Shown piece after piece: positions 1 to 64,000 of a stretch of DNA of 64,000 nt (the stretch's first letter is position 1; each line of letters begins with the position of its first letter). Both the position numbers and the translations under genes were made by a program. Origin of the DNA: an uncultured Faecalicatena sp. GTDB lineage: Bacteria > Bacillota > Clostridia > Lachnospirales > Lachnospiraceae. The DNA lies in assembly GCA_948468385.1 (NCBI GenBank), contig CAOKHZ010000002.1, positions 62,001-126,000 on the forward strand. The letters run 5' to 3'. The notes beneath the pieces were generated by a model that was given only the letters and a program-made list of their open reading frames with translations, made no database searches and was not told where the DNA came from.

Positions 1-556
1 CGCTTTTGGACCTGGGCGCGAAAAACAATATTGCAAAATCACTCAACGACCGTGGGTGTGAGGTGACGATTTATCCGGCTCATACATCTGCGGAAGAGAT
101 TATTTCTTCTAATCCGGACGGGATTATGTTGTCCAATGGCCCTGGTGACCCGTCGGTCTGTACATCCATTATCGAGGAAATCAAAAAATTGTACCATACG
201 GACATACCGATATTCGCGATTTGTCTGGGACATCAATTGATGGCTCTCGCTACCGGCGCGTCCACGTATAAGTTGAAATACGGCCATCGGGGCGGCAACC
301 ATCCGGTCAAGGACCTTGAGACGAATCGGGTGTACATTTCCTCCCAGAATCATGGCTATGCGGTGGATACAGACAGCGTGGACAAGACGGTGGCGCGCCC
401 GGCGTTTGTCAATGTCAACGATGGAACGAACGAAGGACTTTCCTATGTCGGTAAACATATTTTTACGGTGCAGTTTCATCCCGAGGCGTGCCCGGGACCG
501 CAGGATTCCGGATATTTGTTTGACCGGTTTATCAGCATGATGGGAGGTGCAAAATA

Positions 557-557
<1 letters not shown>
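1..557 (+). CDS. carA: Carbamoyl-phosphate synthase small subunit, 3' part
   Basis: This is the C-terminal glutamine amidotransferase part of CarA; the start lies before the window. It hydrolyses glutamine and passes ammonia to CarB for carbamoyl phosphate, feeding pyrimidine and arginine synthesis in the cytoplasm. The class I triad is visible: nucleophile Cys in ICLGHQLMA, then His and Glu in QFHPEA near the end. The oxyanion motif SNGPGDP is also present. The stop codon overlaps the start of carB by one base (TAATG), so the two subunits are translationally coupled. The reading frame is intact across the visible ~184 residues. Confidence 0.95.
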
Positions 558-3757
<3,200 letters not shown>

Positions 3758-3778
3758 GGTGAAATAAGCGGACGAGGC

Positions 3779-3924
3779 GTTACTATTCACGGGGCTGTGC
3801 GCCCCGCCGCACGGCCACCGGCCGCTAAAGTGATGGTGCCGATTGGGCATTTCGGCCATCGCCGTAGGCGATTTTAAATGGCCGAATGCCGTTACTATCG
3901 CGGCCGCAGGCCGTGAATAGTAAC
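3779..3924. repeat. Structured intergenic element, covarying family, copy 1
   Basis: The outer arms GTTACTATTCACGG (3779-3792) and CCGTGAATAGTAAC (3911-3924) are perfect complements. The centre holds a long stem, GGCATTTCGGCCAT (3846-3859) against ATGGCCGAATGCC (3878-3890). It is capped by CGCC-GTA-GGCG and has a 3'-side bulge of ATTTTAA. The right end, 3891-3924, also folds on itself (GTTACTAT with ATAGTAAC). The element at 60199-60336 has the same layout with different but complementary stem bases. It lies 21 bases after the carB stop. Whether it acts as RNA, as DNA or as a mobile repeat is unknown. Confidence 0.75.
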
Positions 3925-3936
3925 GACGAGGCGACT

Positions 3937-4032
3937 GATTCCGGTCGGATAAAAATGGACAAACGGCTTTCTGCAAGCAAGCTTTGCAAGTCGTTTGTCT
4001 ATTTTTGTGTCTTGGTGCCATCCCATGCATGG
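3937..4032. repeat. GATTCCGG...CCATGCATGG element with terminator-like hairpin
   Basis: The element begins with GATTCCGGTC and ends with the palindrome CCATGCATGG (4023-4032). The same ends recur at 8465-8497 and 36231-36313. Inside is a strong hairpin whose arms AAAAATGGACAAACG (from 3951) and CGTTTGTCTATTTTT (3992-4006) end in a T run. It would work as a factor-independent terminator for carAB. Confidence 0.6.
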
Positions 4033-4061
4033 TTAATCCGGCGGTGAATCATAACAAAGAG

Positions 4062-4090
4062 TTGACAAAATCGCTTTGTCGTATTACAGT
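4062..4090 (+). promoter_or_regulatory. Putative promoter of the suf genes
   Basis: TTGACA at 4062-4067 and TACAGT at 4085-4090 are separated by 17 bases. They lie about 150 bases upstream of sufC, leaving a long leader. Confidence 0.5.
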
Positions 4091-4179
4091 TTTATAGGAG
4101 GCTTCGAGGTGCGCTTAAGTTGTGAAAGCGCAAACGTGCGGAGCGGTTCGTGGGAGCATTGGGGATTAAAGATTTTTTG

Positions 4180-4212
4180 CCCCTGATATTTTATAACCCC
4201 GATATTTTATAA
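4180..4212 (+). repeat. Tandem 17/16-bp repeat before sufC
   Basis: CCCCTGATATTTTATAA (4180-4196) is followed directly by CCCCGATATTTTATAA (4197-4212), just upstream of the sufC ribosome site. It could be a duplicated regulator site or a slippage product. Confidence 0.6.
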
Positions 4213-4236
4213 TATAGTAAGAAGAGGAGTGACGAC

Positions 4237-4983
4237 ATGTTACAAGTTGAACATTTATCATATGAAGTAACGTCGGAAGGAAAGCAGGCCGAGATTCTCT
4301 CAGATGTCAGCTTTTTTGTGGCGGACGGGGAGATGTTGGTCATCACGGGGCCGAACGGCGGCGGAAAGTCGACGCTGGCGAAGCTGTTGGCTGGCATCAA
4401 CCATCCGACCGGCGGGCGGATTTTTTTGAACGGGACGGATATCACGGAGCTGTCCATAGACGAGCGGGCAAAGGCAGGAATTGGCTTTGCCTTTCAGCAG
4501 CCGCCCCGCTTTAAGGGGATGACGGTACGGCGTTTTCTAAGTCTGGCAGCGGGCAGGAGTTTGATGGAGGATGAGTGCTGCAGTTTGCTTAGCAGTGTCG
4601 GGCTGTGCGCGATGGAGTACATTGACCGCGAGGTGGACGCGACGCTTTCCGGCGGCGAGGTGAAGCGGATCGAGATTGCCACGGTGTTGGCGAAGGAACA
4701 CGATTTGTGTATTTTTGACGAGCCGGAGGCGGGGATTGACTTGTGGAGCTTTTCCATGCTGGTAAAGCGCTTTGAGAAGATTCACAAGGAAAGGAAGGCC
4801 GGTATGATTCTTATTTCCCATCAAGAGCGCATTATTCGGATGGCGGACCGTATCATGGTGATTTCGGGCGGAAAGGTGGAGTCGGTCGGGGACGCGAAGG
4901 AAGTCATGCCGCAGCTGTTCGGGGAAGAGGTGGAGTCCTGCGCTTGCAGGCAGCAGAAAGGGGGCGTTCTCTGTGGAGATTAA
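4237..4983 (+). CDS. sufC: Fe-S cluster assembly ATPase SufC
   Basis: SufC is the ABC-type ATPase that drives the SufB scaffold during iron-sulfur cluster assembly in the cytoplasm. The 248-residue protein shows Walker A GPNGGGKST near residue 38, the signature LSGGEVKRIEI near residue 133, and Walker B LCIFDEPEAGID, as in SufC rather than in transport ATPases. The start is set by GAAGAGGAGTG seven bases upstream. The 3' end overlaps the next gene by 11 bases, so the two are coupled. No sufS, sufU or sufD is visible, which suggests a two-component SufC/SufB system of the kind reported in anaerobes. Confidence 0.93.
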   Translation: MLQVEHLSYEVTSEGKQAEILSDVSFFVADGEMLVITGPNGGGKSTLAKLLAGINHPTGGRIFLNGTDITELSIDERAKAGIGFAFQQPPRFKGMTVRRFLSLAAGRSLMEDECCSLLSSVGLCAMEYIDREVDATLSGGEVKRIEIATVLAKEHDLCIFDEPEAGIDLWSFSMLVKRFEKIHKERKAGMILISHQERIIRMADRIMVISGGKVESVGDAKEVMPQLFGEEVESCACRQQKGGVLCGD

Positions 4984-5893
4984 TGACGTTACGAAACAAG
5001 TACTTGACGTGATAGATTCCTACGGATTTAAGCAGGAGGGGGCGTACAACCTGCGCCTTGACGGGATGGCGGTGTGCCACGGGGACAGCCGTCACATTCA
5101 TATCGTGAAGAAAGAGGATAAGGCAGGCATTGACATTTTCATCAGCGGAGAGGCGAAGAATGAGCAGGTGCACATCCCGGTCGTGATGACGAAGGAAGGT
5201 GTCGATGTCGTTTATAATGACTTTTACGTGGAGGACGGAGCGGACGTGACGATTGTCGCAGGCTGCGGGATTCATGGTTCGGGCTGCAGCGAGAGCCGCC
5301 ATGACGGAATTCATGCATTCCATGTGGGGAAACATGCGAACGTAAAATATGTGGAGAACCATTATGCAGAAGGTCCTAAGACCGCCAGCAAGGTACTCAA
5401 CCCGGTGACGAAGATTTATGTCGGGGAGGATTCCGTCTTTACGCTGGAGACGACGCAGATCAAGGGCGTGGACAAAACGAAGCGGGAGACGTTCGTGGAG
5501 CTTTCCGAGGGGGCGAAGCTTTTCGTGACCGAGAAGTTGATGACGGACGAGGAGCAGGGCGCGGTATCTGACATGGAGGTCAAGCTGCTCGGGGAGCACA
5601 GCTCGGCGCAGATTATTTCCCGTTCGGTGGCGAAGGGAACGTCGACACAGATTTTCCATCCCAAGGCGATTGGCGAGAACCTTTGCCGGGCGCATGTCCA
5701 GTGCGATTCCATCATCATGGACAAGGCAGAGGTAAGCTCCATCCCGGAAATCAATGCCAGGCACGTGGACGCGCAGATTATCCACGAGGCGGCGATTGGA
5801 CGTATCAATGACGAACAGATGATGAAGCTGCAGACGTTTGGACTGTCCGAGGAAGAGGCGGAAGCGGTCATCATTGAGAATTTCCTGCGGTGA
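4973..5893 (+). CDS. sufB: SufB/SufD-family Fe-S scaffold (minimal SufB)
   Basis: This is a SufBD-family scaffold partner of SufC. It is 306 residues, much shorter than the ~470 of classical SufB, and lacks most of the N-terminal region. The beta-helix core is recognisable, and a Cys/His cluster (AGCGIHGSGC, near residue 95) is a plausible cluster ligand site. The conserved C-terminal region around EVSSIPEINARHVDAQIIHE matches the SufB/SufD family. Translation starts at GTG inside the sufC 3' end, preceded by AAAGGGGG. The length and pairing fit the short SufB of minimal Clostridia or archaeal systems (family knowledge); whether it acts as a homodimer is inference. Confidence 0.85.
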   Translation: MEINDVTKQVLDVIDSYGFKQEGAYNLRLDGMAVCHGDSRHIHIVKKEDKAGIDIFISGEAKNEQVHIPVVMTKEGVDVVYNDFYVEDGADVTIVAGCGIHGSGCSESRHDGIHAFHVGKHANVKYVENHYAEGPKTASKVLNPVTKIYVGEDSVFTLETTQIKGVDKTKRETFVELSEGAKLFVTEKLMTDEEQGAVSDMEVKLLGEHSSAQIISRSVAKGTSTQIFHPKAIGENLCRAHVQCDSIIMDKAEVSSIPEINARHVDAQIIHEAAIGRINDEQMMKLQTFGLSEEEAEAVIIENFLR

Positions 5894-6024
5894 GCCGCGG
5901 AAGCGGCGGACGGTGTTGCCGTTTGGCTCTTTCGCGGGACGCGGCTATCTGGCTTTATACGTGCAGGGGCACCGTGCGTGGCGGGTACAAAAGAGTTTTG
6001 TAAGTGACAAAGGGGGGACAGGCG

Positions 6025-6687
6025 ATGATTAAGGGGATTATTTTTGACGTGGACGGCACGGTGCTAAATTCCATGCCGATGTGGGAAAACGTGGACGAGT
6101 TGTATCTGCGTTCCCAGGGCGTGGAGGCGGAACAAGGCTTAAGTGATAAGTTATATACGATGAACATGGAGCAGGCGGCGAATTATCTCATCGAGCATTA
6201 TCATCTGGAACGTACGGTGCGGGAAGTGATTGCGGGAATCGAGGATCAGGTGAAGGATTATTATGAGAAGCGCGTGCCGCTTAAGAACGGCGTGCGGGAG
6301 TTCTTGATGGAGTTTCGCGAGCGCAAACTCCCGATGATGGTGGCGACCGCCGGGGAGCGCAAGTTCGTGGATGCGGCATTTAAGCGGTTAGGAATCGCTT
6401 CGTGGTTTTCAGGAATTGTCACTTGCACCGAGATGGGGACGGACAAGCGTAATCCGGACGTGTTTCTTGCCGCCGCGCTTCAGATGGATTTGGAGCCGTC
6501 CCAGGTACTGGTGTTCGAGGACGCGTGGCATGCCATCCAGACCGCGAAGCGGGCGGGCTTTCCCGTTGCCGCCGTCTATGACAAGTCGAATGACAAGTAT
6601 TTGAAAAAAATTTGGGAGCTGGCGGATATTTATCTGCCGGAGTTTGCTGATTTTGAGATGTTTTGGAGAAGGGCGTCAAAGCTGTGA
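6025..6687 (+). CDS. HAD-superfamily phosphatase, phosphoglucomutase-like
   Basis: This is a 220-residue HAD hydrolase of the beta-phosphoglucomutase/phosphatase branch. Motif I is FDVDGTVLNS, with the nucleophile Asp near residue 8. Motif II is VATAGERKF, and motif IV is VFEDAWHAIQTAKRAG. A helical cap lies between motifs I and II. ATG at 6025 is chosen because AAGGGGGGAC lies immediately upstream; an in-frame GTG at 6004 has no ribosome site. The substrate is probably a small phosphorylated metabolite and cannot be read from sequence. The gene stands alone between the suf genes and a terminator. Confidence 0.8.
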   Translation: MIKGIIFDVDGTVLNSMPMWENVDELYLRSQGVEAEQGLSDKLYTMNMEQAANYLIEHYHLERTVREVIAGIEDQVKDYYEKRVPLKNGVREFLMEFRERKLPMMVATAGERKFVDAAFKRLGIASWFSGIVTCTEMGTDKRNPDVFLAAALQMDLEPSQVLVFEDAWHAIQTAKRAGFPVAAVYDKSNDKYLKKIWELADIYLPEFADFEMFWRRASKL

Positions 6688-6764
6688 AAGGTGTTTTCAA
6701 AGATGGTTGATAAGAGGAAAAAGTTTCGATGAATTAATAAAATATAAAGTCTGATTGAATTTTT

Positions 6765-6808
6765 TGCGGCTATTCGTATTTTCGAGTGGCCGTATTTATT
6801 TGTTTTTT
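6765..6808 (+). terminator. Rho-independent terminator after the HAD gene
   Basis: TGCGGCTATTCG (6765-6776) pairs with CGAGTGGCCGTA (6783-6794), partly by G-T pairs, and is followed by a T-rich tract. Confidence 0.7.
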
Positions 6809-6908
6809 AAAGACGAAAAATTGAGAATGTTGACAAAATGACGATAACGCATTTCTCCGATGTACAGATAGAATGGAATCAACAAATTTACATGAAAAGG
6901 AGAAAGAA

Positions 6909-7125
6909 ATGTTTGATTACAAAGAGAATGCGGTTTTTCAAGGACTTGAAGTATCCGAGGATGCATTTTCCCTGCCTACGGGCGGGGCGGTAGTAATAGG
7001 TGTGGAGTTTGTCAAGGATGGTTCTGGAATGTGGCCGACCAGGGATTTTTACCGTGTCAGCGGAGCCATTCATCCACATGACCCAAATGCGTATGACATC
7101 TTGTTTCAAATTGGCTTCCCGTTTG
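6909..7125 (+). pseudogene. Truncated tannase/feruloyl-esterase-like gene, 5' fragment
   Basis: A good ribosome site (AAAAGGAGAAAGAA) precedes an ATG that opens a frame of about 70 residues. The part around DFYRVSGAIHPHDP and ILFQIGFP resembles the N-terminal strand region of tannase/feruloyl-esterase family proteins, which are normally 450 residues or more. Homology stops at about 7111-7126, where the other frame becomes an AraC C-terminal domain. The catalytic Ser, Asp and His regions are absent. This looks like the 5' stump of a deleted esterase gene. Family assignment rests on a short stretch and is moderate. Confidence 0.5.
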
Positions 7126-7359
7126 GGGTATGCGGATTACTATTTTAGCAGGAGGTTTAGGAAGGAGACCGGTGTCGGAATCAAAGAATATGTCGGCAAA
7201 ATGCGGATTGAGAAGGTAAAACTTTTGCTACGCACCACCAACCGGGAAATACAAAATATCAGTGAAGCTCTGGGATTTGGCTCCCAGAGCTATTTCGGCG
7301 AGTTGTTCCGCAAAGAGACGGGGATGACGCCTGGTGAATACCGGACAAACCTACCATGA
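7111..7359 (+). pseudogene. AraC-family regulator, 3' fragment
   Basis: The frame encodes the last ~80 residues of an AraC/XylS DNA-binding domain. It has both recognition-helix regions, seen in GYADYYFSRRFRKETG and GFGSQSYFGELFRKETGMTP. The upstream sensor domain and first helix-turn-helix half are missing, and no ribosome site or start fits this frame. The fragment is joined directly to the tannase-like stump, so a deletion probably removed the 3' part of one gene and the 5' part of the other. Sequence style resembles the intact AraC protein encoded at 14569-15798. Confidence 0.75.
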
Positions 7360-7366
7360 GGGTAGT

Positions 7367-8338
7367 TCACTTTAAAAGCTGCAGCTTTGCATCAAGTTCC
7401 GCCATCGTTTCCTTGGAAATCTGTGGAACATACCCTTGTATCTGCCGCAGGGTGGCCGTTTGCATCATCGGATGCCCTTGCATTTGTGCAATCATTGGCA
7501 GGCTTCCTATGACAATGGATCTTGCCTCTTCATTTTCCAGTAAGGTATTAAGCGGCGTGTCAATGCCGTAACGCCCGAATCGTCCGTCGTTCACGCCGTA
7601 AATCGTGAAGTCACCCAGCTTGTCTGTCAGCCACTGGATGCACATGGGAAACCACTGTGCAAAGATAGGGTTGACATTCTTTTTATCCCCGTTGCTAGTA
7701 AGCGAGTTGGCGAGGGAAAGACCGTGTACGCCGCTGCGGAAAATATGTAATTCAAAATCTATGCCTGCCGCATCCAGTGCCTGGGCGAACGTAAGCGGGT
7801 GCACCGGCGGCGTGACCTGGTCGTCGCGCGTGGAAAACAAAAACGTCGGCGGCGTATGCTCGTCTATCGACTCGATGATATCGGGGCATTCCAGGGCGCG
7901 CAAGTCGCTATGGACGATGCCGGGGTAGCCCAAAACCAATGCGTCCGGGCGCAATGGCCCATGTGTGGCGGACGCGCTGGCCAGATGGCCCCCGCCGGAA
8001 AATCCAATCATCGCCATCTTGTGCTGGGCGATTCGGTAATCTTTTTCATGCTCCTGCAAATGTGCAAGCGCAAGCTGGACGTCTTGCATGGGGTCTTCGA
8101 TCGTGGCATCCGGCTTCTTCGTGACGTGCGTATAGTCGAGGACAAACGCCTGATAGCCCTCTGCAAAAAATGCCATCGCCACGGGTTCGCCCTCCCGCTT
8201 GCTGCACATGCGAAAACCGCCGCCGGGCAGGACGAGGATTGCCGGGTGGGTATCGATATTTCCCATTTCTGCACTGGGCTCGTGTAAAAAGCCGGTGAGG
8301 GTGGCGTATTTGGTTAGTTGAACCTCTATCAGCTTCAT
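7367..8338 (-). CDS. Alpha/beta-hydrolase esterase, acetyl-xylan-esterase-like
   Basis: This is a 323-residue cytoplasmic alpha/beta hydrolase, probably a carbohydrate or aryl esterase. The oxyanion region LVLPGGGFRMCSKRE is near residue 46 and the nucleophile elbow is GFSGGGHLA. An Asp region FLFSTRDDQVTPP and a His in FRSGVHGLSL complete a plausible triad. No signal peptide is seen. The start at 8338 is set by AAGGAGGAAGCAATC; a longer in-frame opening to 8416 lacks a ribosome site. It converges on the broken tannase/AraC locus, which suggests a former esterase cluster. Confidence 0.8.
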   Translation of the reverse strand: MKLIEVQLTKYATLTGFLHEPSAEMGNIDTHPAILVLPGGGFRMCSKREGEPVAMAFFAEGYQAFVLDYTHVTKKPDATIEDPMQDVQLALAHLQEHEKDYRIAQHKMAMIGFSGGGHLASASATHGPLRPDALVLGYPGIVHSDLRALECPDIIESIDEHTPPTFLFSTRDDQVTPPVHPLTFAQALDAAGIDFELHIFRSGVHGLSLANSLTSNGDKKNVNPIFAQWFPMCIQWLTDKLGDFTIYGVNDGRFGRYGIDTPLNTLLENEEARSIVIGSLPMIAQMQGHPMMQTATLRQIQGYVPQISKETMAELDAKLQLLK

Positions 8339-8464
8339 GATTGCTTCCTCCTTCATTTTGAGTGACGATTGCTTGTTTCTTATGCCTATACTAACATAAG
8401 GGCGTGGGAGCGGCAATAAAAATGGAGTTATTTTCTAAAAGATTAGAAATGACAGTTAGATATC

Positions 8465-8514
8465 GAATCCGGCCAATTACTACGTTGCCATGCATGGTGA
8501 AAATCACAAGTAAT
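8465..8514. repeat. Short member of the GATTCCGG...CCATGCATGG element family
   Basis: GAATCCGGCC (8465-8474) and CCATGCATGG (8488-8497) match the ends of the elements at 3937-4032 and 36231-36313. ATTACT and AGTAAT flank the palindrome as an inverted pair. The rest of the 8339-8732 gap holds only the nagB promoter. Confidence 0.45.
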
Positions 8515-8628
8515 GAAGAATGAAAAAATCATAAAACGATTGGGAATTGTGGGTTACGCTTCAACGCTTTATTCCTTGTTTCCTCACCCCGTGAAAAGTA
8601 ACAATTGTGGCTAAAAAATAATTCTTGC

Positions 8629-8657
8629 TTGCATTCTTTCCCAAAACCAGATATAGT
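8629..8657 (+). promoter_or_regulatory. Putative nagB promoter
   Basis: TTGCAT (8629-8634) and TATAGT (8652-8657) are separated by 17 bases. The -10 region TATAGTATTT matches that of the nagA promoter at 10607. Confidence 0.5.
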
Positions 8658-8732
8658 ATTTAAGGAAGAATTTTGCGGGAATGCGTTGTTTGCGGATTTC
8701 CCGACGACAAACGGATAGTGAGGTAAAGGTTT

Positions 8733-9458
8733 ATGCGTATTTACAAGGAAAAGGATTATGACGCGATGAGCCGCCGTGCGGCGAGCATCATTGCGGCGCA
8801 GGTGATTTTGAAGCCGGATTGCGTGCTGGGACTGGCGACGGGTTCGTCTCCCATCGGGGCGTATAAGAGGCTTGCCAAGCAGTACCAGAAGGGAAAACTG
8901 GATTTTTCCGCCGTGCGCACGGTAAATTTGGACGAATACAAGGGGCTGGGAACGGGAGATGAGCAGAGCTACATAACATTCATGAATGAAAATCTGTTTT
9001 CCAAGATCAATATCGCAAAGGAAAATACGAATGTCCCGAATGGCTTGAACAAGGACGCGGTCGCGGAGTGCGCGCGTTACGACAAGGTGATTGAAGGGAT
9101 GGGCGGAATCGATTTGCAGCTTCTGGGAATCGGAAACAACGGCCATATTGGATTCAACGAACCGGCGGAAAGCTTTGCTGACGGGACGCACATGGTGACG
9201 CTGACGGAAGGGACGCGGGAGGCCAACGCCAGATTTTTCGAGTCTTTGGACGAGGTGCCGACGGCGGCCTACACCATGGGTGTCGGTTCTATCATGCGGG
9301 CGAAGATGATTCTTTTGATTGCTTCGGGCAAGGCGAAGGCACAGGCTGTGAAGGACACGGTTTCGGGTCCAGTCACGCCACGGGTTCCGGCTTCGGTATT
9401 ACAGCTTCACCCGAACGTGGTTCTGGTCGGGGACGAGGAGGCTTTGTCTTTGCTGTAA
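8733..9458 (+). CDS. nagB: Glucosamine-6-phosphate deaminase
   Basis: NagB converts glucosamine 6-phosphate to fructose 6-phosphate and ammonia, the step that brings amino sugars into glycolysis. The 241-residue protein is full length. Family motifs are LGLATGSSPIGAYKRL (phosphate loop), NLDEY (catalytic Asp region), and LLGIGNNGHIGFNEP with the catalytic His near residue 136. The start MRIYKEKDYD is typical. It lies just before, and points toward, the MurR/RpiR regulator, with nagA beyond it, so it belongs to the amino-sugar block although transcribed from its own promoter. Confidence 0.96.
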   Translation: MRIYKEKDYDAMSRRAASIIAAQVILKPDCVLGLATGSSPIGAYKRLAKQYQKGKLDFSAVRTVNLDEYKGLGTGDEQSYITFMNENLFSKINIAKENTNVPNGLNKDAVAECARYDKVIEGMGGIDLQLLGIGNNGHIGFNEPAESFADGTHMVTLTEGTREANARFFESLDEVPTAAYTMGVGSIMRAKMILLIASGKAKAQAVKDTVSGPVTPRVPASVLQLHPNVVLVGDEEALSLL

Positions 9459-9548
9459 CGTATGGCGTCTATGACATGGTGGCGTGAACGGAGAGCGGCG
9501 GCCGTTTTCACTGTGGAACGTGAAGCGCGGGGAAAAGGATGCATGGCG

Positions 9549-10385
9549 TTATTTACCATGGTAGTGCTTTAGGCGTTCCCAGAGGGCGTGTTCCTCTTCA
9601 TTTTTTTCAGCGCCGTCTCGTTTCTTTTTCGTCGAAAGGCAGAGGGCGTAAAGTAAATCAAGGTTTAGTAGGAGCGGGAGCATGGGGGAAACCATGTTCC
9701 CGTATTCTAATCCCTTTATGGATGACACCGGGAGGACTTCGTCAATCTGGGAGAACCAGTCTATTTCGTGTCCGGCGGTGATACAGAGGGTTTTGGCTTT
9801 CTTTGACGCGGCAAAGAGCAGCGAGTCGCGGATTTCCGTGGTCTGGGCGCTCAAGGTGATGCCGATGACCAGGCTGCTTTTTTTCAGGCGCGTTTCATTG
9901 AGCACCATCTGGTGATAATCCGTGATGGCTTTGATGTCGAAACCGATTTTCAGCATTCTAAGTTCAAATTCCATGGCGGCCAGGCCGGAGCTTCCGAGCC
10001 CGTAGACGAATATTTGACCGGCCTTGCAAAGCAGGCCGTTGATTCGTTTTAATTGTTTGGCATCGACGGAGGTTGCCGTCCGGGACAAGATGGTTCCATA
10101 GACGGAAAATACTTCGTCCGAGGGCGGCAGGGAGCCTGCTGGTTTTTCGTTTTCTGCCAAGGATGACTCATACAGATAGACAAATTCCCGATATCCATGA
10201 TATCCCATTTTTTGCGCGAAACGCGACAAGGAAGCCTCGGAAACGTGTAGCCGGTGGGAGACGCATTTTGCGGTAAAGTTTCCCTTTTGCTTATTGCGTA
10301 AGAAAAAATCCGCGATGATTTTTTCGGTCGACGTAAAATGTGAGTAACATTCTTGTATATGGTGTGGAAGATTAAAATTTGGCAT
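9549..10385 (-). CDS. MurR/RpiR-family transcriptional regulator
   Basis: This 278-residue cytoplasmic repressor has an N-terminal HTH_6 domain (residues 1-80) and a C-terminal SIS sugar-phosphate-binding domain (about 110-250). The HTH shows SEASLSRFAQKMGY. The SIS domain shows VYGLGSSGLAAMEFEL and GITLSAQTTEI. It probably senses an amino-sugar phosphate and controls nagA/GH20, from which it is divergent, and perhaps nagB. ATG at 10385 is preferred, with AAGGAG eight bases upstream. Ligand identity is inferred from neighbours. Confidence 0.88.
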   Translation of the reverse strand: MPNFNLPHHIQECYSHFTSTEKIIADFFLRNKQKGNFTAKCVSHRLHVSEASLSRFAQKMGYHGYREFVYLYESSLAENEKPAGSLPPSDEVFSVYGTILSRTATSVDAKQLKRINGLLCKAGQIFVYGLGSSGLAAMEFELRMLKIGFDIKAITDYHQMVLNETRLKKSSLVIGITLSAQTTEIRDSLLFAASKKAKTLCITAGHEIDWFSQIDEVLPVSSIKGLEYGNMVSPMLPLLLNLDLLYALCLSTKKKRDGAEKNEEEHALWERLKHYHGK

Positions 10386-10505
10386 TGTCAAGGCTCCTTT
10401 TTTCGGCAGGCGGGTTGTTTGTTGAAAGTAAATAGGTCAGCACGCGAAATCATCCTGCATCTGCATGATATTCTTTTCATAGGATATCATTTTTTGAGAA
10501 AAACC

Positions 10506-10551
10506 GAAAGTACTTTCAAAATATTTTGAATTTTTTTGAGTTTTCATGAAA
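10506..10551. promoter_or_regulatory. Cluster of palindromes, candidate operators
   Basis: Three perfect palindromes lie in the gap between the MurR/RpiR gene and nagA: GAAAGTACTTTC (10506-10517), CAAAATATTTTG (10517-10528) and TTTCATGAAA (10542-10551). They are plausible operators for the divergent regulator. Confidence 0.45.
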
Positions 10552-10583
10552 CATGATTTCTCTTTCAATATTTTTGTAAATGC

Positions 10584-10612
10584 TTGTTTTTATTCATCCA
10601 AATCGTTATAGT
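10584..10612 (+). promoter_or_regulatory. Putative nagA promoter
   Basis: TTGTTT (10584-10589) and TATAGT (10607-10612) have a 17-base spacer and lie about 30 bases before the nagA start. Confidence 0.5.
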
Positions 10613-10641
10613 ATTTTGTAAAGGACAGGAGTGAGAAAAAG

Positions 10642-11910
10642 ATGCAGATTAAGAATGGCTTGGTGTTTGGAGCGGACGGAAAGTTCCATCCGATATCGTT
10701 ATATAGCGTGGACGGGAGGGTCGTGGAACGTTCTGCCTGGGAAAAAATGGGGCAGGGATGGGGGGCAGACTCGTCCAGAGAAAGTCAGGGAGGATTCAAT
10801 GCTGGGACGGCGAGCGAGAATTCCCGGTGCATCGATGCCGCCGGGCTTTACGTCATCCCAGGGCTGGTCGACGTACACGCGCATGGAGCCATGGGGCATG
10901 ATTTTTGTGACGGGGACGTGGAAGGCCTGCGTAAAATCGCGGAATACGAGTATCAATCTGGTGTGACATCGTTTTGTCCTACCTCGATGACGTTGCCAGA
11001 GGAACGGCTTGCGGATATTTATGCCACCGTGCCGACGTTGCTACGTGGGATGGGAAGCGCAGGCAGAGGAGAAAGCGCGACGGAAGGTGCGGGTGCGAAA
11101 GTGGCAAGCTCCATGGCGCGAATTGTGGGAATCCATATGGAAGGGCCGTTTTTGTCGGTAGAAAAGTGCGGCGCGCAGAATCCGGACTGCATCGTCTCTG
11201 CGGATTATGAAATGTTTTGTCGCTTGAACGAGGCGTGCGGCGGACGGATTCGGATTGTGACACTTGCCCCGGAGCGGCCGGGAGGCATGGAATTCATGAG
11301 ACGCGCGGCGGGCAAGGTCAGGATTTCGTTGGGACATTCCGCGGCGAGTTATGAAGAAGCGAAGGATGCGTTTGATGGCGGAGCCGACCATGTGACGCAT
11401 TTGTTTAATGCCATGAATTCGTACCACCATAGGAACCCGGGGATTCTAGGCGCGGCGGCCGAGCGGGAGGATGTCTTCGTGGAACTTATCAGTGATGGGA
11501 TGCACGTACACCCGGCGGCCATCCGTAATGTGTTTCAGTTATTTGGCGATGGACGGGTGGTGCTCATCAGTGATTCCACGGAAAGCTGTGGAATGCCGGA
11601 CGGAGAGTATGAACTTGGCGGGCAGCATGTAAAAAAGCAAGGACGCAAGGTGACTTTGGCGAACCGGGCAAACGAGGTGATTGCCGGCTCAGCTTCCAAT
11701 TTGTACGAATGCATGTGCAGCGCGGTGTCATTCGGCATTCCGTTGGAGTCGGCGGTAAGGGCGGTGACCATGAATCCGGCAAAAAGCATAGGCATGGAAG
11801 GAAAGATTGGCAGCCTTATTCCGGGCTCATGGGCGGATTGCCTGCTCGTGGATGAAGGGCTGCGGCTTCGGGCCGTCATCTCGAACGAGCACGTGACGTG
11901 GCTATCATGA
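10642..11910 (+). CDS. nagA: N-acetylglucosamine-6-phosphate deacetylase
   Basis: NagA removes acetate from N-acetylglucosamine 6-phosphate, giving the NagB substrate. The 422-residue amidohydrolase shows DVHAHGAMGHDF near residue 78, the metal Glu in GIHMEGPFLS, metal His residues in SLGHSAASYEEA and VTHLFNAMN, and the catalytic Asp in VVLISDSTESCGMPDG. It is about 40 residues longer than many NagA proteins because of two low-complexity insertions (around residues 35-60 and 135-155). The start is set by AGGAGTG. It is followed after 93 bases by the GH20 enzyme, probably in the same transcript. Confidence 0.94.
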   Translation: MQIKNGLVFGADGKFHPISLYSVDGRVVERSAWEKMGQGWGADSSRESQGGFNAGTASENSRCIDAAGLYVIPGLVDVHAHGAMGHDFCDGDVEGLRKIAEYEYQSGVTSFCPTSMTLPEERLADIYATVPTLLRGMGSAGRGESATEGAGAKVASSMARIVGIHMEGPFLSVEKCGAQNPDCIVSADYEMFCRLNEACGGRIRIVTLAPERPGGMEFMRRAAGKVRISLGHSAASYEEAKDAFDGGADHVTHLFNAMNSYHHRNPGILGAAAEREDVFVELISDGMHVHPAAIRNVFQLFGDGRVVLISDSTESCGMPDGEYELGGQHVKKQGRKVTLANRANEVIAGSASNLYECMCSAVSFGIPLESAVRAVTMNPAKSIGMEGKIGSLIPGSWADCLLVDEGLRLRAVISNEHVTWLS

Positions 11911-12003
11911 GAAGAGGAAGGAAGCGCAAAAGTTTCGCGAAATGAAACTCATTTCTAAAAGAGAGTGTTAATTCTAATACTTTGAATAAGGGAGGAACGA
12001 AAA

Positions 12004-13659
12004 ATGAATTCTATGATTCCGAAAATGAGCGGTGAGGAAAGAAGGGAAGAGGGCAGGTTCGTCCTGCCGGAGGACGAGGTGCGCATATTTGGCGCGGTGG
12101 CCTACATGACGGTCTTGGAAGACCGTTTGACGAAAATCAGGCTTCGTCGGACGTGGAGTTATGTGCAGTGGAAGGAACGTGAGACGGCGGCGATTTGCCT
12201 GAATATGTTGCCAAAGGACGAGCAGGAGGGGAAGCACGGGGAAGTCGCGGGCGCGTACATGTTACAAATCACCCCGAAACAAGCCAAGGTGACGACGCAT
12301 GACCCGGAAGGAATCACGAACGGCCTGACGACGCTTTACTGGATGTTGCGGGAAGGCGGCGGGGCGTGCGACTGTGGGACATTTACGGACGCGCCTGCTT
12401 GCGAGCATCGTGGGATTCTGCTTGATTCCAGCCGCCATTTCTTTGACGTGGAGACCATCAAGGGCATGATTGAACAGTGCACCCTGCGAAAGTTGAACCG
12501 CCTGCATTGGCATTTGAGCGACGACCAGGGATACCGGTTGGAGAGTGGGCGGTTTCCACGCCTAAACGAAATCGGTTCCTGGCGCACGGAGCCGGACGCA
12601 AGCCGCTATGGCGGGTTTTACACGAAAGCCCAGATACGTGACATCGTGTCGTATGCCGGTGCTCGAGGGATGCAAATTATTCCGGAGATTGACGTGCCGG
12701 GGCATGTAAGTGCCATCGTGGCGGCTTATCCGCATTTGAGCTGTAGCGGGGAAGAACTGGAAGTCAAGAACATGTTTGGCATTCACGAGCACATCCTTTG
12801 CGCGGGAAAGGACGTGGTCTTGCAGTTCGTATGTTGCTTGCTGGACGAGGTGATGGAATTGTTCCCATATCCGTACTTTCATATTGGAGGGGACGAGGCA
12901 CCCAAAGGGGAGTGGAAGAAATGTCCCGCCTGCCAGGCGAGAATCAGAGCCGAGGGCTTGAAGGACGAGGAGGCTTTGCAAGCGTGGTTTACGAAGAAAG
13001 TGCTGGAACATTTGCAGGAGAAGGGCAGAACCGCCGTCTGCTGGAACGAGTGCATGAAGTCCGGCGAATTGGACGCGCGGGCCGTCGTGCAATATTGGGA
13101 CGAGGAAGAGGATGCCGGATACTGTAAGGAACTGGCGGAGGGAAAACGCAAATGTATTTATTCGTACACGCCCGCTTTCTATTTTGACTATGAGCCGATG
13201 CTGACGCCAATGCGCAGGATGCGGAATTTGAAGCCCGTCTTGCGGGACGGCTCGCAAGTCGCCGCAAGAAATTTGCTGGGGGTGGAGGCCACGTTTTGGA
13301 GCGAACGGATTGAAGATCGCGAGAGGTTGGAAAAGCTGGCGTTTCCGCGGCTTTTGGCGGTGGCGGAAGCGGCTTGGAACGGCCTTGAGGATTATGAGGA
13401 ATTCGTAAAACGATGCGAGGAACACGTGCGCGTGCTTGATGAGGATGGAATCCGGCATTATTCCATGGCGGAGGCCGACTTGGAAGGCGAGGCGCAGAAG
13501 GAGGCCATCATCAAGGAATGGAAACCGATGGTGGAGAAGGCGCGCGCGGCCGGCATGGGCCACTTTGTGGACATTCTTGGCAGGCTCGTGGAAAAGAAAC
13601 TGGAAGGAATCATGGACGAGGCGATGATCCAGGAAATGCTTGCTGAATTTAGGGCGTGA
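12004..13659 (+). CDS. Beta-N-acetylhexosaminidase, family GH20
   Basis: This 551-residue GH20 enzyme releases N-acetylglucosamine or N-acetylgalactosamine from non-reducing ends. The N-terminal alpha/beta domain covers about residues 20-130 and the TIM barrel follows. It starts with HRGILLDSSRHFF; the substrate motif is HWHLSDDQGYRLE. The catalytic Asp-Glu pair is in FHIGGDEAPKGEW near residue 298. No signal peptide is seen, so it likely acts inside the cell on imported oligosaccharides. The start follows GGAGGAACG. Its stop is followed within 15 bases by the start of a second, truncated GH20-like gene. Confidence 0.93.
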   Translation: MNSMIPKMSGEERREEGRFVLPEDEVRIFGAVAYMTVLEDRLTKIRLRRTWSYVQWKERETAAICLNMLPKDEQEGKHGEVAGAYMLQITPKQAKVTTHDPEGITNGLTTLYWMLREGGGACDCGTFTDAPACEHRGILLDSSRHFFDVETIKGMIEQCTLRKLNRLHWHLSDDQGYRLESGRFPRLNEIGSWRTEPDASRYGGFYTKAQIRDIVSYAGARGMQIIPEIDVPGHVSAIVAAYPHLSCSGEELEVKNMFGIHEHILCAGKDVVLQFVCCLLDEVMELFPYPYFHIGGDEAPKGEWKKCPACQARIRAEGLKDEEALQAWFTKKVLEHLQEKGRTAVCWNECMKSGELDARAVVQYWDEEEDAGYCKELAEGKRKCIYSYTPAFYFDYEPMLTPMRRMRNLKPVLRDGSQVAARNLLGVEATFWSERIEDRERLEKLAFPRLLAVAEAAWNGLEDYEEFVKRCEEHVRVLDEDGIRHYSMAEADLEGEAQKEAIIKEWKPMVEKARAAGMGHFVDILGRLVEKKLEGIMDEAMIQEMLAEFRA

Positions 13660-13673
13660 AGGAGGAGAAAGTC

Positions 13674-13898
13674 ATGACACCATCCATTGTACCGGCGCCG
13701 AAAAAAATGGTGTTGATGGGCGGGGAGGTTTCCGCACAAGCGGCGGTGTCGGAAAAAATAAATGAAAGTTTGGGCAAAGAGGCGTACCGCCTGAAAATCG
13801 CGGACGGCAGAATCGAAATCGAAGGGGGGAGGCTTCTCGAAGCGATAGGAGGAAATCTAAGCGAGAATGGCGGGTTAGGGGAAAATTCGTGTGGATGA
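13674..13898 (+). pseudogene. Truncated second GH20-like gene, 5' fragment
   Basis: ATG at 13674, with AAGGAGGAG upstream, opens 74 residues. The first ~60 (SIVPAPKKM and EAYRLKIADGRIEIEGG) match the N-terminal domain of GH20 hexosaminidases. The barrel and catalytic pair are missing and the frame ends by 13898. This is probably the remains of a tandem hexosaminidase gene cut by a deletion. The start is nearly fused to the preceding GH20 gene, so it was once in that operon. Confidence 0.6.
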
Positions 13899-13916
13899 AA
13901 GGTATAGGAATCGTCC

Positions 13917-13949
13917 GTGCCGCGCAGGTTCGGTCAATCTGTGCGGCAC
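13917..13949. terminator. Hairpin between GH20 remnant and TetR gene
   Basis: GTGCCGC (13917-13923) pairs with GCGGCAC (13943-13949), with further pairing inside. It lies between two convergent genes and could end transcription, but a strong T run is lacking. Confidence 0.45.
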
Positions 13950-13957
13950 AAACAAGT

Positions 13958-14530
13958 TTAGAAAATGAATAACTCCGGCGGAAAGTCCGGAATGCAGGAA
14001 ACGATAATCGCGGCAAGTTGTTCGGAGGATTCCGGGCAGCCGTCTGCCAGCCATTGTCTGAGTACGGTGATAAAGCCTGTTTTAAAAAAATTAAAATAGT
14101 ATGTTCCGTACCGTTCCGGCATGTTTAGCTTTTGGTGAAGCGGGCGTACGATTTGGTTTTGCAGCATCTCCATGCTTTTGTCCAACATCGAGGAGGCAGT
14201 GTCGGACAGATACGCCTGATAAAATATACTATTTTCCTTAATGTGCTCCAAGAGAATAACCAGGTAATCCGTGGACATGATGTTGTCGTTTAAAGTGTGG
14301 TCTGCCGCATACGCGTTCATAAGGGCACTTTCCAATGATTGTTCGATTGTTTCCAGAACGGCATATAAATCTTGAAAATGTGCATAGAAAGTGGAACGGT
14401 TGATTTTTGCCAGCGTGCAGACATCGTTGACCGTGATTTTTTTGAAGTCTTTTTGCTCTAGCAATGCGAGGAGGCTTTTTTGTATCATCTGATGCGTCTT
14501 TATATATCCCGAGTTTTCTTTCTTGTTCAT
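13958..14530 (-). CDS. TetR/AcrR-family regulator
   Basis: This is a 190-residue TetR-type regulator. The N-terminal HTH is clear: KITVNDVCTLAKINRSTFYAHF near residues 33-55 fits the family pattern. The C-terminal all-helical domain resembles the dihydroxyacetone-type TetR C domain found in many Firmicutes, with a Phe/Tyr-rich end (YYFNFFKTGFITVLRQWL). ATG at 14530 has GGAAGG upstream; an extension to 14572 lacks a ribosome site. It follows the AraC gene by 38 bases on the same strand, so the two regulators may be co-transcribed away from the GPH symporter. The ligand is unknown. Confidence 0.85.
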   Translation of the reverse strand: MNKKENSGYIKTHQMIQKSLLALLEQKDFKKITVNDVCTLAKINRSTFYAHFQDLYAVLETIEQSLESALMNAYAADHTLNDNIMSTDYLVILLEHIKENSIFYQAYLSDTASSMLDKSMEMLQNQIVRPLHQKLNMPERYGTYYFNFFKTGFITVLRQWLADGCPESSEQLAAIIVSCIPDFPPELFIF

Positions 14531-14568
14531 CTGAAAATCCTTCCCTTCATAAAATGACATGTCTCTTT

Positions 14569-15798
14569 TCAATTTCTCCCGTGTGTTTCCCGATATCGCT
14601 GTGGCGACATGCCGACCTGCCGGTTGAAAGTGTCGCTGAAATGGCTGCGCGAGCTAAAGCCGAGTACGGCACCAATGTCCGAGATGCTATGGTCGGTGGA
14701 GACAAGCTGTACTTTTGCATATTCCATCTTGGCCGACAAAATATATTGTTTGACGTTAATGCCGGTTTCGTTTTTAAATTTGCGCGACAAATAGCAATCA
14801 CTGTAGCCGACTAACGAGGAGAGGGTGGAAATCTCGATTTTATCCGTGACATGCATGGAAATGTAGTCGACGCATGTCTGGATGGGACGGGAAATCTGCG
14901 GCCGTTGTTTCAAATCATGCACCCGTTGGACGAAATCGTGGTAAAAACGGTGATTGACGTTGGCAAGCTCGATTGCCGTCGTACAACAGTCAATCTGTTC
15001 TAAATACTTGTCGTTTAGCGAGTAAGCGGTGGCGGCGGGTAGTCCTCCGCGGATGGCGGCACGGCTGGCAAGGACGAGGAAGGATGCACTACTATATTTT
15101 ATCCGTTGTATTTGGTCGGGAAGGTTGGCTTTGATGCCCGTACTGGCATAGGCGGCTTTCGACTGGGTTTCCTGATAGTCAAGCCGACCCTCCTCGATAA
15201 TTTTCATTAATTGTGTTTCTAGCTTGTATACGCCCAAATGCCCGGGATTGGATTCCGTCATCCTTTTGTCTGACAAGGATTTTGTAGTGTGAATTCCTTG
15301 GCTTTGCTGCATTTTGATGTCAAATTCGGCAATGTTGATTTTTTTTCCGGTCAGGCAATAGTGGAACATCGTCACGTATTGGAAAAATATGTTTGCCGGT
15401 ATCACCGGAATCGTATGCAGTGTCTGTATGAACTGGTGCTTTATACGTATGGAGAGCTGGTAGTTGTCCAGTTCCTTTTCAATCCAATGGGACGAGTTTT
15501 CATAGATGAAGACGGGTCCCATAACATGAAAAATCAATGGTTTTTGGTTGCGGCATTCAAAAACCGCGGCCCAGGTAAGTCCCAAAGAATTGTCAAACAA
15601 GACGGGTACGTCAAAATGTTGTGAGTGTTTGATTAGGTATTCTTTATGTTTGTCAGTGGAAATGAAGAGGTCAAATAAAAAATCGGTCTCGTTTTGGGGC
15701 GTGAGGGGATTTAATTCGCTGTCATAGCTGCTAAAACGTATCGGGTAATTGCAGGAAACCATTTGTTTAAAAAGGTCAAGGTTGTACTGTACGTCCAT
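14569..15798 (-). CDS. AraC-family regulator with long sensor domain
   Basis: This 409-residue protein has a C-terminal AraC DNA-binding domain (about residues 300-405). Its two HTH units include GYSDCYLSRKFKNETG and GFSSRSHFSDTFNRQVGMSP. The ~290-residue N-terminal region is soluble and of the PAS/YSIRK-like type found in Clostridia; no receiver domain is seen. The start follows AAGGAGATTGAA. It is divergent from the GPH symporter at 16108 and is its likely regulator. The long gap to 16108 holds at least one good promoter. Confidence 0.88.
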   Translation of the reverse strand: MDVQYNLDLFKQMVSCNYPIRFSSYDSELNPLTPQNETDFLFDLFISTDKHKEYLIKHSQHFDVPVLFDNSLGLTWAAVFECRNQKPLIFHVMGPVFIYENSSHWIEKELDNYQLSIRIKHQFIQTLHTIPVIPANIFFQYVTMFHYCLTGKKINIAEFDIKMQQSQGIHTTKSLSDKRMTESNPGHLGVYKLETQLMKIIEEGRLDYQETQSKAAYASTGIKANLPDQIQRIKYSSASFLVLASRAAIRGGLPAATAYSLNDKYLEQIDCCTTAIELANVNHRFYHDFVQRVHDLKQRPQISRPIQTCVDYISMHVTDKIEISTLSSLVGYSDCYLSRKFKNETGINVKQYILSAKMEYAKVQLVSTDHSISDIGAVLGFSSRSHFSDTFNRQVGMSPQRYRETHGRN

Positions 15799-16023
15799 TT
15801 CAATCTCCTTTGTATATGTGAATGCGTCATGGTGCCAATACGTGTGTTGAGAAAGGCATCGTTTGCATGTAATACTGCCTTATTCAGTATATCATAGTCT
15901 GCCCTGCATTGTCGTGTTATTTTTACCACATGTATCGATTTTGTGAAAAGTAACAAATTTTTTGCTAATCGGCGGAAAACGAGGCATAAGAGAAAAATCC
16001 AACATTAGTCTGATAATTGTTTG

Positions 16024-16052
16024 TTGAAATTTTGTGCAGCAGTATTTATAAT
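16024..16052 (+). promoter_or_regulatory. Promoter of the GPH symporter gene
   Basis: TTGAAA (16024-16029) and TATAAT (16047-16052) with a 17-base spacer lie 56 bases before the start codon. The rest of the 15799-16107 gap shows no gene. Confidence 0.65.
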
Positions 16053-16107
16053 TGGAAACATAAAAACAAGACACGAGTTGGAAATTTAAAAGAAAGGGGC
16101 ATATATC

Positions 16108-17703
16108 ATGAAATTATTATCATCTCGAATTTTTAACACGCGTGTTCAAGGAGAACATGTGCGCGGCAAGGAGAAATGGCTGGGATATTTTTTCGGTCCC
16201 ATTGGCGTGACGCTGATGAGTGGGATTCTTACGAGTTACCTGAATGTATATTATACCGATGTCGTTGATGTTGCCGGCATCTGGGGCGGGGCGTTTTTAA
16301 GCTCGTTTCCGTTGGTTTGTCGGATTTTGGATGCCATCACCTTCGTCATCATGGGGCGAATCATCGACCGTACCTCGTCCCCGCAGGGGAAGGCGAGGCC
16401 GTGGATCTTTATTTCGGCACCGATTTTATTAATCAGCATGCTGCTGTTGTTTTTGGTTCCGGAGGGGCAGGACTGGATTCGGGTCATTTGGGTGTTTTCC
16501 AGTTACTGCTTATTCTACGCGATCGGTTACACCGCGTATGGAACGAGCCACACGCTTTTGGTGCCGTTGTCCACGAAAAACAGTGCGGAGCGTGGAAAGC
16601 TGTCCGTTTTTAGCAACGCGCAGTTCATGTTGTCGGGTTCGTTTTTGGCCATTCTCTTCCCGTGTTTTCTCGTACCGTTGATGGGCGTGGACCAGAAGGC
16701 CTGGATTACCACGATTGCCATCGTGACTTGTGTCTGCTGTCCGATGCTGCTTTTCGAATATTATTATACGAGGGAACGGGTGACGGAGGAAGAACATGTT
16801 TCGAAGAAGCGGCTGACGGAGGATGCCATTTCAAAGGAGGCCAATGGTAAAGCGAAGGAAGACGGCTTACAAGGAAAAAATGTCATGCGGGCCAAACTTG
16901 TTTCTCAAAAGGAAACGGTTTTATCAAAGAGGTTAAGCATGAAGCAGCAGTTGAAAGCTTGTCTGAAGAGCCGTTACTGGATTTTGGTGATGGTCTACGT
17001 CATCGTCATCGACCTTTTTTCAGCATTGTCAAGCTCCAGCATCTTTTACTATTGCAACTGGGTTCTGGGCAGCTACAATGACGGGATTACGCAGGCGTTG
17101 TTTTACGGATTGGGAAATATGCCCCTGGGTTTGGGCGTGTTCCTTTGCGGGCCGATTTGTAAGAAGCTTGGCAGAAAGCAGGCCATGGGCGGCGGCTTCG
17201 TCATCGCGGTGGCAGGGTGCCTTTTGTGCGCGCTTAACCCGACGAACCTGACGTTGGTGTTGGCGGGGCAGTTTATCAAGGCGATTGGCTTGATTCCTTC
17301 CACGTTCATGCTCTCGGCGATGCTGGCGGACGCGCTTGACGACGTCGAGGTACAAAGTGGAGAGAGATGCGACGGCTTTTCCTCGTCGGTGTACAACGTG
17401 GTGGCGACGTTAAGCAGCGGCGTGGCACTATGTATCTTCAATGCCTGCCTGACCGGGTTTGGTTATCAGGCTCCGTCAACAATGGAGGTCATCACGGCGC
17501 AGAGCGGCCTCGTGCAAGGGTTCTTCATTTTCGGGGCGGTCGGTTGCCAGGTAGTTGGCTACGGAGTGCTGGCGGTTTTGATGTTCTTCATGCCGAAAGA
17601 GCGCGCGGCGCAACCGGCAAAGGCTGTGATGGCAAAGCCGGGGCGTGCGGCGGTGCAATCGGCAAAGAATGTGATGGAAAAGCCGGAGCATGCGGTAGCA
17701 TAA
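16108..17703 (+). CDS. GPH-family sugar:cation symporter
   Basis: This 531-residue, ~12-helix membrane transporter belongs to the glycoside-pentoside-hexuronide (MelB-like) branch of the MFS. Evidence is the GRIIDRTSSPQGKARPWI loop near residue 90, typical of the family. A hydrophilic central loop lies near residues 225-275. The substrate cannot be read; a glycoside or oligosaccharide is likely. The C-terminal tail is odd: a degenerate ~16-residue repeat rich in Ala, Lys and Pro (AKAVMAKPGRAA, AKNVMEKPEHA). The divergent AraC and TetR genes are likely regulators. The stop codon is followed within three bases by a repeated palindromic element. Confidence 0.88.
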   Translation: MKLLSSRIFNTRVQGEHVRGKEKWLGYFFGPIGVTLMSGILTSYLNVYYTDVVDVAGIWGGAFLSSFPLVCRILDAITFVIMGRIIDRTSSPQGKARPWIFISAPILLISMLLLFLVPEGQDWIRVIWVFSSYCLFYAIGYTAYGTSHTLLVPLSTKNSAERGKLSVFSNAQFMLSGSFLAILFPCFLVPLMGVDQKAWITTIAIVTCVCCPMLLFEYYYTRERVTEEEHVSKKRLTEDAISKEANGKAKEDGLQGKNVMRAKLVSQKETVLSKRLSMKQQLKACLKSRYWILVMVYVIVIDLFSALSSSSIFYYCNWVLGSYNDGITQALFYGLGNMPLGLGVFLCGPICKKLGRKQAMGGGFVIAVAGCLLCALNPTNLTLVLAGQFIKAIGLIPSTFMLSAMLADALDDVEVQSGERCDGFSSSVYNVVATLSSGVALCIFNACLTGFGYQAPSTMEVITAQSGLVQGFFIFGAVGCQVVGYGVLAVLMFFMPKERAAQPAKAVMAKPGRAAVQSAKNVMEKPEHAVA

Positions 17704-17705
17704 GC

Positions 17706-17750
17706 GGCCGAATGCCGTTACTATCGCGGCCGCAGGCCGTGAATAGTAAC
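17706..17750. repeat. 45-bp exact copy of the right arm of the element at 3779-3924
   Basis: These 45 bases are identical to 3880-3924. They contain the hairpin GTTACTAT...ATAGTAAC with an inner CGGCC/GGCCG stem. Only the right arm is present, so the terminal hairpin may be an independently mobile or selected unit. Confidence 0.85.
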
Positions 17751-17751
17751 C

Positions 17752-17783
17752 AAGCACCTGACAAATTTTGAAGGGTGCTTTTT
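17752..17783 (+). terminator. Terminator after the GPH symporter gene
   Basis: AAGCACC pairs with GGTGCTT and is followed by TTTT, directly after the palindromic repeat. Confidence 0.6.
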
Positions 17784-17837
17784 ATGCGTTGTAAATCATT
17801 TGGGAATGGTATATAATAAAAACCGAGGTGATAGCAG

Positions 17838-19325
17838 ATGGAATGTTTGTTTGATATTGCGAAATTTGATTCTTATAAAGAAGATAATCGTCGGGAAGTG
17901 AAGAAGGCGAGAGGCGGATTGCCGATATCTTTATGGGATACCTATTCGTCCTTTGCCAATTGCTATGGCGGTGTCATTATCCTTGGTGTGAGAGAAGACG
18001 GGGAGAAGAGATGGAAGACCACGGGGTTGAAACGTGTGGAGAAAGAAAAGCTCTTGAAAGATTTTTGGGACACGGTTAACAATTACAAAAAGGTTAGCAT
18101 CAATCTGTTATCAGATGATGACGTGAAAATATATGATGTCGGGGAAGACATGGTCATGGTGATTTACGTGCCCATGGCCAAGCGGGAGCAAAAGCCCGTA
18201 TTTATCAATGACGATATGTTTGGCGGGACGTTTAAAAGAAACTACGAGGGCGATTATCGGTGTACAAGGCTACAAGTGAAATCTATGCTCCGGGACCAAA
18301 CCGAAAGCACGATGGACATGAGGATCGTGGAAAGTATGGCCATTGGGCAGTTGGATCAGGACACGATACAGAGTTACCGAAATCGACATCGGTCGTTCAA
18401 GCCGGGACATCCGTGGGCGAATTTAAATGACGAGGAGTATTTGCAGAAAATTGGTGCTGCCGAAAAGGGAAAGGACGGGAGCGTGCACCCAACGGCGGCG
18501 GGGCTTCTGATGTTTGGGGAAGAAAATAGGATTGTGAGGGAGTATCCGGAATATTTCCTCGATTATAGGGAATTATTAGACCCGACAATAAGGTGGACGG
18601 ATCGTTTGCAGTCGAGTTCGGGCGAATGGAGCGGAAATTTGTTCGATTTCTATTTCCGTGTTTATAATAAGATTATCAAAAATGTGAAGATTCCGTTTAA
18701 AATAGTGGGCGGGGACCGCATAGACGATACGCCCGTCCATAGGGTGCTCAGGGAGGTGTTGGCGAATTGTCTTGTAAATACAGATTTTTTTGTCCCAAGA
18801 GGTGTCGTGATCAAGCAGGAAAATGACATGTTGGTCTTGGAGAACCCGGGGGGCATCCGTGTGGGAAAATATCAGATGAGGCTGGGTGGCCAGTCGGATC
18901 CTCGTAATAAGGCGTTGATGAAAATGTTTAACCTGATTGACATTGGCGAGAGGGCGGGAAGCGGCGTGCCGGAGCTTTTTGCCGTGTGGGAGAAGGAAGG
19001 ATGGGAAGAACCCGAAATCGAGGAAAAATTGGATGATGTCGAAAGGACGATATTGAGGCTTTCTTTTAAGAAAAAGGTTGAGAAAAAAGTGCCGAAAAAA
19101 AGTGCCGAAAAAAAGTGCCGAAAAAAAGTGCCGAAAAAAACCACAATGCACTATGAAAGAATATTGTCAATCATGGAACCGGGAGTATGGTATCAAGCAA
19201 GTGAATTTATGGATATTCTTGGTCTTAAAGAACGTAGGACAAGGGCATTACTTCGGGAATTGGTGGCGATGAATTCTTTGGAAGACAATGGTGCCACAAA
19301 AGGGAAAAAATATAGAAAATTATAA
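17838..19325 (+). CDS. AlbA_2/Schlafen-type ATP-binding regulator with 13-bp repeat
   Basis: This 495-residue protein is of the kind often called ATP-dependent DNA helicase-related or transcriptional regulator. The N-terminal AlbA_2 domain spans about residues 10-150 (YSSFANCYGGVIILGVRED). A GHKL-like domain spans about 250-400, with HRVLREVLANCLVNTDFF, LENPGG and GGQSDPRNKALMKMFN. The family usually has NALIHRDY; here it reads NCLVNTDF. A Lys-rich linker (about residues 414-434) is encoded by a 13-bp tandem repeat. It leads to a C-terminal winged helix (SEFMDILGLKERRTRALL). Function is unknown; related proteins sit in stress and defence contexts. Confidence 0.8.
   Translation: MECLFDIAKFDSYKEDNRREVKKARGGLPISLWDTYSSFANCYGGVIILGVREDGEKRWKTTGLKRVEKEKLLKDFWDTVNNYKKVSINLLSDDDVKIYDVGEDMVMVIYVPMAKREQKPVFINDDMFGGTFKRNYEGDYRCTRLQVKSMLRDQTESTMDMRIVESMAIGQLDQDTIQSYRNRHRSFKPGHPWANLNDEEYLQKIGAAEKGKDGSVHPTAAGLLMFGEENRIVREYPEYFLDYRELLDPTIRWTDRLQSSSGEWSGNLFDFYFRVYNKIIKNVKIPFKIVGGDRIDDTPVHRVLREVLANCLVNTDFFVPRGVVIKQENDMLVLENPGGIRVGKYQMRLGGQSDPRNKALMKMFNLIDIGERAGSGVPELFAVWEKEGWEEPEIEEKLDDVERTILRLSFKKKVEKKVPKKSAEKKCRKKVPKKTTMHYERILSIMEPGVWYQASEFMDILGLKERRTRALLRELVAMNSLEDNGATKGKKYRKL
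19082..19140 (+). repeat. 13-bp tandem repeat inside a coding region
   Basis: A 12-bp variant (19082-19093) precedes three perfect copies of GAAAAAAAGTGCC (19094-19132) and a partial fourth. The unit is not a multiple of three, so each copy is read in a different frame (KKVP, KKSA, EKKCR). Gain or loss of one unit would shift the frame of the last ~60 codons. Confidence 0.9.
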
Positions 19326-19411
19326 AGAACCGCGATTCATGAAATAGTTGGATTAAAAATGGAACATTAAGATATGAAATATAAAGATGTGGGAAAGTGG
19401 AGTGATTTACG

Positions 19412-20794
19412 ATGAGAGATGACAACAAGACCGAATTATTTGAGCAAATGCCCATTCCGAAGGCGGTACTGCAACTATCCATACCGACCATCATGGGAAC
19501 GTTGGTGATGGTGCTGTACAACCTGGCGGACACGTATTTCGTTGGGATGTTAAACGACCCGATTCAAAACGCGGCGGTGACGTTGGCCGCACCGGTGCTT
19601 TTGGCGTTCAACGCGGTCAACAACTTGTTTGGCGTGGGCGGTTCGAGCATGATGAGCCGGGCGCTGGGGCGCAAGGATTACGAGACGGTCAGTAAAAGTT
19701 CTGCCTTCGTGTTTTACTGTTCCTTGGTGAGCGGGGTGGTGTTTTCACTGCTGAGCCTGATTTTTCACACGCCGCTCCTACATATGCTGGGGGCCGAGCC
19801 GGACACGATTGCGGCGACGAGCGAATACTTGAAGTGGACGGTGATTTGCGGGGCGGTTCCGGCCATCTTGAATGTCGTGATGGGATATCTGGTGCGCTCG
19901 GAAGGGGAGGCGATGCATGCGAGTATCGGGACGATGAGCGGGTGCTTGTTAAATATCGTGCTCGATCCGATTTTCATCCTTCCAAGGGGACTTGGCATGG
20001 GTGCCGCGGGCGCAGGATTGGCGACGTTTATTTCCAATTGCGTGGCGTGTTTGTACTTCTTGATTCTGATTTGGCATAAAAGGGGAAAAACCTATGTCTG
20101 CATCGACCCGCGCAAGTTCAGTATAAAAAAGCGCATCGTGTGCGAGGTGTTTGGCGTGGGAATCCCGGCCTCCATACAGAATTTGCTCAACGTGGTGGGT
20201 ATGACGATTCTCAACAATTTCATGGCTTCTTATGGGTCGGACGCGGTGGCGGCGATGGGCATCGCACAAAAAATCAACATGATTCCAATGTACGTGTCCA
20301 TGGGATTTTCACAAGGGATTATGCCGCTGATTAGTTATAATTATGCCAGCGGAAACCATAAGCGGATGAAAAAGGGATTTTTGTTTGCCGGAAGTATCAG
20401 CATCGGCTTTATCGTGGCCGTGGTAATCGGGTATTTCTTCGGGGCGGGCGTGTTGATTCGGATGTTTATGGACAACGAAGTCATCATTGCTTACGGGACG
20501 CGGTTTTTGCGCGCGTTTTGTCTGGGATTGCCGTTCCTTTGCATTGATTTTATGGCGGTCGGCGTGTTTCAGGCGGTCGGTATGGGAAAACATGCCTTGG
20601 TGTTTGCCGTTATGCGGAAACTCCTCTTGGAAATTCCGGCGATTTATATTTTGAATTACCTCATCCCGATGTACGGGCTGGCGTATTCCCAGTTTGCGGC
20701 GGAGCTTGTGCTGGCGGTGGCGGCGGTTATCGTGCTGGTTCGGTTTTTTGCAAAGCTGGAGAGGGATTCGAGACAGAAGAAAAAGGTGGCGTGA
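19412..20794 (+). CDS. MATE-family efflux transporter
   Basis: This 460-residue, 12-helix exporter belongs to the MATE family and probably expels drugs or metabolites by Na+ or H+ exchange. The N-terminus (IPKAVLQLSIPTIMGTLVMV, then YNLADTYFVGML) and the mirrored second half (GIPASIQNLLNVVGMTILNN) are typical. The start is set by AAGTGGAGTG, a weak ribosome site, just upstream. It stands alone, with a large hairpin-rich element after it. The substrate is not predictable. Confidence 0.92.
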   Translation: MRDDNKTELFEQMPIPKAVLQLSIPTIMGTLVMVLYNLADTYFVGMLNDPIQNAAVTLAAPVLLAFNAVNNLFGVGGSSMMSRALGRKDYETVSKSSAFVFYCSLVSGVVFSLLSLIFHTPLLHMLGAEPDTIAATSEYLKWTVICGAVPAILNVVMGYLVRSEGEAMHASIGTMSGCLLNIVLDPIFILPRGLGMGAAGAGLATFISNCVACLYFLILIWHKRGKTYVCIDPRKFSIKKRIVCEVFGVGIPASIQNLLNVVGMTILNNFMASYGSDAVAAMGIAQKINMIPMYVSMGFSQGIMPLISYNYASGNHKRMKKGFLFAGSISIGFIVAVVIGYFFGAGVLIRMFMDNEVIIAYGTRFLRAFCLGLPFLCIDFMAVGVFQAVGMGKHALVFAVMRKLLLEIPAIYILNYLIPMYGLAYSQFAAELVLAVAAVIVLVRFFAKLERDSRQKKKVA

Positions 20795-20815
20795 GGAAAC
20801 GTCATGGGAAATCGA

Positions 20816-20984
20816 CATACTTCCTTTGGGTGCCCGTGTGCATAAAAAGACGACCATGTAAGAATACATGGCCGACTGCAGTTGGTGCAAGAGTCCGGCG
20901 TGGCCGGACTCTTTTTCTTGTGTATTATACTCACGGCCGATGAAATCTGCCGTGAGTATCGCGTCAGCCGCATAAGGAAGTATG
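20816..20984. repeat. Long palindromic intergenic element with terminator hairpin
   Basis: CATACTTCCTT (20816-20826) is a perfect complement of AAGGAAGTATG (20974-20984), enclosing several hairpins. One, GAGTCCGGC (20891-20899) with GCCGGACTC (20903-20911) followed by TTTTT, is a good terminator for the MATE gene. A near-identical hairpin lies at 31128-31147. It lies in a convergent gap. Confidence 0.65.
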
Positions 20985-21002
20985 CCTTTGTGGAGAGGGA
21001 GT

Positions 21003-21557
21003 TTAATCAATCGCTATGTTGGAGAAATCAATTTCCAAATCTTCGTAAATACCGGCACCTACCTTGTCTAAAAAGGAATAGTCCATCATTTCTCCGGTTT
21101 CAAAGTTATAAACCGTGATTAGATTGCGTTCATAATCTACAATCCAATACTCCCGGACTCCCGTCGCATGGTATTTGAATAATTTTTTGTTATAGTACAT
21201 AGACCTGCTTGACGGTGAAACCACTTCGATAATCCAGTCCGGGGTGCCGTTGCAGCCTTCGTCCGTCAGTTTGTCCTTGTTACATATGACGGAAATGTCG
21301 GGTTCGAGGTAAAGACTGTCATCGGCATGCAAGAATACGGCGAAGGGAGCGGGAAAAACCTCACAATCGCCCTTTTTGTCCCCAATATAATCCCTGATTT
21401 GGTAGGATAATTCCATGACGATTCGTTGGTGCCTCGTGCTTGGCGAGGCCATCATGTATAATTCACCGTCAATTAATTCTGCCCGTTGTCCATCCGGCAG
21501 ATTGTAAATGTCGTCCATCGTGTAGGATTCTGGTTGTCTTGCCACTGCCGCGCCCAT
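21003..21557 (-). CDS. Uma2-family putative endonuclease
   Basis: This 184-residue protein is of the Uma2 (DUF820) family, which has a PD-(D/E)XK nuclease fold. Visible motifs are RAELIDGELYMM, the Asp of LEPDISVIC, the Glu of PDWIIEVVSPSS, and the following Lys-rich helix (MYYNKKLFKYHATGVREYW), which gives the conserved Lys/Tyr signature. The start at 21557 is set by GGGAGGTTCACTT. Members are scattered in bacteria, often in multiple copies, with unclear roles. No partner gene is seen. Confidence 0.85.
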   Translation of the reverse strand: MGAAVARQPESYTMDDIYNLPDGQRAELIDGELYMMASPSTRHQRIVMELSYQIRDYIGDKKGDCEVFPAPFAVFLHADDSLYLEPDISVICNKDKLTDEGCNGTPDWIIEVVSPSSRSMYYNKKLFKYHATGVREYWIVDYERNLITVYNFETGEMMDYSFLDKVGAGIYEDLEIDFSNIAID

Positions 21558-21662
21558 AAGTGAACCTCCCATGATTTTGAATTTGTTGTCATTAGGCTGC
21601 ATTATTAGTATAACAATTTCCAAAAAGATTTCAAGTCTATTTCAGACATGCTTTTCAACGCG

Positions 21663-22169
21663 TCATAGGGTTCCCGCATTCTGTATGATTTTCTGCCCCG
21701 TTGGCAAAATGCGCAGGGCGAGGAGTCCAATCAGAATTCCGGTCACGCATCCGACGCACAGAAGCGGCGGGAGGTAATAAAAGATCTTGGCGTTTTCAAC
21801 GACGGCGGCTGCGATAAACAGCTGCCCGACGTTGTGCATGGATCCACCGAAAAGGCTCACCCCGACGACGGAAAATTTTTCGCTGCGTTTTAAAAGCAGC
21901 ATGGCGAAAAAGCTTACAAGCCCGCCTGCCAGGCTATAGAGGATGGACATGCCATTGCCAAACAGAAAGCCAATGAGGAAAATGCGCACGAGGGAAATGA
22001 GCAGCACTTCTTGTGGCTTTAACAAGTAAAGGCCGATGACGATGACGAGGTTTGCAATGCCTAACTTCATGCCGGGGAGTCCCAGGTTGATGGGAATCAG
22101 CGTTTCGATATAGCTAAAAATCATGGCCAGCGCGACTAAGAGTCCGCAGGCGGAAATCCTTTTACTCAT
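21663..22169 (-). CDS. Gx transporter family / Hpre_diP_synt_I membrane protein
   Basis: This 168-residue integral membrane protein has about five to six hydrophobic helices. The motif PGMKLGIANLVIVIGLY and the GGSMHNVGQL segment match the family annotated as heptaprenyl diphosphate synthase component I or Gx transporter (ECF S-component-like). It lies 37 bases after the NusG-domain-II gene. These two families occur together in Firmicutes and are also neighbours (as EetA/EetB) in flavin-based extracellular electron-transfer loci. The rest of that pathway is not seen here. Confidence 0.8.
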   Translation of the reverse strand: MSKRISACGLLVALAMIFSYIETLIPINLGLPGMKLGIANLVIVIGLYLLKPQEVLLISLVRIFLIGFLFGNGMSILYSLAGGLVSFFAMLLLKRSEKFSVVGVSLFGGSMHNVGQLFIAAAVVENAKIFYYLPPLLCVGCVTGILIGLLALRILPTGQKIIQNAGTL

Positions 22170-22206
22170 GTTTCATCCTTTCTTGCACGGTGATGGTGAT
22201 GGGAGT

Positions 22207-22581
22207 TTATCTTACCAGAAAATCATAGTCTTCTTCGTTTTGCTCATCTGCAGATTCAATTTCTACAATCAGTTTGTGCGGCAGGCAGACAATTGCCTCT
22301 TTTTCCGTGGAAATCTCACCTTGTCGTTTACAATACCCGTCCGGGCAGTCGGCTTCTGTCATGCTGACGCTCCCGTTTTCAATGTGGAGAACGTTATGGC
22401 CAAATTCGGTGTCAATTTCGATGTCCTGATTTTCGCTGAGTGAGTAGGTTCCGTATACTTTCTTATCCACGGTGACGGTGACGAAGTTTCCCCTCTCATT
22501 TCCCGAAACGAAAATAATGGCGGAAAGTAATCCGGCAAACAAGAAAATGAAGGCGGCGAGGATATAATCATTTTTCTTCAT
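22207..22581 (-). CDS. NusG domain II-containing exported/membrane protein
   Basis: This 124-residue protein has one N-terminal membrane anchor (ILAAFIFLFAGLLSAIIF, residues 6-25) and an extracytoplasmic NusG domain II fold (residues 35-120). Family marks are VTVDKKVYGTYSL, the Cys pair in ADCPDGYC, and IVCLPHKLIVEIE. The two Cys regions may form a disulfide or bind a cofactor. The start follows AAAGGAGCCGCC. It forms a two-gene unit with the Gx protein. Confidence 0.85.
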   Translation of the reverse strand: MKKNDYILAAFIFLFAGLLSAIIFVSGNERGNFVTVTVDKKVYGTYSLSENQDIEIDTEFGHNVLHIENGSVSMTEADCPDGYCKRQGEISTEKEAIVCLPHKLIVEIESADEQNEEDYDFLVR

Positions 22582-22791
22582 GGCGGCTCCTTTTATTTTT
22601 AATGGTATGATACACGCAAATTCAGTCACTATAGTAGCATTTTAAAAGAATCATGTCAAACGAAGCATGATATCAGAATTTTCAAGGAAATGTTTGTTTT
22701 ACCAATATTTTGTGTTTGCATGAAACGTTAAAATAAAGAGGAAGCTACTGTATTGGCGTTTTGGGAACGTATTTGAAAGGATGAACGAAAG

Positions 22792-24423
22792 ATGCAGGTA
22801 CTGTTTGTCGGAGTGGATGAGGAAAGCCGTAAGGAACTTGTGAGGGAAATGCAGGGGACGCTGTCAGGGACGATTGCCGACGATGACGGGAGTGGTAAAG
22901 AAATGGATACATGCGATTGCATGCTTGATGGGCGGGACGTGCTAATCGATATGCATGGGCATGGTGGAGAGGCCGTGCATGTTCGATGCGTCAAAAATGA
23001 ATTCGAAGCATTCTCGTGTTTGGAGGCGGGAAAATATGACCTTTTGTTTTTGGAGGCTTCCGATACGGCATCAATTGTTGGATTGGTGGAAAAAACACGG
23101 GGTTTGCAAAAAAACTGCCATGTGATTTTTATAAGTGCCTTTCAGGACTTTGATTTGGCCGTGGCGGGCATGAAATCTGGCGTTGAGGGATATCTGGTAA
23201 AGCCGGTTCGGAGGGAAGAAATCCGGGCACTCCTATTAAAAATTATGGATGAAATGGAGAGGGAAAAGGTCAACGAGAAGAATCGTGTCATGGTAGAAGA
23301 GTATGAAAAATACCAAGTGATTAAACATATTATTCAGAAAAAGTTGACGAATCCAAAAGCGATCCGGAGTTTTTTGTCATTTCAGTGTGATATGGGAGAC
23401 ATTCGGGCGTTAATCGGATGTGTGATGCGGGATGACATAGTCGGATATAGCCTGGATACGGAGGACGAGTTGCGGGACATTTGCCTGCAAAATATAGAAA
23501 AATATCTTGCCGGATATAAGTATTTTATATTTCTAATGGGAGGAACGGAGGCATTTCTATTAATCAATGTGGCTGATTCTGCGCTTTTAATGTATCATTT
23601 GCAGGTACGGCTTATTAGGATGCTTGAGGCAATCAACCGCGCGAGCGTGCGGGGAAGTGTGTCGGCGGGCGTGGGAAGAATGGGATATTTAAAGGACATT
23701 CCCAAGATATATGGGGAAGCGGAAAAGGCGCTGGAGTACAAGTATTGTTATGGGACGGGCAGATGCCTGGATTATAAGACGTGTGTTGAGTCGGAAGAAC
23801 AAAGGCAAGGGTTTTCAGGAGAGAACTTGAATAAAAGGATTCAGGCCATCATGGAAACGGGGGACGAAAAGGAATTAGAAAAGGAAATTGACCGTTGTAA
23901 GCGGGAGTTGTTCGGGATACGCAAGGAACGGGTGCAGGAAATCCTTTTGGGGAATCTGGTTCTGGTGGCGAACGGAAACGAAGGTTTTCGGCAGTCAATT
24001 CTGGAAATTGACAGATTTGAGGAAGCCATTTTGTGTTGGGGAGAAATTTTGTTTGACGTTTTGCGGGGGAAAAAGGAAAAGCAAGCGTATGGCGTTTTGG
24101 TGGGAAGGGGGATTTCTTATATCAGAGAGCACTATAGAGAGCAGTTTACCGTGGAAGAACTGTCAAGATATTTGGGAATTTCCGCCGGGCATTTCAGCAG
24201 GATTTTCAAAAGTGAGACGGGTATGAACTTTGTGAAATATGTCAATCAATATCGTGTTGACAAGGCGGAAGAATTGATTCGTGAAACGGATTATAAGTTG
24301 TACGAGGTCGCCGAGAGAACGGGATTTTTGGACTATGGTTATTTTACACGGACCTTTCGTAAAATAAAAGGGATTTCACCGTCGGAAATTCGTAAGGCAA
24401 ACAGCTTTGGGGGCATGGATTGA
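22792..24423 (+). CDS. AraC-type response regulator with degenerate receiver
   Basis: This 543-residue YesN-like protein has a receiver-like N-terminus (1-165), a long middle region (165-420) and an AraC DNA-binding C-terminus (435-540). The DNA-binding part shows LGISAGHFSRIFKSETGMNF and GFLDYGYFTRTFRKIKGISP. The receiver is unusual. About 60 extra residues lie after the first strand, and the position of the phospho-accepting Asp reads Glu (YDLLFLEASD), while the Ser/Ala switch (FISAF) and Lys (YLVKPV) remain. No histidine kinase is adjacent. It precedes the GPH symporter at 24564 and probably controls it. Confidence 0.85.
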   Translation: MQVLFVGVDEESRKELVREMQGTLSGTIADDDGSGKEMDTCDCMLDGRDVLIDMHGHGGEAVHVRCVKNEFEAFSCLEAGKYDLLFLEASDTASIVGLVEKTRGLQKNCHVIFISAFQDFDLAVAGMKSGVEGYLVKPVRREEIRALLLKIMDEMEREKVNEKNRVMVEEYEKYQVIKHIIQKKLTNPKAIRSFLSFQCDMGDIRALIGCVMRDDIVGYSLDTEDELRDICLQNIEKYLAGYKYFIFLMGGTEAFLLINVADSALLMYHLQVRLIRMLEAINRASVRGSVSAGVGRMGYLKDIPKIYGEAEKALEYKYCYGTGRCLDYKTCVESEEQRQGFSGENLNKRIQAIMETGDEKELEKEIDRCKRELFGIRKERVQEILLGNLVLVANGNEGFRQSILEIDRFEEAILCWGEILFDVLRGKKEKQAYGVLVGRGISYIREHYREQFTVEELSRYLGISAGHFSRIFKSETGMNFVKYVNQYRVDKAEELIRETDYKLYEVAERTGFLDYGYFTRTFRKIKGISPSEIRKANSFGGMD

Positions 24424-24563
24424 GTCATGCGGGGAGACAGACGCCTACCGCAGAAATTTCTAGGAAATGTTCGTTTTCTTCATGTGTTTTTTACTTGTAT
24501 AAGTCTAAAATGAAAGTAAGCCACATATGACGGGGGCAAAAACATGAGGAGGATGAAAGAAGA

Positions 24564-25961
24564 ATGGACGAAAAGAAACAATTGAAAATGCCGGTGGAAA
24601 TGACTTATGGAACCGGTGACAGAAAGTATTTGACGATGTTTGGCAAGATTGGCTACGGAATCGGGGATAGCGCATGGTGCTGTATCAGTTGTCTGATATC
24701 CAGTTTTATGCTGATTTACCTAACGGATGTCGCAGGGTTGAACGCGGCAATCGTCGGCACGTTGATGATGGTGGCGAGGCTGTTTGACGGGGTGTCGGAC
24801 GTGATATTCGGACGTATTCTTGACAAGACGAATACGAAGATGGGGAAAGCGAGGCCGTGGATGTTTGGTTCCATTTTCGGAGCTGCCATCTCGCTGGTCG
24901 CGGTGTTTGCCATTCCGACAAGTTGGGGGAGTACCGCGCAGTATACATATTTCTTTATTTTTTATATGTTGTCGAACACGGTTTTTTACACCAGCGGTTA
25001 TATTTCTTATTCCACGTTGATGTCTTTGATTACGAAGAATAACAAAGAGCAGGTGCAGATTACGGGATATCGGACGATTGCGGGCAATTTGTCATACATG
25101 ATCATGGGCTCTGTCACACTAGGTGCTGCCGCGGCGTTGGGCGGCGGATTAAACGGTTGGAGAAATTTGGCAATCATTTATGGCATATTGGCAATCGTGA
25201 TTAACACGATTTCTGTATTCTCGGTGAAAGAATTGCCAGAGGAAGAAGTGGCAGGTGGAGCGGATGTAAAAAGTCAGGCTACAAAAGACAATCTGAAAAC
25301 GGTGCTTCCCGCAGTATTGAAGTGCAAATATTTTTATCTGATTTTAGGAGCGATGGTTCTTTGCTATAGTTTTGCAACGATTTTTCAGACGTCAGCGGCC
25401 TATTATGCGACTTACGTGTTAGGCAATCCGGATTTGTTAAGCACCTTGGTGATTGTAAACTATGGTGTAACGATGGCGTGTGCATTTTTTGTACCGTTGG
25501 TGGTTAAGAAAATGGACGTGTGGAAGGTGAACCTGACTGGCATGGGAATCGCGCTTGTCGGACGCTTATTGTGCGCGGGAGGCGGAACGGCGGGCATGTT
25601 AGGGATTATTTTGTCGGGAATCGCCGTGGCGACGATAGGGACGGCGGTATTTCAGACGACATCCTATCCGTTAATGGCTTCCACGGCGGAGTACATTCGC
25701 AGGAAAAGTGACGTGAGCGTTGGTGGAGTCGTGTTCTCTTGTTCTTCGATGGGCATCAAAGTCGGGTCAGGGCTGGGAAGCGCAATCTGCGGTATCTTGT
25801 TAAATATTGGCGGGTATGTGGCGAATGCGGCCGAGCAGCCGGCTTCCGCAATCGGGATGCTCAAATTCATGTTTTTGTGGTTCCCGGTATTGATTACCGT
25901 GGGATTGATTGTGCTTTTGTACTTTATGGACGTGGACAAGGCGCTGGAGAAGAAGGAATAA
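24564..25961 (+). CDS. GPH-family sugar:cation symporter
   Basis: This 465-residue, 12-helix transporter of the GPH/MelB family shows ARLFDGVSDVIFGRILDK near residue 75 and MGKARPWM in the cytoplasmic loop, both typical. The start follows GAGGAGG. The esterase gene begins 16 bases after its stop, so the two are co-transcribed. The likely substrate is an acylated or plant-derived glycoside or oligosaccharide whose ester group is removed after import; this is inference from the pairing. Confidence 0.9.
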   Translation: MDEKKQLKMPVEMTYGTGDRKYLTMFGKIGYGIGDSAWCCISCLISSFMLIYLTDVAGLNAAIVGTLMMVARLFDGVSDVIFGRILDKTNTKMGKARPWMFGSIFGAAISLVAVFAIPTSWGSTAQYTYFFIFYMLSNTVFYTSGYISYSTLMSLITKNNKEQVQITGYRTIAGNLSYMIMGSVTLGAAAALGGGLNGWRNLAIIYGILAIVINTISVFSVKELPEEEVAGGADVKSQATKDNLKTVLPAVLKCKYFYLILGAMVLCYSFATIFQTSAAYYATYVLGNPDLLSTLVIVNYGVTMACAFFVPLVVKKMDVWKVNLTGMGIALVGRLLCAGGGTAGMLGIILSGIAVATIGTAVFQTTSYPLMASTAEYIRRKSDVSVGGVVFSCSSMGIKVGSGLGSAICGILLNIGGYVANAAEQPASAIGMLKFMFLWFPVLITVGLIVLLYFMDVDKALEKKE

Positions 25962-25977
25962 GAAAGGACGATGACGA

Positions 25978-26856
25978 ATGAACGAGGGAAATCATTTGGT
26001 GGACGAGAAGGCATGGGAACTGGTAAATAGGATGCGTGAAGGGGATCAGAAAACGCTAGAAAACATGACGGCGTATCTGGGTGAGGAACATGCTCTGCCG
26101 ACGAGGGCGGGAAATGGCAAGGTTCTCGTATATCCTGCCAAAGCAGGAGCACCGGTATTTTTTAATATCCATGGCGGCGGCTTTGTGGCGGGAAAGGCGG
26201 AATCCGACGCGGAATTTTGTGCCAGATTGCACGAGGTGATGGGCATCTGGGTAATCAACATGGAGTACCGGTTGGCACCGGAATACCTTTGCCCGGCTGA
26301 CAAGGAAGATATTTACGACATGTTGGTGTATCTTTATGGGGACGAGGAAGAATTTCCATTTGACAGAAGCCGGATGTTCATCGGGGGACACAGTGCCGGT
26401 GCGAACATTGCGACGACTGTGGGCAAGATGCTGAAGGACGAGGGAAAATCGTGGTTTCTGGCACAAGTATTAAATTGTCCGCCACTGGATTTCGCGACAC
26501 CCCCGAGGGAGAAGTATTATGGGGAAGGGGCGGTAGCACCGGAGGCGGCGGACGTGTTCACGATTTGCTATTGCGCGGATAAGATTGGTTTGAAGGACGA
26601 GCGCATATCGCCGTACTATCTGCCGGAGGAAGAATTGGCAGGAATGCCGGATGCGTTGGTCATCAGCGCGGAGTGCGACTCTTTGCGGGACGAGGCGGAA
26701 AACTACGCCAGAAGCTTAATGCGGGCGGGAGTCGAGGTGACCGGAAAACGGTTTCCAAGGAAATGCCACGCCTTTGCCGGGAGTGACAAAGAGGGGCAGG
26801 ATTATATTTTTTCCTATTTGAGAAGGAAGCTGATGGAATACGAGGGAAAACTATAA
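25978..26856 (+). CDS. Alpha/beta-hydrolase, acetyl-esterase (HSL) family
   Basis: This is a 292-residue cytoplasmic esterase. The HSL-type oxyanion motif NIHGGGFVAG is near residue 62 and the nucleophile elbow is IGGHSAGAN near residue 138. The Asp (ECDSLRDEAE) and His (KCHAFAG) of the triad are also present. It follows the GPH symporter by 16 bases and ends at a strong terminator, so it is the last gene of that unit. It probably removes acetyl or aryl esters from imported substrates. Confidence 0.88.
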   Translation: MNEGNHLVDEKAWELVNRMREGDQKTLENMTAYLGEEHALPTRAGNGKVLVYPAKAGAPVFFNIHGGGFVAGKAESDAEFCARLHEVMGIWVINMEYRLAPEYLCPADKEDIYDMLVYLYGDEEEFPFDRSRMFIGGHSAGANIATTVGKMLKDEGKSWFLAQVLNCPPLDFATPPREKYYGEGAVAPEAADVFTICYCADKIGLKDERISPYYLPEEELAGMPDALVISAECDSLRDEAENYARSLMRAGVEVTGKRFPRKCHAFAGSDKEGQDYIFSYLRRKLMEYEGKL

Positions 26857-26867
26857 GGTAATGAAAA

Positions 26868-26912
26868 AACAAGGGCAACAAGAAAGTTCAAATTTCTTGT
26901 TGCCCTTGTTTT
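26868..26912 (+). terminator. Strong rho-independent terminator
   Basis: An 18-bp perfect stem (26868-26885 with 26893-26910) with a short loop is followed by T-rich sequence. Confidence 0.85.
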
Positions 26913-26983
26913 CGTCTTGTGATAATATTTTTTAGGGAATTAGCGATACTAATTCTTGCGGGATTGCGTCGCAAGATGGCGCA

Positions 26984-27030
26984 GGAATGTTTGGAAAAGA
27001 AATGTTTAGAAAAGAAATGTTTAGAAATGA
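26984..27030 (+). repeat. 15-bp tandem repeat in the chromate-transporter leader
   Basis: The unit AAATGTTTAGAAAAG is repeated almost three times just before the ribosome site. It is in frame with the gene and would encode repeats of MFRKE if translation began at 26987, but GAGAGGG before 27044 makes the later start more likely. ATTAG/CTAAT and TCTTGCG/CGCAAGA hairpins lie just upstream. Confidence 0.7.
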
Positions 27031-27043
27031 GAGGGATTTGTGT

Positions 27044-27703
27044 ATGAGTGAGTATTTGCAACTGTTTTTTACGTTTGCCAAGATTGGCGTGATGACGTTT
27101 GGCGGCGGTTACGCGATGCTGCCGATTTTGCAACGGGAGGTATGCGAGTCAAAAAAGTGGGCCGACGATTCGGAAATCATGGATTATTATGCCATCGGGC
27201 AATGTACGCCGGGCATCATCGCGGTCAACGTGGCGACCTTTATCGGAAACAAGCAAAAAGGGATATCGGGCGGCATCGTCGCGACGCTGGGCATGGTGTT
27301 CCCGTCGCTGGTGATCATCACGGTCATTGCGGCGGTGCTGCACAATTTTATGGACATCGTCTGGATCGGACACGCGTTTGCCGGGATTCGCGTCTGCGTC
27401 TGCGTGTTCATTTTGAACGCGGTGTTGAAACTATGGAAGTCGGCCGTGGTGGACGCATGGACGTTCGTCGTCTTCGCGCTCGTGTTCGTCGGTTCCATCT
27501 TTATGGATTTGTCGCCGGTCTTGTACGTGATTGTGGCGGGCATCGTGGGTATCGCGCTTTCCATGCTGGGAGTGCGCAAGGAAAAACCGGAGAAAGGTGC
27601 GACGAAGGCCGGGGAAGCTTCAGGAAGTGGCGAGGCGACGAAGGCCGGGGGCACGACCGACGAGAGTGACAAATTGAAGAAGGACGGAGGGATGGGGAAA
27701 TGA
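27044..27703 (+). CDS. Chromate transporter, half-size subunit 1
   Basis: This 219-residue membrane protein of the CHR family has about six helices. The family start FFTFAKIGVMTFGGGYAMLP and the motif PGIIAVNVATFIG are clear. Short CHR proteins work as pairs of opposite-oriented halves. This one overlaps the second by four bases. The last ~35 residues form a polar, Gly/Thr/Glu/Lys-rich tail. The substrate may be chromate or another oxyanion such as sulfate; this is not settled for gut anaerobes. Confidence 0.88.
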   Translation: MSEYLQLFFTFAKIGVMTFGGGYAMLPILQREVCESKKWADDSEIMDYYAIGQCTPGIIAVNVATFIGNKQKGISGGIVATLGMVFPSLVIITVIAAVLHNFMDIVWIGHAFAGIRVCVCVFILNAVLKLWKSAVVDAWTFVVFALVFVGSIFMDLSPVLYVIVAGIVGIALSMLGVRKEKPEKGATKAGEASGSGEATKAGGTTDESDKLKKDGGMGK

Positions 27704-28293
27704 TTTATCTTCGATTATTTATAGAATTTTTTAAGACGGGGCTGTTCAGCGTTGGCGGCGGGATGGCGACGATTCCTTTCCTGCAGGACATGTCGCAGGC
27801 CACGGGATGGTTTACTTCCGCGCAGCTTGCGGACATGATCGCGGTGGCGGAGAGTACGCCGGGGCCGTTGGGCGTAAACACGGCGACCTATGTCGGATTT
27901 ACCGCCGGGATGGAGGCGCATGGAATGCTTGGGGGAATTTTTGGCGCGGTGGTTGCCACGTTGGGGTTGGTGACGCCGTCCATCATCGTGATCATCGTCA
28001 TAGCCTATTTTTTGGATAAATTTCGCAAAAGTCGTTACGTGGACGGAGCCTTTTATGGACTGCGGCCTGCTTCCGTGGGGCTGATCGGGGCGGCGGGGGT
28101 CGGCATCGTGCTGATGTCGGTGTTCCAGATTGACACGATATTTGAATTTGCCAATGCTCATTTGGAAATAAAACATTTGCTGTTGGCGGTGGTGATTCTG
28201 GTGCTGACGAATTGGGTGCCGAAGGTGAAAAAGCTCCATCCGATTTATTTTATCCTGCTTTCGGCCGTGGCCGGTGCCATATTTCAATTTTGA
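27700..28293 (+). CDS. Chromate transporter, half-size subunit 2
   Basis: This is the second CHR half-transporter, 197 residues and about six helices. It begins FFKTGLFSVGGGMATIPFLQ and carries AESTPGPLGVNTATYVG, the counterpart of the motif in the first subunit. ATGA overlap couples it to the first gene. The pair together equals one full-length ChrA. No chromate-response regulator is nearby. Confidence 0.88.
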   Translation: MIYLRLFIEFFKTGLFSVGGGMATIPFLQDMSQATGWFTSAQLADMIAVAESTPGPLGVNTATYVGFTAGMEAHGMLGGIFGAVVATLGLVTPSIIVIIVIAYFLDKFRKSRYVDGAFYGLRPASVGLIGAAGVGIVLMSVFQIDTIFEFANAHLEIKHLLLAVVILVLTNWVPKVKKLHPIYFILLSAVAGAIFQF

Positions 28294-28354
28294 CCGAAAG
28301 CGACTTGATGGGGATTAGGCTGTTGAAAATGGAGAAACTCAAATGACAAAAGTA

Positions 28355-28383
28355 TTGTAATACATCGCAAAATCAGGTATACT
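28355..28383 (+). promoter_or_regulatory. Putative promoter of the ROK kinase gene
   Basis: TTGTAA (28355-28360) and TATACT (28378-28383) are separated by 17 bases and lie 60 bases before the start. Confidence 0.55.
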
Positions 28384-28443
28384 TATTGAAAAGAAAATCA
28401 GACTTACATCCATGGGGTGGGTTGAAAGAGGAGGCAGTTTTTC

Positions 28444-29379
28444 ATGGAAAAATATGGATTCGGCGTGGACGTCGGTGGAACGACTTGTAAGATTGGCTTG
28501 TTCGAGATGAGCGGGGAGCTCGTGGAGAAATGGGAGATTAAGACGAATACAGAGAACGCGGGGGCCGCGATTTTGGACGACGTGGCGGAGGCCGTTTTGT
28601 CGAAGATGGAAGAACGGGGGATAGTGAGAGACGACGTGCGCGGAATCGGTCTCGGCGTACCAGGCGCGGTGGACGAGGAGGGCGTCGTACATAAGTGCGT
28701 GAACCTGGGCTGGGACGTCGTGAGCGTGGCGGAGGAGCTGTCCGCCAAGACTGGCATGTACGTGAAGGTGGCCAATGACGCGAACGTCGCGGCACTTGGC
28801 GAGATGTGGCAGGGCGGCGGCGAAGGCTGCAAGGACATGGTCATGGTGACGCTCGGAACCGGGGTCGGCGGCGGTATCATTATAAATGGGAAAATTGTGG
28901 CGGGCGCGCATGGCGCGGGCGGCGAAATCGGACACATGGTGGTAAACGGGGACGAGGAAGACGTATGTGGCTGCGGGCTTCACGGATGCCTGGAGCAGTA
29001 TGCGTCGGCGACCGGTATCGTGCGGGTGGCGAAGAAGATGATGGCAGCGGATTCCCGTGAGACGATGTTGTCATCGTTTGAAGAATTGACGGCAAAGGAC
29101 ATTTTCGATTCGGCAAAGCAGCATGACGAACTGGCAAAGGAACTGGTGGACATGCTCTGCCGCGTACTGGGCAAGGCATTGGCCACGGTCGCCGCGGTGG
29201 CGGATCCGGAGGTGTTCGTCATCGGTGGTGGCGTGTCACGCGCGGGCGTCATTTTGATCGAAGGACTCGAGAAATATTACAAGGAGAGCGCGTTCCATGC
29301 CTGCAGGGAGGCGAAGATGGCGTTGGCCACGTTGGGAAACGACGCGGGAATGTATGGGTGCGTGAGATTGCTGTTTTAG
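28444..29379 (+). CDS. ROK-family glucokinase
   Basis: This 311-residue sugar kinase of the ROK family most likely phosphorylates glucose. The N-terminal phosphate loop GVDVGGTTCKIG is present. The catalytic Asp is in KVANDANVAALGE and the sugar/Zn site is ELIGHM-like (GGEIGHMVV). The zinc motif is CGCGLHGCLE, near residue 178. No DNA-binding domain is present, so it is an enzyme rather than a repressor. The start follows GAGGAGG. It is 29 bases upstream of a diguanylate cyclase gene and may be co-transcribed with it. Confidence 0.9.
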   Translation: MEKYGFGVDVGGTTCKIGLFEMSGELVEKWEIKTNTENAGAAILDDVAEAVLSKMEERGIVRDDVRGIGLGVPGAVDEEGVVHKCVNLGWDVVSVAEELSAKTGMYVKVANDANVAALGEMWQGGGEGCKDMVMVTLGTGVGGGIIINGKIVAGAHGAGGEIGHMVVNGDEEDVCGCGLHGCLEQYASATGIVRVAKKMMAADSRETMLSSFEELTAKDIFDSAKQHDELAKELVDMLCRVLGKALATVAAVADPEVFVIGGGVSRAGVILIEGLEKYYKESAFHACREAKMALATLGNDAGMYGCVRLLF

Positions 29380-29408
29380 GACGCTGAACGTTTGAAGGGG
29401 GGAAACGA

Positions 29409-30977
29409 GTGTATACGATGTTGAAGATGCCGATTGCGTGTTTGTTATTGGTATCATATTCCTTTTTCTATTATTGGAAAAACAAGAGGCTCCGTACGCG
29501 TGCTTCCGACGTGTTCGTCATCATGGTGGTGATGGTGATCTGCAACCTGGTTTCCGACGTGGTCACGGAGTATGCCGTGAATCACCGGGACGTGGTATCG
29601 GAGCCGTTCAACTATGTCTGGCACGTTATTTTCCTGATATCACTGCTAAGCGTTTGTTTTTTGATGTATTATTATGTGATTTCGTACATCGAGAGGGATG
29701 GAAGTTACAACAAAGTTTGGGAAAAGAGGTGGACGGCCGTTATTTGGGCGGTTTGCGCCTTGGGAATCGTCGTGTTGCCGATTGAGTATATTGACACCGT
29801 GCATGGTTCGTATTCTTTGGGAGCGAAAGCGTACGTGCTTTATGTCGGGGTCGTTTACACGCTCGCGTTGATTTTGTACAACGTGTTTCGATATGGCAGG
29901 GCCGTGGCACCGGAAAAGCGGAGGGTGATTTGTGCGTCGGTGTTCATTTTTGCCTTGTTCGCGGCGCTTCAAATGATTTTCCCCTATATTTTGGTGACGG
30001 GGCTTGGCATGTCGATGATGATGATGGGCATCATGATGACGGCGGAAAGCCCTCACCAATACTATAACCGGAGAACGGGGTTTTATAATGAATTGGGACT
30101 TAGGGAGTTTCTTGGGGAACTGCTCTATTGGAAAAAGGAGTTCGCGCTCGTTGCCTACGTTTATTATGGAAACATGGCAATGGCGGAAAAAAGTGTAAGC
30201 CAGGCGGTTTCCTACATGTCGGCGCATTTCCAGACGGTCAACTTCCAACTTGCGGATTGCTGCGTCGTGTTTTTGGTTTCCGAGGGTGCGGAAGGGATGG
30301 GCAAGTCAAAAGAGATGTCCGCCTTGTTGGAAAATTGTGACGATACGAAGGAGAAGTATCAGCTGTTTTGGTACGATAGCCGCAGCACGGCGGACGAGGT
30401 CGTTTCGGAACTTTATGATTTTAAAGAAAAGTTCGGGAAGGCGGAATTGTATTATGACGAGTTGACGGGAGCCTTGCGGCGGGGGGCGTTTACCCAGTGC
30501 GTCACGGAAAGGCTTTCCGGGGAGCACGGCATCGCGATGCTGATGCTTGACGTGGATGATTTTAAATCCATTAACGACCAGTTCGGGCATTATGTCGGGG
30601 ACAAGGTGCTTCAGGCGGTGGCCCACGCTTTAAAGAAGAGTGTGCGAGGACTTGACATCGTCGGCCGGATGGGCGGGGACGAGTTTGCCATCCTGCTCGC
30701 GGACGTGGAAAGTGAAAGTGACGTGGAGGAGGTCGTCAAGCGACTGAACGCGCGTATCAACCGGATTTGCTGTGAAAGCGGCCATTTGGAGTCGGTAATG
30801 GAAGCGGAGGGACGGCCGGATGCAGGTCAGAGATATGTCCATGTCTCCGTGGGCGGCAGGTTGCACATGCCCGAGGAGGGGCCGATGACGTTTGAGGAGA
30901 TGTACATGGAGGCCGACAAGGCATTGTATAAGGCGAAGGAACGGGGAAAGAATTGCTATGAAATTATCAGTGGCTGA
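29409..30977 (+). CDS. Membrane diguanylate cyclase (GGDEF)
   Basis: This 522-residue protein makes the second messenger cyclic di-GMP. The N-terminal ~220 residues hold about seven hydrophobic helices, resembling 7TM sensor modules. A middle region follows, and the GGDEF domain spans about residues 350-520. It has DELTGALRRGAF, LMLDVDDFKSIND and RMGGDEFAILL. The product-inhibition site RxxD (RGLD) lies five residues before GGDEF, so activity is probably feedback-controlled. GTG at 29409 fits GGGGGGAAACGA better than the ATG at 29418. No EAL partner is seen. Confidence 0.9.
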   Translation: MYTMLKMPIACLLLVSYSFFYYWKNKRLRTRASDVFVIMVVMVICNLVSDVVTEYAVNHRDVVSEPFNYVWHVIFLISLLSVCFLMYYYVISYIERDGSYNKVWEKRWTAVIWAVCALGIVVLPIEYIDTVHGSYSLGAKAYVLYVGVVYTLALILYNVFRYGRAVAPEKRRVICASVFIFALFAALQMIFPYILVTGLGMSMMMMGIMMTAESPHQYYNRRTGFYNELGLREFLGELLYWKKEFALVAYVYYGNMAMAEKSVSQAVSYMSAHFQTVNFQLADCCVVFLVSEGAEGMGKSKEMSALLENCDDTKEKYQLFWYDSRSTADEVVSELYDFKEKFGKAELYYDELTGALRRGAFTQCVTERLSGEHGIAMLMLDVDDFKSINDQFGHYVGDKVLQAVAHALKKSVRGLDIVGRMGGDEFAILLADVESESDVEEVVKRLNARINRICCESGHLESVMEAEGRPDAGQRYVHVSVGGRLHMPEEGPMTFEEMYMEADKALYKAKERGKNCYEIISG

Positions 30978-30981
30978 ATAT

Positions 30982-31020
30982 TAAAACAAGGGCATGTCAT
31001 TTCGATATGCCCTTGTTTTA
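30982..31020 (+). terminator. Rho-independent terminator after the GGDEF gene
   Basis: TAAAACAAGGGCAT pairs with ATGCCCTTGTTTTA, giving a symmetrical stem that can end transcription from both sides. Confidence 0.8.
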
Positions 31021-31022
31021 TT

Positions 31023-31147
31023 CTTGTGTCATAGGAAACTTCGTTCCCTATGACACAAAACCCTCCTGGGGATGCGCACTTCGTGCCTAAGGAAAATGGC
31101 TGCTAACGCAGCCGCGCTCCGGCGCGAGAGTCCGGCAAGCCGGACTC
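31023..31147. repeat. Hairpin-rich element sharing its left hairpin with 42707-42753
   Basis: TTGTGTCATAGG (31024-31035) pairs with CCTATGACACAA (31047-31058) and is followed by ACCCTCC. The same layout occurs at 42707-42753. Further hairpins follow, including GAGTCCGGC/GCCGGACTC (31128-31147), almost the same as at 20891-20911. It lies in the convergent gap between the GGDEF and MFS genes. Confidence 0.7.
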
Positions 31148-31171
31148 CTTGTTCGGAAACCTTCTTGCACG

Positions 31172-32503
31172 TCAGTCGTCCATGTCCTCAAAGGCTTCCA
31201 ACCCGCGTTTTGCCTCTGCCTTCACGTCCCCATGCCTTACGAACAGCATCGTGACGAAGCTGCATGCCACGAAGAACGTGGCGTAGGGGAATAACGTGTG
31301 GTAGCTGACTCGCAGCAATGAACCGGCGACAATCGGCGTGACGACTTGTGCCGCCATGGAGGCGGTATAGTAATAGCCGGTAAATTTTCCGATGTCGGAA
31401 CCCTTGCACATTTCCACCACCATGGGCAGGGAGTTGACGTTGATGGCCGCCCAGGCCAGCCCGACGAGGGCGAACACGACGTACATGATGAGGTTGACCG
31501 ACGTGAAGGTAATCGTCAGTATGTATCCAAGCAAAAAGCAGCACGCCAGCAACGTGATGCCAAACTGTATGGTCTTCTTGCGGCCGACCCTGGCGGCAAG
31601 GGAGCCAATCGGGATGTAGGACACGATGGCACCCACCGTGGCCACCATCAGGCAGGTCGAGGCGCCGCCGAGCCCCTCTCCCATGACCTGGCCGATATAG
31701 GTGGTAAACCAGGTCGTGACCGCGTTATAACCGGTAAACCAAAGGGCGATGGAGGCCAGCAAGAATCCGAGGGAACGTTTGACCGGGGCGGGAAGAACCT
31801 CGTTGCCCGTGCCGTCGTCCCGCGCCAGATCCCATTCGGGGTGCTTTTCTTCGAGCGCACGGTTTTCTTTTACCAGTTCCGGTTCCTTTGTTGTCAAAAA
31901 CAGTACCGAGATGGCGAGGAACATGATGGCGGAAACGACGATGAACAGCGGTTGGTAGTCGACGTGGTCAAGTCCTTGCACCTTGGAAGTGGGATACATG
32001 ACGGCGGCGACGATTAAATAAAGAACGCCGCCCACCGCGCCCATCAGGTTGATGATGGCGTTCGCCTTGGAGCGTAAGGGCTTCGGGGTCACGTCCGGCA
32101 TCAGGGCCACGGCCGGGGAACGGTAAGTTCCCATGGCGATCAAAAGCAGCCCCAACACAATGATGAAGGATGCCGTCTTAAACGGGGAAGCTGCCGCCGC
32201 ATAGCCGTTGTCAAGAATCGGCAGGATGTTGACAAGGACGATGGCGCAGCCGGTTCCGAACAAGATGAAAGGCATGCGCTTTCCGATACGCGTGTTCGTC
32301 CGGTCGGAAATGGAGCCGAACAGTGGCAGCAAAAACAATGCCAGAATATTGTCCGCGGCCATGATCGCGCCGGAGAACGTCTCGTTCAAGTGGAACGTGT
32401 TGGTCAGAATCAGGGGGATGATGCTGTCATACATCTGCCAGAAAGCCGAAATGGACAAGAACGCCAGACCGACCAGGATGGTACGTTTGTTGTTTAGTTT
32501 CAT
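31172..32503 (-). CDS. SLC45-like MFS sugar transporter
   Basis: This 443-residue, 12-helix transporter resembles the SLC45/GPH-like sugar transporters. The marks are YDSIIPLILTN, PLFGSISDRTNTRIGKRMPF near residue 60 and TYRSPAVALMPDVTPKPLRS, a typical SLC45 loop. The likely substrate is a disaccharide or maltodextrin. ATG at 32503 has GGAGGTGTAAC upstream; the opening continues to 32692 without support. It is alone on its strand; no regulator is adjacent. Confidence 0.85.
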   Translation of the reverse strand: MKLNNKRTILVGLAFLSISAFWQMYDSIIPLILTNTFHLNETFSGAIMAADNILALFLLPLFGSISDRTNTRIGKRMPFILFGTGCAIVLVNILPILDNGYAAAASPFKTASFIIVLGLLLIAMGTYRSPAVALMPDVTPKPLRSKANAIINLMGAVGGVLYLIVAAVMYPTSKVQGLDHVDYQPLFIVVSAIMFLAISVLFLTTKEPELVKENRALEEKHPEWDLARDDGTGNEVLPAPVKRSLGFLLASIALWFTGYNAVTTWFTTYIGQVMGEGLGGASTCLMVATVGAIVSYIPIGSLAARVGRKKTIQFGITLLACCFLLGYILTITFTSVNLIMYVVFALVGLAWAAINVNSLPMVVEMCKGSDIGKFTGYYYTASMAAQVVTPIVAGSLLRVSYHTLFPYATFFVACSFVTMLFVRHGDVKAEAKRGLEAFEDMDD

Positions 32504-32730
32504 GTTACACCTCCGAATTTTTGTCTGTCCTATGGGCGATGCGCCGAGGGACATTTTGTTTACGTTGCGTTTATAATATTTTACAATATTTTTATATATT
32601 AAACAAGCGGGGAAATTGACGAAAGGAAAGAAAAGGGATATATTAGTTATGAAGAATTCGTGGCTAGAAAAATTCGTGTTAAGAAATATCAAAGATGCGC
32701 GATTGGAAAACTGGCGGGAGGTATCGTATC

Positions 32731-33546
32731 ATGGCAAAACAAAAGAAAAACTTATGGATGGCGGGGACGGCAGTCTTGACGTTCCCTTTGTTTTTGGCGG
32801 CTCCATATCGGGCTCCGAAGGAGAAGAAGGCCCCGTTCTTATATCGAAATTTTGCGCACCGGGGGCTTCACACGGAGGACAAAAGCGTCCCGGAGAATTC
32901 TCTGGCAGCGTTTGCCGCGGCCACGGATGCCGGCTATGGAAGCGAACTGGACGTACAATTGTCGAAGGACGGGCAGGTCGTCGTGTTCCACGACGATACC
33001 CTGAACCGTGTCTGTGGGGTGGATGCCCGGGTGGAGGAAAAAACGTACGAGGAACTTCGCGAGTTTAGGCTGTGCGGGACGGTTGAGACGATACCGCTGT
33101 TCACGGAAGTGCTTGCCTGCGTCGGCGGCAGGGAACCCTTGATCGTGGAGCTGAAGGGTGGCAGCAGGAACGACGAATTGTGTAAAAAGACTTATGAGAT
33201 ACTGAAAGACTACCAGGGGGACTACTGCATCGAGAGTTTTCATCCTGGCATCGTCGCATGGTTTCGGTTCCATGCGCGCGAGGTGTTGCGCGGGCAGCTT
33301 GCCGCACCGGTCGAAAGCCTGGGAAAGAAAGGCCTTGTCATGCGGATGGCGGCGGGATGCCTTTTGGACTTTGTTGGAAGGCCGCAGTTTATCGCGTATT
33401 GCATTGGGGAAAAGCCATTTACCGTAAAGGTGGCGGAGAAGCTGGGGGCGATGCGAGTGGCCTGGACTTCCCATGATCCGAAAAATGAGGAGGGCAACGA
33501 CGCGGTGATTTTTGAATATTACCGGCCGAAGCCGAAATACCGTTAG
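32731..33546 (+). CDS. Glycerophosphodiester phosphodiesterase family protein
   Basis: This is a 271-residue GDPD-family protein. An N-terminal hydrophobic stretch (LWMAGTAVLTFPLFLAA, residues 7-25) acts as a membrane anchor or signal. The catalytic His-Arg of FAHRGLHTEDKSVPENS and the metal ligands in SELDVQLSKDGQVVVFHDDTLNR are intact. The family normally cleaves glycerophosphodiesters; the substrate here may be a lipid head group or teichoic acid fragment. The start follows GGGAGGTATCG. It is divergent from the MFS transporter gene. Confidence 0.88.
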   Translation: MAKQKKNLWMAGTAVLTFPLFLAAPYRAPKEKKAPFLYRNFAHRGLHTEDKSVPENSLAAFAAATDAGYGSELDVQLSKDGQVVVFHDDTLNRVCGVDARVEEKTYEELREFRLCGTVETIPLFTEVLACVGGREPLIVELKGGSRNDELCKKTYEILKDYQGDYCIESFHPGIVAWFRFHAREVLRGQLAAPVESLGKKGLVMRMAAGCLLDFVGRPQFIAYCIGEKPFTVKVAEKLGAMRVAWTSHDPKNEEGNDAVIFEYYRPKPKYR

Positions 33547-33589
33547 TGCGCAACGTTGAGTAACAATAATTGTAAAATTCTCATAAATT

Positions 33590-33630
33590 TTGACATGGGC
33601 GTTGCAGATGATATGAAAATTTGTTATGAT
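33590..33630 (+). promoter_or_regulatory. Putative rubredoxin promoter region
   Basis: TTGACA lies at 33590-33595. A second candidate, TTGCAG (33602-33607) with TATGAT (33625-33630), has a 17-base spacer. About 100 bases of leader follow. Confidence 0.45.
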
Positions 33631-33730
33631 AAAAGTGCTTTAAAAAGGAAATACTATTTTGAAGCCTCGTAATTTATTATCATCCATGGGAACATGGGGA
33701 AGAATACGGAAAGGATCAGGTGAAGTGACT

Positions 33731-33889
33731 ATGAAGAAATACATTTGTGAGCCATGTGGCTATGAGTATGACCCGGAGGTGGGTGATCCGGATGCGGGCA
33801 TCGAGCCGGGCACGGCGTTTGAGGATTTGCCGGATGACTGGGTTTGTCCGATTTGCGGCATGGGAAAAGAAGTGTTCGTAGAAGCGTAG
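33731..33889 (+). CDS. Rubredoxin
   Basis: This 52-residue rubredoxin is a small cytoplasmic electron carrier with one iron held by four Cys. The two knuckles are [18 protein letters not shown] and [13 protein letters not shown]. The length and spacing match the family. The start MKKYICE follows AGGTGAAGTG. In anaerobes it usually serves peroxide or oxygen detoxification; no partner reductase or rubrerythrin is nearby, and it ends at its own terminator. Confidence 0.96.
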
Positions 33890-33960
33890 GAAGTGGATGA
33901 AGTGAATGATTGTCACGTATGACTCGTGGCCGTTGCGTGGCCACGGTGAAGGTACGGCGT

Positions 33961-34010
33961 AACGCGTCAAAAGAGCATTGGTGTCTTATGGCTCTTTTGA
34001 CGCGTTTTTG
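33961..34010 (+). terminator. Rho-independent terminator after rubredoxin
   Basis: AACGCGTCAAAAGAGC pairs perfectly with GCTCTTTTGACGCGTT over 16 bases and is followed by TTT. Confidence 0.85.
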
Positions 34011-34043
34011 CGTTCACGGACTTTGGCAGTTGAAAAAAACTAA

Positions 34044-34072
34044 TTGACGCATTGCGCCATATAGGATAAAAT
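34044..34072 (+). promoter_or_regulatory. Promoter of the NSS transporter gene
   Basis: TTGACG (34044-34049) and TAAAAT (34067-34072) have a 17-base spacer, 50 bases before the start. Confidence 0.65.
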
Positions 34073-34121
34073 AAAACAAAATGTCTATTTTTAAAAGAAA
34101 AGGAATTGGAGGACTTTATGG

Positions 34122-35510
34122 ATGGAAAAGAGAAAGAGAAGTAATTTTACGGGAACGCTGGGGTTCGTTCTGGCGGCCGCGGGAAGCGCGGTGGGATTGG
34201 GGAACATATGGAGGTTTCCCTACTTGGTGGCCAAGGACGGCGGGGGCATCTTTATTTTATGTTACCTGGTGTTGGCGTTGACGTTCGGGTTCGCGCTATT
34301 GACGACGGAGATTGCCATCGGGCGAAAGACGGGGCAGAGTCCTTTGACGGCGTACAAGATGATTCATCCCAAATGGGGATTTATCGGCGTGCTGGCATGT
34401 CTGGTGCCGATTATCATCCTGCCGTATTATTGTACCATCGGCGGATGGGTCTTGAAGTACTTGGTCGCGTTTTTGACCGGCAAGGGGACGGACGCGGCGG
34501 CTGACGGATATTTTACCGGCTTTATTACCGGGGAATGGCAGCCAATCGTATTTTTGGTCATTTTCCTGGCTGCGACCTCGTTTATCGTGTATAGCGGCGT
34601 AAACAAAGGAATCGAGAATTATAGCAAGATTTTGATGCCGGTTCTTTTGGCCTTGATTATTGGTATCGCGATTTACAGCCTGACGCTTAGCCATACGGAC
34701 GAGGGCGGTGTTACGCGAACCGGCTTGGAGGGACTTCGGATTTATCTGATTCCCAATTTCGATGGGATGACTTTCCGTAAGCTTATGATCGTCATCATGG
34801 ACGCGCTGGGGCAGTTGTTCTTCTCCATCAGCGTGGCGATGGGCATCATGGTGGCGTACGGTTCTTATGCGAAGAAGGATACGAACCTGATGAAGTCCAT
34901 CAACCATATCGAATTTTTTGACACGCTTGTGGCGATGCTTGCCGGCATGCTGATCGTGCCCGCGGTATTCACGTTCATGGGTACGGAGGGAATGTCGGCC
35001 GGACCGGGACTGATGTTCGTGTCCCTGCCGAAGGTGTTCCAGGCGATGGGTTTTGCCGGAAATGTCATCGGAACCTTGTTCTTCGTGATGGTATTTTTCG
35101 CGGCAGTGACTTCTGCGGTTTCCGTCGAGGAGGCCATCGTGTCGAGCATCATGGACAAGTTCAAATTTACCAGGCATAAGAGCACGATTTTGGTGACGGT
35201 TTACGCGCTTGTTTTCGGCCTCATCGTTTGTTTTGGTTACAATTTCTTGTATTTTGAGTTCACGTTGCCAAACGGAGCGGTCGGACAGATTTTGGACATC
35301 ATGGACTATATCAGCAATAACTGCCTGATGCCGTTGGTTGCCCTGCTTACATGCCTATTGATTGGATGGGTGGTCAAGCCGAAGACGGTGATTGACGAGG
35401 TGACGCTGGGCGGCTATAAATTCCAGCGGAAGATGCTCTATGTCATTATGATCAAGGTGGTCGCGCCGGTCATGTTGATTGCGCTTCTGTTACAGTCCGT
35501 CGGAATCTGA
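34122..35510 (+). CDS. NSS/SNF-family sodium-dependent transporter
   Basis: This 462-residue, 11-12-helix secondary transporter belongs to the neurotransmitter:sodium symporter family. The helix-1 signature GSAVGLGNIWRFPYLV near residue 17 is complete. Bacterial relatives move amino acids such as tryptophan, tyrosine or leucine with Na+. The start follows GGAGGACTTT. It is the first of a group with ThrH, NhaC and a C39-like protein, which suggests an amino-acid theme with sodium cycling (inference). Confidence 0.92.
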   Translation: MEKRKRSNFTGTLGFVLAAAGSAVGLGNIWRFPYLVAKDGGGIFILCYLVLALTFGFALLTTEIAIGRKTGQSPLTAYKMIHPKWGFIGVLACLVPIIILPYYCTIGGWVLKYLVAFLTGKGTDAAADGYFTGFITGEWQPIVFLVIFLAATSFIVYSGVNKGIENYSKILMPVLLALIIGIAIYSLTLSHTDEGGVTRTGLEGLRIYLIPNFDGMTFRKLMIVIMDALGQLFFSISVAMGIMVAYGSYAKKDTNLMKSINHIEFFDTLVAMLAGMLIVPAVFTFMGTEGMSAGPGLMFVSLPKVFQAMGFAGNVIGTLFFVMVFFAAVTSAVSVEEAIVSSIMDKFKFTRHKSTILVTVYALVFGLIVCFGYNFLYFEFTLPNGAVGQILDIMDYISNNCLMPLVALLTCLLIGWVVKPKTVIDEVTLGGYKFQRKMLYVIMIKVVAPVMLIALLLQSVGI

Positions 35511-35601
35511 CCGAAAGCGGCTTTTAATGAAAGCGAGCTTGTGGCGAAGGATGAACTTCCTAATGTAAATGAGCGAATGAAGGGATATTGGAGGATAAGA
35601 C

Positions 35602-36204
35602 ATGGATATCGTATGTTTGGACTTGGAAGGGGTGCTGGTGCCCGAGATTTGGATTGCGTTTTCAGAGGCCAGCAAAATACCGGAGCTGACGCGGACGACG
35701 CGTGACGAGCCGGATTATGACAAGCTGATGAACTGGCGGCTTGGCATTTTGAAGGAGCACGGCCTGGGCTTGAAGGAGATTCAGGAGACGATAGAGAAGA
35801 TTGACCCGCTTCCCGGGGCACGGGAATTTTTGGACGAGTTGCGGTCGCTTACGCAGGTCGTCATCATCAGCGACACGTTTTCCCAGTTCGCGGGGCCTTT
35901 GATGAAGAAGCTGGGGTGGCCGACGATTTTCTGCAATTCGCTCGAGGTGGCGGACGACGGGGAAATCACGGGCTTTAAGATGCGCGTGGAAAATTCGAAA
36001 TATGCGACGGTAAAAGCGCTGCAGTCCATCGGGTTCGAGACGATTGCCAGCGGGGACAGCTTTAATGACCTGGGGATGATTGAGGCCAGCAGGGCGGGAT
36101 TTCTGTTTCGCAGTACGGATGCCATCAAGGCGGCGCATCCTGAACTGAAAGCGTTTGAAGAGTATGGCGAGTTGCTTGCGGCCATCAAGGAAGAGTTACG
36201 GTAA
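35602..36204 (+). CDS. thrH: ThrH-type phosphoserine phosphatase/homoserine phosphotransferase
   Basis: This 200-residue HAD enzyme is of the ThrH type, able to remove phosphate from phosphoserine and, in studied members, pass it to homoserine. Motif I is unusual, LDLEGVLVPEIW, with Glu in place of the second Asp-adjacent residue as in ThrH. SDTFSQF (motif II) and GDSFNDLGMI (motif IV) are present. Length matches the family. The start follows TTGGAGGATAAG. It may provide serine or threonine synthesis where the classical enzyme is missing. Confidence 0.85.
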   Translation: MDIVCLDLEGVLVPEIWIAFSEASKIPELTRTTRDEPDYDKLMNWRLGILKEHGLGLKEIQETIEKIDPLPGAREFLDELRSLTQVVIISDTFSQFAGPLMKKLGWPTIFCNSLEVADDGEITGFKMRVENSKYATVKALQSIGFETIASGDSFNDLGMIEASRAGFLFRSTDAIKAAHPELKAFEEYGELLAAIKEELR

Positions 36205-36230
36205 CAAGGGAGGGGATACCGATTCCGGCC

Positions 36231-36313
36231 ACATAAAAGTTCGATAGCCAATTTCTTACAAGCAAAGCCTGACGAATTCGTTTTCGGACTTTTACATGGC
36301 CATGAATGGTAAC
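36231..36313. repeat. GATTCCGG...CCATGAATGG element, third copy
   Basis: GATTCCGGCC at 36231-36240 and GGCCATGAATGGTAAC near 36298-36313 match the ends of the element at 3937-4032. The internal sequence differs but again forms a weak hairpin around AAGTTCGA/TCGGACTT. Confidence 0.5.
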
Positions 36314-36345
36314 ACAAAAAACAAAAGAGAGTGAGGTAAGGTGTG

Positions 36346-37887
36346 ATGGATGGTTCTATGTTTATTGGTACCTGGTGGTCGCTGGTACCGCCGATTCTGG
36401 CCATCATGTTGGCCCTGGTGACGAAGGAGGTTTATAGCTCGCTGTTTATCGGCGTGGCGGTCGGGGCGTTATTGTATTCCGGATTCCATCCGTGGAATTC
36501 GTTCGTGACGTTTTTTGACATCATGAAGGACAGCATGAACTTGAATATCCTGATTTTCGACATTTTGCTCGGCATGATCGTCGTTTTGATGGCAAAGTCG
36601 GGTGGTTCCGCGGCATATGGAAACTGGGCGGGAAAGAAAATCAAGTCCAAGAAAAGTGCGCTTTTGGCGACGACCGGGCTGGGCGTCTTGATTTTCGTGG
36701 ATGACTATTTTAACTGTTTGACGGTCGGTTCCGTGATGCGTCCGGTGACGGATCGTTTTAAAGTGTCGAGGGCGAAGCTGGCCTATATCATCGACGCGAC
36801 GGCCGCCCCCGTCTGCATCATCGCGCCGATTTCCAGCTGGGCTGCGGCAGTCAACTCTTATGTGCCGGATGACGCGGGGATTACCGGGTTCCAGTTGTTT
36901 TTACGGACGATTCCGTATAATTTGTACGCGCTTCTGACTTTGGTGATGGTATTGTACGTCATTCTTAGCGGTTTCGACTTTGGTTTGATGAAAAAGCATG
37001 AGAAAAACGCGGAAAACGGTGACTTGTTTACGTCCGGCGGCGAGGAATTTACAAACGTGGAGCCGGAGAAAACGTCTGCCAACGGTAAGGTGATTGACCT
37101 GGTGCTTCCTGTGCTGGTGCTAATCGTGTCGGCCATTTTTGGCATGATTTATACGGGTTATCTGGACGGGGCGACTGACGTCGTGACGGCGTTTGCGGGT
37201 TGCGACGCGGAGACAAGCCTGATTTTTGCCACGCTGATCACGGTTATTTTCATGATGGCCTTATATCTTCCAAGAAAGGTAATCACGTTCAAGGGATTCA
37301 TGGACAGCTTGGCGGACGGCTTCAAGCTGATGGTTCCGGCCGTGACGATTCTGGTGTTTGCATGGTCCTTGAAGGGAGTTGGCGACGCGCTTGGTATCGA
37401 CGTGTTCGTGTCCGGCCTGATTGGCGGAAATGCTTCGGCCAGCGCGCTGATTCCGGCGGTGATGTTCGCGATTGCCATTTTCCTTGCGTTTTCTACCGGC
37501 ACGAGTTGGGGAACCTTTGCCATCTTGGTACCGATTGTCGTGCCACTGTTCCCGAACAACTTGGAGATGATGGTCATCGCGGTTTCCGCGGTGCTCGCGG
37601 GCGCGGTTTGCGGCGATCACATATCCCCGATTTCCGACACGACGGTCATGTCTTCGGCGGGCGCGCAGAGCAACCACATCAACCATGTGTCCACGCAGAT
37701 GCAGTATGCCGTGGTGGTCGCGGTAGTGTGCTTCATGGGCTACATCATTGCCGGTTTCATAAAGGTGTGGTGGATCGTACTGGCAATCAGTCTGGCAATG
37801 CTCCTTATCGTGTTGAGTTTCATGAGAAAATATGCGGACGGCAAGGACGAACCGAAAGAAGCCAAGGCCGTGGATGCGGCGAAATGA
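36346..37887 (+). CDS. NhaC-family Na+/H+ antiporter-like protein
   Basis: This 513-residue, ~12-helix membrane protein is of the NhaC/IT superfamily. Marks are IFVDDYFNCLTVGSVMRPVTD near residue 125 and STGTSWGTFAILVPIVVPL near 385. The C-terminal GDHISPISDTTVMSSAGA completes the family pattern. Members exchange Na+ for H+ or for organic or amino acids. ATG at 36346 follows AGGTAAGG. The stop overlaps the start of the C39-like gene by four bases, so the two products are likely made together. Confidence 0.9.
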   Translation: MDGSMFIGTWWSLVPPILAIMLALVTKEVYSSLFIGVAVGALLYSGFHPWNSFVTFFDIMKDSMNLNILIFDILLGMIVVLMAKSGGSAAYGNWAGKKIKSKKSALLATTGLGVLIFVDDYFNCLTVGSVMRPVTDRFKVSRAKLAYIIDATAAPVCIIAPISSWAAAVNSYVPDDAGITGFQLFLRTIPYNLYALLTLVMVLYVILSGFDFGLMKKHEKNAENGDLFTSGGEEFTNVEPEKTSANGKVIDLVLPVLVLIVSAIFGMIYTGYLDGATDVVTAFAGCDAETSLIFATLITVIFMMALYLPRKVITFKGFMDSLADGFKLMVPAVTILVFAWSLKGVGDALGIDVFVSGLIGGNASASALIPAVMFAIAIFLAFSTGTSWGTFAILVPIVVPLFPNNLEMMVIAVSAVLAGAVCGDHISPISDTTVMSSAGAQSNHINHVSTQMQYAVVVAVVCFMGYIIAGFIKVWWIVLAISLAMLLIVLSFMRKYADGKDEPKEAKAVDAAK

Positions 37888-38546
37888 CGGCGCGGGTTCT
37901 TCAAGTTCCGTATATTGACCAAAGCGTGCGCTATCCGACGGGGTGCGAGAGTGTGTCGGCGGTCATGCTGCTTCGGTTTCTGGGCGTGGAAATCACGGTG
38001 GACGAGTTTATCGGGAGTTTTTTGGAGCGAAGAGACATGGAGGAGCGAGACGGCGTGATTTATGGGCCGGATCCGTGGAAATGTTTTTGCGGAAGCCCCT
38101 ATGACGAGGATTCGTTCGGATGCTATGCGCCGGTCATGTGCAACGCGCTTGGGAAGGCGCTAAAGGAGCCTACGGGCAAAGCGGCGGGCGAGGAAATCCT
38201 CAAAGCGATATGCGAGGGACGATACGAAGTGGTGGACGAGACGGGCACCCCGACGGAAACGCTTTTGTCCGATTATATTGACAAGGGGCTTCCCGTGCTT
38301 TATTGGGCGTGTATCAACATGAGGGAACCAATTGTCGGCCCCTCTTGGAAACTGTATGAAACCGGGGAAGAGTTCACTTGGATTTCCAATGAACATTGCA
38401 TGTTGCTGGTCGGCTATGACGAGGAAGGGTACTATTTTAATGATCCGTTCGAGAACCATGGGTTGATTCGTTATCCAAGGGCGTTGGCGGAAGACAGGCA
38501 CGCCGCGCAACATGGAATGGCGGTTGGCGTCAAGGTTTGGACATGA
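37884..38546 (+). CDS. C39-family peptidase-like protein
   Basis: This 220-residue protein of the peptidase C39-like (C39_2) family has the Cys in YPTGCESVSAVMLL near residue 20 and the His/Asp region EHCMLLVGYDEEGYYFNDP. No signal peptide or ABC module is present, so it is not a bacteriocin exporter, and its substrate is unknown. The start is the ATGA overlap with the NhaC gene; a longer in-frame opening to 37200 is a shadow of that gene. The NhaC-C39 coupling is unusual. Confidence 0.82.
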   Translation: MTARVLQVPYIDQSVRYPTGCESVSAVMLLRFLGVEITVDEFIGSFLERRDMEERDGVIYGPDPWKCFCGSPYDEDSFGCYAPVMCNALGKALKEPTGKAAGEEILKAICEGRYEVVDETGTPTETLLSDYIDKGLPVLYWACINMREPIVGPSWKLYETGEEFTWISNEHCMLLVGYDEEGYYFNDPFENHGLIRYPRALAEDRHAAQHGMAVGVKVWT

Positions 38547-38576
38547 AAAAGAAGAGTGGGGTTTATAAAAGGTATG

Positions 38577-38607
38577 AAATGCCGTGCGTTGGTCGTACGG
38601 CATTTTG
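38577..38607 (+). terminator. Rho-independent terminator
   Basis: AAATGCCGTGCG pairs with CGTACGGCATTT around TTGGT, then T residues follow. It ends the NSS-ThrH-NhaC-C39 group. Confidence 0.75.
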
Positions 38608-38639
38608 ATTGGCGGATTGGGTAAAACGGAGGTGAAAAA

Positions 38640-40004
38640 ATGTCTTTCTTCGAAGTACTATGTGGAAATTTGGTGAGCGTGGGTCTGGACACGATTTTTT
38701 TTACTTGTGCGTCGATTCTGCTTTTTTGCAATATGCCGCGCAAGGGACGAAGACATTATGCTGTCATCATGGGATTGTTGGTGTTATATGTATTCCTGAT
38801 TTCCTTGATTGCCACGATTTTTTTTGAATTCGGTTTTTTTGCATGGGAGCATAACGGCGGGGAGATTATAATCGAATATATTCAAATTGCCGGGATCTTT
38901 TTGCTCTTGCGGGCGGCATATGGGAAATCACACGGAACTTGTCTGGCTGCGGCCATATTTTTGGAACTGCTGCGTGAGTTTGGCTGGAATCTGGCGGATA
39001 TATTTACACCGAACAAATTTTATTATTTGGAGATTTGGGAAGAGCGAATGGAATATCTGTTCCAGGAATGGGTCTTGACCCCGTGCTGCTTTTTGCTCGT
39101 GTTGCTTTACCTATATAAGACGAAAGTCGGAGAGGTGTTTTGGCAGTGGGAGGAATATAAGCGAAAAAGGTTTTTCTTGTTCTTTATGTCGTTTTGTCCG
39201 GTTTTATCTCAGATTTTTCAGGAGTGGATGGAAAGAAGCGAGAAGGATGTCGGGTATAATCCCGCGGCGGCTTTCGTGTTCTTTCTGGTTCTTTATATTA
39301 TCTTTTTGTTCGTCGGACAAAAGGAAATGCAGCGAAAACGGATTGAGGAGCAGGAGGTGAGCCTGCGGCAGCAAGAAGCCTATATCCGGAATCTGGAGGA
39401 ACTGCAGAAGGAAGTGCGCAGGTTTCGGCATGATTTTAAAAACATGATGTCAGGAATGTACTTGCAGGCGAAGGAGGGCGATGCAGGGGCGATTCAGGAA
39501 TACATTCAGGAGATGACGGAGGACTTTGACGTACAAGTGGGAAGTCAGATTCGCATCATGAACCAGCTTGCCAATATCCGTGTGACAGAAGTGAAGGGCT
39601 TGTTCCTGGAAAAAATGAAAGTGATGCAGGAGGAAGACGTGCATTGCGAGTTGGAGGTGTTGTATCCGTTTGAGAAGACGAGGATGCGCACCACGGACTT
39701 GTGCCGAGCCTTGGGGATCCTTTTGGATAATGCGGTGGAAGAGGTGCGGGGTAAGGATGACGGAAAGCTTCATGTCATGATTAGCTGTCGTGACGGTTAT
39801 ACGACGTTTCGTGTGAAAAACTCCTTGTATTCGGCGGTGGATTTTCATAGGTTGGGAACGTCCGGGTATTCCACCAAGGGGGAGGATCGTGGCATCGGGC
39901 TTGAAAATTATAAGCGGATTTTGGCCAGGTATGACAAAGTGTTGCCGCTTACAACTATTCAGGATGGTTATTTTATCCAGGAATTAAAAATCCAGGAGGG
40001 TTAA
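38640..40004 (+). CDS. AgrC-like sensor histidine kinase (GHKL)
   Basis: This 454-residue kinase has an N-terminal membrane region of about six helices (1-220), a coiled-coil linker near 230-260 and a GHKL catalytic domain. The phospho-His is in RRFRHDFKNMMSGM near residue 264. The N box is GILLDNAVEEV and the G box is GEDRGIGLENYK. This is the HPK10/AgrC pattern used in peptide sensing. No AgrB or AgrD is seen, so the signal may come from elsewhere. The LytTR regulator gene starts four bases after its stop. Confidence 0.88.
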   Translation: MSFFEVLCGNLVSVGLDTIFFTCASILLFCNMPRKGRRHYAVIMGLLVLYVFLISLIATIFFEFGFFAWEHNGGEIIIEYIQIAGIFLLLRAAYGKSHGTCLAAAIFLELLREFGWNLADIFTPNKFYYLEIWEERMEYLFQEWVLTPCCFLLVLLYLYKTKVGEVFWQWEEYKRKRFFLFFMSFCPVLSQIFQEWMERSEKDVGYNPAAAFVFFLVLYIIFLFVGQKEMQRKRIEEQEVSLRQQEAYIRNLEELQKEVRRFRHDFKNMMSGMYLQAKEGDAGAIQEYIQEMTEDFDVQVGSQIRIMNQLANIRVTEVKGLFLEKMKVMQEEDVHCELEVLYPFEKTRMRTTDLCRALGILLDNAVEEVRGKDDGKLHVMISCRDGYTTFRVKNSLYSAVDFHRLGTSGYSTKGEDRGIGLENYKRILARYDKVLPLTTIQDGYFIQELKIQEG

Positions 40005-40007
40005 TGG

Positions 40008-40739
40008 ATGTTACCAGTATACATATGTGAGGATGATGCTTCCGTGCTTGCCATGCAAAGGGAATATCTGGAAAAACAGATTCTGATGGAAGGGTACGAC
40101 ATGGAAATCGTATTATGCAGCAGGCATCCCGAGGAGATTATAGAGGCCGTGCGAAAAAATCCGGGACGCGGGGTATATTTTCTGGACGTGGAACTAAAGG
40201 GCGAATCCATGGACGGATTTGCCCTCGGCCAGGAGATTCGTAAACTGGATTCCAGAGGGTTCCTCGTCTATGTGACTGCGTTTTCAGACCTTGCGTTCGA
40301 GACGTTCCGTTATCATTTGGAAGCCTTGGATTATATCGTGAAGGGAGACCAGAGGAGGCTTTGGGACGGCCTGAAGCATTGCCTTAAGATTATCACGGAA
40401 CGGATGCATAAGGAGAAGGGAGAGGAACGCGAATACTTTTCCCTGAAAGTGATGGATGTCGTCAAGCATGTGCCCATGGATGAAATCATGTTCTTTGAGA
40501 CGACCGGGCGGACGCACCGGCTGGAACTCCATGCAAAGAATGACCGGATTGACTTCATCGGGAGCATGAGCGAGTTGGAGGAAACGTTGGGGGACAAATT
40601 TTTGCGGGTTCATAGGGCGTACCTCGTGAACGTGGGTCAGATTGCGGAACTGGATTTAAAGCATCGGGAAATCTGTATGAAAAACGGAGAGACCTGCATA
40701 TTTTCCAAAAACATGAAATCGAAATTACTTTCGTTATGA
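40008..40739 (+). CDS. LytTR-family response regulator (AgrA-like)
   Basis: This 243-residue regulator has a receiver domain (1-120) with the phospho-Asp in VYFLDVELKGESMDGF near residue 63. The LytTR DNA-binding domain (about 140-240) carries FFETTGRTHRLELH and FLRVHRAYLVNVGQI. It is coupled to the upstream kinase gene. The likely target is the ABC exporter at 40972-42624, separated by a hairpin-rich gap. LytTR sites (paired direct repeats) are not obvious to the eye. Confidence 0.92.
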   Translation: MLPVYICEDDASVLAMQREYLEKQILMEGYDMEIVLCSRHPEEIIEAVRKNPGRGVYFLDVELKGESMDGFALGQEIRKLDSRGFLVYVTAFSDLAFETFRYHLEALDYIVKGDQRRLWDGLKHCLKIITERMHKEKGEEREYFSLKVMDVVKHVPMDEIMFFETTGRTHRLELHAKNDRIDFIGSMSELEETLGDKFLRVHRAYLVNVGQIAELDLKHREICMKNGETCIFSKNMKSKLLSL

Positions 40740-40740
40740 G

Positions 40741-40892
40741 CACTTAGTGACCGTATTTTGGTCACTTACGTGCGATACATGCCGTCGCCGTTAGCGAGGC
40801 GTTGCCGAGCTTACCAGACGGTTCGTTATGAGCACTTACGTGCTCATTTTTCATTTCAGGCAGTCAGTCGTGCCGTTCGGGCACATTTTTTC
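40741..40892. repeat. Hairpin-rich gap with two terminators
   Basis: Hairpins are GTGACC/GGTCAC (40748-40766 area), ATGAGCAC/GTGCTCAT (40828-40847) followed by TTTTTC, and GTGCC/GGCAC (40870-40884) followed by ATTTTTT. The last two are terminator-like, so the two-component system and the ABC genes are probably separate transcripts. Confidence 0.6.
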
Positions 40893-40971
40893 CTTTGTTC
40901 TATATCAAATGTTAGAATACCTTTGTCAGATGAAATTGTAATATCGACATAAAGAAAGAGAGGGTTAGGAT

Positions 40972-41829
40972 ATGGAACAAAACATATTGCTTCAATTATC
41001 GCACATTTCCAAACGATTTAAGACGGACTTGGCCCTTAAGGACATCAGCATGTCCTTGCATCCGGGCGAGGTACTTGGATTCTTAGGACCGTCCGGCGCG
41101 GGAAAGACGACCACCATCAAGATTATCACCGGGCAGCTTCGGCAGACCTCCGGCGAGGCAAGGATTCTCGGGACGGATTCCACGAACATCGACGCGTCCA
41201 TTTACGAGAAAATCGGCGTGGTTTCCGACAATAGCGGCATTTATGAAAAGATGACCGTGTGGCAGAACCTTGTCATGTTCGCGCAGATATGGGGCGTTTC
41301 GAATGCGAGGGTGGAGGAGGTGCTGCGTCAGGTCGGCCTGGGCGAACACCGTAAAAAACAAGCGGGTAAATTGTCAAAGGGGCAGACGCAGCGGCTCGTC
41401 CTTGCCAGGGCGGTGCTGCACAAGCCGAAAATCCTATTCTTGGATGAGCCAACGAGCGGCCTCGACCCGGCGACGGCGGTGGAAATTCACAAGATGCTTC
41501 TGGACTTGAAAGCGGAAGGGATGGCCATTTTCCTGACGACCCACAATATGGAGGAGGCGACGAAGCTTTGTGACAGCGTGGCACTTTTGCATCAGGGGGA
41601 AATCGTGGAATTTGGTTCCCCGCAGGAGCTTTGCTTGAAGTACAACACAAACAAGCGGTATCGGGTGCTTCTTGACGGCAAAGAGGAAGTTGTCTTGGAG
41701 CAGACTTCTGAGAACGTTGACATGATTGCGGATTGGATGAGGAGGAATCAAGTACAACGCATCCACTCTTGTGAACCGACGTTGGAGAGCGTGTTTTTGC
41801 AAGTGACGGGAAAGGCGTTAAGTGCCTGA
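40972..41829 (+). CDS. ABC exporter ATPase
   Basis: This 285-residue ATP-binding subunit is of the BcrA/CcmA type. Walker A is GPSGAGKTTTIK near residue 40, the signature is LSKGQTQRLVLARA and Walker B is ILFLDEPTSGLD. A C-terminal extension after residue 220 resembles the substrate/partner domain of drug or peptide resistance ABC ATPases. The start follows AGAGGGTTAGG. It pairs with the permease 42 bases downstream. Downstream placement from an AgrCA-like system suggests a role in peptide antibiotic resistance (inference). Confidence 0.9.
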   Translation: MEQNILLQLSHISKRFKTDLALKDISMSLHPGEVLGFLGPSGAGKTTTIKIITGQLRQTSGEARILGTDSTNIDASIYEKIGVVSDNSGIYEKMTVWQNLVMFAQIWGVSNARVEEVLRQVGLGEHRKKQAGKLSKGQTQRLVLARAVLHKPKILFLDEPTSGLDPATAVEIHKMLLDLKAEGMAIFLTTHNMEEATKLCDSVALLHQGEIVEFGSPQELCLKYNTNKRYRVLLDGKEEVVLEQTSENVDMIADWMRRNQVQRIHSCEPTLESVFLQVTGKALSA

Positions 41830-41871
41830 GGGATTCGGGTTAAGTATCGAGATTGTGAAAGGAGTCTTATT

Positions 41872-42624
41872 ATGGGTAATACAATGGGAAACATGAACAA
41901 ATTATTTGCGGTGGCGAGAATCAAGTGGATCTGCATCAGCCGGAACGCGTCGGTCATGCTGGGGCCTATTCTGGTTGTAGGCATGGTGTTGATGTACAAA
42001 GTCCTATATGGCTCGATGGTGGGCGGGGAACTGCCGCCGATACTGACAGGGGTCATTTTAAGCCTGGGAATTAGCATGAACATTTGCATGGACGGTTTCA
42101 TGATGGTGGGAATGGCGATTGCGGAGGAAAAGGAGAAGCATACCCTGCGCGTGCTGATGACCTCGTCCATCACGGGAGGCCAGTATTTTGTCGGGAGCAT
42201 CCTTTTTCCGTTCGTGCTTACGGTGGCCGTCAATTTTGTCGTGCTGTTAATCAGCCAGGTTTCCATGGAATACGTGTCGATGCCGGCATTCTTCCTGGTC
42301 AGCGTCACGGCTTCGCTGATTAGCTGCGTGCTAGGGATGGTCGTGGGAATCTGTGCCAGCAACCAGATGAACGCGAGCCTGATTGCTTATCCGCTGCTGA
42401 TGGTGTTTATGATGATTCCCATTCTCGGGAATTTGTCGGAGACGCTGCGCAAGGTGTCGGGGTTTTTGTTTACCGGGGTGCTGACGGAGATGACGAATTG
42501 TTTTGCCAATGAAACGAGGTACATGGTCAAGCCGTTGGACGTCGCGGTGCTGGCTGGGGAACTGGTCATTAGCGTGTTGGTGTTTTTGATACTCTATAAG
42601 AAAAACGGGTATGAGAAAGACTGA
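41872..42624 (+). CDS. ABC-2 type transporter permease
   Basis: This 250-residue membrane subunit with six predicted helices belongs to the ABC-2 family. The segment IAEEKEKHTLRVLMTSSITGG is the typical coupling helix of ABC-2 permeases. The start follows GAAAGGAGTC. It completes the exporter with the ATPase gene just before it. The exported substrate is unknown. Confidence 0.88.
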   Translation: MGNTMGNMNKLFAVARIKWICISRNASVMLGPILVVGMVLMYKVLYGSMVGGELPPILTGVILSLGISMNICMDGFMMVGMAIAEEKEKHTLRVLMTSSITGGQYFVGSILFPFVLTVAVNFVVLLISQVSMEYVSMPAFFLVSVTASLISCVLGMVVGICASNQMNASLIAYPLLMVFMMIPILGNLSETLRKVSGFLFTGVLTEMTNCFANETRYMVKPLDVAVLAGELVISVLVFLILYKKNGYEKD

Positions 42625-42706
42625 GAGAACGGTATTTGAGGTGTTTTAGGATTATGGGAGCGCGTAGTGCGAAGTAATCCGTGGTATCAGCCAGACGGAA
42701 GGGGAG

Positions 42707-42753
42707 CTTGTGTCATTAGGAAGTTTCGTATCCTTATGACACAAGAACCCTCC
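42707..42753. repeat. Second copy of the CTTGTGTCAT hairpin element
   Basis: CTTGTGTCATTAGGA pairs with TCCTTATGACACAAG and is followed by AACCCTCC, as at 31023-31066. Both copies lie between converging genes. More hairpins (CCTCCGGGAGG, TTGCCAA/TTGGCAA) follow up to about 42795. Confidence 0.75.
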
Positions 42754-42841
42754 GGGAGGTTGCCAAGTGTTGGCGGCACTTGTTTGGCAACGACCGGAGA
42801 GTGGATCACGTCCAAGCGTGAAAAGGAATTTAAAATGGATG

Positions 42842-43852
42842 CTACAATAACTGTATGCCGTGTTCGTTCGCCAGGCGGCAGGTTTCCTGCGGCCAGATGG
42901 AGGATTGCACTTCCCCGATGTGTGCCTTGCGCAAATAATACATGCAGATGCGTGACTGGCCGATGCCGCCGCCAATCGTGTAAGGCAGTTCTTTGTTTAA
43001 CAGTGCCTTTTGGAATGGTAGCTCGCGCCGTTCCTCGCAACCCGCGAGGGAAAGCTGCCTGGCAAGCGATTCCTCGTCCACGCGGATGCCCATGGAGGAC
43101 AGTTCCAGCGCCGTGCCAAGGACGGGATAATATACGATGATGTCCCCGTTTAGTTCCCAGTCATCATAATCCGGGGCACGTCCGTCGTGCTTTTGACCGG
43201 AGGCCAGCGTCTTTCCAATCTGGGAGATGAACACGGCCTGCCGTTCCCTGGCAATTTTCGTCTCCCGCTCTTTTGGCAGGAGGTTCGGGTAGAGGTTCTC
43301 CAACTCCTGCGAGGTGATGAATGAAATGTCGTCCGGCAGCAGGGGTTCTATGTAATTGTATCGTCTTGCCATATATTCTTCCGTCTCCTTGAGCGCGGCA
43401 AATACCTTGCGGACGGTGTACATGAGCGTTTCCATGTTGCGCTCTTCCTTGGAAATGACCTTTTCCCAGTCCCACTGATCGACATAGATGGAATGAACGT
43501 TGTCCGTGTCCTCGTCGCGGCGGATGGCGCTCATGTCGGTATAAAGTCCTTCGCCGGAATGAAAACCATAATGCATGAGAGCGTGACGTTTCCATTTGGC
43601 CAGGGAATGCACGATTTCCGCGACGGCCTCGTCCTGCTCGCGGATGCCAAAAGAAACCGGGCGCTCCACGCCGTTTAAGTTGTCGTTAAGGCCCGATTCA
43701 GGCCGGACGAACAATGGCGCGGATACGCGGGTTAAATGCAGCGACTTGGCCAGTGACCGTTCAAAGTGGTCTTTGACTTCCTTGATGGCGACCTCCGTCT
43801 CGCGGATGGTCAGCGGAGAGCGGTACCCCTCCGGGATGATGAAATGTTCCAT
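42842..43852 (-). CDS. asnA: Aspartate-ammonia ligase
   Basis: AsnA makes asparagine from aspartate, ammonia and ATP. The 336-residue protein is full length and colinear with the family. It has the marks [20 protein letters not shown] near residue 45, [10 protein letters not shown], and the adenylate-site end [16 protein letters not shown]. It is related to class II aspartyl-tRNA synthetases. The start follows AAAAGGAGTTCAT. A strong promoter at 43946-43974 drives it alone. Confidence 0.96.
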
Positions 43853-43945
43853 AATTATGAACTCCTTTTAATATTTGATAGATTTGATGGTCGATAGCGT
43901 GAGGAGCGTGGCATTTATACGCCGACGCTGATTAAAACTCTTTTT

Positions 43946-43974
43946 ATTTTAAAGACTGCGGACGGAAAAGTCAA
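43946..43974 (-). promoter_or_regulatory. Promoter of asnA
   Basis: On the minus strand TTGACT (43974-43969) and TAAAAT (43951-43946) are separated by 17 bases. Confidence 0.7.
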
Positions 43975-44129
43975 CACAAACCGATTTGTTCCCTTTCAGT
44001 TCTTGGGTCAGATGTCGACAAATTATCAGAATATTTTGTAAATATCGACAGCGATATCAAATATAAATGAATGACATGTTCTTGTTATAAATCATATTGA
44101 CAAAATAATAAAAAAATTCAAAAAACATA

Positions 44130-44158
44130 TTGACAAATAGGAAAAAATATAGTAATAT
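44130..44158 (+). promoter_or_regulatory. Strong promoter of a candidate noncoding RNA
   Basis: TTGACA (44130-44135), 17 bases, then TAATAT (44153-44158). The sequence CATATTGACAAA occurs twice (44094 and 44127), giving a duplicated -35 region. The area is very A+T-rich. Confidence 0.7.
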
Positions 44159-44164
44159 AAGTCC

Positions 44165-44513
44165 AACAAATAAAACTGAATGAACAATACGGAAAAGATA
44201 AAGAGTTATCTTTTTCATATAAAGTTTCATAAGGTTTTGACTCGCAGGATGCAATCTCATATTTGGTAAGAAGGAGAAGGAAGAAAGAGCATGATGACGA
44301 GAAAGTCATGTGAGAAGCAAAATTCCTTTCGGACGAAGTTCTTATTCGAGGTTGGTTCGGCGGGAATCTAAGAAAAGGAGGTACGGACCACCGAAAACTT
44401 AAGTAAAAAACGGAGAGTTTGATGAAAGAGAGGTATGGTCCCATGGACATGGAGGCAATAAGCGAATAGAGGTGGATGTAAGTTGAACGGTCAATTTGCA
44501 TCCACTTCTTTTT
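44165..44513 (+). ncRNA. Candidate ~350-nt structured noncoding RNA
   Basis: No plausible protein is encoded here, yet a strong promoter lies just before and a strong terminator ends it at 44472-44513. The 3' half has paired-looking G-rich blocks such as GGAGGTACGGACCACCG (44378-44393 area) and AGGTATGGTCCCATGG. The downstream PHP gene has its own promoter, so this is probably a separate transcript. It could be a small RNA or a riboswitch-like leader that usually terminates. I could not match it to tmRNA, RNase P RNA, 6S RNA or a riboswitch class I know well. The part before 44130 (43975-44129) shows nothing else. Confidence 0.5.
44472..44513 (+). terminator. Terminator of the candidate noncoding RNA
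   Basis: A 15-bp stem (44472-44486 with 44491-44505, GTGGATG/CATCCAC at its base) with loop ACGG is followed by TTCTTTTT. Confidence 0.85.
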
Positions 44514-44600
44514 GCGTGTGGTTTCGCCGCCGTAAGGGCGAGTATCCGTGAAAAGTCATAGGAAAATAGTAGGAAATGATTTGAAAAATGAAGGCTGATA

Positions 44601-44629
44601 TTGCCATATGGCATAAAAAGTTGTATACT
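44601..44629 (+). promoter_or_regulatory. PHP-gene promoter with palindrome over the -35
   Basis: TTGCCA (44601-44606) and TATACT (44624-44629) have a 17-base spacer. The -35 lies inside the perfect palindrome TGCCATATGGCA (44602-44613), a possible operator. Confidence 0.6.
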
Positions 44630-44699
44630 TAGAGGGCGAAATGCCACAATGGCAGACGGGATTGACAGTACGAAGAGAAAAAGGGAAAGGGGTTTGGCG

Positions 44700-45527
44700 A
44701 TGAAGATCGATATGCACTGTCATGTAAAAGAGGGCTCTCTTGACAGCAAGGTCGGCGTGGAAGAATATATCAGCCTTCTAAAGCGCAAGGGCTTTCAGGG
44801 AATGGTCATCACCGATCATAACACGTATAATGGATACCGCTATTGGAAAAATCATATAAAGGGAAAGAGACATACGGACTTCGTGGTACTCAAAGGTATC
44901 GAGTATGACACGAGGGACGCGGGACACATTTTGGTTATCATGCCGGAAGGGGTAAAGATCCGGCTGTTGGAACTTCGGGGATTGTCGGTGGCGACGTTGA
45001 TTGACTTGGTACATAGGAACGGCGGCATATTAGGTCCCGCCCATCCGTGCGGGGAAAAGTACTTGAGCTTTACGAACACGAGAAGCTATTATAAAAAACC
45101 GGAGTTGATAAAGCGGTTTGACTTTGTGGAAGGGTACAATTGTTGCGAGTCGGAGGAGTCGAACGCCGGGGCGGCGAGCCTGGCAAGGTGCTATGGCAAG
45201 GTCATGACGGGTGGGAGCGACGCCCACAAGCCGGACTGCGTGGGGCGGGCATACACGATTTTGCCGGAGCCGGTGACTTGCGAGACAGAGTTGATTTCCT
45301 TGTTCCACCAGCAAAAGGAACTGGAGATTGGCGGCGTGGCTTACAATAAGACGACGTTGAAGAAGTTGGGCAAAATTAACAAGATATACGCGTATTCTTT
45401 TTGGTGTTATAACAAGAGCGGGCAGCTCGTAAGAGCCTGGGGGCGCAGGAACAAGACGAAGTTGGAAAATCCGATTGACCCGATTGACCCGGTCGAGTTA
45501 TATTATACTGGAAAGGTGAAGTGGTAA
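44700..45527 (+). CDS. PHP-domain phosphoesterase-like protein
   Basis: This 275-residue protein has an N-terminal PHP metal-dependent phosphoesterase domain. Metal motifs are DMHCHVKEGSLDS at residue 4, ITDHNTYNGY, the Glu of LKGIEYDT, GILGPAHPCGE and GGSDAHKPDCVGRAYT. The C-terminal ~60 residues are basic and of unknown role. Family members hydrolyse phosphoesters of nucleotides or small metabolites. The start follows AAAGGGG; an upstream in-frame opening lacks a ribosome site. Confidence 0.85.
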   Translation: MKIDMHCHVKEGSLDSKVGVEEYISLLKRKGFQGMVITDHNTYNGYRYWKNHIKGKRHTDFVVLKGIEYDTRDAGHILVIMPEGVKIRLLELRGLSVATLIDLVHRNGGILGPAHPCGEKYLSFTNTRSYYKKPELIKRFDFVEGYNCCESEESNAGAASLARCYGKVMTGGSDAHKPDCVGRAYTILPEPVTCETELISLFHQQKELEIGGVAYNKTTLKKLGKINKIYAYSFWCYNKSGQLVRAWGRRNKTKLENPIDPIDPVELYYTGKVKW

Positions 45528-45532
45528 CCGGG

Positions 45533-45566
45533 CGGGGCGGCGTAAAAACCGCCCCGTTTCATTTTT
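45533..45566 (+). terminator. Terminator after the PHP gene
   Basis: CGGGGCGG pairs with CCGCCCCG around CGTAAAAA and is followed by TTTCATTTTT. Confidence 0.8.
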
Positions 45567-45581
45567 GTATCGTGCGAAAGG

Positions 45582-45610
45582 TTGCCGGGGAAAGGTTTGC
45601 GTGGTATATT
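45582..45610 (+). promoter_or_regulatory. Promoter of malQ
   Basis: TTGCCG (45582-45587) and TATATT (45605-45610) have a 17-base spacer and lie 39 bases before the start. Confidence 0.6.
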
Positions 45611-45648
45611 ATATATATTCATTAAAATAGAGAAGGAGTTTTACGAAG

Positions 45649-47124
45649 ATGAGAAGGAGCGGAGTGTTATTACCCATATTTTCATTGCCGTCCAATTACG
45701 GAATCGGATGTTTTTCCAAGGAGGCCTATGAGTTCGTGGACCAGTTGAAACGGGCGGGGCAGGCGCGATGGCAGATTTTGCCGATGGGGCCGACCGGCTA
45801 TGGGGATTCCCCCTACCAGTCATTTTCCACGTTTGCCGGGAATCCATACTTTATTGATTTGGAACGCCTGGTTCAGGACGGGCTTCTGAGCGTGCGGGAG
45901 TGCAGGGAACAAGAATACGGAGAGCGCGAGGACGAGATTGATTATGAAAAATTGTATTTCAACCGTTTCAAGGTCTTGAAGATTGCTTGTGAGCGTTTCC
46001 AGCCGGGACAAGATTATTGGGAGTTTGTAAATAAAAGCAGGGAATGGTTGGAGGAGTATTGCCTTTATATGGCAATTAAGGATCATCAGCAGGGGAAGAG
46101 CTGGCTGGAGTGGCCAAAGGAATATCGTGATCGGGAGCCGCAGGCGTTGGAGCGGGCGAAAGGTGAATTGTCCGCGGACATGAATTTTTATCGCTTTTTG
46201 CAGTACGAGTTTGCCAAACAGTGGAGAGAACTGCATGAGTATGCCAATCGCCAGGGTATCGAAATCATCGGGGACATTCCCATTTACGTGGCTCTTGACA
46301 GCGCGGACACATGGGCGAATCCAAGATTGTTTTTGATGGACGAGAAGAACGTTCCGACATCCGTCGCGGGCTGCCCGCCGGACGCGTTTTCGGCGGAAGG
46401 GCAGTTGTGGGGAAACCCGTTATATGATTGGGAATACCACAAGGCTACAGGGTATGAGTGGTGGCTGAAGAGGATTGCCTATTGTTTTGAATGGTATGAC
46501 ATCGTGCGTATTGATCATTTCCGTGGGTTTGAATCGTTCTATGCCATTCCGTATGGTGCCGAAAATGCGGTGAGTGGCCGTTGGATGCAAGGACCGGGGA
46601 TGGACTTGTTCTACGCGGTGGAAGAGAAGTTGGGCAAGAAAGACATCATTGCCGAGGATTTGGGCTTTTTGACGGACGCGGTGTATAAGTTGTTGAAAGA
46701 CAGCGGTTTTCCGGGCATGAAGGTCATCCAGTTCGCGTTTGATTCCAGGGAATCCGCGAACTACCTTCCGCACACGTATACGACAAACTGTGTCGTATAT
46801 ACGGGAACACATGACAATACGACGACGCGCGACTGGTACCATACGGCGGGCAAGGAGTGCCGCACATTCGCCAAGGAGTACATGCGAAAGGCCGCATTGG
46901 ACGAGGATTCGCTTGCCTTGGACTTCGTGGCGTTGGCAATGGGGAGCGTGGCGGATTTGTGCATGATTCCGATTCAGGATTATTTGAATCTGGACGGCAC
47001 GGCACGTATCAACCATCCTTCCACGCTGGGCGGGAACTGGACCTGGCGGCTGAAAAAATGGCAAGTGACCGACGAGGTGCTTGAGCAAATTTATGAGATG
47101 ACGAAATTGTACGGAAGATTGTAA
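45649..47124 (+). CDS. malQ: 4-alpha-glucanotransferase (GH77)
   Basis: MalQ moves glucan segments between maltodextrins, for use of starch or glycogen breakdown products in the cytoplasm. The 491-residue protein is full length. It starts RRSGVLLPIFSLPSNYGIGC, and the nucleophile Asp is in VRIDHFRGFESF near residue 286. The acid/base Glu is in IIAEDLGFLT, and the third Asp is in GTHDNTTTRDW. The start follows GAAGGAGTTT. It is a single gene, with feoA starting ~100 bases later. Confidence 0.95.
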   Translation: MRRSGVLLPIFSLPSNYGIGCFSKEAYEFVDQLKRAGQARWQILPMGPTGYGDSPYQSFSTFAGNPYFIDLERLVQDGLLSVRECREQEYGEREDEIDYEKLYFNRFKVLKIACERFQPGQDYWEFVNKSREWLEEYCLYMAIKDHQQGKSWLEWPKEYRDREPQALERAKGELSADMNFYRFLQYEFAKQWRELHEYANRQGIEIIGDIPIYVALDSADTWANPRLFLMDEKNVPTSVAGCPPDAFSAEGQLWGNPLYDWEYHKATGYEWWLKRIAYCFEWYDIVRIDHFRGFESFYAIPYGAENAVSGRWMQGPGMDLFYAVEEKLGKKDIIAEDLGFLTDAVYKLLKDSGFPGMKVIQFAFDSRESANYLPHTYTTNCVVYTGTHDNTTTRDWYHTAGKECRTFAKEYMRKAALDEDSLALDFVALAMGSVADLCMIPIQDYLNLDGTARINHPSTLGGNWTWRLKKWQVTDEVLEQIYEMTKLYGRL

Positions 47125-47220
47125 TCGTGGGCTGGCGGCAAGAGTGGACGGCTTTCATGTGGGGCATTCGAGAGGTGGCATCCGTGCGGGTGGATGTAAT
47201 TGGCCAGGGAGCAAAAGGGT

Positions 47221-47448
47221 ATGACATTGAAAGAAGGAAGAAACAAGGGCGTGTACGAGGTAATTGACATACAAGTGGAGCATAATCTGGAACGGCGGTT
47301 GGAGGCCTTGGGGCTGACGGCGGGGACTTTGGTGGTTGTGCTAAATAATGATAAAAGGGGAGCGATGACCGTGAAGTTTCGCGGAACCAGGTTTGCCATT
47401 GGGAGGCACATCGCGAATAGCATCATCGTGAAGGAGGCATCTGTATGA
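47221..47448 (+). CDS. feoA: Ferrous iron transport protein FeoA
   Basis: This is a 75-residue SH3-like FeoA, which supports the FeoB iron channel. Marks are LERRLEALGLTAGTLVVVL and FRGTRFAIGRHIANSIIV. The start at 47221 follows AGGGAG; a TTG opening at 47200 is less likely. The stop overlaps feoB by four bases. Only one FeoA domain is visible, whereas many Firmicutes have two. Confidence 0.9.
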   Translation: MTLKEGRNKGVYEVIDIQVEHNLERRLEALGLTAGTLVVVLNNDKRGAMTVKFRGTRFAIGRHIANSIIVKEASV

Positions 47449-49523
47449 GCGCGCAGGACGTAAAAAAACGGGTGGCCAAGTCTCCGGTTATCAGCGTCGG
47501 GTTCATTGGCAATCCCAACTGTGGAAAGACGACGCTTTTTAACGCTTATACGGGAGCCAATTTGAAAGTGGCCAATTGGCCGGGCGTGACCGTGGAAAAG
47601 AAAGAAGGGCGCACGGAATATAAGGGACAGGAGTTTCGCTTGATTGACTTGCCGGGAATCTATAGCCTCACTTCTTATACGATGGAGGAAAAGGTATCCA
47701 GAGAATGCATCATGGGCGGGGACGTGGACGTCATCGTGAACGTGGTGGATGCCTCTTCCTTGGAACGCAACCTCTATTTGACATTGCAGTTGATCGAACT
47801 GGGGAAGCCGGTGGTGCTGGCCCTGAACATGATGGACATCGTGGAGGAGCGGGGCATGGAGATTGACTTGCACCGCCTGCCGGAGATGCTAGGCATTCCG
47901 GCCATCCCGGTTTCGGCGAGAAAGCGAAGCGGCTTGGAAGTCCTTCTGCATGCCGTGGCGCATCATAGGGATTATCAGGGGCAGGGACCGTTCATCCATC
48001 ATCATTCGGGTCAGTCGGCGCACGTCCACAACCATCATAGCGAGTATGCGATGGTGTACACGGACGAGATTGAGGACAAGATTGACGTCGTGATGGAAAG
48101 GCTGAAAGAAAAGTGGCCGAAAATCGAGAATCCCCGGTGGCATGCGATTAAATTGTTGGAGCAGGATGCGCAGGTGATGGAAAGATATCCGCTTGAACTT
48201 CCCCAAATTCTTGACCATAGCTATGAGAAAGAATTGATCCGGCAAAAGTATGACTTTATTGAGGAAGTCATTGACGACGTGGTGGTAGGCAAGGCGCGCA
48301 AGGTGGAAAGTACGGAGAAGGCCGACAGCTATTTGACGGACAAGTGGCTGGGATTGCCCCTTTTTTTGGGGATCATGGCGTTGGTATTTTTCCTCACGTT
48401 CACGGTGGGGGATTGGCTGAAGGGCTATTTTGAAATCGCGTTGGAGATGATTTCCGGGGGTGTGAAAGAAGTGCTGGTGGCCTGGAACGTCAGCCCGATG
48501 CTGCAGTCGCTGATCGTGGACGGAATTATTTCCGGGGTCGGCGGGATTTTGACGTTTTTGCCGAATATTTTCATTTTGTTCCTGGCATTGGCCTTTTTGG
48601 AAGACAGCGGCTACATGTCGCGCGTGGCCTATATCATGGATGACTTGATGAGCGGCATTGGCTTGTCCGGGCGGGCGTTTTTGCCGATGCTTCTGGGCTT
48701 TGGCTGTTCCGTCCCGGCCATCATGGCTTCGCGCGCGTTGGAACATCCGAAGGACAGGCTGAAAACGATTCTGATTACCCCGTTCATGTCGTGCAGCGCG
48801 AGGCTGCCGATTTACGTGCTGTTTTCCTCCATGTTTTTTGGAAAGTACGCGATGCTGGCATGTTATTCGATGTATTTGCTCGGTATCGTCGTGGCGGTGG
48901 CGACGGCGTTTGTCCTTTCCAAGATAGACGGGAGCAAGGCCAAGCACGCGCTTTTGATAGAATTGCCGGAATACAAGGCACCGAACGCGAGGACGATTGC
49001 CATTTATGTGTGGGAGAAGGTGAAAGATTACCTGACGAAAGCGGGAACCGTGATTTTCGTGGCATCGATTATCATGTGGGTGGTGTTGAATTTTGGCCCG
49101 CAAGGATACACGACGGACATCGGCCAGAGTTTCGGTTCCATGATTGGGAGGGCGGCCGTGCCGTTGTTTGCCCCAATCGGACTGGGATATTGGCAGATTA
49201 TCGTCGCCCTCATTTCGGGAATCGCGGCAAAGGAAGTCGTGGTGTCAAGCTGCGGCGTGTTGTTTGGCGTGCAGAATATCACGACGGCGGGCGGCATGGG
49301 CGCGTTCGCGGCAGTGCTCGGCAAGATGGGCTTCGGATTGGCAAACGCTTACGCGTTGATGACGTTTTGTCTGTTGTACGTGCCGTGCACGGCGACCATC
49401 GCCACGATACACCGCGAGGTCGGCAGCGTGAAAAAGACGGCGGCGATTATCGCGTACCAGTTGGCCACGGCATGGGTGGTGAGCTTTCTTATGTATCATC
49501 TGGTGAGCTTATTTGTCGTATAG
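47445..49523 (+). CDS. feoB: Ferrous iron transporter FeoB
   Basis: FeoB imports Fe2+ across the membrane. The 692-residue protein has an N-terminal GTPase: G1 GNPNCGKTT near residue 22, G3 DLPGIYS, G4 ALNMMD, G5 SARKRSG. It is followed by a helical domain and a polytopic membrane part from about residue 300. The gating motifs CSVPAIMAS and CSARLPIYVL, with their conserved Cys, are present. A His-rich insertion (residues 172-200, FIHHHSGQ and HVHNHH) is notable and may bind metal. The 3' end overlaps the convergent truA gene by 15 bases. Confidence 0.95.
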   Translation: MSAQDVKKRVAKSPVISVGFIGNPNCGKTTLFNAYTGANLKVANWPGVTVEKKEGRTEYKGQEFRLIDLPGIYSLTSYTMEEKVSRECIMGGDVDVIVNVVDASSLERNLYLTLQLIELGKPVVLALNMMDIVEERGMEIDLHRLPEMLGIPAIPVSARKRSGLEVLLHAVAHHRDYQGQGPFIHHHSGQSAHVHNHHSEYAMVYTDEIEDKIDVVMERLKEKWPKIENPRWHAIKLLEQDAQVMERYPLELPQILDHSYEKELIRQKYDFIEEVIDDVVVGKARKVESTEKADSYLTDKWLGLPLFLGIMALVFFLTFTVGDWLKGYFEIALEMISGGVKEVLVAWNVSPMLQSLIVDGIISGVGGILTFLPNIFILFLALAFLEDSGYMSRVAYIMDDLMSGIGLSGRAFLPMLLGFGCSVPAIMASRALEHPKDRLKTILITPFMSCSARLPIYVLFSSMFFGKYAMLACYSMYLLGIVVAVATAFVLSKIDGSKAKHALLIELPEYKAPNARTIAIYVWEKVKDYLTKAGTVIFVASIIMWVVLNFGPQGYTTDIGQSFGSMIGRAAVPLFAPIGLGYWQIIVALISGIAAKEVVVSSCGVLFGVQNITTAGGMGAFAAVLGKMGFGLANAYALMTFCLLYVPCTATIATIHREVGSVKKTAAIIAYQLATAWVVSFLMYHLVSLFVV

Positions 49524-50321
49524 GATTTCCTTTAGATAGAGTCCATGCGGGTCACAAGGGGCACCTGGGTTTTCCTGCCATGCAAGGATGTGTTCGATGC
49601 AGCCGGGGGCGCGCGTCCTAAGTCCGATTTCAATAAGTGTTCCGACGATGAGGCGGGGCATCTGGTATAAAAAGCGGTTTGCGGTCAGGCAGACGCGGAT
49701 TTCGCAAGGGAAATCCGTGTTCGGCATGGCCGTAATTTTAATGGAAGTCAATTCCCGTTCCGTGGATTTTTTCTTTTTGGCTTTCCCGAACGAAAAAGGA
49801 AGGAAGTCATGCTTTCCCAGTAATATTTCTGCCGCTGTTTCCATCGCGGCGACGTCAAGCGGCCTCATGACATGAAGCGTGTACTTGCGCAAAAACGGAT
49901 CCATCATCGGTGCGTTTAGAATCCGGCATTCATAGACTTCGGCGCGGGCGTTCAAACTGGCGTGAAAACGTTCCGGTACTTCCGAGATGGAGTGGACGCA
50001 GACGTCTTGCGGAAGGTAATGGTTTAAGGAGCGGCAAAGCTCGCTTGTGGAGAGTGGGCAGGAGGTATGGAAATTGACGGTTTGTGCGAGGGCATGTACG
50101 CCGGGATCCGTCTTCGCGCCGCAGAATAATTCGACCGGTTCTTTGGCCAGGCGGCTTAAGGTTTCCGTCAACTTGGCCGAAACCGTGTTTTGCGGCGCGT
50201 TCTTTTCCGTTATCGGCGGTTCTATGCCGTCTTGTTTCGCTTTTTTCTCTTTTGACTGGGGCTTGCTAAATCCTTGGTAGCGGGTGCCGTCATAGGACAA
50301 GGTTAATTTTAAATTGCGCAT
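49509..50321 (-). CDS. truA: TruA-family tRNA pseudouridine synthase
   Basis: This 270-residue enzyme of the TruA family makes pseudouridine in the tRNA anticodon arm (positions 38-40 in studied members). The start LKLTLSYDGTRYQGF and the catalytic Asp in CGAKTDPGVHALAQ (usually GRTDAGVHA) are seen. The ending PHGLYLKEILYD fits. A ~15-residue polar insertion follows the first motif, so this may be a TruA paralogue rather than the main copy. The start follows AAAGGAGGGACTT. It converges on feoB. Confidence 0.88.
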   Translation of the reverse strand: MRNLKLTLSYDGTRYQGFSKPQSKEKKAKQDGIEPPITEKNAPQNTVSAKLTETLSRLAKEPVELFCGAKTDPGVHALAQTVNFHTSCPLSTSELCRSLNHYLPQDVCVHSISEVPERFHASLNARAEVYECRILNAPMMDPFLRKYTLHVMRPLDVAAMETAAEILLGKHDFLPFSFGKAKKKKSTERELTSIKITAMPNTDFPCEIRVCLTANRFLYQMPRLIVGTLIEIGLRTRAPGCIEHILAWQENPGAPCDPHGLYLKEILYDK

Positions 50322-50350
50322 GAGTAAGTCCCTCCTTTGATGGTGTTTGG

Positions 50351-50477
50351 CTCCGAGCCAGTCACTACGCTGACTGGCTCGGAGGATGCACGTAAATCTG
50401 GTCGATGCATCGCCCGCTTTGCCAAGGGCAAATGAAAAATGCGGGTGATGCCTATGGCAATTCAGCCCGTGCTGAAT
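50351..50477. repeat. Structured intergenic element, possible third family copy
   Basis: Three stems are present. CTCCGAGCCAGTC pairs with GACTGGCTCGGAG (50351-50384). A central stem is GCATCGCCCGC (50407-50417) with GCGGGTGATGC (50441-50451), enclosing TTTGCC/GGCAAA and a 3'-side bulge TGAAAAAT. ATTCAGC pairs with GCTGAAT (50460-50477). The central stem begins GCAT, ends ATGC and has a 3' bulge, as in the elements at 3779 and 60199. It lies between the divergent truA and aldo/keto reductase genes. Confidence 0.6.
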
Positions 50478-50626
50478 GGTCACTCCTTTGGTGAGGGCGT
50501 GCAATAAAAACATGAAATAGGATATTGCTATCTATGTTTGTTCACGATATAATAAAATTCATTATAACCATGAGGGAAACGAATGTCAACATGGTTCACA
50601 ACTGCAAGAATACGAGGAGGTTCGCT

Positions 50627-51769
50627 ATGGAGTATAGGAAATTGGGAAAAACGGGATTGCTGGTGAGCGAGATTGGCTTTGGTGGAGAATGGCTGGAGCG
50701 GCACGAGGAAGCGGAATCGGTGGAACTTATGCGTTATGCCAGTGAAAAGGGTATCAACATCATCGACTGCTGGATGCCCGATCCGAAGTCGAGGGACATT
50801 ATCGGGAAAGCCATGGAAGGAAACCGCGACAAGTGGATCGTGCAGGGACACATCGGTTCGACCTGGCAGAACGGGCAGTATACCAGGACGAGGGATTTAA
50901 AATACGTGAAGCCCGCGTTTGAGGATTTATTGAAGAGGTTGCGCACGGATTATGTGGATTTGGGAATGATTCATTACGTGGACTCCGAGGAAGAGTGGGA
51001 GCGGAGCATGAACGGGGAGTTTTTTGACTATGTACGGGAACTTCACGAGGAGGGAATCATCCGGCATATCGGAATGTCCACGCACAACCCACGGATGGCG
51101 AAGTTGGCGGCGGAGTCCGGAATCATCGAAATGATTCTTTTTTCCATCAACCCCGCTTTTGACATGAAGCCCGCCACGGAGAACCTGGATGACATGTTCG
51201 AAAATTACGACGAGGGGCTTTCCGGTATTGATGCTGAACGGGCACAATTGTATCAATTATGTGAAGAGAAGAATGTCGGCATCACGGTCATGAAGGGATT
51301 TTGCGGCGGGAGGCTGTTTGATGCAAAAAGTTCGCCGTTCGGCGTGGCGTTTACGCCCTGCCAGTGCATTCATTATGCGTTGACAAGGCCGGGAGTGTGC
51401 TCGATTCTCTGCGGATATGACACGAAGGAACAGGTGGACGAGGCGGTTTCCTATGAAATGGCGACGGATGACGAGAGGGATTACGCGTCCGTAATCGCTT
51501 CGGCACCGCTTCATTCCTACATGGGACAGTGTACATATTGCGGGCACTGCAGGCCATGTCCGGTGGATATTGATATTGCCATGGTAAATAAGTTTTACGA
51601 CTTGGCGGTGTGGCAGGGCAAGGTGCCCGAGAGCGTAAAGGCCCATTACGAGGCACTTGCGCATACAGCGTCCGAGTGTGTTGGCTGTAAGGGTTGCGAG
51701 ACAAGGTGTCCTTTCGGGGTAAAGATTGCGGATAAGATGGAGAAGGCGGCAAAACTGTTTGGATGCTAA
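50627..51769 (+). CDS. Aldo/keto reductase with C-terminal [4Fe-4S] clusters
   Basis: This 380-residue protein is an AKR barrel (1-300) fused to a ferredoxin-like end. The C-terminal Cys motifs CTYCGHCRPCPVDI and CVGCKGCETRCPFGV can hold two [4Fe-4S] clusters. The AKR fold is seen in YRKLGKTGLLVSEIGFGG and GIIRHIGMSTHNP. The usual catalytic tetrad is incomplete: Asp (INIIDCWMPD) and His (GMIHYVDS) remain. The Tyr position reads Asp, and the Lys region reads IVQGHIG. It may use a different chemistry or electron route. The start follows GAGGAGGTTCG. Confidence 0.85.
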   Translation: MEYRKLGKTGLLVSEIGFGGEWLERHEEAESVELMRYASEKGINIIDCWMPDPKSRDIIGKAMEGNRDKWIVQGHIGSTWQNGQYTRTRDLKYVKPAFEDLLKRLRTDYVDLGMIHYVDSEEEWERSMNGEFFDYVRELHEEGIIRHIGMSTHNPRMAKLAAESGIIEMILFSINPAFDMKPATENLDDMFENYDEGLSGIDAERAQLYQLCEEKNVGITVMKGFCGGRLFDAKSSPFGVAFTPCQCIHYALTRPGVCSILCGYDTKEQVDEAVSYEMATDDERDYASVIASAPLHSYMGQCTYCGHCRPCPVDIDIAMVNKFYDLAVWQGKVPESVKAHYEALAHTASECVGCKGCETRCPFGVKIADKMEKAAKLFGC

Positions 51770-51824
51770 GTTGTATTTTCCCCTCCCGGCCATGTGCGGC
51801 GGGAGGGGTGTCGATGGTTCATGT

Positions 51825-52760
51825 TTACTTGTAAAATTCTTCCACCGCCTGCACGAAGAAGTCCGCGGTTCCTTCCCCGTATTGTTCGTCGAGCGCGGCA
51901 TGTGCTTTTTCGTTGTCCTTGTAAAGCCCGGCAAGGTCTTGTACCAGTTTTTTCACCTCTTTCATCTGGTAAAGCTGTTTTGACACGAAGTCATATTCGC
52001 CGATGAGTTCTTTCACTTCAAAGGAGGAAACGTCCGCGCCGCGTTTGGCGGCCAGCTTTTTCATGACGTTGTCCAGACGGTTTTGATACGCTTTGAAAAT
52101 CTGTGGGTCGGCGGGGGCGGCCCCGGCCGCCATGGCACTTTCCTTGTCCCCGTACCATTCCACCATTTTCTGGAAATTTTTCTGCGCCCGTTCGCTGGAG
52201 GCACTGCGGATAAAAAGCCGGTGGAAGGTTTCCATGTTGCAATTCTTAAGTAGTTTTTCTTTTTCTTCCATGGACAATTGTGTGTTTGCTTCTATAAATG
52301 TTTTTATGAAATCATGGCGTTGTGCGTCCGGCATGTTGGACATGATGGATTCGTACAAGTTTTCCATGTCCTCCGGGGTAAATGCTTTTTGACCGAGATT
52401 CGTTTGGTCGTATATTTCCTGGTTCATTTGCTGTTCTCCTTTCAAAATGTCGTCAATACTCTCGATGAGGTGTTCGAGACGTTCCTTTTTTTCAAGCAAC
52501 ATGCTACGGTGCATCTTGAGTATTTGGTTTTTGTCAAGAGCGGGATTGTCCATGACGGATTTGATTTCCTTTAATGGAATGTCAAATTCGCGGAAGAACA
52601 AAATTTGTTGCAGTTCTTCCAGTGCCTTATCGTCATAAAGCCGGTATCCTGCCTCGCTCTTGTCCGTCGGCTTTAAAAGACCGACCTGGTCGTAATAGCG
52701 GAGCATGCGCACGCTGATACCCGTCAAGTCTGACATTTCCTTTATCGTCCTCATCTTCAT
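51825..52760 (-). CDS. MerR-family regulator with TipAS-like domain
   Basis: This 311-residue MerR regulator has the HTH (residues 1-70: DLTGISVRMLRYYDQVGLLKP), a dimerisation coiled coil (80-120) and a C-terminal helical ligand domain related to TipAS (about 225-310, YGEGTADFFVQAVEEFY). TipAS proteins bind thiopeptides or other large ligands. The start follows AAGGAGGTCAC. Its promoter has the 19-base spacer typical of MerR control, so it probably regulates itself. No transporter is adjacent. Confidence 0.9.
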   Translation of the reverse strand: MKMRTIKEMSDLTGISVRMLRYYDQVGLLKPTDKSEAGYRLYDDKALEELQQILFFREFDIPLKEIKSVMDNPALDKNQILKMHRSMLLEKKERLEHLIESIDDILKGEQQMNQEIYDQTNLGQKAFTPEDMENLYESIMSNMPDAQRHDFIKTFIEANTQLSMEEKEKLLKNCNMETFHRLFIRSASSERAQKNFQKMVEWYGDKESAMAAGAAPADPQIFKAYQNRLDNVMKKLAAKRGADVSSFEVKELIGEYDFVSKQLYQMKEVKKLVQDLAGLYKDNEKAHAALDEQYGEGTADFFVQAVEEFYK

Positions 52761-52823
52761 GTGACCTCCTTGGTGGTGATTCGTAGGAGTGCGCTTTGTG
52801 GCGCGCCCGTCCTTGATGGTTTC

Positions 52824-52854
52824 ATTTTACGCCCTGACACCGTGTGAAGGTCAA
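52824..52854 (-). promoter_or_regulatory. MerR-type promoter with 19-bp spacer
   Basis: On the minus strand TTGACC (52854-52849) and TAAAAT (52829-52824) are separated by 19 bases. The spacer contains ACACGGTGT, a symmetrical site with CCT and AGG outside it. This over-long spacer is the hallmark of promoters twisted open by MerR proteins. Confidence 0.75.
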
Positions 52855-52980
52855 GTGTTTTTATGAAAGAAAAAAATATTTTACATGATTGGTTTGGTTA
52901 TATCTCCGCCGGTGAGTCGAGGTGCAGTCCCTTTCGGATATACAATTCCGTCATGGAAAGGGCGGCTTGTTGGTCGAGTC

Positions 52981-53907
52981 TTAATCAATCCAATTTGGCT
53001 CGGCATTGGGAAGTTCAGGAATGTCCTTATCGTTTTCCATATAAGGGCCTTCGTCAATCGCAATATCTTTTTGTCCAGTTATGATAGACGCTACAACTTT
53101 TACGACTTCTTCAACTTCCATCTGTTCAGCAACAATCTGATACTCAATGCCGTTATGCTTAAATTCCGCTATATACATATCATAGTAACCAGCAGGTTCA
53201 TGTGTTTCAGAATCGTAAGGGCCATACGGCATAGACTGATAGCCAAATGTAACCGCAGTCCCCTCAATATCGGAAGTCTTTATTTCGCTGTCCGGCAGAA
53301 GATAGATGCAAGTTTGGACAATTCCTATTTTTGAAGCTGTAATAGAGAAACCATGTTTGACAGAAACATTCTCTGATTGATAAAAACCGAGTTGAACGGT
53401 ATCTTCTGTAATGCTGCCGTCTTGCCTGATATAGACCGTTACATTATAATTTTGTGGAGAAGCCGTCAAGCCATTTGGAATATAAGCAGGTGTCAAATCA
53501 GTTCTATAATAAGCGACAAGATCTTCTTTGTTCCAGATAATTTCATTATCTGTTTCAGGGTCATATCGCGCATAATCTGTACTTGTAAAGCCGTCAACTT
53601 GATTCGTAATAATATCGCTCATGCTGATACGGATTTCAGGGGCTGCTGGCTGTGTATCGTCATTTGAGTTATCAGCAATAACGCCATTGGGGGCATTTGG
53701 CGGTGTAGTACCTTGCTGGTTCAAGTAGTTCGGCAAAATGGATACTGCTGTAACTACTATAACGGCAAAACAAGCCGCCATAGCTCCCCACTTAATCCAG
53801 CCGGGCTTCTTTGCTTTCTGTGTGGCTTTCTTTTTATAATTGAGGGCTTCGTCAATGTACTTGCTGTCAAGCTCGCTCATAGCGTCGGAAAACTTTTTCG
53901 CGTTCAT
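52981..53907 (-). CDS. Probable anti-sigma-like membrane protein
   Basis: This 308-residue protein has a ~35-residue cytoplasmic start, one membrane helix (residues 37-60, GAMAACFAVIVVTAVSIL) and a large extracytoplasmic domain of unknown fold. It overlaps the ECF sigma gene by four bases, which with the topology suggests it holds or senses for that sigma factor. The classical zinc anti-sigma HxxxCxxC motif is absent from the N-terminus. The region is visibly more A+T-rich than neighbours. The 52861-52980 gap after it shows no recognisable gene. Confidence 0.6.
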   Translation of the reverse strand: MNAKKFSDAMSELDSKYIDEALNYKKKATQKAKKPGWIKWGAMAACFAVIVVTAVSILPNYLNQQGTTPPNAPNGVIADNSNDDTQPAAPEIRISMSDIITNQVDGFTSTDYARYDPETDNEIIWNKEDLVAYYRTDLTPAYIPNGLTASPQNYNVTVYIRQDGSITEDTVQLGFYQSENVSVKHGFSITASKIGIVQTCIYLLPDSEIKTSDIEGTAVTFGYQSMPYGPYDSETHEPAGYYDMYIAEFKHNGIEYQIVAEQMEVEEVVKVVASIITGQKDIAIDEGPYMENDKDIPELPNAEPNWID

Positions 53908-54467
53908 ACAAATACCTCTCTTTCAATCAAATATTGCTTCATCTTTTCGCGGATACGGGTCAGCCGAACGGAGATGTTTTTCTCCGAGAGCCTTACAAAC
54001 TCGGCTATGTCCTTGTAGCTGTCGGAAAACCAATAGCGGCGCATAAAGATAACGCGATTTTCGAGGGTCAGCGTGTCCAAAAATTCCTCAATGATACGGG
54101 CTAACTCTCTGGCTTCAATCTCGGCTTCCACTGTGTTCGGGTCTGCTATACAGGCTTCGATTTCCTCCATAGCAATCGTGTAAGTGCTGTTTCGTTTGGC
54201 TGCTTCCTTTCTGTAATAGATTTTCAGTGAAATGTTCCGAACAATTTTACAGATGTATGCCAGTAGCGGGTCTGGCTTCGCAGGGGGGATTGCGTTCCAC
54301 GCCCCTAAGTAAGCGTCATTGACGCACTCCTCCGCGTCCTGTCTGCTGTTTACAATGTTATACGATAGCTTGTGGCAAACTTTACCGTATTTTATATCCA
54401 GCTCCCGTATGCCCTGTTCTGAACGCCCAAAAAACATTTCAATGATTTTTTCATCTTCTATCATCAC
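53904..54467 (-). CDS. ECF-type RNA polymerase sigma factor
   Basis: This 187-residue sigma-70 family factor has region 2 (residues 15-85; SRQDAEECVNDAYLGAWNAI) and region 4 (125-180; LTLENRVIFMRRYWFSDSYK, then IRLSE-like FVRLSEKNISVRLTRIREKM). It directs RNA polymerase to its own promoters and is coupled to the anti-sigma-like gene. Similar sigma/anti-sigma pairs travel on integrative elements in Clostridia. The recombinase remnant just upstream supports a mobile origin. Confidence 0.88.
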   Translation of the reverse strand: MMIEDEKIIEMFFGRSEQGIRELDIKYGKVCHKLSYNIVNSRQDAEECVNDAYLGAWNAIPPAKPDPLLAYICKIVRNISLKIYYRKEAAKRNSTYTIAMEEIEACIADPNTVEAEIEARELARIIEEFLDTLTLENRVIFMRRYWFSDSYKDIAEFVRLSEKNISVRLTRIREKMKQYLIEREVFV

Positions 54468-54547
54468 ACCGCCTCCTTTCCGGCTTCACCTATATACTAC
54501 GGTTTCAGCGGCAAATACTACATCAAATCCAAAACTTTTTCAAAAAA

Positions 54548-54757
54548 TTATATCACACTTTTGGAGAGGGGTACAGTAGGTTGTCCGTTTGCCATGGCGA
54601 TAAAGCGTACACCGCGCTCTTTGAACATGACTTCCTTGTAAAATCCCACTTGCAGATAATCTCTGCTGACACGACTTAAATCTTTTACCAGCACATAGCC
54701 GGTTTCTTCGCTTTCAATTCCCGCAATCAAGCGTCTGGTAAAGGATGGTCGATATGA
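54548..54757 (-). pseudogene. Serine recombinase remnant
   Basis: The minus strand encodes an internal piece of a resolvase-type catalytic domain: RPSFTRRLIAGIE, then VLVKDLSRVSRDYLQVGFY and KERGVRFIAMANG. The N-terminal part with the catalytic Ser and the rest of the protein are missing. A stop precedes it at 54758-54760, and the sequence diverges after MANG. It is probably the leftover of an excised or degraded integrative element. The following ~260 bases up to 55021 show no clear gene. Confidence 0.75.
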
Positions 54758-55021
54758 TTATATTGAGACGGGTTCTTTGTTATCCATCAAAAAAATATAT
54801 AAAACATTGAGATTCCGAGTGAAGAGACGAGGTTACAATTATATCCGTTGGATTATGAGGAGTTTCGATGGGCGTTAGGAGGCATGGTCACGATGCCATT
54901 ATTGAAACAAACTTTTCATTTACATTATGAAATAAATCGTTTATACTTACGCTATGTAAACGAAAAGGTCAAATCCGTAGAAGAGCCGTGTATCTGTCTG
55001 CGAGGAAGTCGGGAGGTTTTT

Positions 55022-57247
55022 ATGAGCATAGTATTTGAGGAAAGTACAAAGATATTTCATTTGTATAATCAGGAAATCAGTTATATCATGACGGTGCTTT
55101 CAAATGGGCACATGGGACAGTTGTATTTTGGAAAACGGGTACATCACGAGCAAGACTACGCCTATTTATACGAGATGTCATACCGCTCCATGTCTTCGTA
55201 CGTGTTCGAGGGGGATTACTCTTTGTCGTTGGAGCATGTGAAACAAGAGTACGGGGTATATGGAACGACGGATTTCCGCCGCCCGGCCATAGAGATTTTG
55301 CAGCAAAATGGCAGCAGGCTTTGTGATTTCCAGTATAAATCGCATGAAATCAGCAAAGGAAAGCCAAAGCTTTGCGGGCTTCCGGCTACTTACGTGGAGA
55401 GCGGGGACGAGGCGGAGACATTGATTTTGACGTTGGAGGATTCACTGACGGGCGTGGTATTGGAGTTGTTATATACGATTTTTGCCCAAGGTGGAATTAT
55501 TGCCAGAAGTGCAAAAATCACAAACAAAGGAACGGAACCCTTACATTTGACGACGGCGATGAGCCTTTGTATGGACTTGCCGGATTCCGATTATGAGTGG
55601 CTGCAATTTTCCGGGGCGTGGGCGAGGGAACGCCATTTGAAGATGAGAAGGCTCGAGCAGGGAATTCAGGCGGTGGACAGCCGCAGGGGACATTCTTCGA
55701 GTCAGCATAACCCGTTTATCGTGTTAAAACGGCCGACGGCTGATGAATTTCAGGGCGAAGTGATTGGCTTTAGCCTGGTATACAGCGGTAATTTTCTCGC
55801 GCAGGCGGAAGTGGATACATACGATACCACGAGGGTTTTGATGGGAATTCATCCGATGGGATTTGATTGGCTGTTGGAGTCGGGAGATGCGTTTCAGACT
55901 CCAGAGGCGGTCATGGTGTATTCAGGGGAAGGGTTAAATGGCATGAGCCAGACCTTCCATCGGCTATACCAGAAGAGGCTGGCCAGGGGGTATTGGCGGG
56001 ATAAGGCGCGCCCGATTTTGAATAATAACTGGGAAGCGACGTATTTTTATTTCACGGAGGACAGTCTGATTGAGATTGCCAGCAAGGCGAAAGAATGCGG
56101 TGTGGAGTTGTTCGTGTTGGATGACGGATGGTTTGGCGCACGGAGCAACGACCATGCCGGACTTGGGGACTGGTTGGCGAATCCGGAGAGGCTGCCCCAT
56201 GGAATTACCGGGCTGGCCGAGCGCATCGAGGGACTGGGGATGAAGTTCGGCCTCTGGTTTGAGCCGGAGATGGTAAACAAGGATTCCAATCTCTACCGGG
56301 AGCATCCGGACTGGGTTCTGGCCACGCCGGGGAGAAGCATGTCACATGGCAGAAATCAGTATGTGTTGGATTTTTCACGGAAGGAAGTCGTGGATCATAT
56401 CTATGAGATGATGGCGAAAATATTGAGCGAGGCCAAGGTTTCCTACATCAAGTGGGACATGAACCGGAGCATTACGGAATGCTATTCCGAAGCACTTCCT
56501 CCAGAGCGGCAGGGAGAAGTGTTCCACCGCTACATTTTGGGCGTATATGACTTGTATGAACGGTTGAACACGAACTTTCCGCATGTATTGTTCGAGTCTT
56601 GTGCAAGCGGCGGCGCGCGGTTTGATCCGGGAATCCTTTACTACGCACCGCAAGGGTGGGCAAGTGATAATTCGGATGCCATTGAGCGTTTGAAAATACA
56701 ATATGGAACTTCTTTCTGTTATCCTGTCAGCAGTATTGGAAGTCATGTGTCGGTTGCACCGAATCATCAGGTGCTTCGCAATACGCCGCTAAGCACGCGG
56801 GCAAACGTGGCGTATTTTGGAACATTTGGATATGAGTTGGATTTGAATAAATTGACAAGTGAAGAGCAGGAAATGGTGAAGGAGCAGATTATTTTCATGA
56901 AGCAATACCGCCACTTGCTACAGTTTGGAACCTTTTATAGGCTTAAAAGTCCGTTTGAGGGCAATGTCACGTGTTGGATGGTGGTAAGCGAGGATCAAAA
57001 GGAAGCGATTGTCGGATGGTACCGCGTGCTCAATCATGCGAGCAAGCCTTTTACGAGAGTGCGGCTTTGCGGGCTGAACCCAGATTTTTGCTATGAGAAT
57101 CAAAAGACGAAAAAGACCTATTTTGGCGACGAGTTGATGAATATCGGATTGATTACGTCTGATGACATAATGATCCGAAGGGAAAATTTTGCAGAATGCG
57201 CGGATTTTGCCTCCAGATTGTACGTGCTGAAAGCGGTTGAAAAATAG
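55022..57247 (+). CDS. Alpha-galactosidase, family GH36
   Basis: This 741-residue GH36 enzyme releases galactose from melibiose or raffinose-type sugars. An N-terminal beta-supersandwich (1-310) precedes the barrel. The nucleophile Asp is in SYIKWDMNRSITE and the acid/base Asp in GWASDNSDAIERL. The substrate motif GVELFVLDDGWFGAR is also intact. No signal peptide is seen, so it acts in the cytoplasm. ATG at 55022 has GGGAGGTTTTT upstream and matches where relatives begin; an extension to 54848 has a TTG start and no family match. No transporter is adjacent. Confidence 0.94.
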   Translation: MSIVFEESTKIFHLYNQEISYIMTVLSNGHMGQLYFGKRVHHEQDYAYLYEMSYRSMSSYVFEGDYSLSLEHVKQEYGVYGTTDFRRPAIEILQQNGSRLCDFQYKSHEISKGKPKLCGLPATYVESGDEAETLILTLEDSLTGVVLELLYTIFAQGGIIARSAKITNKGTEPLHLTTAMSLCMDLPDSDYEWLQFSGAWARERHLKMRRLEQGIQAVDSRRGHSSSQHNPFIVLKRPTADEFQGEVIGFSLVYSGNFLAQAEVDTYDTTRVLMGIHPMGFDWLLESGDAFQTPEAVMVYSGEGLNGMSQTFHRLYQKRLARGYWRDKARPILNNNWEATYFYFTEDSLIEIASKAKECGVELFVLDDGWFGARSNDHAGLGDWLANPERLPHGITGLAERIEGLGMKFGLWFEPEMVNKDSNLYREHPDWVLATPGRSMSHGRNQYVLDFSRKEVVDHIYEMMAKILSEAKVSYIKWDMNRSITECYSEALPPERQGEVFHRYILGVYDLYERLNTNFPHVLFESCASGGARFDPGILYYAPQGWASDNSDAIERLKIQYGTSFCYPVSSIGSHVSVAPNHQVLRNTPLSTRANVAYFGTFGYELDLNKLTSEEQEMVKEQIIFMKQYRHLLQFGTFYRLKSPFEGNVTCWMVVSEDQKEAIVGWYRVLNHASKPFTRVRLCGLNPDFCYENQKTKKTYFGDELMNIGLITSDDIMIRRENFAECADFASRLYVLKAVEK

Positions 57248-57300
57248 CGGGATAAAAGGCGGGGCAAAGGATGGTGATTGCATTTTACGAGAATGAATAG

Positions 57301-57348
57301 GGGGGGTAAAGTATTGGTTGAATTATCAAAGGCTTTGCCCCCTTTTTT
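57301..57348 (+). terminator. Terminator after the GH36 gene
   Basis: GGGGGGTAAAG (57301-57311) pairs with CTTTGCCCCC (57333-57342) and is followed by TTTTTT. Confidence 0.75.
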
Positions 57349-57357
57349 CATGCGCAA

Positions 57358-57522
57358 AAACACGGTTAAGAAATTAACCTTGATGTTCATGCGGTTCGTC
57401 TCCAGCTTGGCATAGCTGCTTTTGGAGATGGAAATGCCCATGAGATTCAATTTTGCAACAACCTGGTCTTGCGTTAGATCACGTTGGTAGCGAATGGTCT
57501 GGATGTTCCTTCCAATGTCCAT
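57358..57522 (-). pseudogene. XRE-family regulator, 5' fragment
   Basis: The first ~55 residues match a small XRE DNA-binding protein: MDIGRNIQTIRYQRDLTQDQ, then GISISKSSYAKLETNR. The frame then leaves the family and runs into the GH36 terminator region. The 3' part of the gene is missing. The upstream 57523-57685 stretch shows no gene. Confidence 0.6.
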
Positions 57523-57685
57523 GTCTGGTCTGAATAGGCACGGGTTTTCCGCTGCTCATGATCCTGGAGCTTGATCATAAACGTGGTCTTATATCAACTC
57601 ACATGAGTCTCATCGGCTCCTATTTGGAACTATCTATTTCCCGATAGCCCTCCCGCTTGATTTACCTTATAAGTATAGGCCAAAC

Positions 57686-58654
57686 TTACCGTTCGATTCC
57701 ATACCGCTTATACAATTCTTTACGATACCCTTCATCATCCGCCGCACGGGATAAAATTTCTACTTTCCCATCTTTCAGTAAAATTTGCGTAAGCCGGGCA
57801 AATAAAAGTTCCCCTTCACGTATTCCTTCTTGTTTTCCTTCTTTTCTTCCGTCCGCTATCATGTCCGTAATCGCCTTGCACATATTTACCCTTCCACCTT
57901 TCTTGTCCTGACATTTTTTCTTGATTGCTTTTAATTCACTGGATTTTGACATGCAACTTATCAAATCGTATGCCTGCTCGTCCAGTTTTGAAAACACATC
58001 CTGATTCGTCGCTACATATTCTGCCAGCTTTTTCTTATCCGCCGCATATTTCAAAAATTCAAACACTTGGCGCACATCCGTGCGGAACCGTTTGGTATCC
58101 GAAAAATTTCGAACCTCCAACAATTCCATCGGATAATCCGCCACACGGTTTTTCAAATGCGCGGGGATGCCAGACAAATCCATCATGTCTTTTAGGCTTC
58201 TCGGCCCGTCCCAAACTTCCGCGCCCCAATATAGGACGAGTGTCAATGTTGGAATCAATTTATCCGTTTTGGAAAATCCCGATAAAAATTCCGCTCCCTT
58301 CAAATCCTTTTTCTCCCAATGCTTTTTTCGTCTCTTTTTCCATTGCCGCTGGTAAACTATGGCATCGGCATTCATCACCCGAATCGGCATGGCATAGTGG
58401 ATGTCCGATTGTTCTTCCAATGATACGAGTGCCACCTGCATTCCGAAACCGATCTCCTGCATCACGTCCCGAATTACAAATCCACCCTCTAACTGTCGTC
58501 CATCACGCCTCGTCCGCGTAATAACTCGATTTCTTTCCCGCACGTTTTCCGGCTTTACTACTTGTTTTCCGTCAAACAGATAGCCATTCAGTAAATCCGC
58601 GAATCGCTCGGGCGCTTCAAAATACTCGACAGATACTACGTCTTTTTCCTGCAT
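57686..58654 (-). CDS. Rpn-family recombination-promoting nuclease/putative transposase
   Basis: This 322-residue protein is of the Rpn/PD-(D/E)XK transposase group (Transposase_31-like). A family mark is VALVSLEEQSDIHYAMPIRV near residue 78, with the Glu-Gln and following Asp of the nuclease core, after FADLLNGYLFDG. A C-terminal Lys/Glu-rich helix (ADGRKEGKQEGIREGE) is typical. These genes are numerous in gut Firmicutes, with unclear roles in recombination or defence. The start follows AAAAAGGAGGACGT. No inverted repeats were seen. Confidence 0.85.
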   Translation of the reverse strand: MQEKDVVSVEYFEAPERFADLLNGYLFDGKQVVKPENVRERNRVITRTRRDGRQLEGGFVIRDVMQEIGFGMQVALVSLEEQSDIHYAMPIRVMNADAIVYQRQWKKRRKKHWEKKDLKGAEFLSGFSKTDKLIPTLTLVLYWGAEVWDGPRSLKDMMDLSGIPAHLKNRVADYPMELLEVRNFSDTKRFRTDVRQVFEFLKYAADKKKLAEYVATNQDVFSKLDEQAYDLISCMSKSSELKAIKKKCQDKKGGRVNMCKAITDMIADGRKEGKQEGIREGELLFARLTQILLKDGKVEILSRAADDEGYRKELYKRYGIER

Positions 58655-59165
58655 ACGTCCTCCTTTTTGAGGAAACTTCCGTACCGAAAACATAACGCTC
58701 CATCCTTTAAGCGAACGTCAAAAAATGGCCGCTCGTTCTCCTGCCGCTCTCGGAATTCCCTCTGCTTTTTTCTTGATTGAATATAAGCATTGAAATTTCC
58801 AAGATTGCAGTGCCGCAAGTTGCATGAATGTCATGTCAAACGGCTATCCATGAATCAACATCGCATAAAGCAACCAGATCAAACAGCCCATCCTCGACAT
58901 CATTGCATAAGAATCGTAAAAACGATTTCAGATATCCAGAAAAATAATGCTTACAAAGAATATACCACTCTTCATAAGCGTTGTAAAGTCTATATTTTAC
59001 ATGAAATTTTTTGTGCTCCCGCAATCCCAAAATCATGTATTGACATGCAAGCATGTCATACATGACCTTTTGACCCTGGCATCATAATGTTACGTCATGA
59101 CAAAACAATTTGCAAGATACAGAATGGTGATATATGGTTCCGTGTCTTTTTGATACATGAAAAAC
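58655..59165. other. Gap of about 500 bases without a convincing gene
   Basis: The stretch is A+T-rich. A 75-codon minus-strand opening (58836-59063) has no family match and no good ribosome site. A near-perfect inverted repeat centred on TGACATGCAAGCATGTCA (59041-59058, extended to 59035-59063) is the main structure and could be an operator or terminator. A small hairpin GAATCGT/ACGATTTC lies at 58910-58928. Confidence 0.5.
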
Positions 59166-59227
59166 AATAGAAAATTATCGAAAAACAATAATTTTCTATT
59201 GAAAAATGATTTGAAATGTGATATTGT
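59166..59227 (+). promoter_or_regulatory. DUF2975-gene promoter with overlapping palindrome
   Basis: AATAGAAAATTAT (59166-59178) and ATAATTTTCTATT (59188-59200) are perfect complements. The right arm overlaps the -35 TTGAAA (59199-59204), which is 17 bases from TATTGT (59222-59227). This layout fits a repressor site for the small HTH gene downstream. Confidence 0.55.
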
Positions 59228-59340
59228 ATGATGGAAGCGATGCTAAGCTTGTGAGAAGGCTTGCGAAGATACGCGGAGTACATTCGCACGTAAATGCCCA
59301 AAAGACAGGCATTAAGTGCTCATTGTAAGGAGAAGGGAAT

Positions 59341-59793
59341 ATGAAGAATGAAAGTTTGATAAAGATGACAAAGTGGGTGTTGGATTTTATGTTCGTGTCG
59401 GGAATCATTGTGATTGCGACGGTACCGTTTACACTAAAGCTGGCGGGGTTATACTACCAAAGCGAATTGACGAAATACTATGGATTTATGCTGGTGATAC
59501 TGATCGGATCTGGGGTGTGCGGTTTATTAATATTGTGGGAATTGCGTAAGATGATGCGGACAGTGCTGAATAAGAATTGCTTTGTCCGCGAGAATGTGGA
59601 CAGCTTGAAACGAATGGGGATTATCAGCGTCATCGTGGCCCTTATGTATGGAACGAAAATCTTTGTCGTTCCCTCTCCGGCGACATTTATCATTATTTTG
59701 ACGTTCTTTATTGCGGGACTATTCAGCGAGGTGTTGGCGTGTGTCTTTCGCGAGGCGGTACGGTATAAGGAAGAAAACGACCTAACGATATGA
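59341..59793 (+). CDS. DUF2975-family membrane protein
   Basis: This 150-residue membrane protein with four hydrophobic helices matches DUF2975: LWELRKMMRTVLNKNCFVREN in the central loop is the typical signature. Its function is unknown. Such genes nearly always precede a small HTH regulator, as here, and the pair behaves as a regulator with a membrane partner. The start follows AAGGAGAAGGG. Confidence 0.85.
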   Translation: MKNESLIKMTKWVLDFMFVSGIIVIATVPFTLKLAGLYYQSELTKYYGFMLVILIGSGVCGLLILWELRKMMRTVLNKNCFVRENVDSLKRMGIISVIVALMYGTKIFVVPSPATFIIILTFFIAGLFSEVLACVFREAVRYKEENDLTI

Positions 59794-59927
59794 GGCACCA
59801 GAGTCGAAAAGGTCATGCGTTTCATGCCAGCATGAAGACGCATGCATTTGCGACTCGCAAAAACATGAGAAAGAAGCCCGATAGGGCGGATTTCGAATGT
59901 ATTAGGAAAGGTCAAAAGGAGGAAGTC

Positions 59928-60161
59928 ATGGGTATCGTTGTGAATTTGGATGTGATGATGGCGAAACGAAAGATTGGCGTGAAAGAGCTCTCCGAGCAGA
60001 TTGACATCACGATGGCGAATCTTTCGATTTTGAAAAATAATAAGGCGAGGGCCGTTCGTTTCAGCACGTTGGACGCGATTTGCCGGGCACTAAACTGCCA
60101 GCCCGGCGACATACTGGAGTATGTCGAGGACGAGGCGGATGAGATGGAAAAGGAAGGATGA
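59928..60161 (+). CDS. Small YozG-like HTH regulator
   Basis: This 77-residue Cro/XRE-type DNA-binding protein has the HTH (residues 9-65: KRKIGVKELSEQIDITMANL, then FSTLDAICRALNCQPGDILE) followed by an acidic end. It is of the YozG-like class that accompanies DUF2975. ATG at 59928 has AAAGGAGGAAG upstream; the in-frame opening back to 59790 is not used. It probably represses its own operon through the palindrome at 59166-59200. Confidence 0.9.
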   Translation: MGIVVNLDVMMAKRKIGVKELSEQIDITMANLSILKNNKARAVRFSTLDAICRALNCQPGDILEYVEDEADEMEKEG

Positions 60162-60198
60162 GGCAGAAGAAAGAAGAGGCGGATAAGAGAAGATGAGT

Positions 60199-60336
60199 GA
60201 TTACAGTTCAACCAGGTCTGCGCATTTACTGCGCGGACCGCATGAAAACGTGATGGGAAGAAAGCATATGACCCATCGCGAAGCGATTTTTAATGGTCAT
60301 ATGCCCGTTACAGTTCAGCCTTGGCTGAACTGTAAC
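60199..60336. repeat. Structured intergenic element, covarying family, copy 2
   Basis: The layout matches 3779-3924. Outer arms are TTACAGTTCAACC (60201-60213) with GGCTGAACTGTAA. The central stem is GCATATGACCCAT (60264-60276) with ATGGTCATATGC (60293-60304), capped by CGC-GAA-GCG and with a 3' bulge of T residues. A terminal 14-bp hairpin GTTACAGTTCAGCC/GGCTGAACTGTAAC spans 60307-60336. The conserved core CCATCGC...GCGATTTT.AATGG is shared with copy 1, while the stem bases differ in complementary pairs. Confidence 0.75.
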
Positions 60337-60369
60337 GATGAGTGTTTGCGGAAATGGAGGTAGAGCGTA

Positions 60370-62124
60370 ATGGAAGAAAAAAACATGGTGCTTGTCAAGG
60401 ATAACGTGGTGGATGTGAAGTCGGCGACCGAGAACGTGGGAGGTACGGGAGTGCCGATAATTGAGAACGAGCGAGGCGCGACTGTGCCAGCAATCGATAA
60501 CGAGCGAGGTATGGGTGCGCAGGAAGTGGGAAAGGCGGGGAACGCGGGCGGACAATATTCGGCTTCTCAGGGGATTCTCCCCAAGGAGAGCGCCTACACG
60601 AAAGGCATGAAAAGGGCGTATCCTTACTTTTTGGGCGTAAGCTTGTTGTATGGCGTGGTTTACACGTTTTGCATGTATCGTAATCCGGCGGGAATCACGT
60701 TTTTGTTGTTAGTCGTGGCGACGCTTGCGTTCGCGGCCCTATGTTTAAGGAAAATCCGTCAGGAGACAACAAGTGAGGGCGGTGAAATGAGTAAGACGAA
60801 GGGATGGCAGTGGTTTCGGCCGTGCACGCTTCCCTATTTGGTGGCAATGGCCTTGCTGGGGATTTCGACGTGCCTGACCGCGAACGATTTTTTCCACTTC
60901 TTCAACAAGGTGGCCATCGTGATGTTGTTTAGCGCGGCGATGTTGCATCAATTATATGAAGATGGGAAGTGGAGCTTTCTGATATACATGCGGAACTTGT
61001 TCGTGCTTTGGGGGAGTTGTCTTTCATCGCTTTTTAAGGTGTTTTCCCATGCCGCCACGTATCGTGCCGAGGGGGCGGAAGTTTCGGAAAGGAAGAAGAA
61101 AATCTCGGCAATTTTAAAAGGCGTGGGGCTGGCATGCCTGGTGCTGTTAGTCGTATTGCCGCTGTTGATTAGTTCGGATTTGATTGTCGCGGAATGGATG
61201 ATTACTTTTTTGGAGGATATCAGTTTTGTCGAGGGCGTTTTCATCACGTTTGACTTTTTCGTGGGAGTCGTTTTGTTTTATGCTTTTTTTGCCGGGCTGT
61301 TCAGGCAGAACGTTGACGGGGCGAAAAACGGGGAAAAGAAACGAGCCGAATCCTTGACGGGCATCACGTTCGTGGCCATCTTGGCAGTCATTTACGTGTT
61401 CTACGCCGTAGTGCAGATTGTGTATTTGTTTTTGCGGGCCGGCACTTTGCCGGGAAACTTGACCTATTCGCAGTACGCACATGAGGGATTTTGGCAACTC
61501 TTGTCAGTGAGCATGATCAATATCGTGATGATTCTGGTCTGCATGCAAGTATTTCAGAAACACAAGGTACTGAACGGCCTTTTGCTGGTGATTTCCCTTT
61601 GCACCTGCGTGATGACGGCATCGGCGGCATATCGGATGATTCTTTACGTGGGCGCGTACGGCTTGACGTTTTTGCGGATTTTGGTATTATGGTTTTTGGT
61701 AGTTTTGACGCTGGTCATGGCGGGCATGATGGTGGCCATTTTCAAGGAAAAGTTTCCACTGTTTCAGTATGGCGTGGCGGTACTGGCTTGTTGCTACATC
61801 GTGTTTTCCTTCGTGCGGGTGGACGCGGTGATTGCTTCTTATAATATAAAGAACTGGGAAACGATGCGGATGACGGACGTGTGGTACTTGATGTCTCTGT
61901 CGGAGGACGCGGCACCCTATGTTGCAAAAATAGAGCCGGAGATGGTTTCCGATTTGGAGGAAAATTATGGGAATTGGAGTGATACGTCGGATGAAAATTT
62001 TCTCGTCGTACAGAAAAATCAGTATTTTGAATATATTTTGCAAAAAGACATGTCGCTTCGGCAGTGGAATTATGGTATACTGAAGGCACGGGAGACGGCC
62101 GAGGATTATTTTCGGGGAGAATAG
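60370..62124 (+). CDS. DUF4153/DUF4173-type membrane protein
   Basis: This 584-residue membrane protein has about twelve hydrophobic helices from residue 80 to 510. It ends in a ~70-residue soluble tail. The segment GTLPGNLTYSQYAHEGFWQL is a family mark. The first ~75 residues are polar and contain a short internal repeat (IENERGATVPA, IDNERGMGAQE), probably disordered. Function is unknown; related proteins may take part in cell-envelope sensing. The start follows AATGGAGGTAG. It is followed after ~90 bases by an FtsW/RodA gene. Confidence 0.75.
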   Translation: MEEKNMVLVKDNVVDVKSATENVGGTGVPIIENERGATVPAIDNERGMGAQEVGKAGNAGGQYSASQGILPKESAYTKGMKRAYPYFLGVSLLYGVVYTFCMYRNPAGITFLLLVVATLAFAALCLRKIRQETTSEGGEMSKTKGWQWFRPCTLPYLVAMALLGISTCLTANDFFHFFNKVAIVMLFSAAMLHQLYEDGKWSFLIYMRNLFVLWGSCLSSLFKVFSHAATYRAEGAEVSERKKKISAILKGVGLACLVLLVVLPLLISSDLIVAEWMITFLEDISFVEGVFITFDFFVGVVLFYAFFAGLFRQNVDGAKNGEKKRAESLTGITFVAILAVIYVFYAVVQIVYLFLRAGTLPGNLTYSQYAHEGFWQLLSVSMINIVMILVCMQVFQKHKVLNGLLLVISLCTCVMTASAAYRMILYVGAYGLTFLRILVLWFLVVLTLVMAGMMVAIFKEKFPLFQYGVAVLACCYIVFSFVRVDAVIASYNIKNWETMRMTDVWYLMSLSEDAAPYVAKIEPEMVSDLEENYGNWSDTSDENFLVVQKNQYFEYILQKDMSLRQWNYGILKARETAEDYFRGE

Positions 62125-62213
62125 CATCTGTACGCCGATGCCGGCATCAATGTATGGGTTGGCGTGTTGGTATCTGGTGCATCGGCGCGAGGGGCGTTGC
62201 CGGGAGATGATTA

Positions 62214-63461
62214 ATGAATTGGGGAGTGAACGTATTTGTGGGAAAGGTAAATAAGAACAAGATTGTAAAAGAAATCAAGGAGAATATGAACCGGACGGAT
62301 TTGACCATCATAACCATGACCGTGTTTTTGTGTTGCTTCGGCCTTGTCATGATTTATTCGGCTTCTTCATACGAATGTTCGATGAGCGCGGACTATGGCT
62401 ATGATTCGTTCTACTATTTGAAGAACCAGCTGAAATATATTTTGCTTGGTTTCGCGGGGATGGCGTTCGTTTATTTCTTCATCCGGGATGACTTTTTCGG
62501 GAAATTGGCGCATTTGGCCTATGGATTTTCCGTGGTTTGCATTCTTTTGCTCGAAACGTCGATGGGCGTGAATGTAAAGGGGGCCACGCGCTGGCTTGCT
62601 TTGGGAACGATGCAGTTTCAGGTGGCGGAGGTCGTGAAAATTGGCGTGATTATCTTCCTCGCCTACATGATTTCGAAGTATGACAAGATGTTGGACAAAA
62701 CCCGCCTGACCATTTATTTGTGGGCGGTGGGGGGGATTCCCGCCGTGATGCTTCTGCGCATTTCCAATGACTTGAGCAGTAGCGTCGTCGTGTTGGCAAT
62801 CACGTTTGGCATCAGCTTTATTTGCACGAAGACATGGAAGCTTCATTGTGCGGCGATGGGAGGGGCACTCGCGTTCGTCGCGCTCTACGTTCGAAACATC
62901 GCGCAAAACATGCCGGATCCTGACAATTTGGAGGACGTGCCGTTTCGGGTGCTTCGCATCGCGGCGTGGATAGACCCGGAAAAATATGCCTCGGGCTCGG
63001 GATATCAGGTGCTGCAGTCGTTGTACGCGGTCGGTTCCGGCGGCTTCATGGGCAAGGGGCTGGGAAATTCCGTGCAAAAACTGGGTGGCATTCCTGAATC
63101 GCAAAATGACATGATTTTTTCCATCATTTGCGAGGAACTGGGCGTGTTCGGGGCGATTATGACGATTTTGATGATAAGCTACTTGTTATACCTGATTGTC
63201 CGGGTGGCCATGAACTCGGAAAGCTTGTTCGGGTTCGTGCTGGCATTCGGCGTGTTTTTACATATATCCGTACAAGCCATCATCAATATCGCCGTGAACT
63301 GTAACTTGTTTCCAAACACGGGGCTTCCCCTGCCGTTTATTTCCGCGGGCGGAACTTCGGTGTTTTGCATGCTGATGGAAATCGCGATGGTGCTGACCGT
63401 CTCGCGCACCCATCTGGCGAAAAACGTGAAGAAAGAGTACGAATCACGGTCGGTACGCTGA
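62214..63461 (+). CDS. FtsW/RodA/SpoVE-family glycosyltransferase
   Basis: This 415-residue SEDS protein with about ten helices builds peptidoglycan strands from lipid II. Marks are MIYSASS near residue 48, GATRWLALGTMQFQVAEVVK near 120, the SEDS loop GSGGFMGKGLGNSVQKLGGIPESQ-type region near 275-300, and NTGLPLPFISAGGTS near residue 367. It could act in division, elongation or sporulation; no penicillin-binding partner is adjacent, so the role is open. The start follows GGGAGATGATTA. Confidence 0.92.
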   Translation: MNWGVNVFVGKVNKNKIVKEIKENMNRTDLTIITMTVFLCCFGLVMIYSASSYECSMSADYGYDSFYYLKNQLKYILLGFAGMAFVYFFIRDDFFGKLAHLAYGFSVVCILLLETSMGVNVKGATRWLALGTMQFQVAEVVKIGVIIFLAYMISKYDKMLDKTRLTIYLWAVGGIPAVMLLRISNDLSSSVVVLAITFGISFICTKTWKLHCAAMGGALAFVALYVRNIAQNMPDPDNLEDVPFRVLRIAAWIDPEKYASGSGYQVLQSLYAVGSGGFMGKGLGNSVQKLGGIPESQNDMIFSIICEELGVFGAIMTILMISYLLYLIVRVAMNSESLFGFVLAFGVFLHISVQAIINIAVNCNLFPNTGLPLPFISAGGTSVFCMLMEIAMVLTVSRTHLAKNVKKEYESRSVR

Positions 63462-63549
63462 CTTGTTGGCTTTCGGGCGGGCCGTTTGGCGAAATGTCAT
63501 TGGGCCGACATGGGAGGCTTGTCTTGTTGAAATTATCGCAAAGAAGGAC

Positions 63550-63597
63550 AAGCGGAGTCCGTCAAAGAACAAAATTTGAGGGCTCCGCTTATTTTTA
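63550..63597. terminator. Terminator between FtsW-family and convergent gene
   Basis: AAGCGGAG (63550-63557) pairs with CTCCGCTT (63583-63590), followed by ATTTTTA; it can serve both strands. Confidence 0.7.
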
Positions 63598-63600
63598 GAC

Positions 63601-63882
63601 TTATGTATTCTTTTTGATTAAGCCTTGTACCATCTGGATCGTGCGGTCGATTTGTGCTTGTTCTTCTTTGGACTTTCCCTCTTTCAGGATGTCTAATATC
63701 AGTCCGATTTCTTCGGAAGTAAAACGGATTCCCTTTTTGTTTGCGGTCGTGATGAGTGCCATCATGATGGGAGCCATGTCGCGCCCCGACTTGCCTTGCG
63801 TCTGCTCGGCGGCTCGGTGTATCAGCTCCATTTTTATGGGGTCAAGGTTTTTAAGTTGTGGGTTGTTCATCCATTCGTTCAT
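63601..63882 (-). CDS. Small conserved-looking helical protein, unknown function
   Basis: This 93-residue, mostly helical protein starts MNEWMNNPQLKNLDPIKMEL and has no membrane segment or known motif that I recognise. ATG at 63882 has AAGGAGGAGACTCAC, an excellent ribosome site. Its 5' end overlaps the 3' end of the upstream gene by 32 bases, so the two are co-translated. The region GIRFTSEEIGLILDILKEG suggests a compact helical fold. No function can be proposed. Confidence 0.75.
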   Translation of the reverse strand: MNEWMNNPQLKNLDPIKMELIHRAAEQTQGKSGRDMAPIMMALITTANKKGIRFTSEEIGLILDILKEGKSKEEQAQIDRTIQMVQGLIKKNT

Positions 63883-64000
63883 GTGAGTCTCCTCCTTCCT
63901 TTTCAAATATGTTCTGGTATGTGCGAAACATTTCTTGCTGGCTTGGGGAAAGCATGTTCTGTAACAAGTCCATCGGGTTCATGGAGGGAAAGCCGTTTGC
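63851..64000 (-). CDS. Partial CDS, C-terminal end of an unknown protein
   Basis: The minus strand is open from the window edge to a stop at 63851-63853, giving 49 residues. They include NPMDLLQNMLSPSQQEMF and TYQNIFEKEGGD. The Met/Gln-rich helical style resembles the small protein encoded next, with which it overlaps by 32 bases. The rest lies outside the window and the product is not recognised. Confidence 0.6.
   Translation of the reverse strand, partial: ANGFPSMNPMDLLQNMLSPSQQEMFRTYQNIFEKEGGDSHERMDEQPTT

Follow-up and report, generated by a model that had tools for sequence, protein, structure and literature searches.

A gene-less mobile element of gut Lachnospiraceae whose folded shape is kept while its sequence changes

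The element at 3779–3924 of the window (the whole 64,000-nucleotide stretch of uncultured Faecalicatena sp. DNA analysed here) is one copy of a small gene-less mobile DNA found across gut Lachnospiraceae. Judged from its sequence, the family is a MITE (non-autonomous DNA transposon), a reading that follows from its 8-bp target duplications and from the match of its ends to an IS66-type element. The sequence of the family has changed many times and the folded shape has stayed, which is an unusual degree of structure conservation. We hold with good confidence that the MITE is served in trans by an IS66-type transposase and that its fold is kept by selection on the lineages that transpose.

The window contains three copies and one fragment of the family, with the following limits and parts:
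3771–3778, no strand: left 8-bp target duplication of copy 1, GACGAGGC
3779–3924, plus strand: MITE copy 1, subfamily A, 146 bp (sequence read, BLAST, direct-repeat check)
3779–3792, plus strand: left terminal inverted repeat of copy 1, GTTACTATTCACGG
3793–3816, plus strand: hairpin 1 of copy 1, 9-bp stem (folding)
3846–3890, plus strand: central hairpin of copy 1 (folding, alignment, covariation test)
3891–3924, plus strand: terminal hairpin of copy 1, an inverted repeat copy and the right terminal inverted repeat
3925–3932, no strand: right 8-bp target duplication of copy 1, GACGAGGC
17706–17750, plus strand: subfamily A 3′ fragment, central-hairpin end and terminal hairpin
50332–50339, no strand: left 8-bp target duplication of copy 3, CTCCTTTG (by eye)
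50340–50482, plus strand: MITE copy 3, subfamily C, decayed ends
50407–50451, plus strand: central hairpin of copy 3 (folding)
50483–50490, no strand: right 8-bp target duplication of copy 3, CTCCTTTG (by eye)
60192–60199, no strand: left 8-bp target duplication of copy 2, GATGAGTG
60200–60336, plus strand: MITE copy 2, subfamily B, 137 bp
60215–60239, plus strand: hairpin 1 of copy 2 (folding)
60264–60304, plus strand: central hairpin of copy 2 (folding)
60307–60336, plus strand: terminal hairpin of copy 2 (folding)
60337–60344, no strand: right 8-bp target duplication of copy 2, GATGAGTG

Perfect 8-bp direct repeats flank copies 1, 2 and 3 (in copy 3 by eye), and the genes adjoining the copies are unrelated to each other; the fragment lies directly behind an MFS transporter gene. 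All three copies fold much better than shuffled sequence, with z of −6.4 for 3775–3930 (copy 1), −8.4 for 60195–60342 (copy 2) and −6.1 for 50340–50500 (copy 3). The two elements that an earlier note had placed at 3779–3924 and 60199–60336 are therefore real; the limits of the first are exact, the second begins at 60200, one base after the start it had given, and the third copy it had suggested at 50351–50477 is a decayed family member with limits now set at 50340–50482. Its account of how the parts are ordered, of the common core and of the complementary stem changes holds. Its outer arms prove to be the terminal inverted repeats of a transposon, and the pair TTCAACC/GGCTGAA contains one A-C mismatch; its one-base 5′ bulge is present in both elements but at different positions, so that their comparison needs a register shift. 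What it had missed is the transposable nature of the family, namely the inverted repeats, the 8-bp duplications and the apparent service by an IS66-type transposase.

Complete copies are mostly 131–149 bp long and carry no transposase gene. Their parts stand in a fixed order, with a left terminal repeat (GT[TA]AC..TTCA) followed by hairpin 1, a spacer of ~20–30 nt, the central hairpin and the terminal hairpin, the last formed by an inner copy of the terminal repeat together with the right terminal repeat; the terminal inverted repeats expected of a MITE are thus present. Specifically, the central hairpin of copy 1 comprises a variable outer stem, a constant core, a 1-nt 5′ bulge, a triloop and a 7-nt 3′ bulge. 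Across the family the core, CC-C-ATYGCC-GNA-GGCRAT-TTTAAAT-GG, is nearly invariant, and the outer stem varies freely (for example TGCAAAATC, GCATATGCC, TTCAGGCCG and GCATCCAGC) with an opposite side that matches. Hairpin 1 with the spacer reaches z < −2 in 46 of 59 regions, measured against mononucleotide shuffles. A kissing contact between the hairpin-1 loop AUUUA and the bulge UAAAU, seen in subfamily B, was rejected because by eye it is not kept in subfamilies A and C or in genome G006.

Several variants and neighbours of the family were also observed. One copy (L025) joins a subfamily A′ central hairpin to a subfamily A terminal hairpin, pointing to recombination between subfamilies. A hairpin of ~50 nt, containing GTGCCACTGGCAC in the own genome, sits inside the loop of the central hairpin (L026, L027, L029, L030, L032) or of hairpin 1 (L033, L036) and also occurs in L306 of G006, that is, in different copies and species; it may be a nested element with hairpin loops as its target. 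A second type of MITE, about 190–196 bp long, with end GTTACTTTTCACGGGGTGGGGAAACAAGG and a long inner hairpin, is present in L262, L274 and L276 of the sister genome (G008) and in L247 of the own genome; its ends are alike and its interior different, and the end in L276 differs by one letter. Another element type, with end GTTACTGTTCACGGG, lies directly behind a subfamily C copy (L075, G000:C34:26482). Central hairpins also occur without a terminal hairpin, as an array of 55-nt tandem units (3.9 copies; L146:2103–2317) between the end of a purH-like gene and a phosphoesterase-like gene, both identified by eye, and singly before a gene of Pseudobutyrivibrio xylanivorans (L125:4317–4359).

The flanks of the copies bear the mark of transposition. 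Exact 8-bp target duplications beside matching ends were found at 49 of 119 hits, compared with 0–6 of 118–119 in seven controls in which the right flank was shifted by 12–80 bases; with one mismatch allowed, the count is 62 of 119, compared with 1–6 in the controls. Furthermore, among 40 regions fetched from the sister genome, both ends were recognised in 24, and 21 of these carry a duplication with at most one mismatch. The duplications are AT-rich in the middle and differ among near-identical copies. Copy 1 is absent from the orthologous stretch behind carB in G001, and copy 2 from the orthologous stretch before the DUF4153 gene in the sister genome, both with diverged flanks and no clean empty site. 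Two further roles were considered and rejected: a target-guiding RNA, since near-identical copies have differing duplications that are merely AT-rich, and an intrinsic terminator, since behind the terminal hairpin lies target sequence, which varies by copy and hence offers no fixed U-run. In G006, terminal hairpins of about 35 bp stand alone (L307, L309, L310 and L311), by eye with a duplication of their own, such as TCAATAGA in L311; the duplication is perfect in L311, near-perfect in L307 and not evident in L310. The right end can therefore act alone as a minimal element.

The fold is kept across copies that differ widely in sequence. In an alignment of 17 copies, 95.9% of cells pair and the covariation score is 0.314, compared with 0.148 for shuffled alignments. 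For a larger set of 113 distinct copies the paired share is 96.6%, the score is 0.467, compared with 0.133 for shuffled alignments and 0.02–0.06 for slid structures, and all six standard pair types are seen at one position, in an alignment that was fitted to the covariance model and so leans towards the model structure. Because of this leaning, we made a tree-aware test in the manner of R-scape, though not with R-scape itself, using a FastTree tree, parsimony substitutions and APC-corrected G scores, with a null of 60 simulated alignments having equal substitutions per branch in random columns. From 119 rows, 10 were removed as overlaps or as partial or weak matches; removal of identical rows left 103, and removal of those at least 93% alike left 55 sequences of 77 columns, all gathered with the structure model. 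E < 0.05 was reached by 10 of 2701 column pairs. Each of the 10 belongs to the 31 pairs that make up the fold; six fall in the central outer stem, three in the terminal hairpin and one in the inner stem. The compensatory change read by the earlier note from two copies is supported by these pairs, and further copies with covarying stems, on which it had staked its claim beforehand, occur in several genera.

The family is numerous and spread across Lachnospiraceae. BLAST against the host genome, partial pieces included, finds copy 1 at 46 places, copy 2 at 19 and copy 3 at 23. For the 3′ half, a covariance model was made from 17 copies belonging to subfamilies A, A′ and B. It gives 46 matches in the own genome and 62 in the sister genome, and matches 14 of 61 genomes, comprising 10 of the 12 in the genus, with the own genome among them, and 4 of 25 from other genera of the bacterial family; among 24 genomes from other families of the order there was no match. 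The constant-core pattern was found in at least 116 stretches across genome contigs and had one match in viral contigs. The record titles name Lachnospiraceae, individual genera, and Clostridiaceae or Eubacteriales bins; the genera include Parablautia, Murimonas, Schaedlerella, Eisenbergiella, Limivivens, Blautia, Hungatella, Lacrimispora and Pseudobutyrivibrio, all of which we take to belong to Lachnospiraceae. Two titles are outlying, one "uncultured bacterium" (L205) and one alphaproteobacterium (L136); the latter match is taken as chance, as its sequence has neither the flanking stem nor a covariance-model match. A model search of individual loci covered 75 of the 80 listed core-pattern loci and 25 others, with L136 (no match) and four partial-match loci omitted and 36 of the 116 stretches outside the search.

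A candidate partner for the MITE emerged from contig ends. The end GTTACTTTTCACGGGGTGGGGAAATAA lies within about 55 bases of the contig end in 14 contigs of the host genome (G000), the mark of an unassembled multicopy insertion sequence; it continues as GACACGATAATAAGGG in eight contigs and as AATAAATAGAACG in six (some show the first letters only), presumably the two ends of that insertion sequence. An end of this type was found in 3 of 299 genomes of the bacterial family, the own genome counted. In G086, a complete element of 2308 bp (L320:304–2611) has 23 identical bases at both ends and one long frame of 581 aa, which matches DDE_Tnp_IS66 (PF03050; E 1.5e-17, 64.4 bits, Pfam cut-off 23.1) and scores 137 bits against the NCBIfam IS66 equivalog, below the cut-off of 180 bits. 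Past the stop codon, the element's end agrees with the first kind of host contig end (GACACGATAATAAGGG) at 48 of 55 bases. In addition, its first 16 bases recur exactly in five complete MITE copies of subfamily A, so that for this subfamily the ends are common to MITE and complete element.

The genus that carries the partner is not that of the host, whose own copies are unassembled; the host genome retains a 68%-identical piece of such a transposase gene, with no closely matching ends nearby. The single complete copy, flanked by TTTAAAAA and CTTACAGC, has no matching 8-bp duplication and does not contain the MITE central core. A further complete partner was found in none of 297 loci screened apart from L320, and the partner's end in no viral contigs or plasmids. 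The TnpB accessory gene (PF05717) was sought in ten genomes and found in six; the four that lack it are G000, G001, G002 and G014. ISDge4, a member of the ISBst12 group of IS66, has ends GTGACTACTCAGCA/GTAACTGCTCAGCA, an 8-bp repeat and a single ORF, and is reported as the first active transposition in that group (PMC12898284); the MITE in L106 begins GTAACTGTTCAGCA. A classical IS66 was rejected as partner, the IS66 end in G006 beginning GTAAGCG. On the identity of the ends and the 8-bp duplications of the MITEs, the probable mover of subfamily A, acting in trans, is an IS66 element similar to those of the ISBst12 group. No partner was found for subfamilies B and C; the G086 partner has ends unlike those of subfamily B and the G006 copies, so that other transposases are to be assumed for these.

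We next consider what keeps the fold. If copies acted as RNA, single changes that leave G-U should outlast those that leave A-C. Among distinct changes in own-genome copies collected by BLAST, 42 leave G-U and 33 A-C, and in sister-genome copies 17 and 20, giving 59 and 53 when pooled (p 0.64). Copies collected with the covariance model give 108 and 34 in a set of 107 (six rows removed by name, then identical rows) and 51 and 20 in the 55 representatives, an excess of G-U, which the model itself rewards. The near-equality within copies would suit a covariation without function, in which the end arms track one transposase and the palindromes are kept symmetrical by DNA events like template switching in replication. 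Such an origin also fits a terminal hairpin that consists of inverted-repeat copies, and the copy at L116:1501–1579, whose central hairpin lacks both bulges and is a perfect palindrome, as template switching would yield. We nevertheless judge it rather unlikely, for symmetrising would erase the asymmetric bulges, and these persist (C on the 5′ side in 49 of 55 representatives, UUUAAAU on the 3′ side in 40 of 55). The central outer stem, moreover, is not a terminal repeat, and it still provides six of the significant pairs. Finally, in a hand count of 117 copies, 26 of 56 listed cells (17 distinct) are true double changes, and in all 56 the changes are single isolated pairs, never runs, which argues against patch-wise template switching as their source.

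A structured RNA with a function for the host, either a cis-regulator or a small RNA, spread by transposition, is a distinctly less probable reading. Its appeal lies in covariation like that of RNA, one position of which shows all six pair types, the constant core within a variable clamp, the central hairpins that occur without ends (the L146 array and L125, before a gene) and the G-U excess among model-collected copies, which would suit selection on one strand. Against it stand the equality of G-U and A-C changes within copies, the unrelated neighbours of the window copies, the lack of any Rfam family and the orientation of the insertions: relative to flanking frames called by length only, 64 intergenic insertions comprise 25 sense, 17 antisense (p 0.28, no significant bias), 17 divergent and 5 convergent cases, and 4 more lie inside a frame. 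Of the earlier note's proposal of undescribed structured RNA or DNA repeats, the undescribed repeat family thus stands, and a host structured RNA is not favoured, as there is neither a significant orientation bias nor strand-specific selection in inserted copies.

Movement by a Y1 enzyme is not known to leave target duplications. A REP/REPIN or IS200/IS605-type hairpin moved in this way, or an omega-RNA such as HEARO, is suggested by the imperfect palindromes with an extrahelical base and by the high copy number, but is very hard to reconcile with terminal inverted repeats and 8-bp duplications, with a GTAG tag that by eye is not constant beside the hairpin, and with the absence of a HEARO match in Rfam. 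Scarcely credible, too, is the idea that the core is translated as a short peptide, I-A-x-G-[DN]-F-K-W. Its reading frame stays open over nine codons in 85 of 101 distinct anchored copies (2 further copies have no anchor), but the other 16 have a stop, the loop codon occurs in 14 different forms, the stems vary in complementary pairs and no common start codon was noticed by eye.

We therefore return to a MITE served by an IS66-type transposase. The transposase, from an ISBst12-like element with one long gene, would act on the MITE in trans, recognising its ends (GT[TA]AC..TTCA) and inserting it with an 8-bp target duplication; the host's own element would have one long gene, GTTACTTTTCACGGGG at both ends and 8-bp duplications. 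At the right end, the terminal hairpin consists of two inverted copies of the terminal repeat. Because covariation is strong from lineage to lineage and signs of RNA selection are lacking inside copies, it seems that the three-hairpin fold is kept by selection on transposing lineages (masters) and not on single inserted copies. The simplest reading is that lineages that transpose keep the fold and that copies drift after landing. Since pairing shows no strand-specific selection in inserted copies and orientation is not significantly biased, the fold seems to benefit the spread of the element itself and not a host RNA at each site. Its most likely role would be in the element's own life cycle, as a folded strand or an extruded cruciform that aids excision or copying, or tolerance at the landing site. 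More speculatively, the element may be a structure-dependent client of a DDE transposase, a gene-less DNA transposon that needs a folded strand, either RNA or single-stranded DNA, in order to spread, the strand having a constant bulged core and a freely changing, always complementary clamp; the literature searches listed no such combination.

The family is a MITE that is new in detail. At the gathering score, Rfam has no match to the element, and the whole window gives only RF01699, elsewhere. That stretch, 59793–59937 (Clostridiales-1 RNA, 62.1 bits), matches in pieces some 30 places in the sister genome, three of which cluster at the orthologous locus, so that the RNA family, too, behaves as a dispersed repeat here. 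The literature searches, on MITEs, IS66 elements and structured RNA, listed no description of the family. A microbiome RNA screen reports 250 palindromic candidates, among which the family could be (PMC8040213).

Where covariation is seen, a functional RNA is commonly held to be proven. The family described here is mobile DNA whose inserted copies show no sign of RNA selection, and it still passes a tree-aware test for covariation, so that screens for structured RNA can collect families of this kind. Should movement require the fold, it would offer a direct handle on the poorly understood transposition of IS66/ISBst12 elements and on how a transposase chooses non-autonomous elements.

Structured nucleic acid on a mobile element is also known from the HEARO/omega-RNAs and bridge RNAs of IS605- and IS110-type elements. 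These are used by encoded nucleases or recombinases on elements that are not known to leave such target duplications, whereas copies of the present family occupy many unrelated 8-bp targets. REPs are 20–40 bp long with a GTAG or CGTC tag, and REP/GTAG repeats likewise form subfamilies with alternative complementary stem letters and bulged stems (PMC3733652); the present family, by contrast, has full inverted repeats, 8-bp duplications and three hairpins, and neither the GTAG tag nor the lack of target duplication that marks REP/REPIN. Prokaryotic MITEs like QMITE2 are similarly short and gene-less, with terminal repeats, 7–9 bp duplications and a strong predicted fold (PMC10969869). The family described here differs in an interior that is kept by covariation across genera, and neither "covaria" nor "compensatory" occurs in the main text of that MITE review. 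The ISBst12 group, as described for ISDge4, is alike in its 8-bp direct repeat and in ends (GTAACTGCTCAGCA) that resemble those of the MITE (PMC12898284). Our presumed partner likewise has one long gene with an IS66 DDE domain, its NCBIfam score lying under the IS66 cut-off, whereas the MITE is gene-less and carries an internal fold not present in that element.
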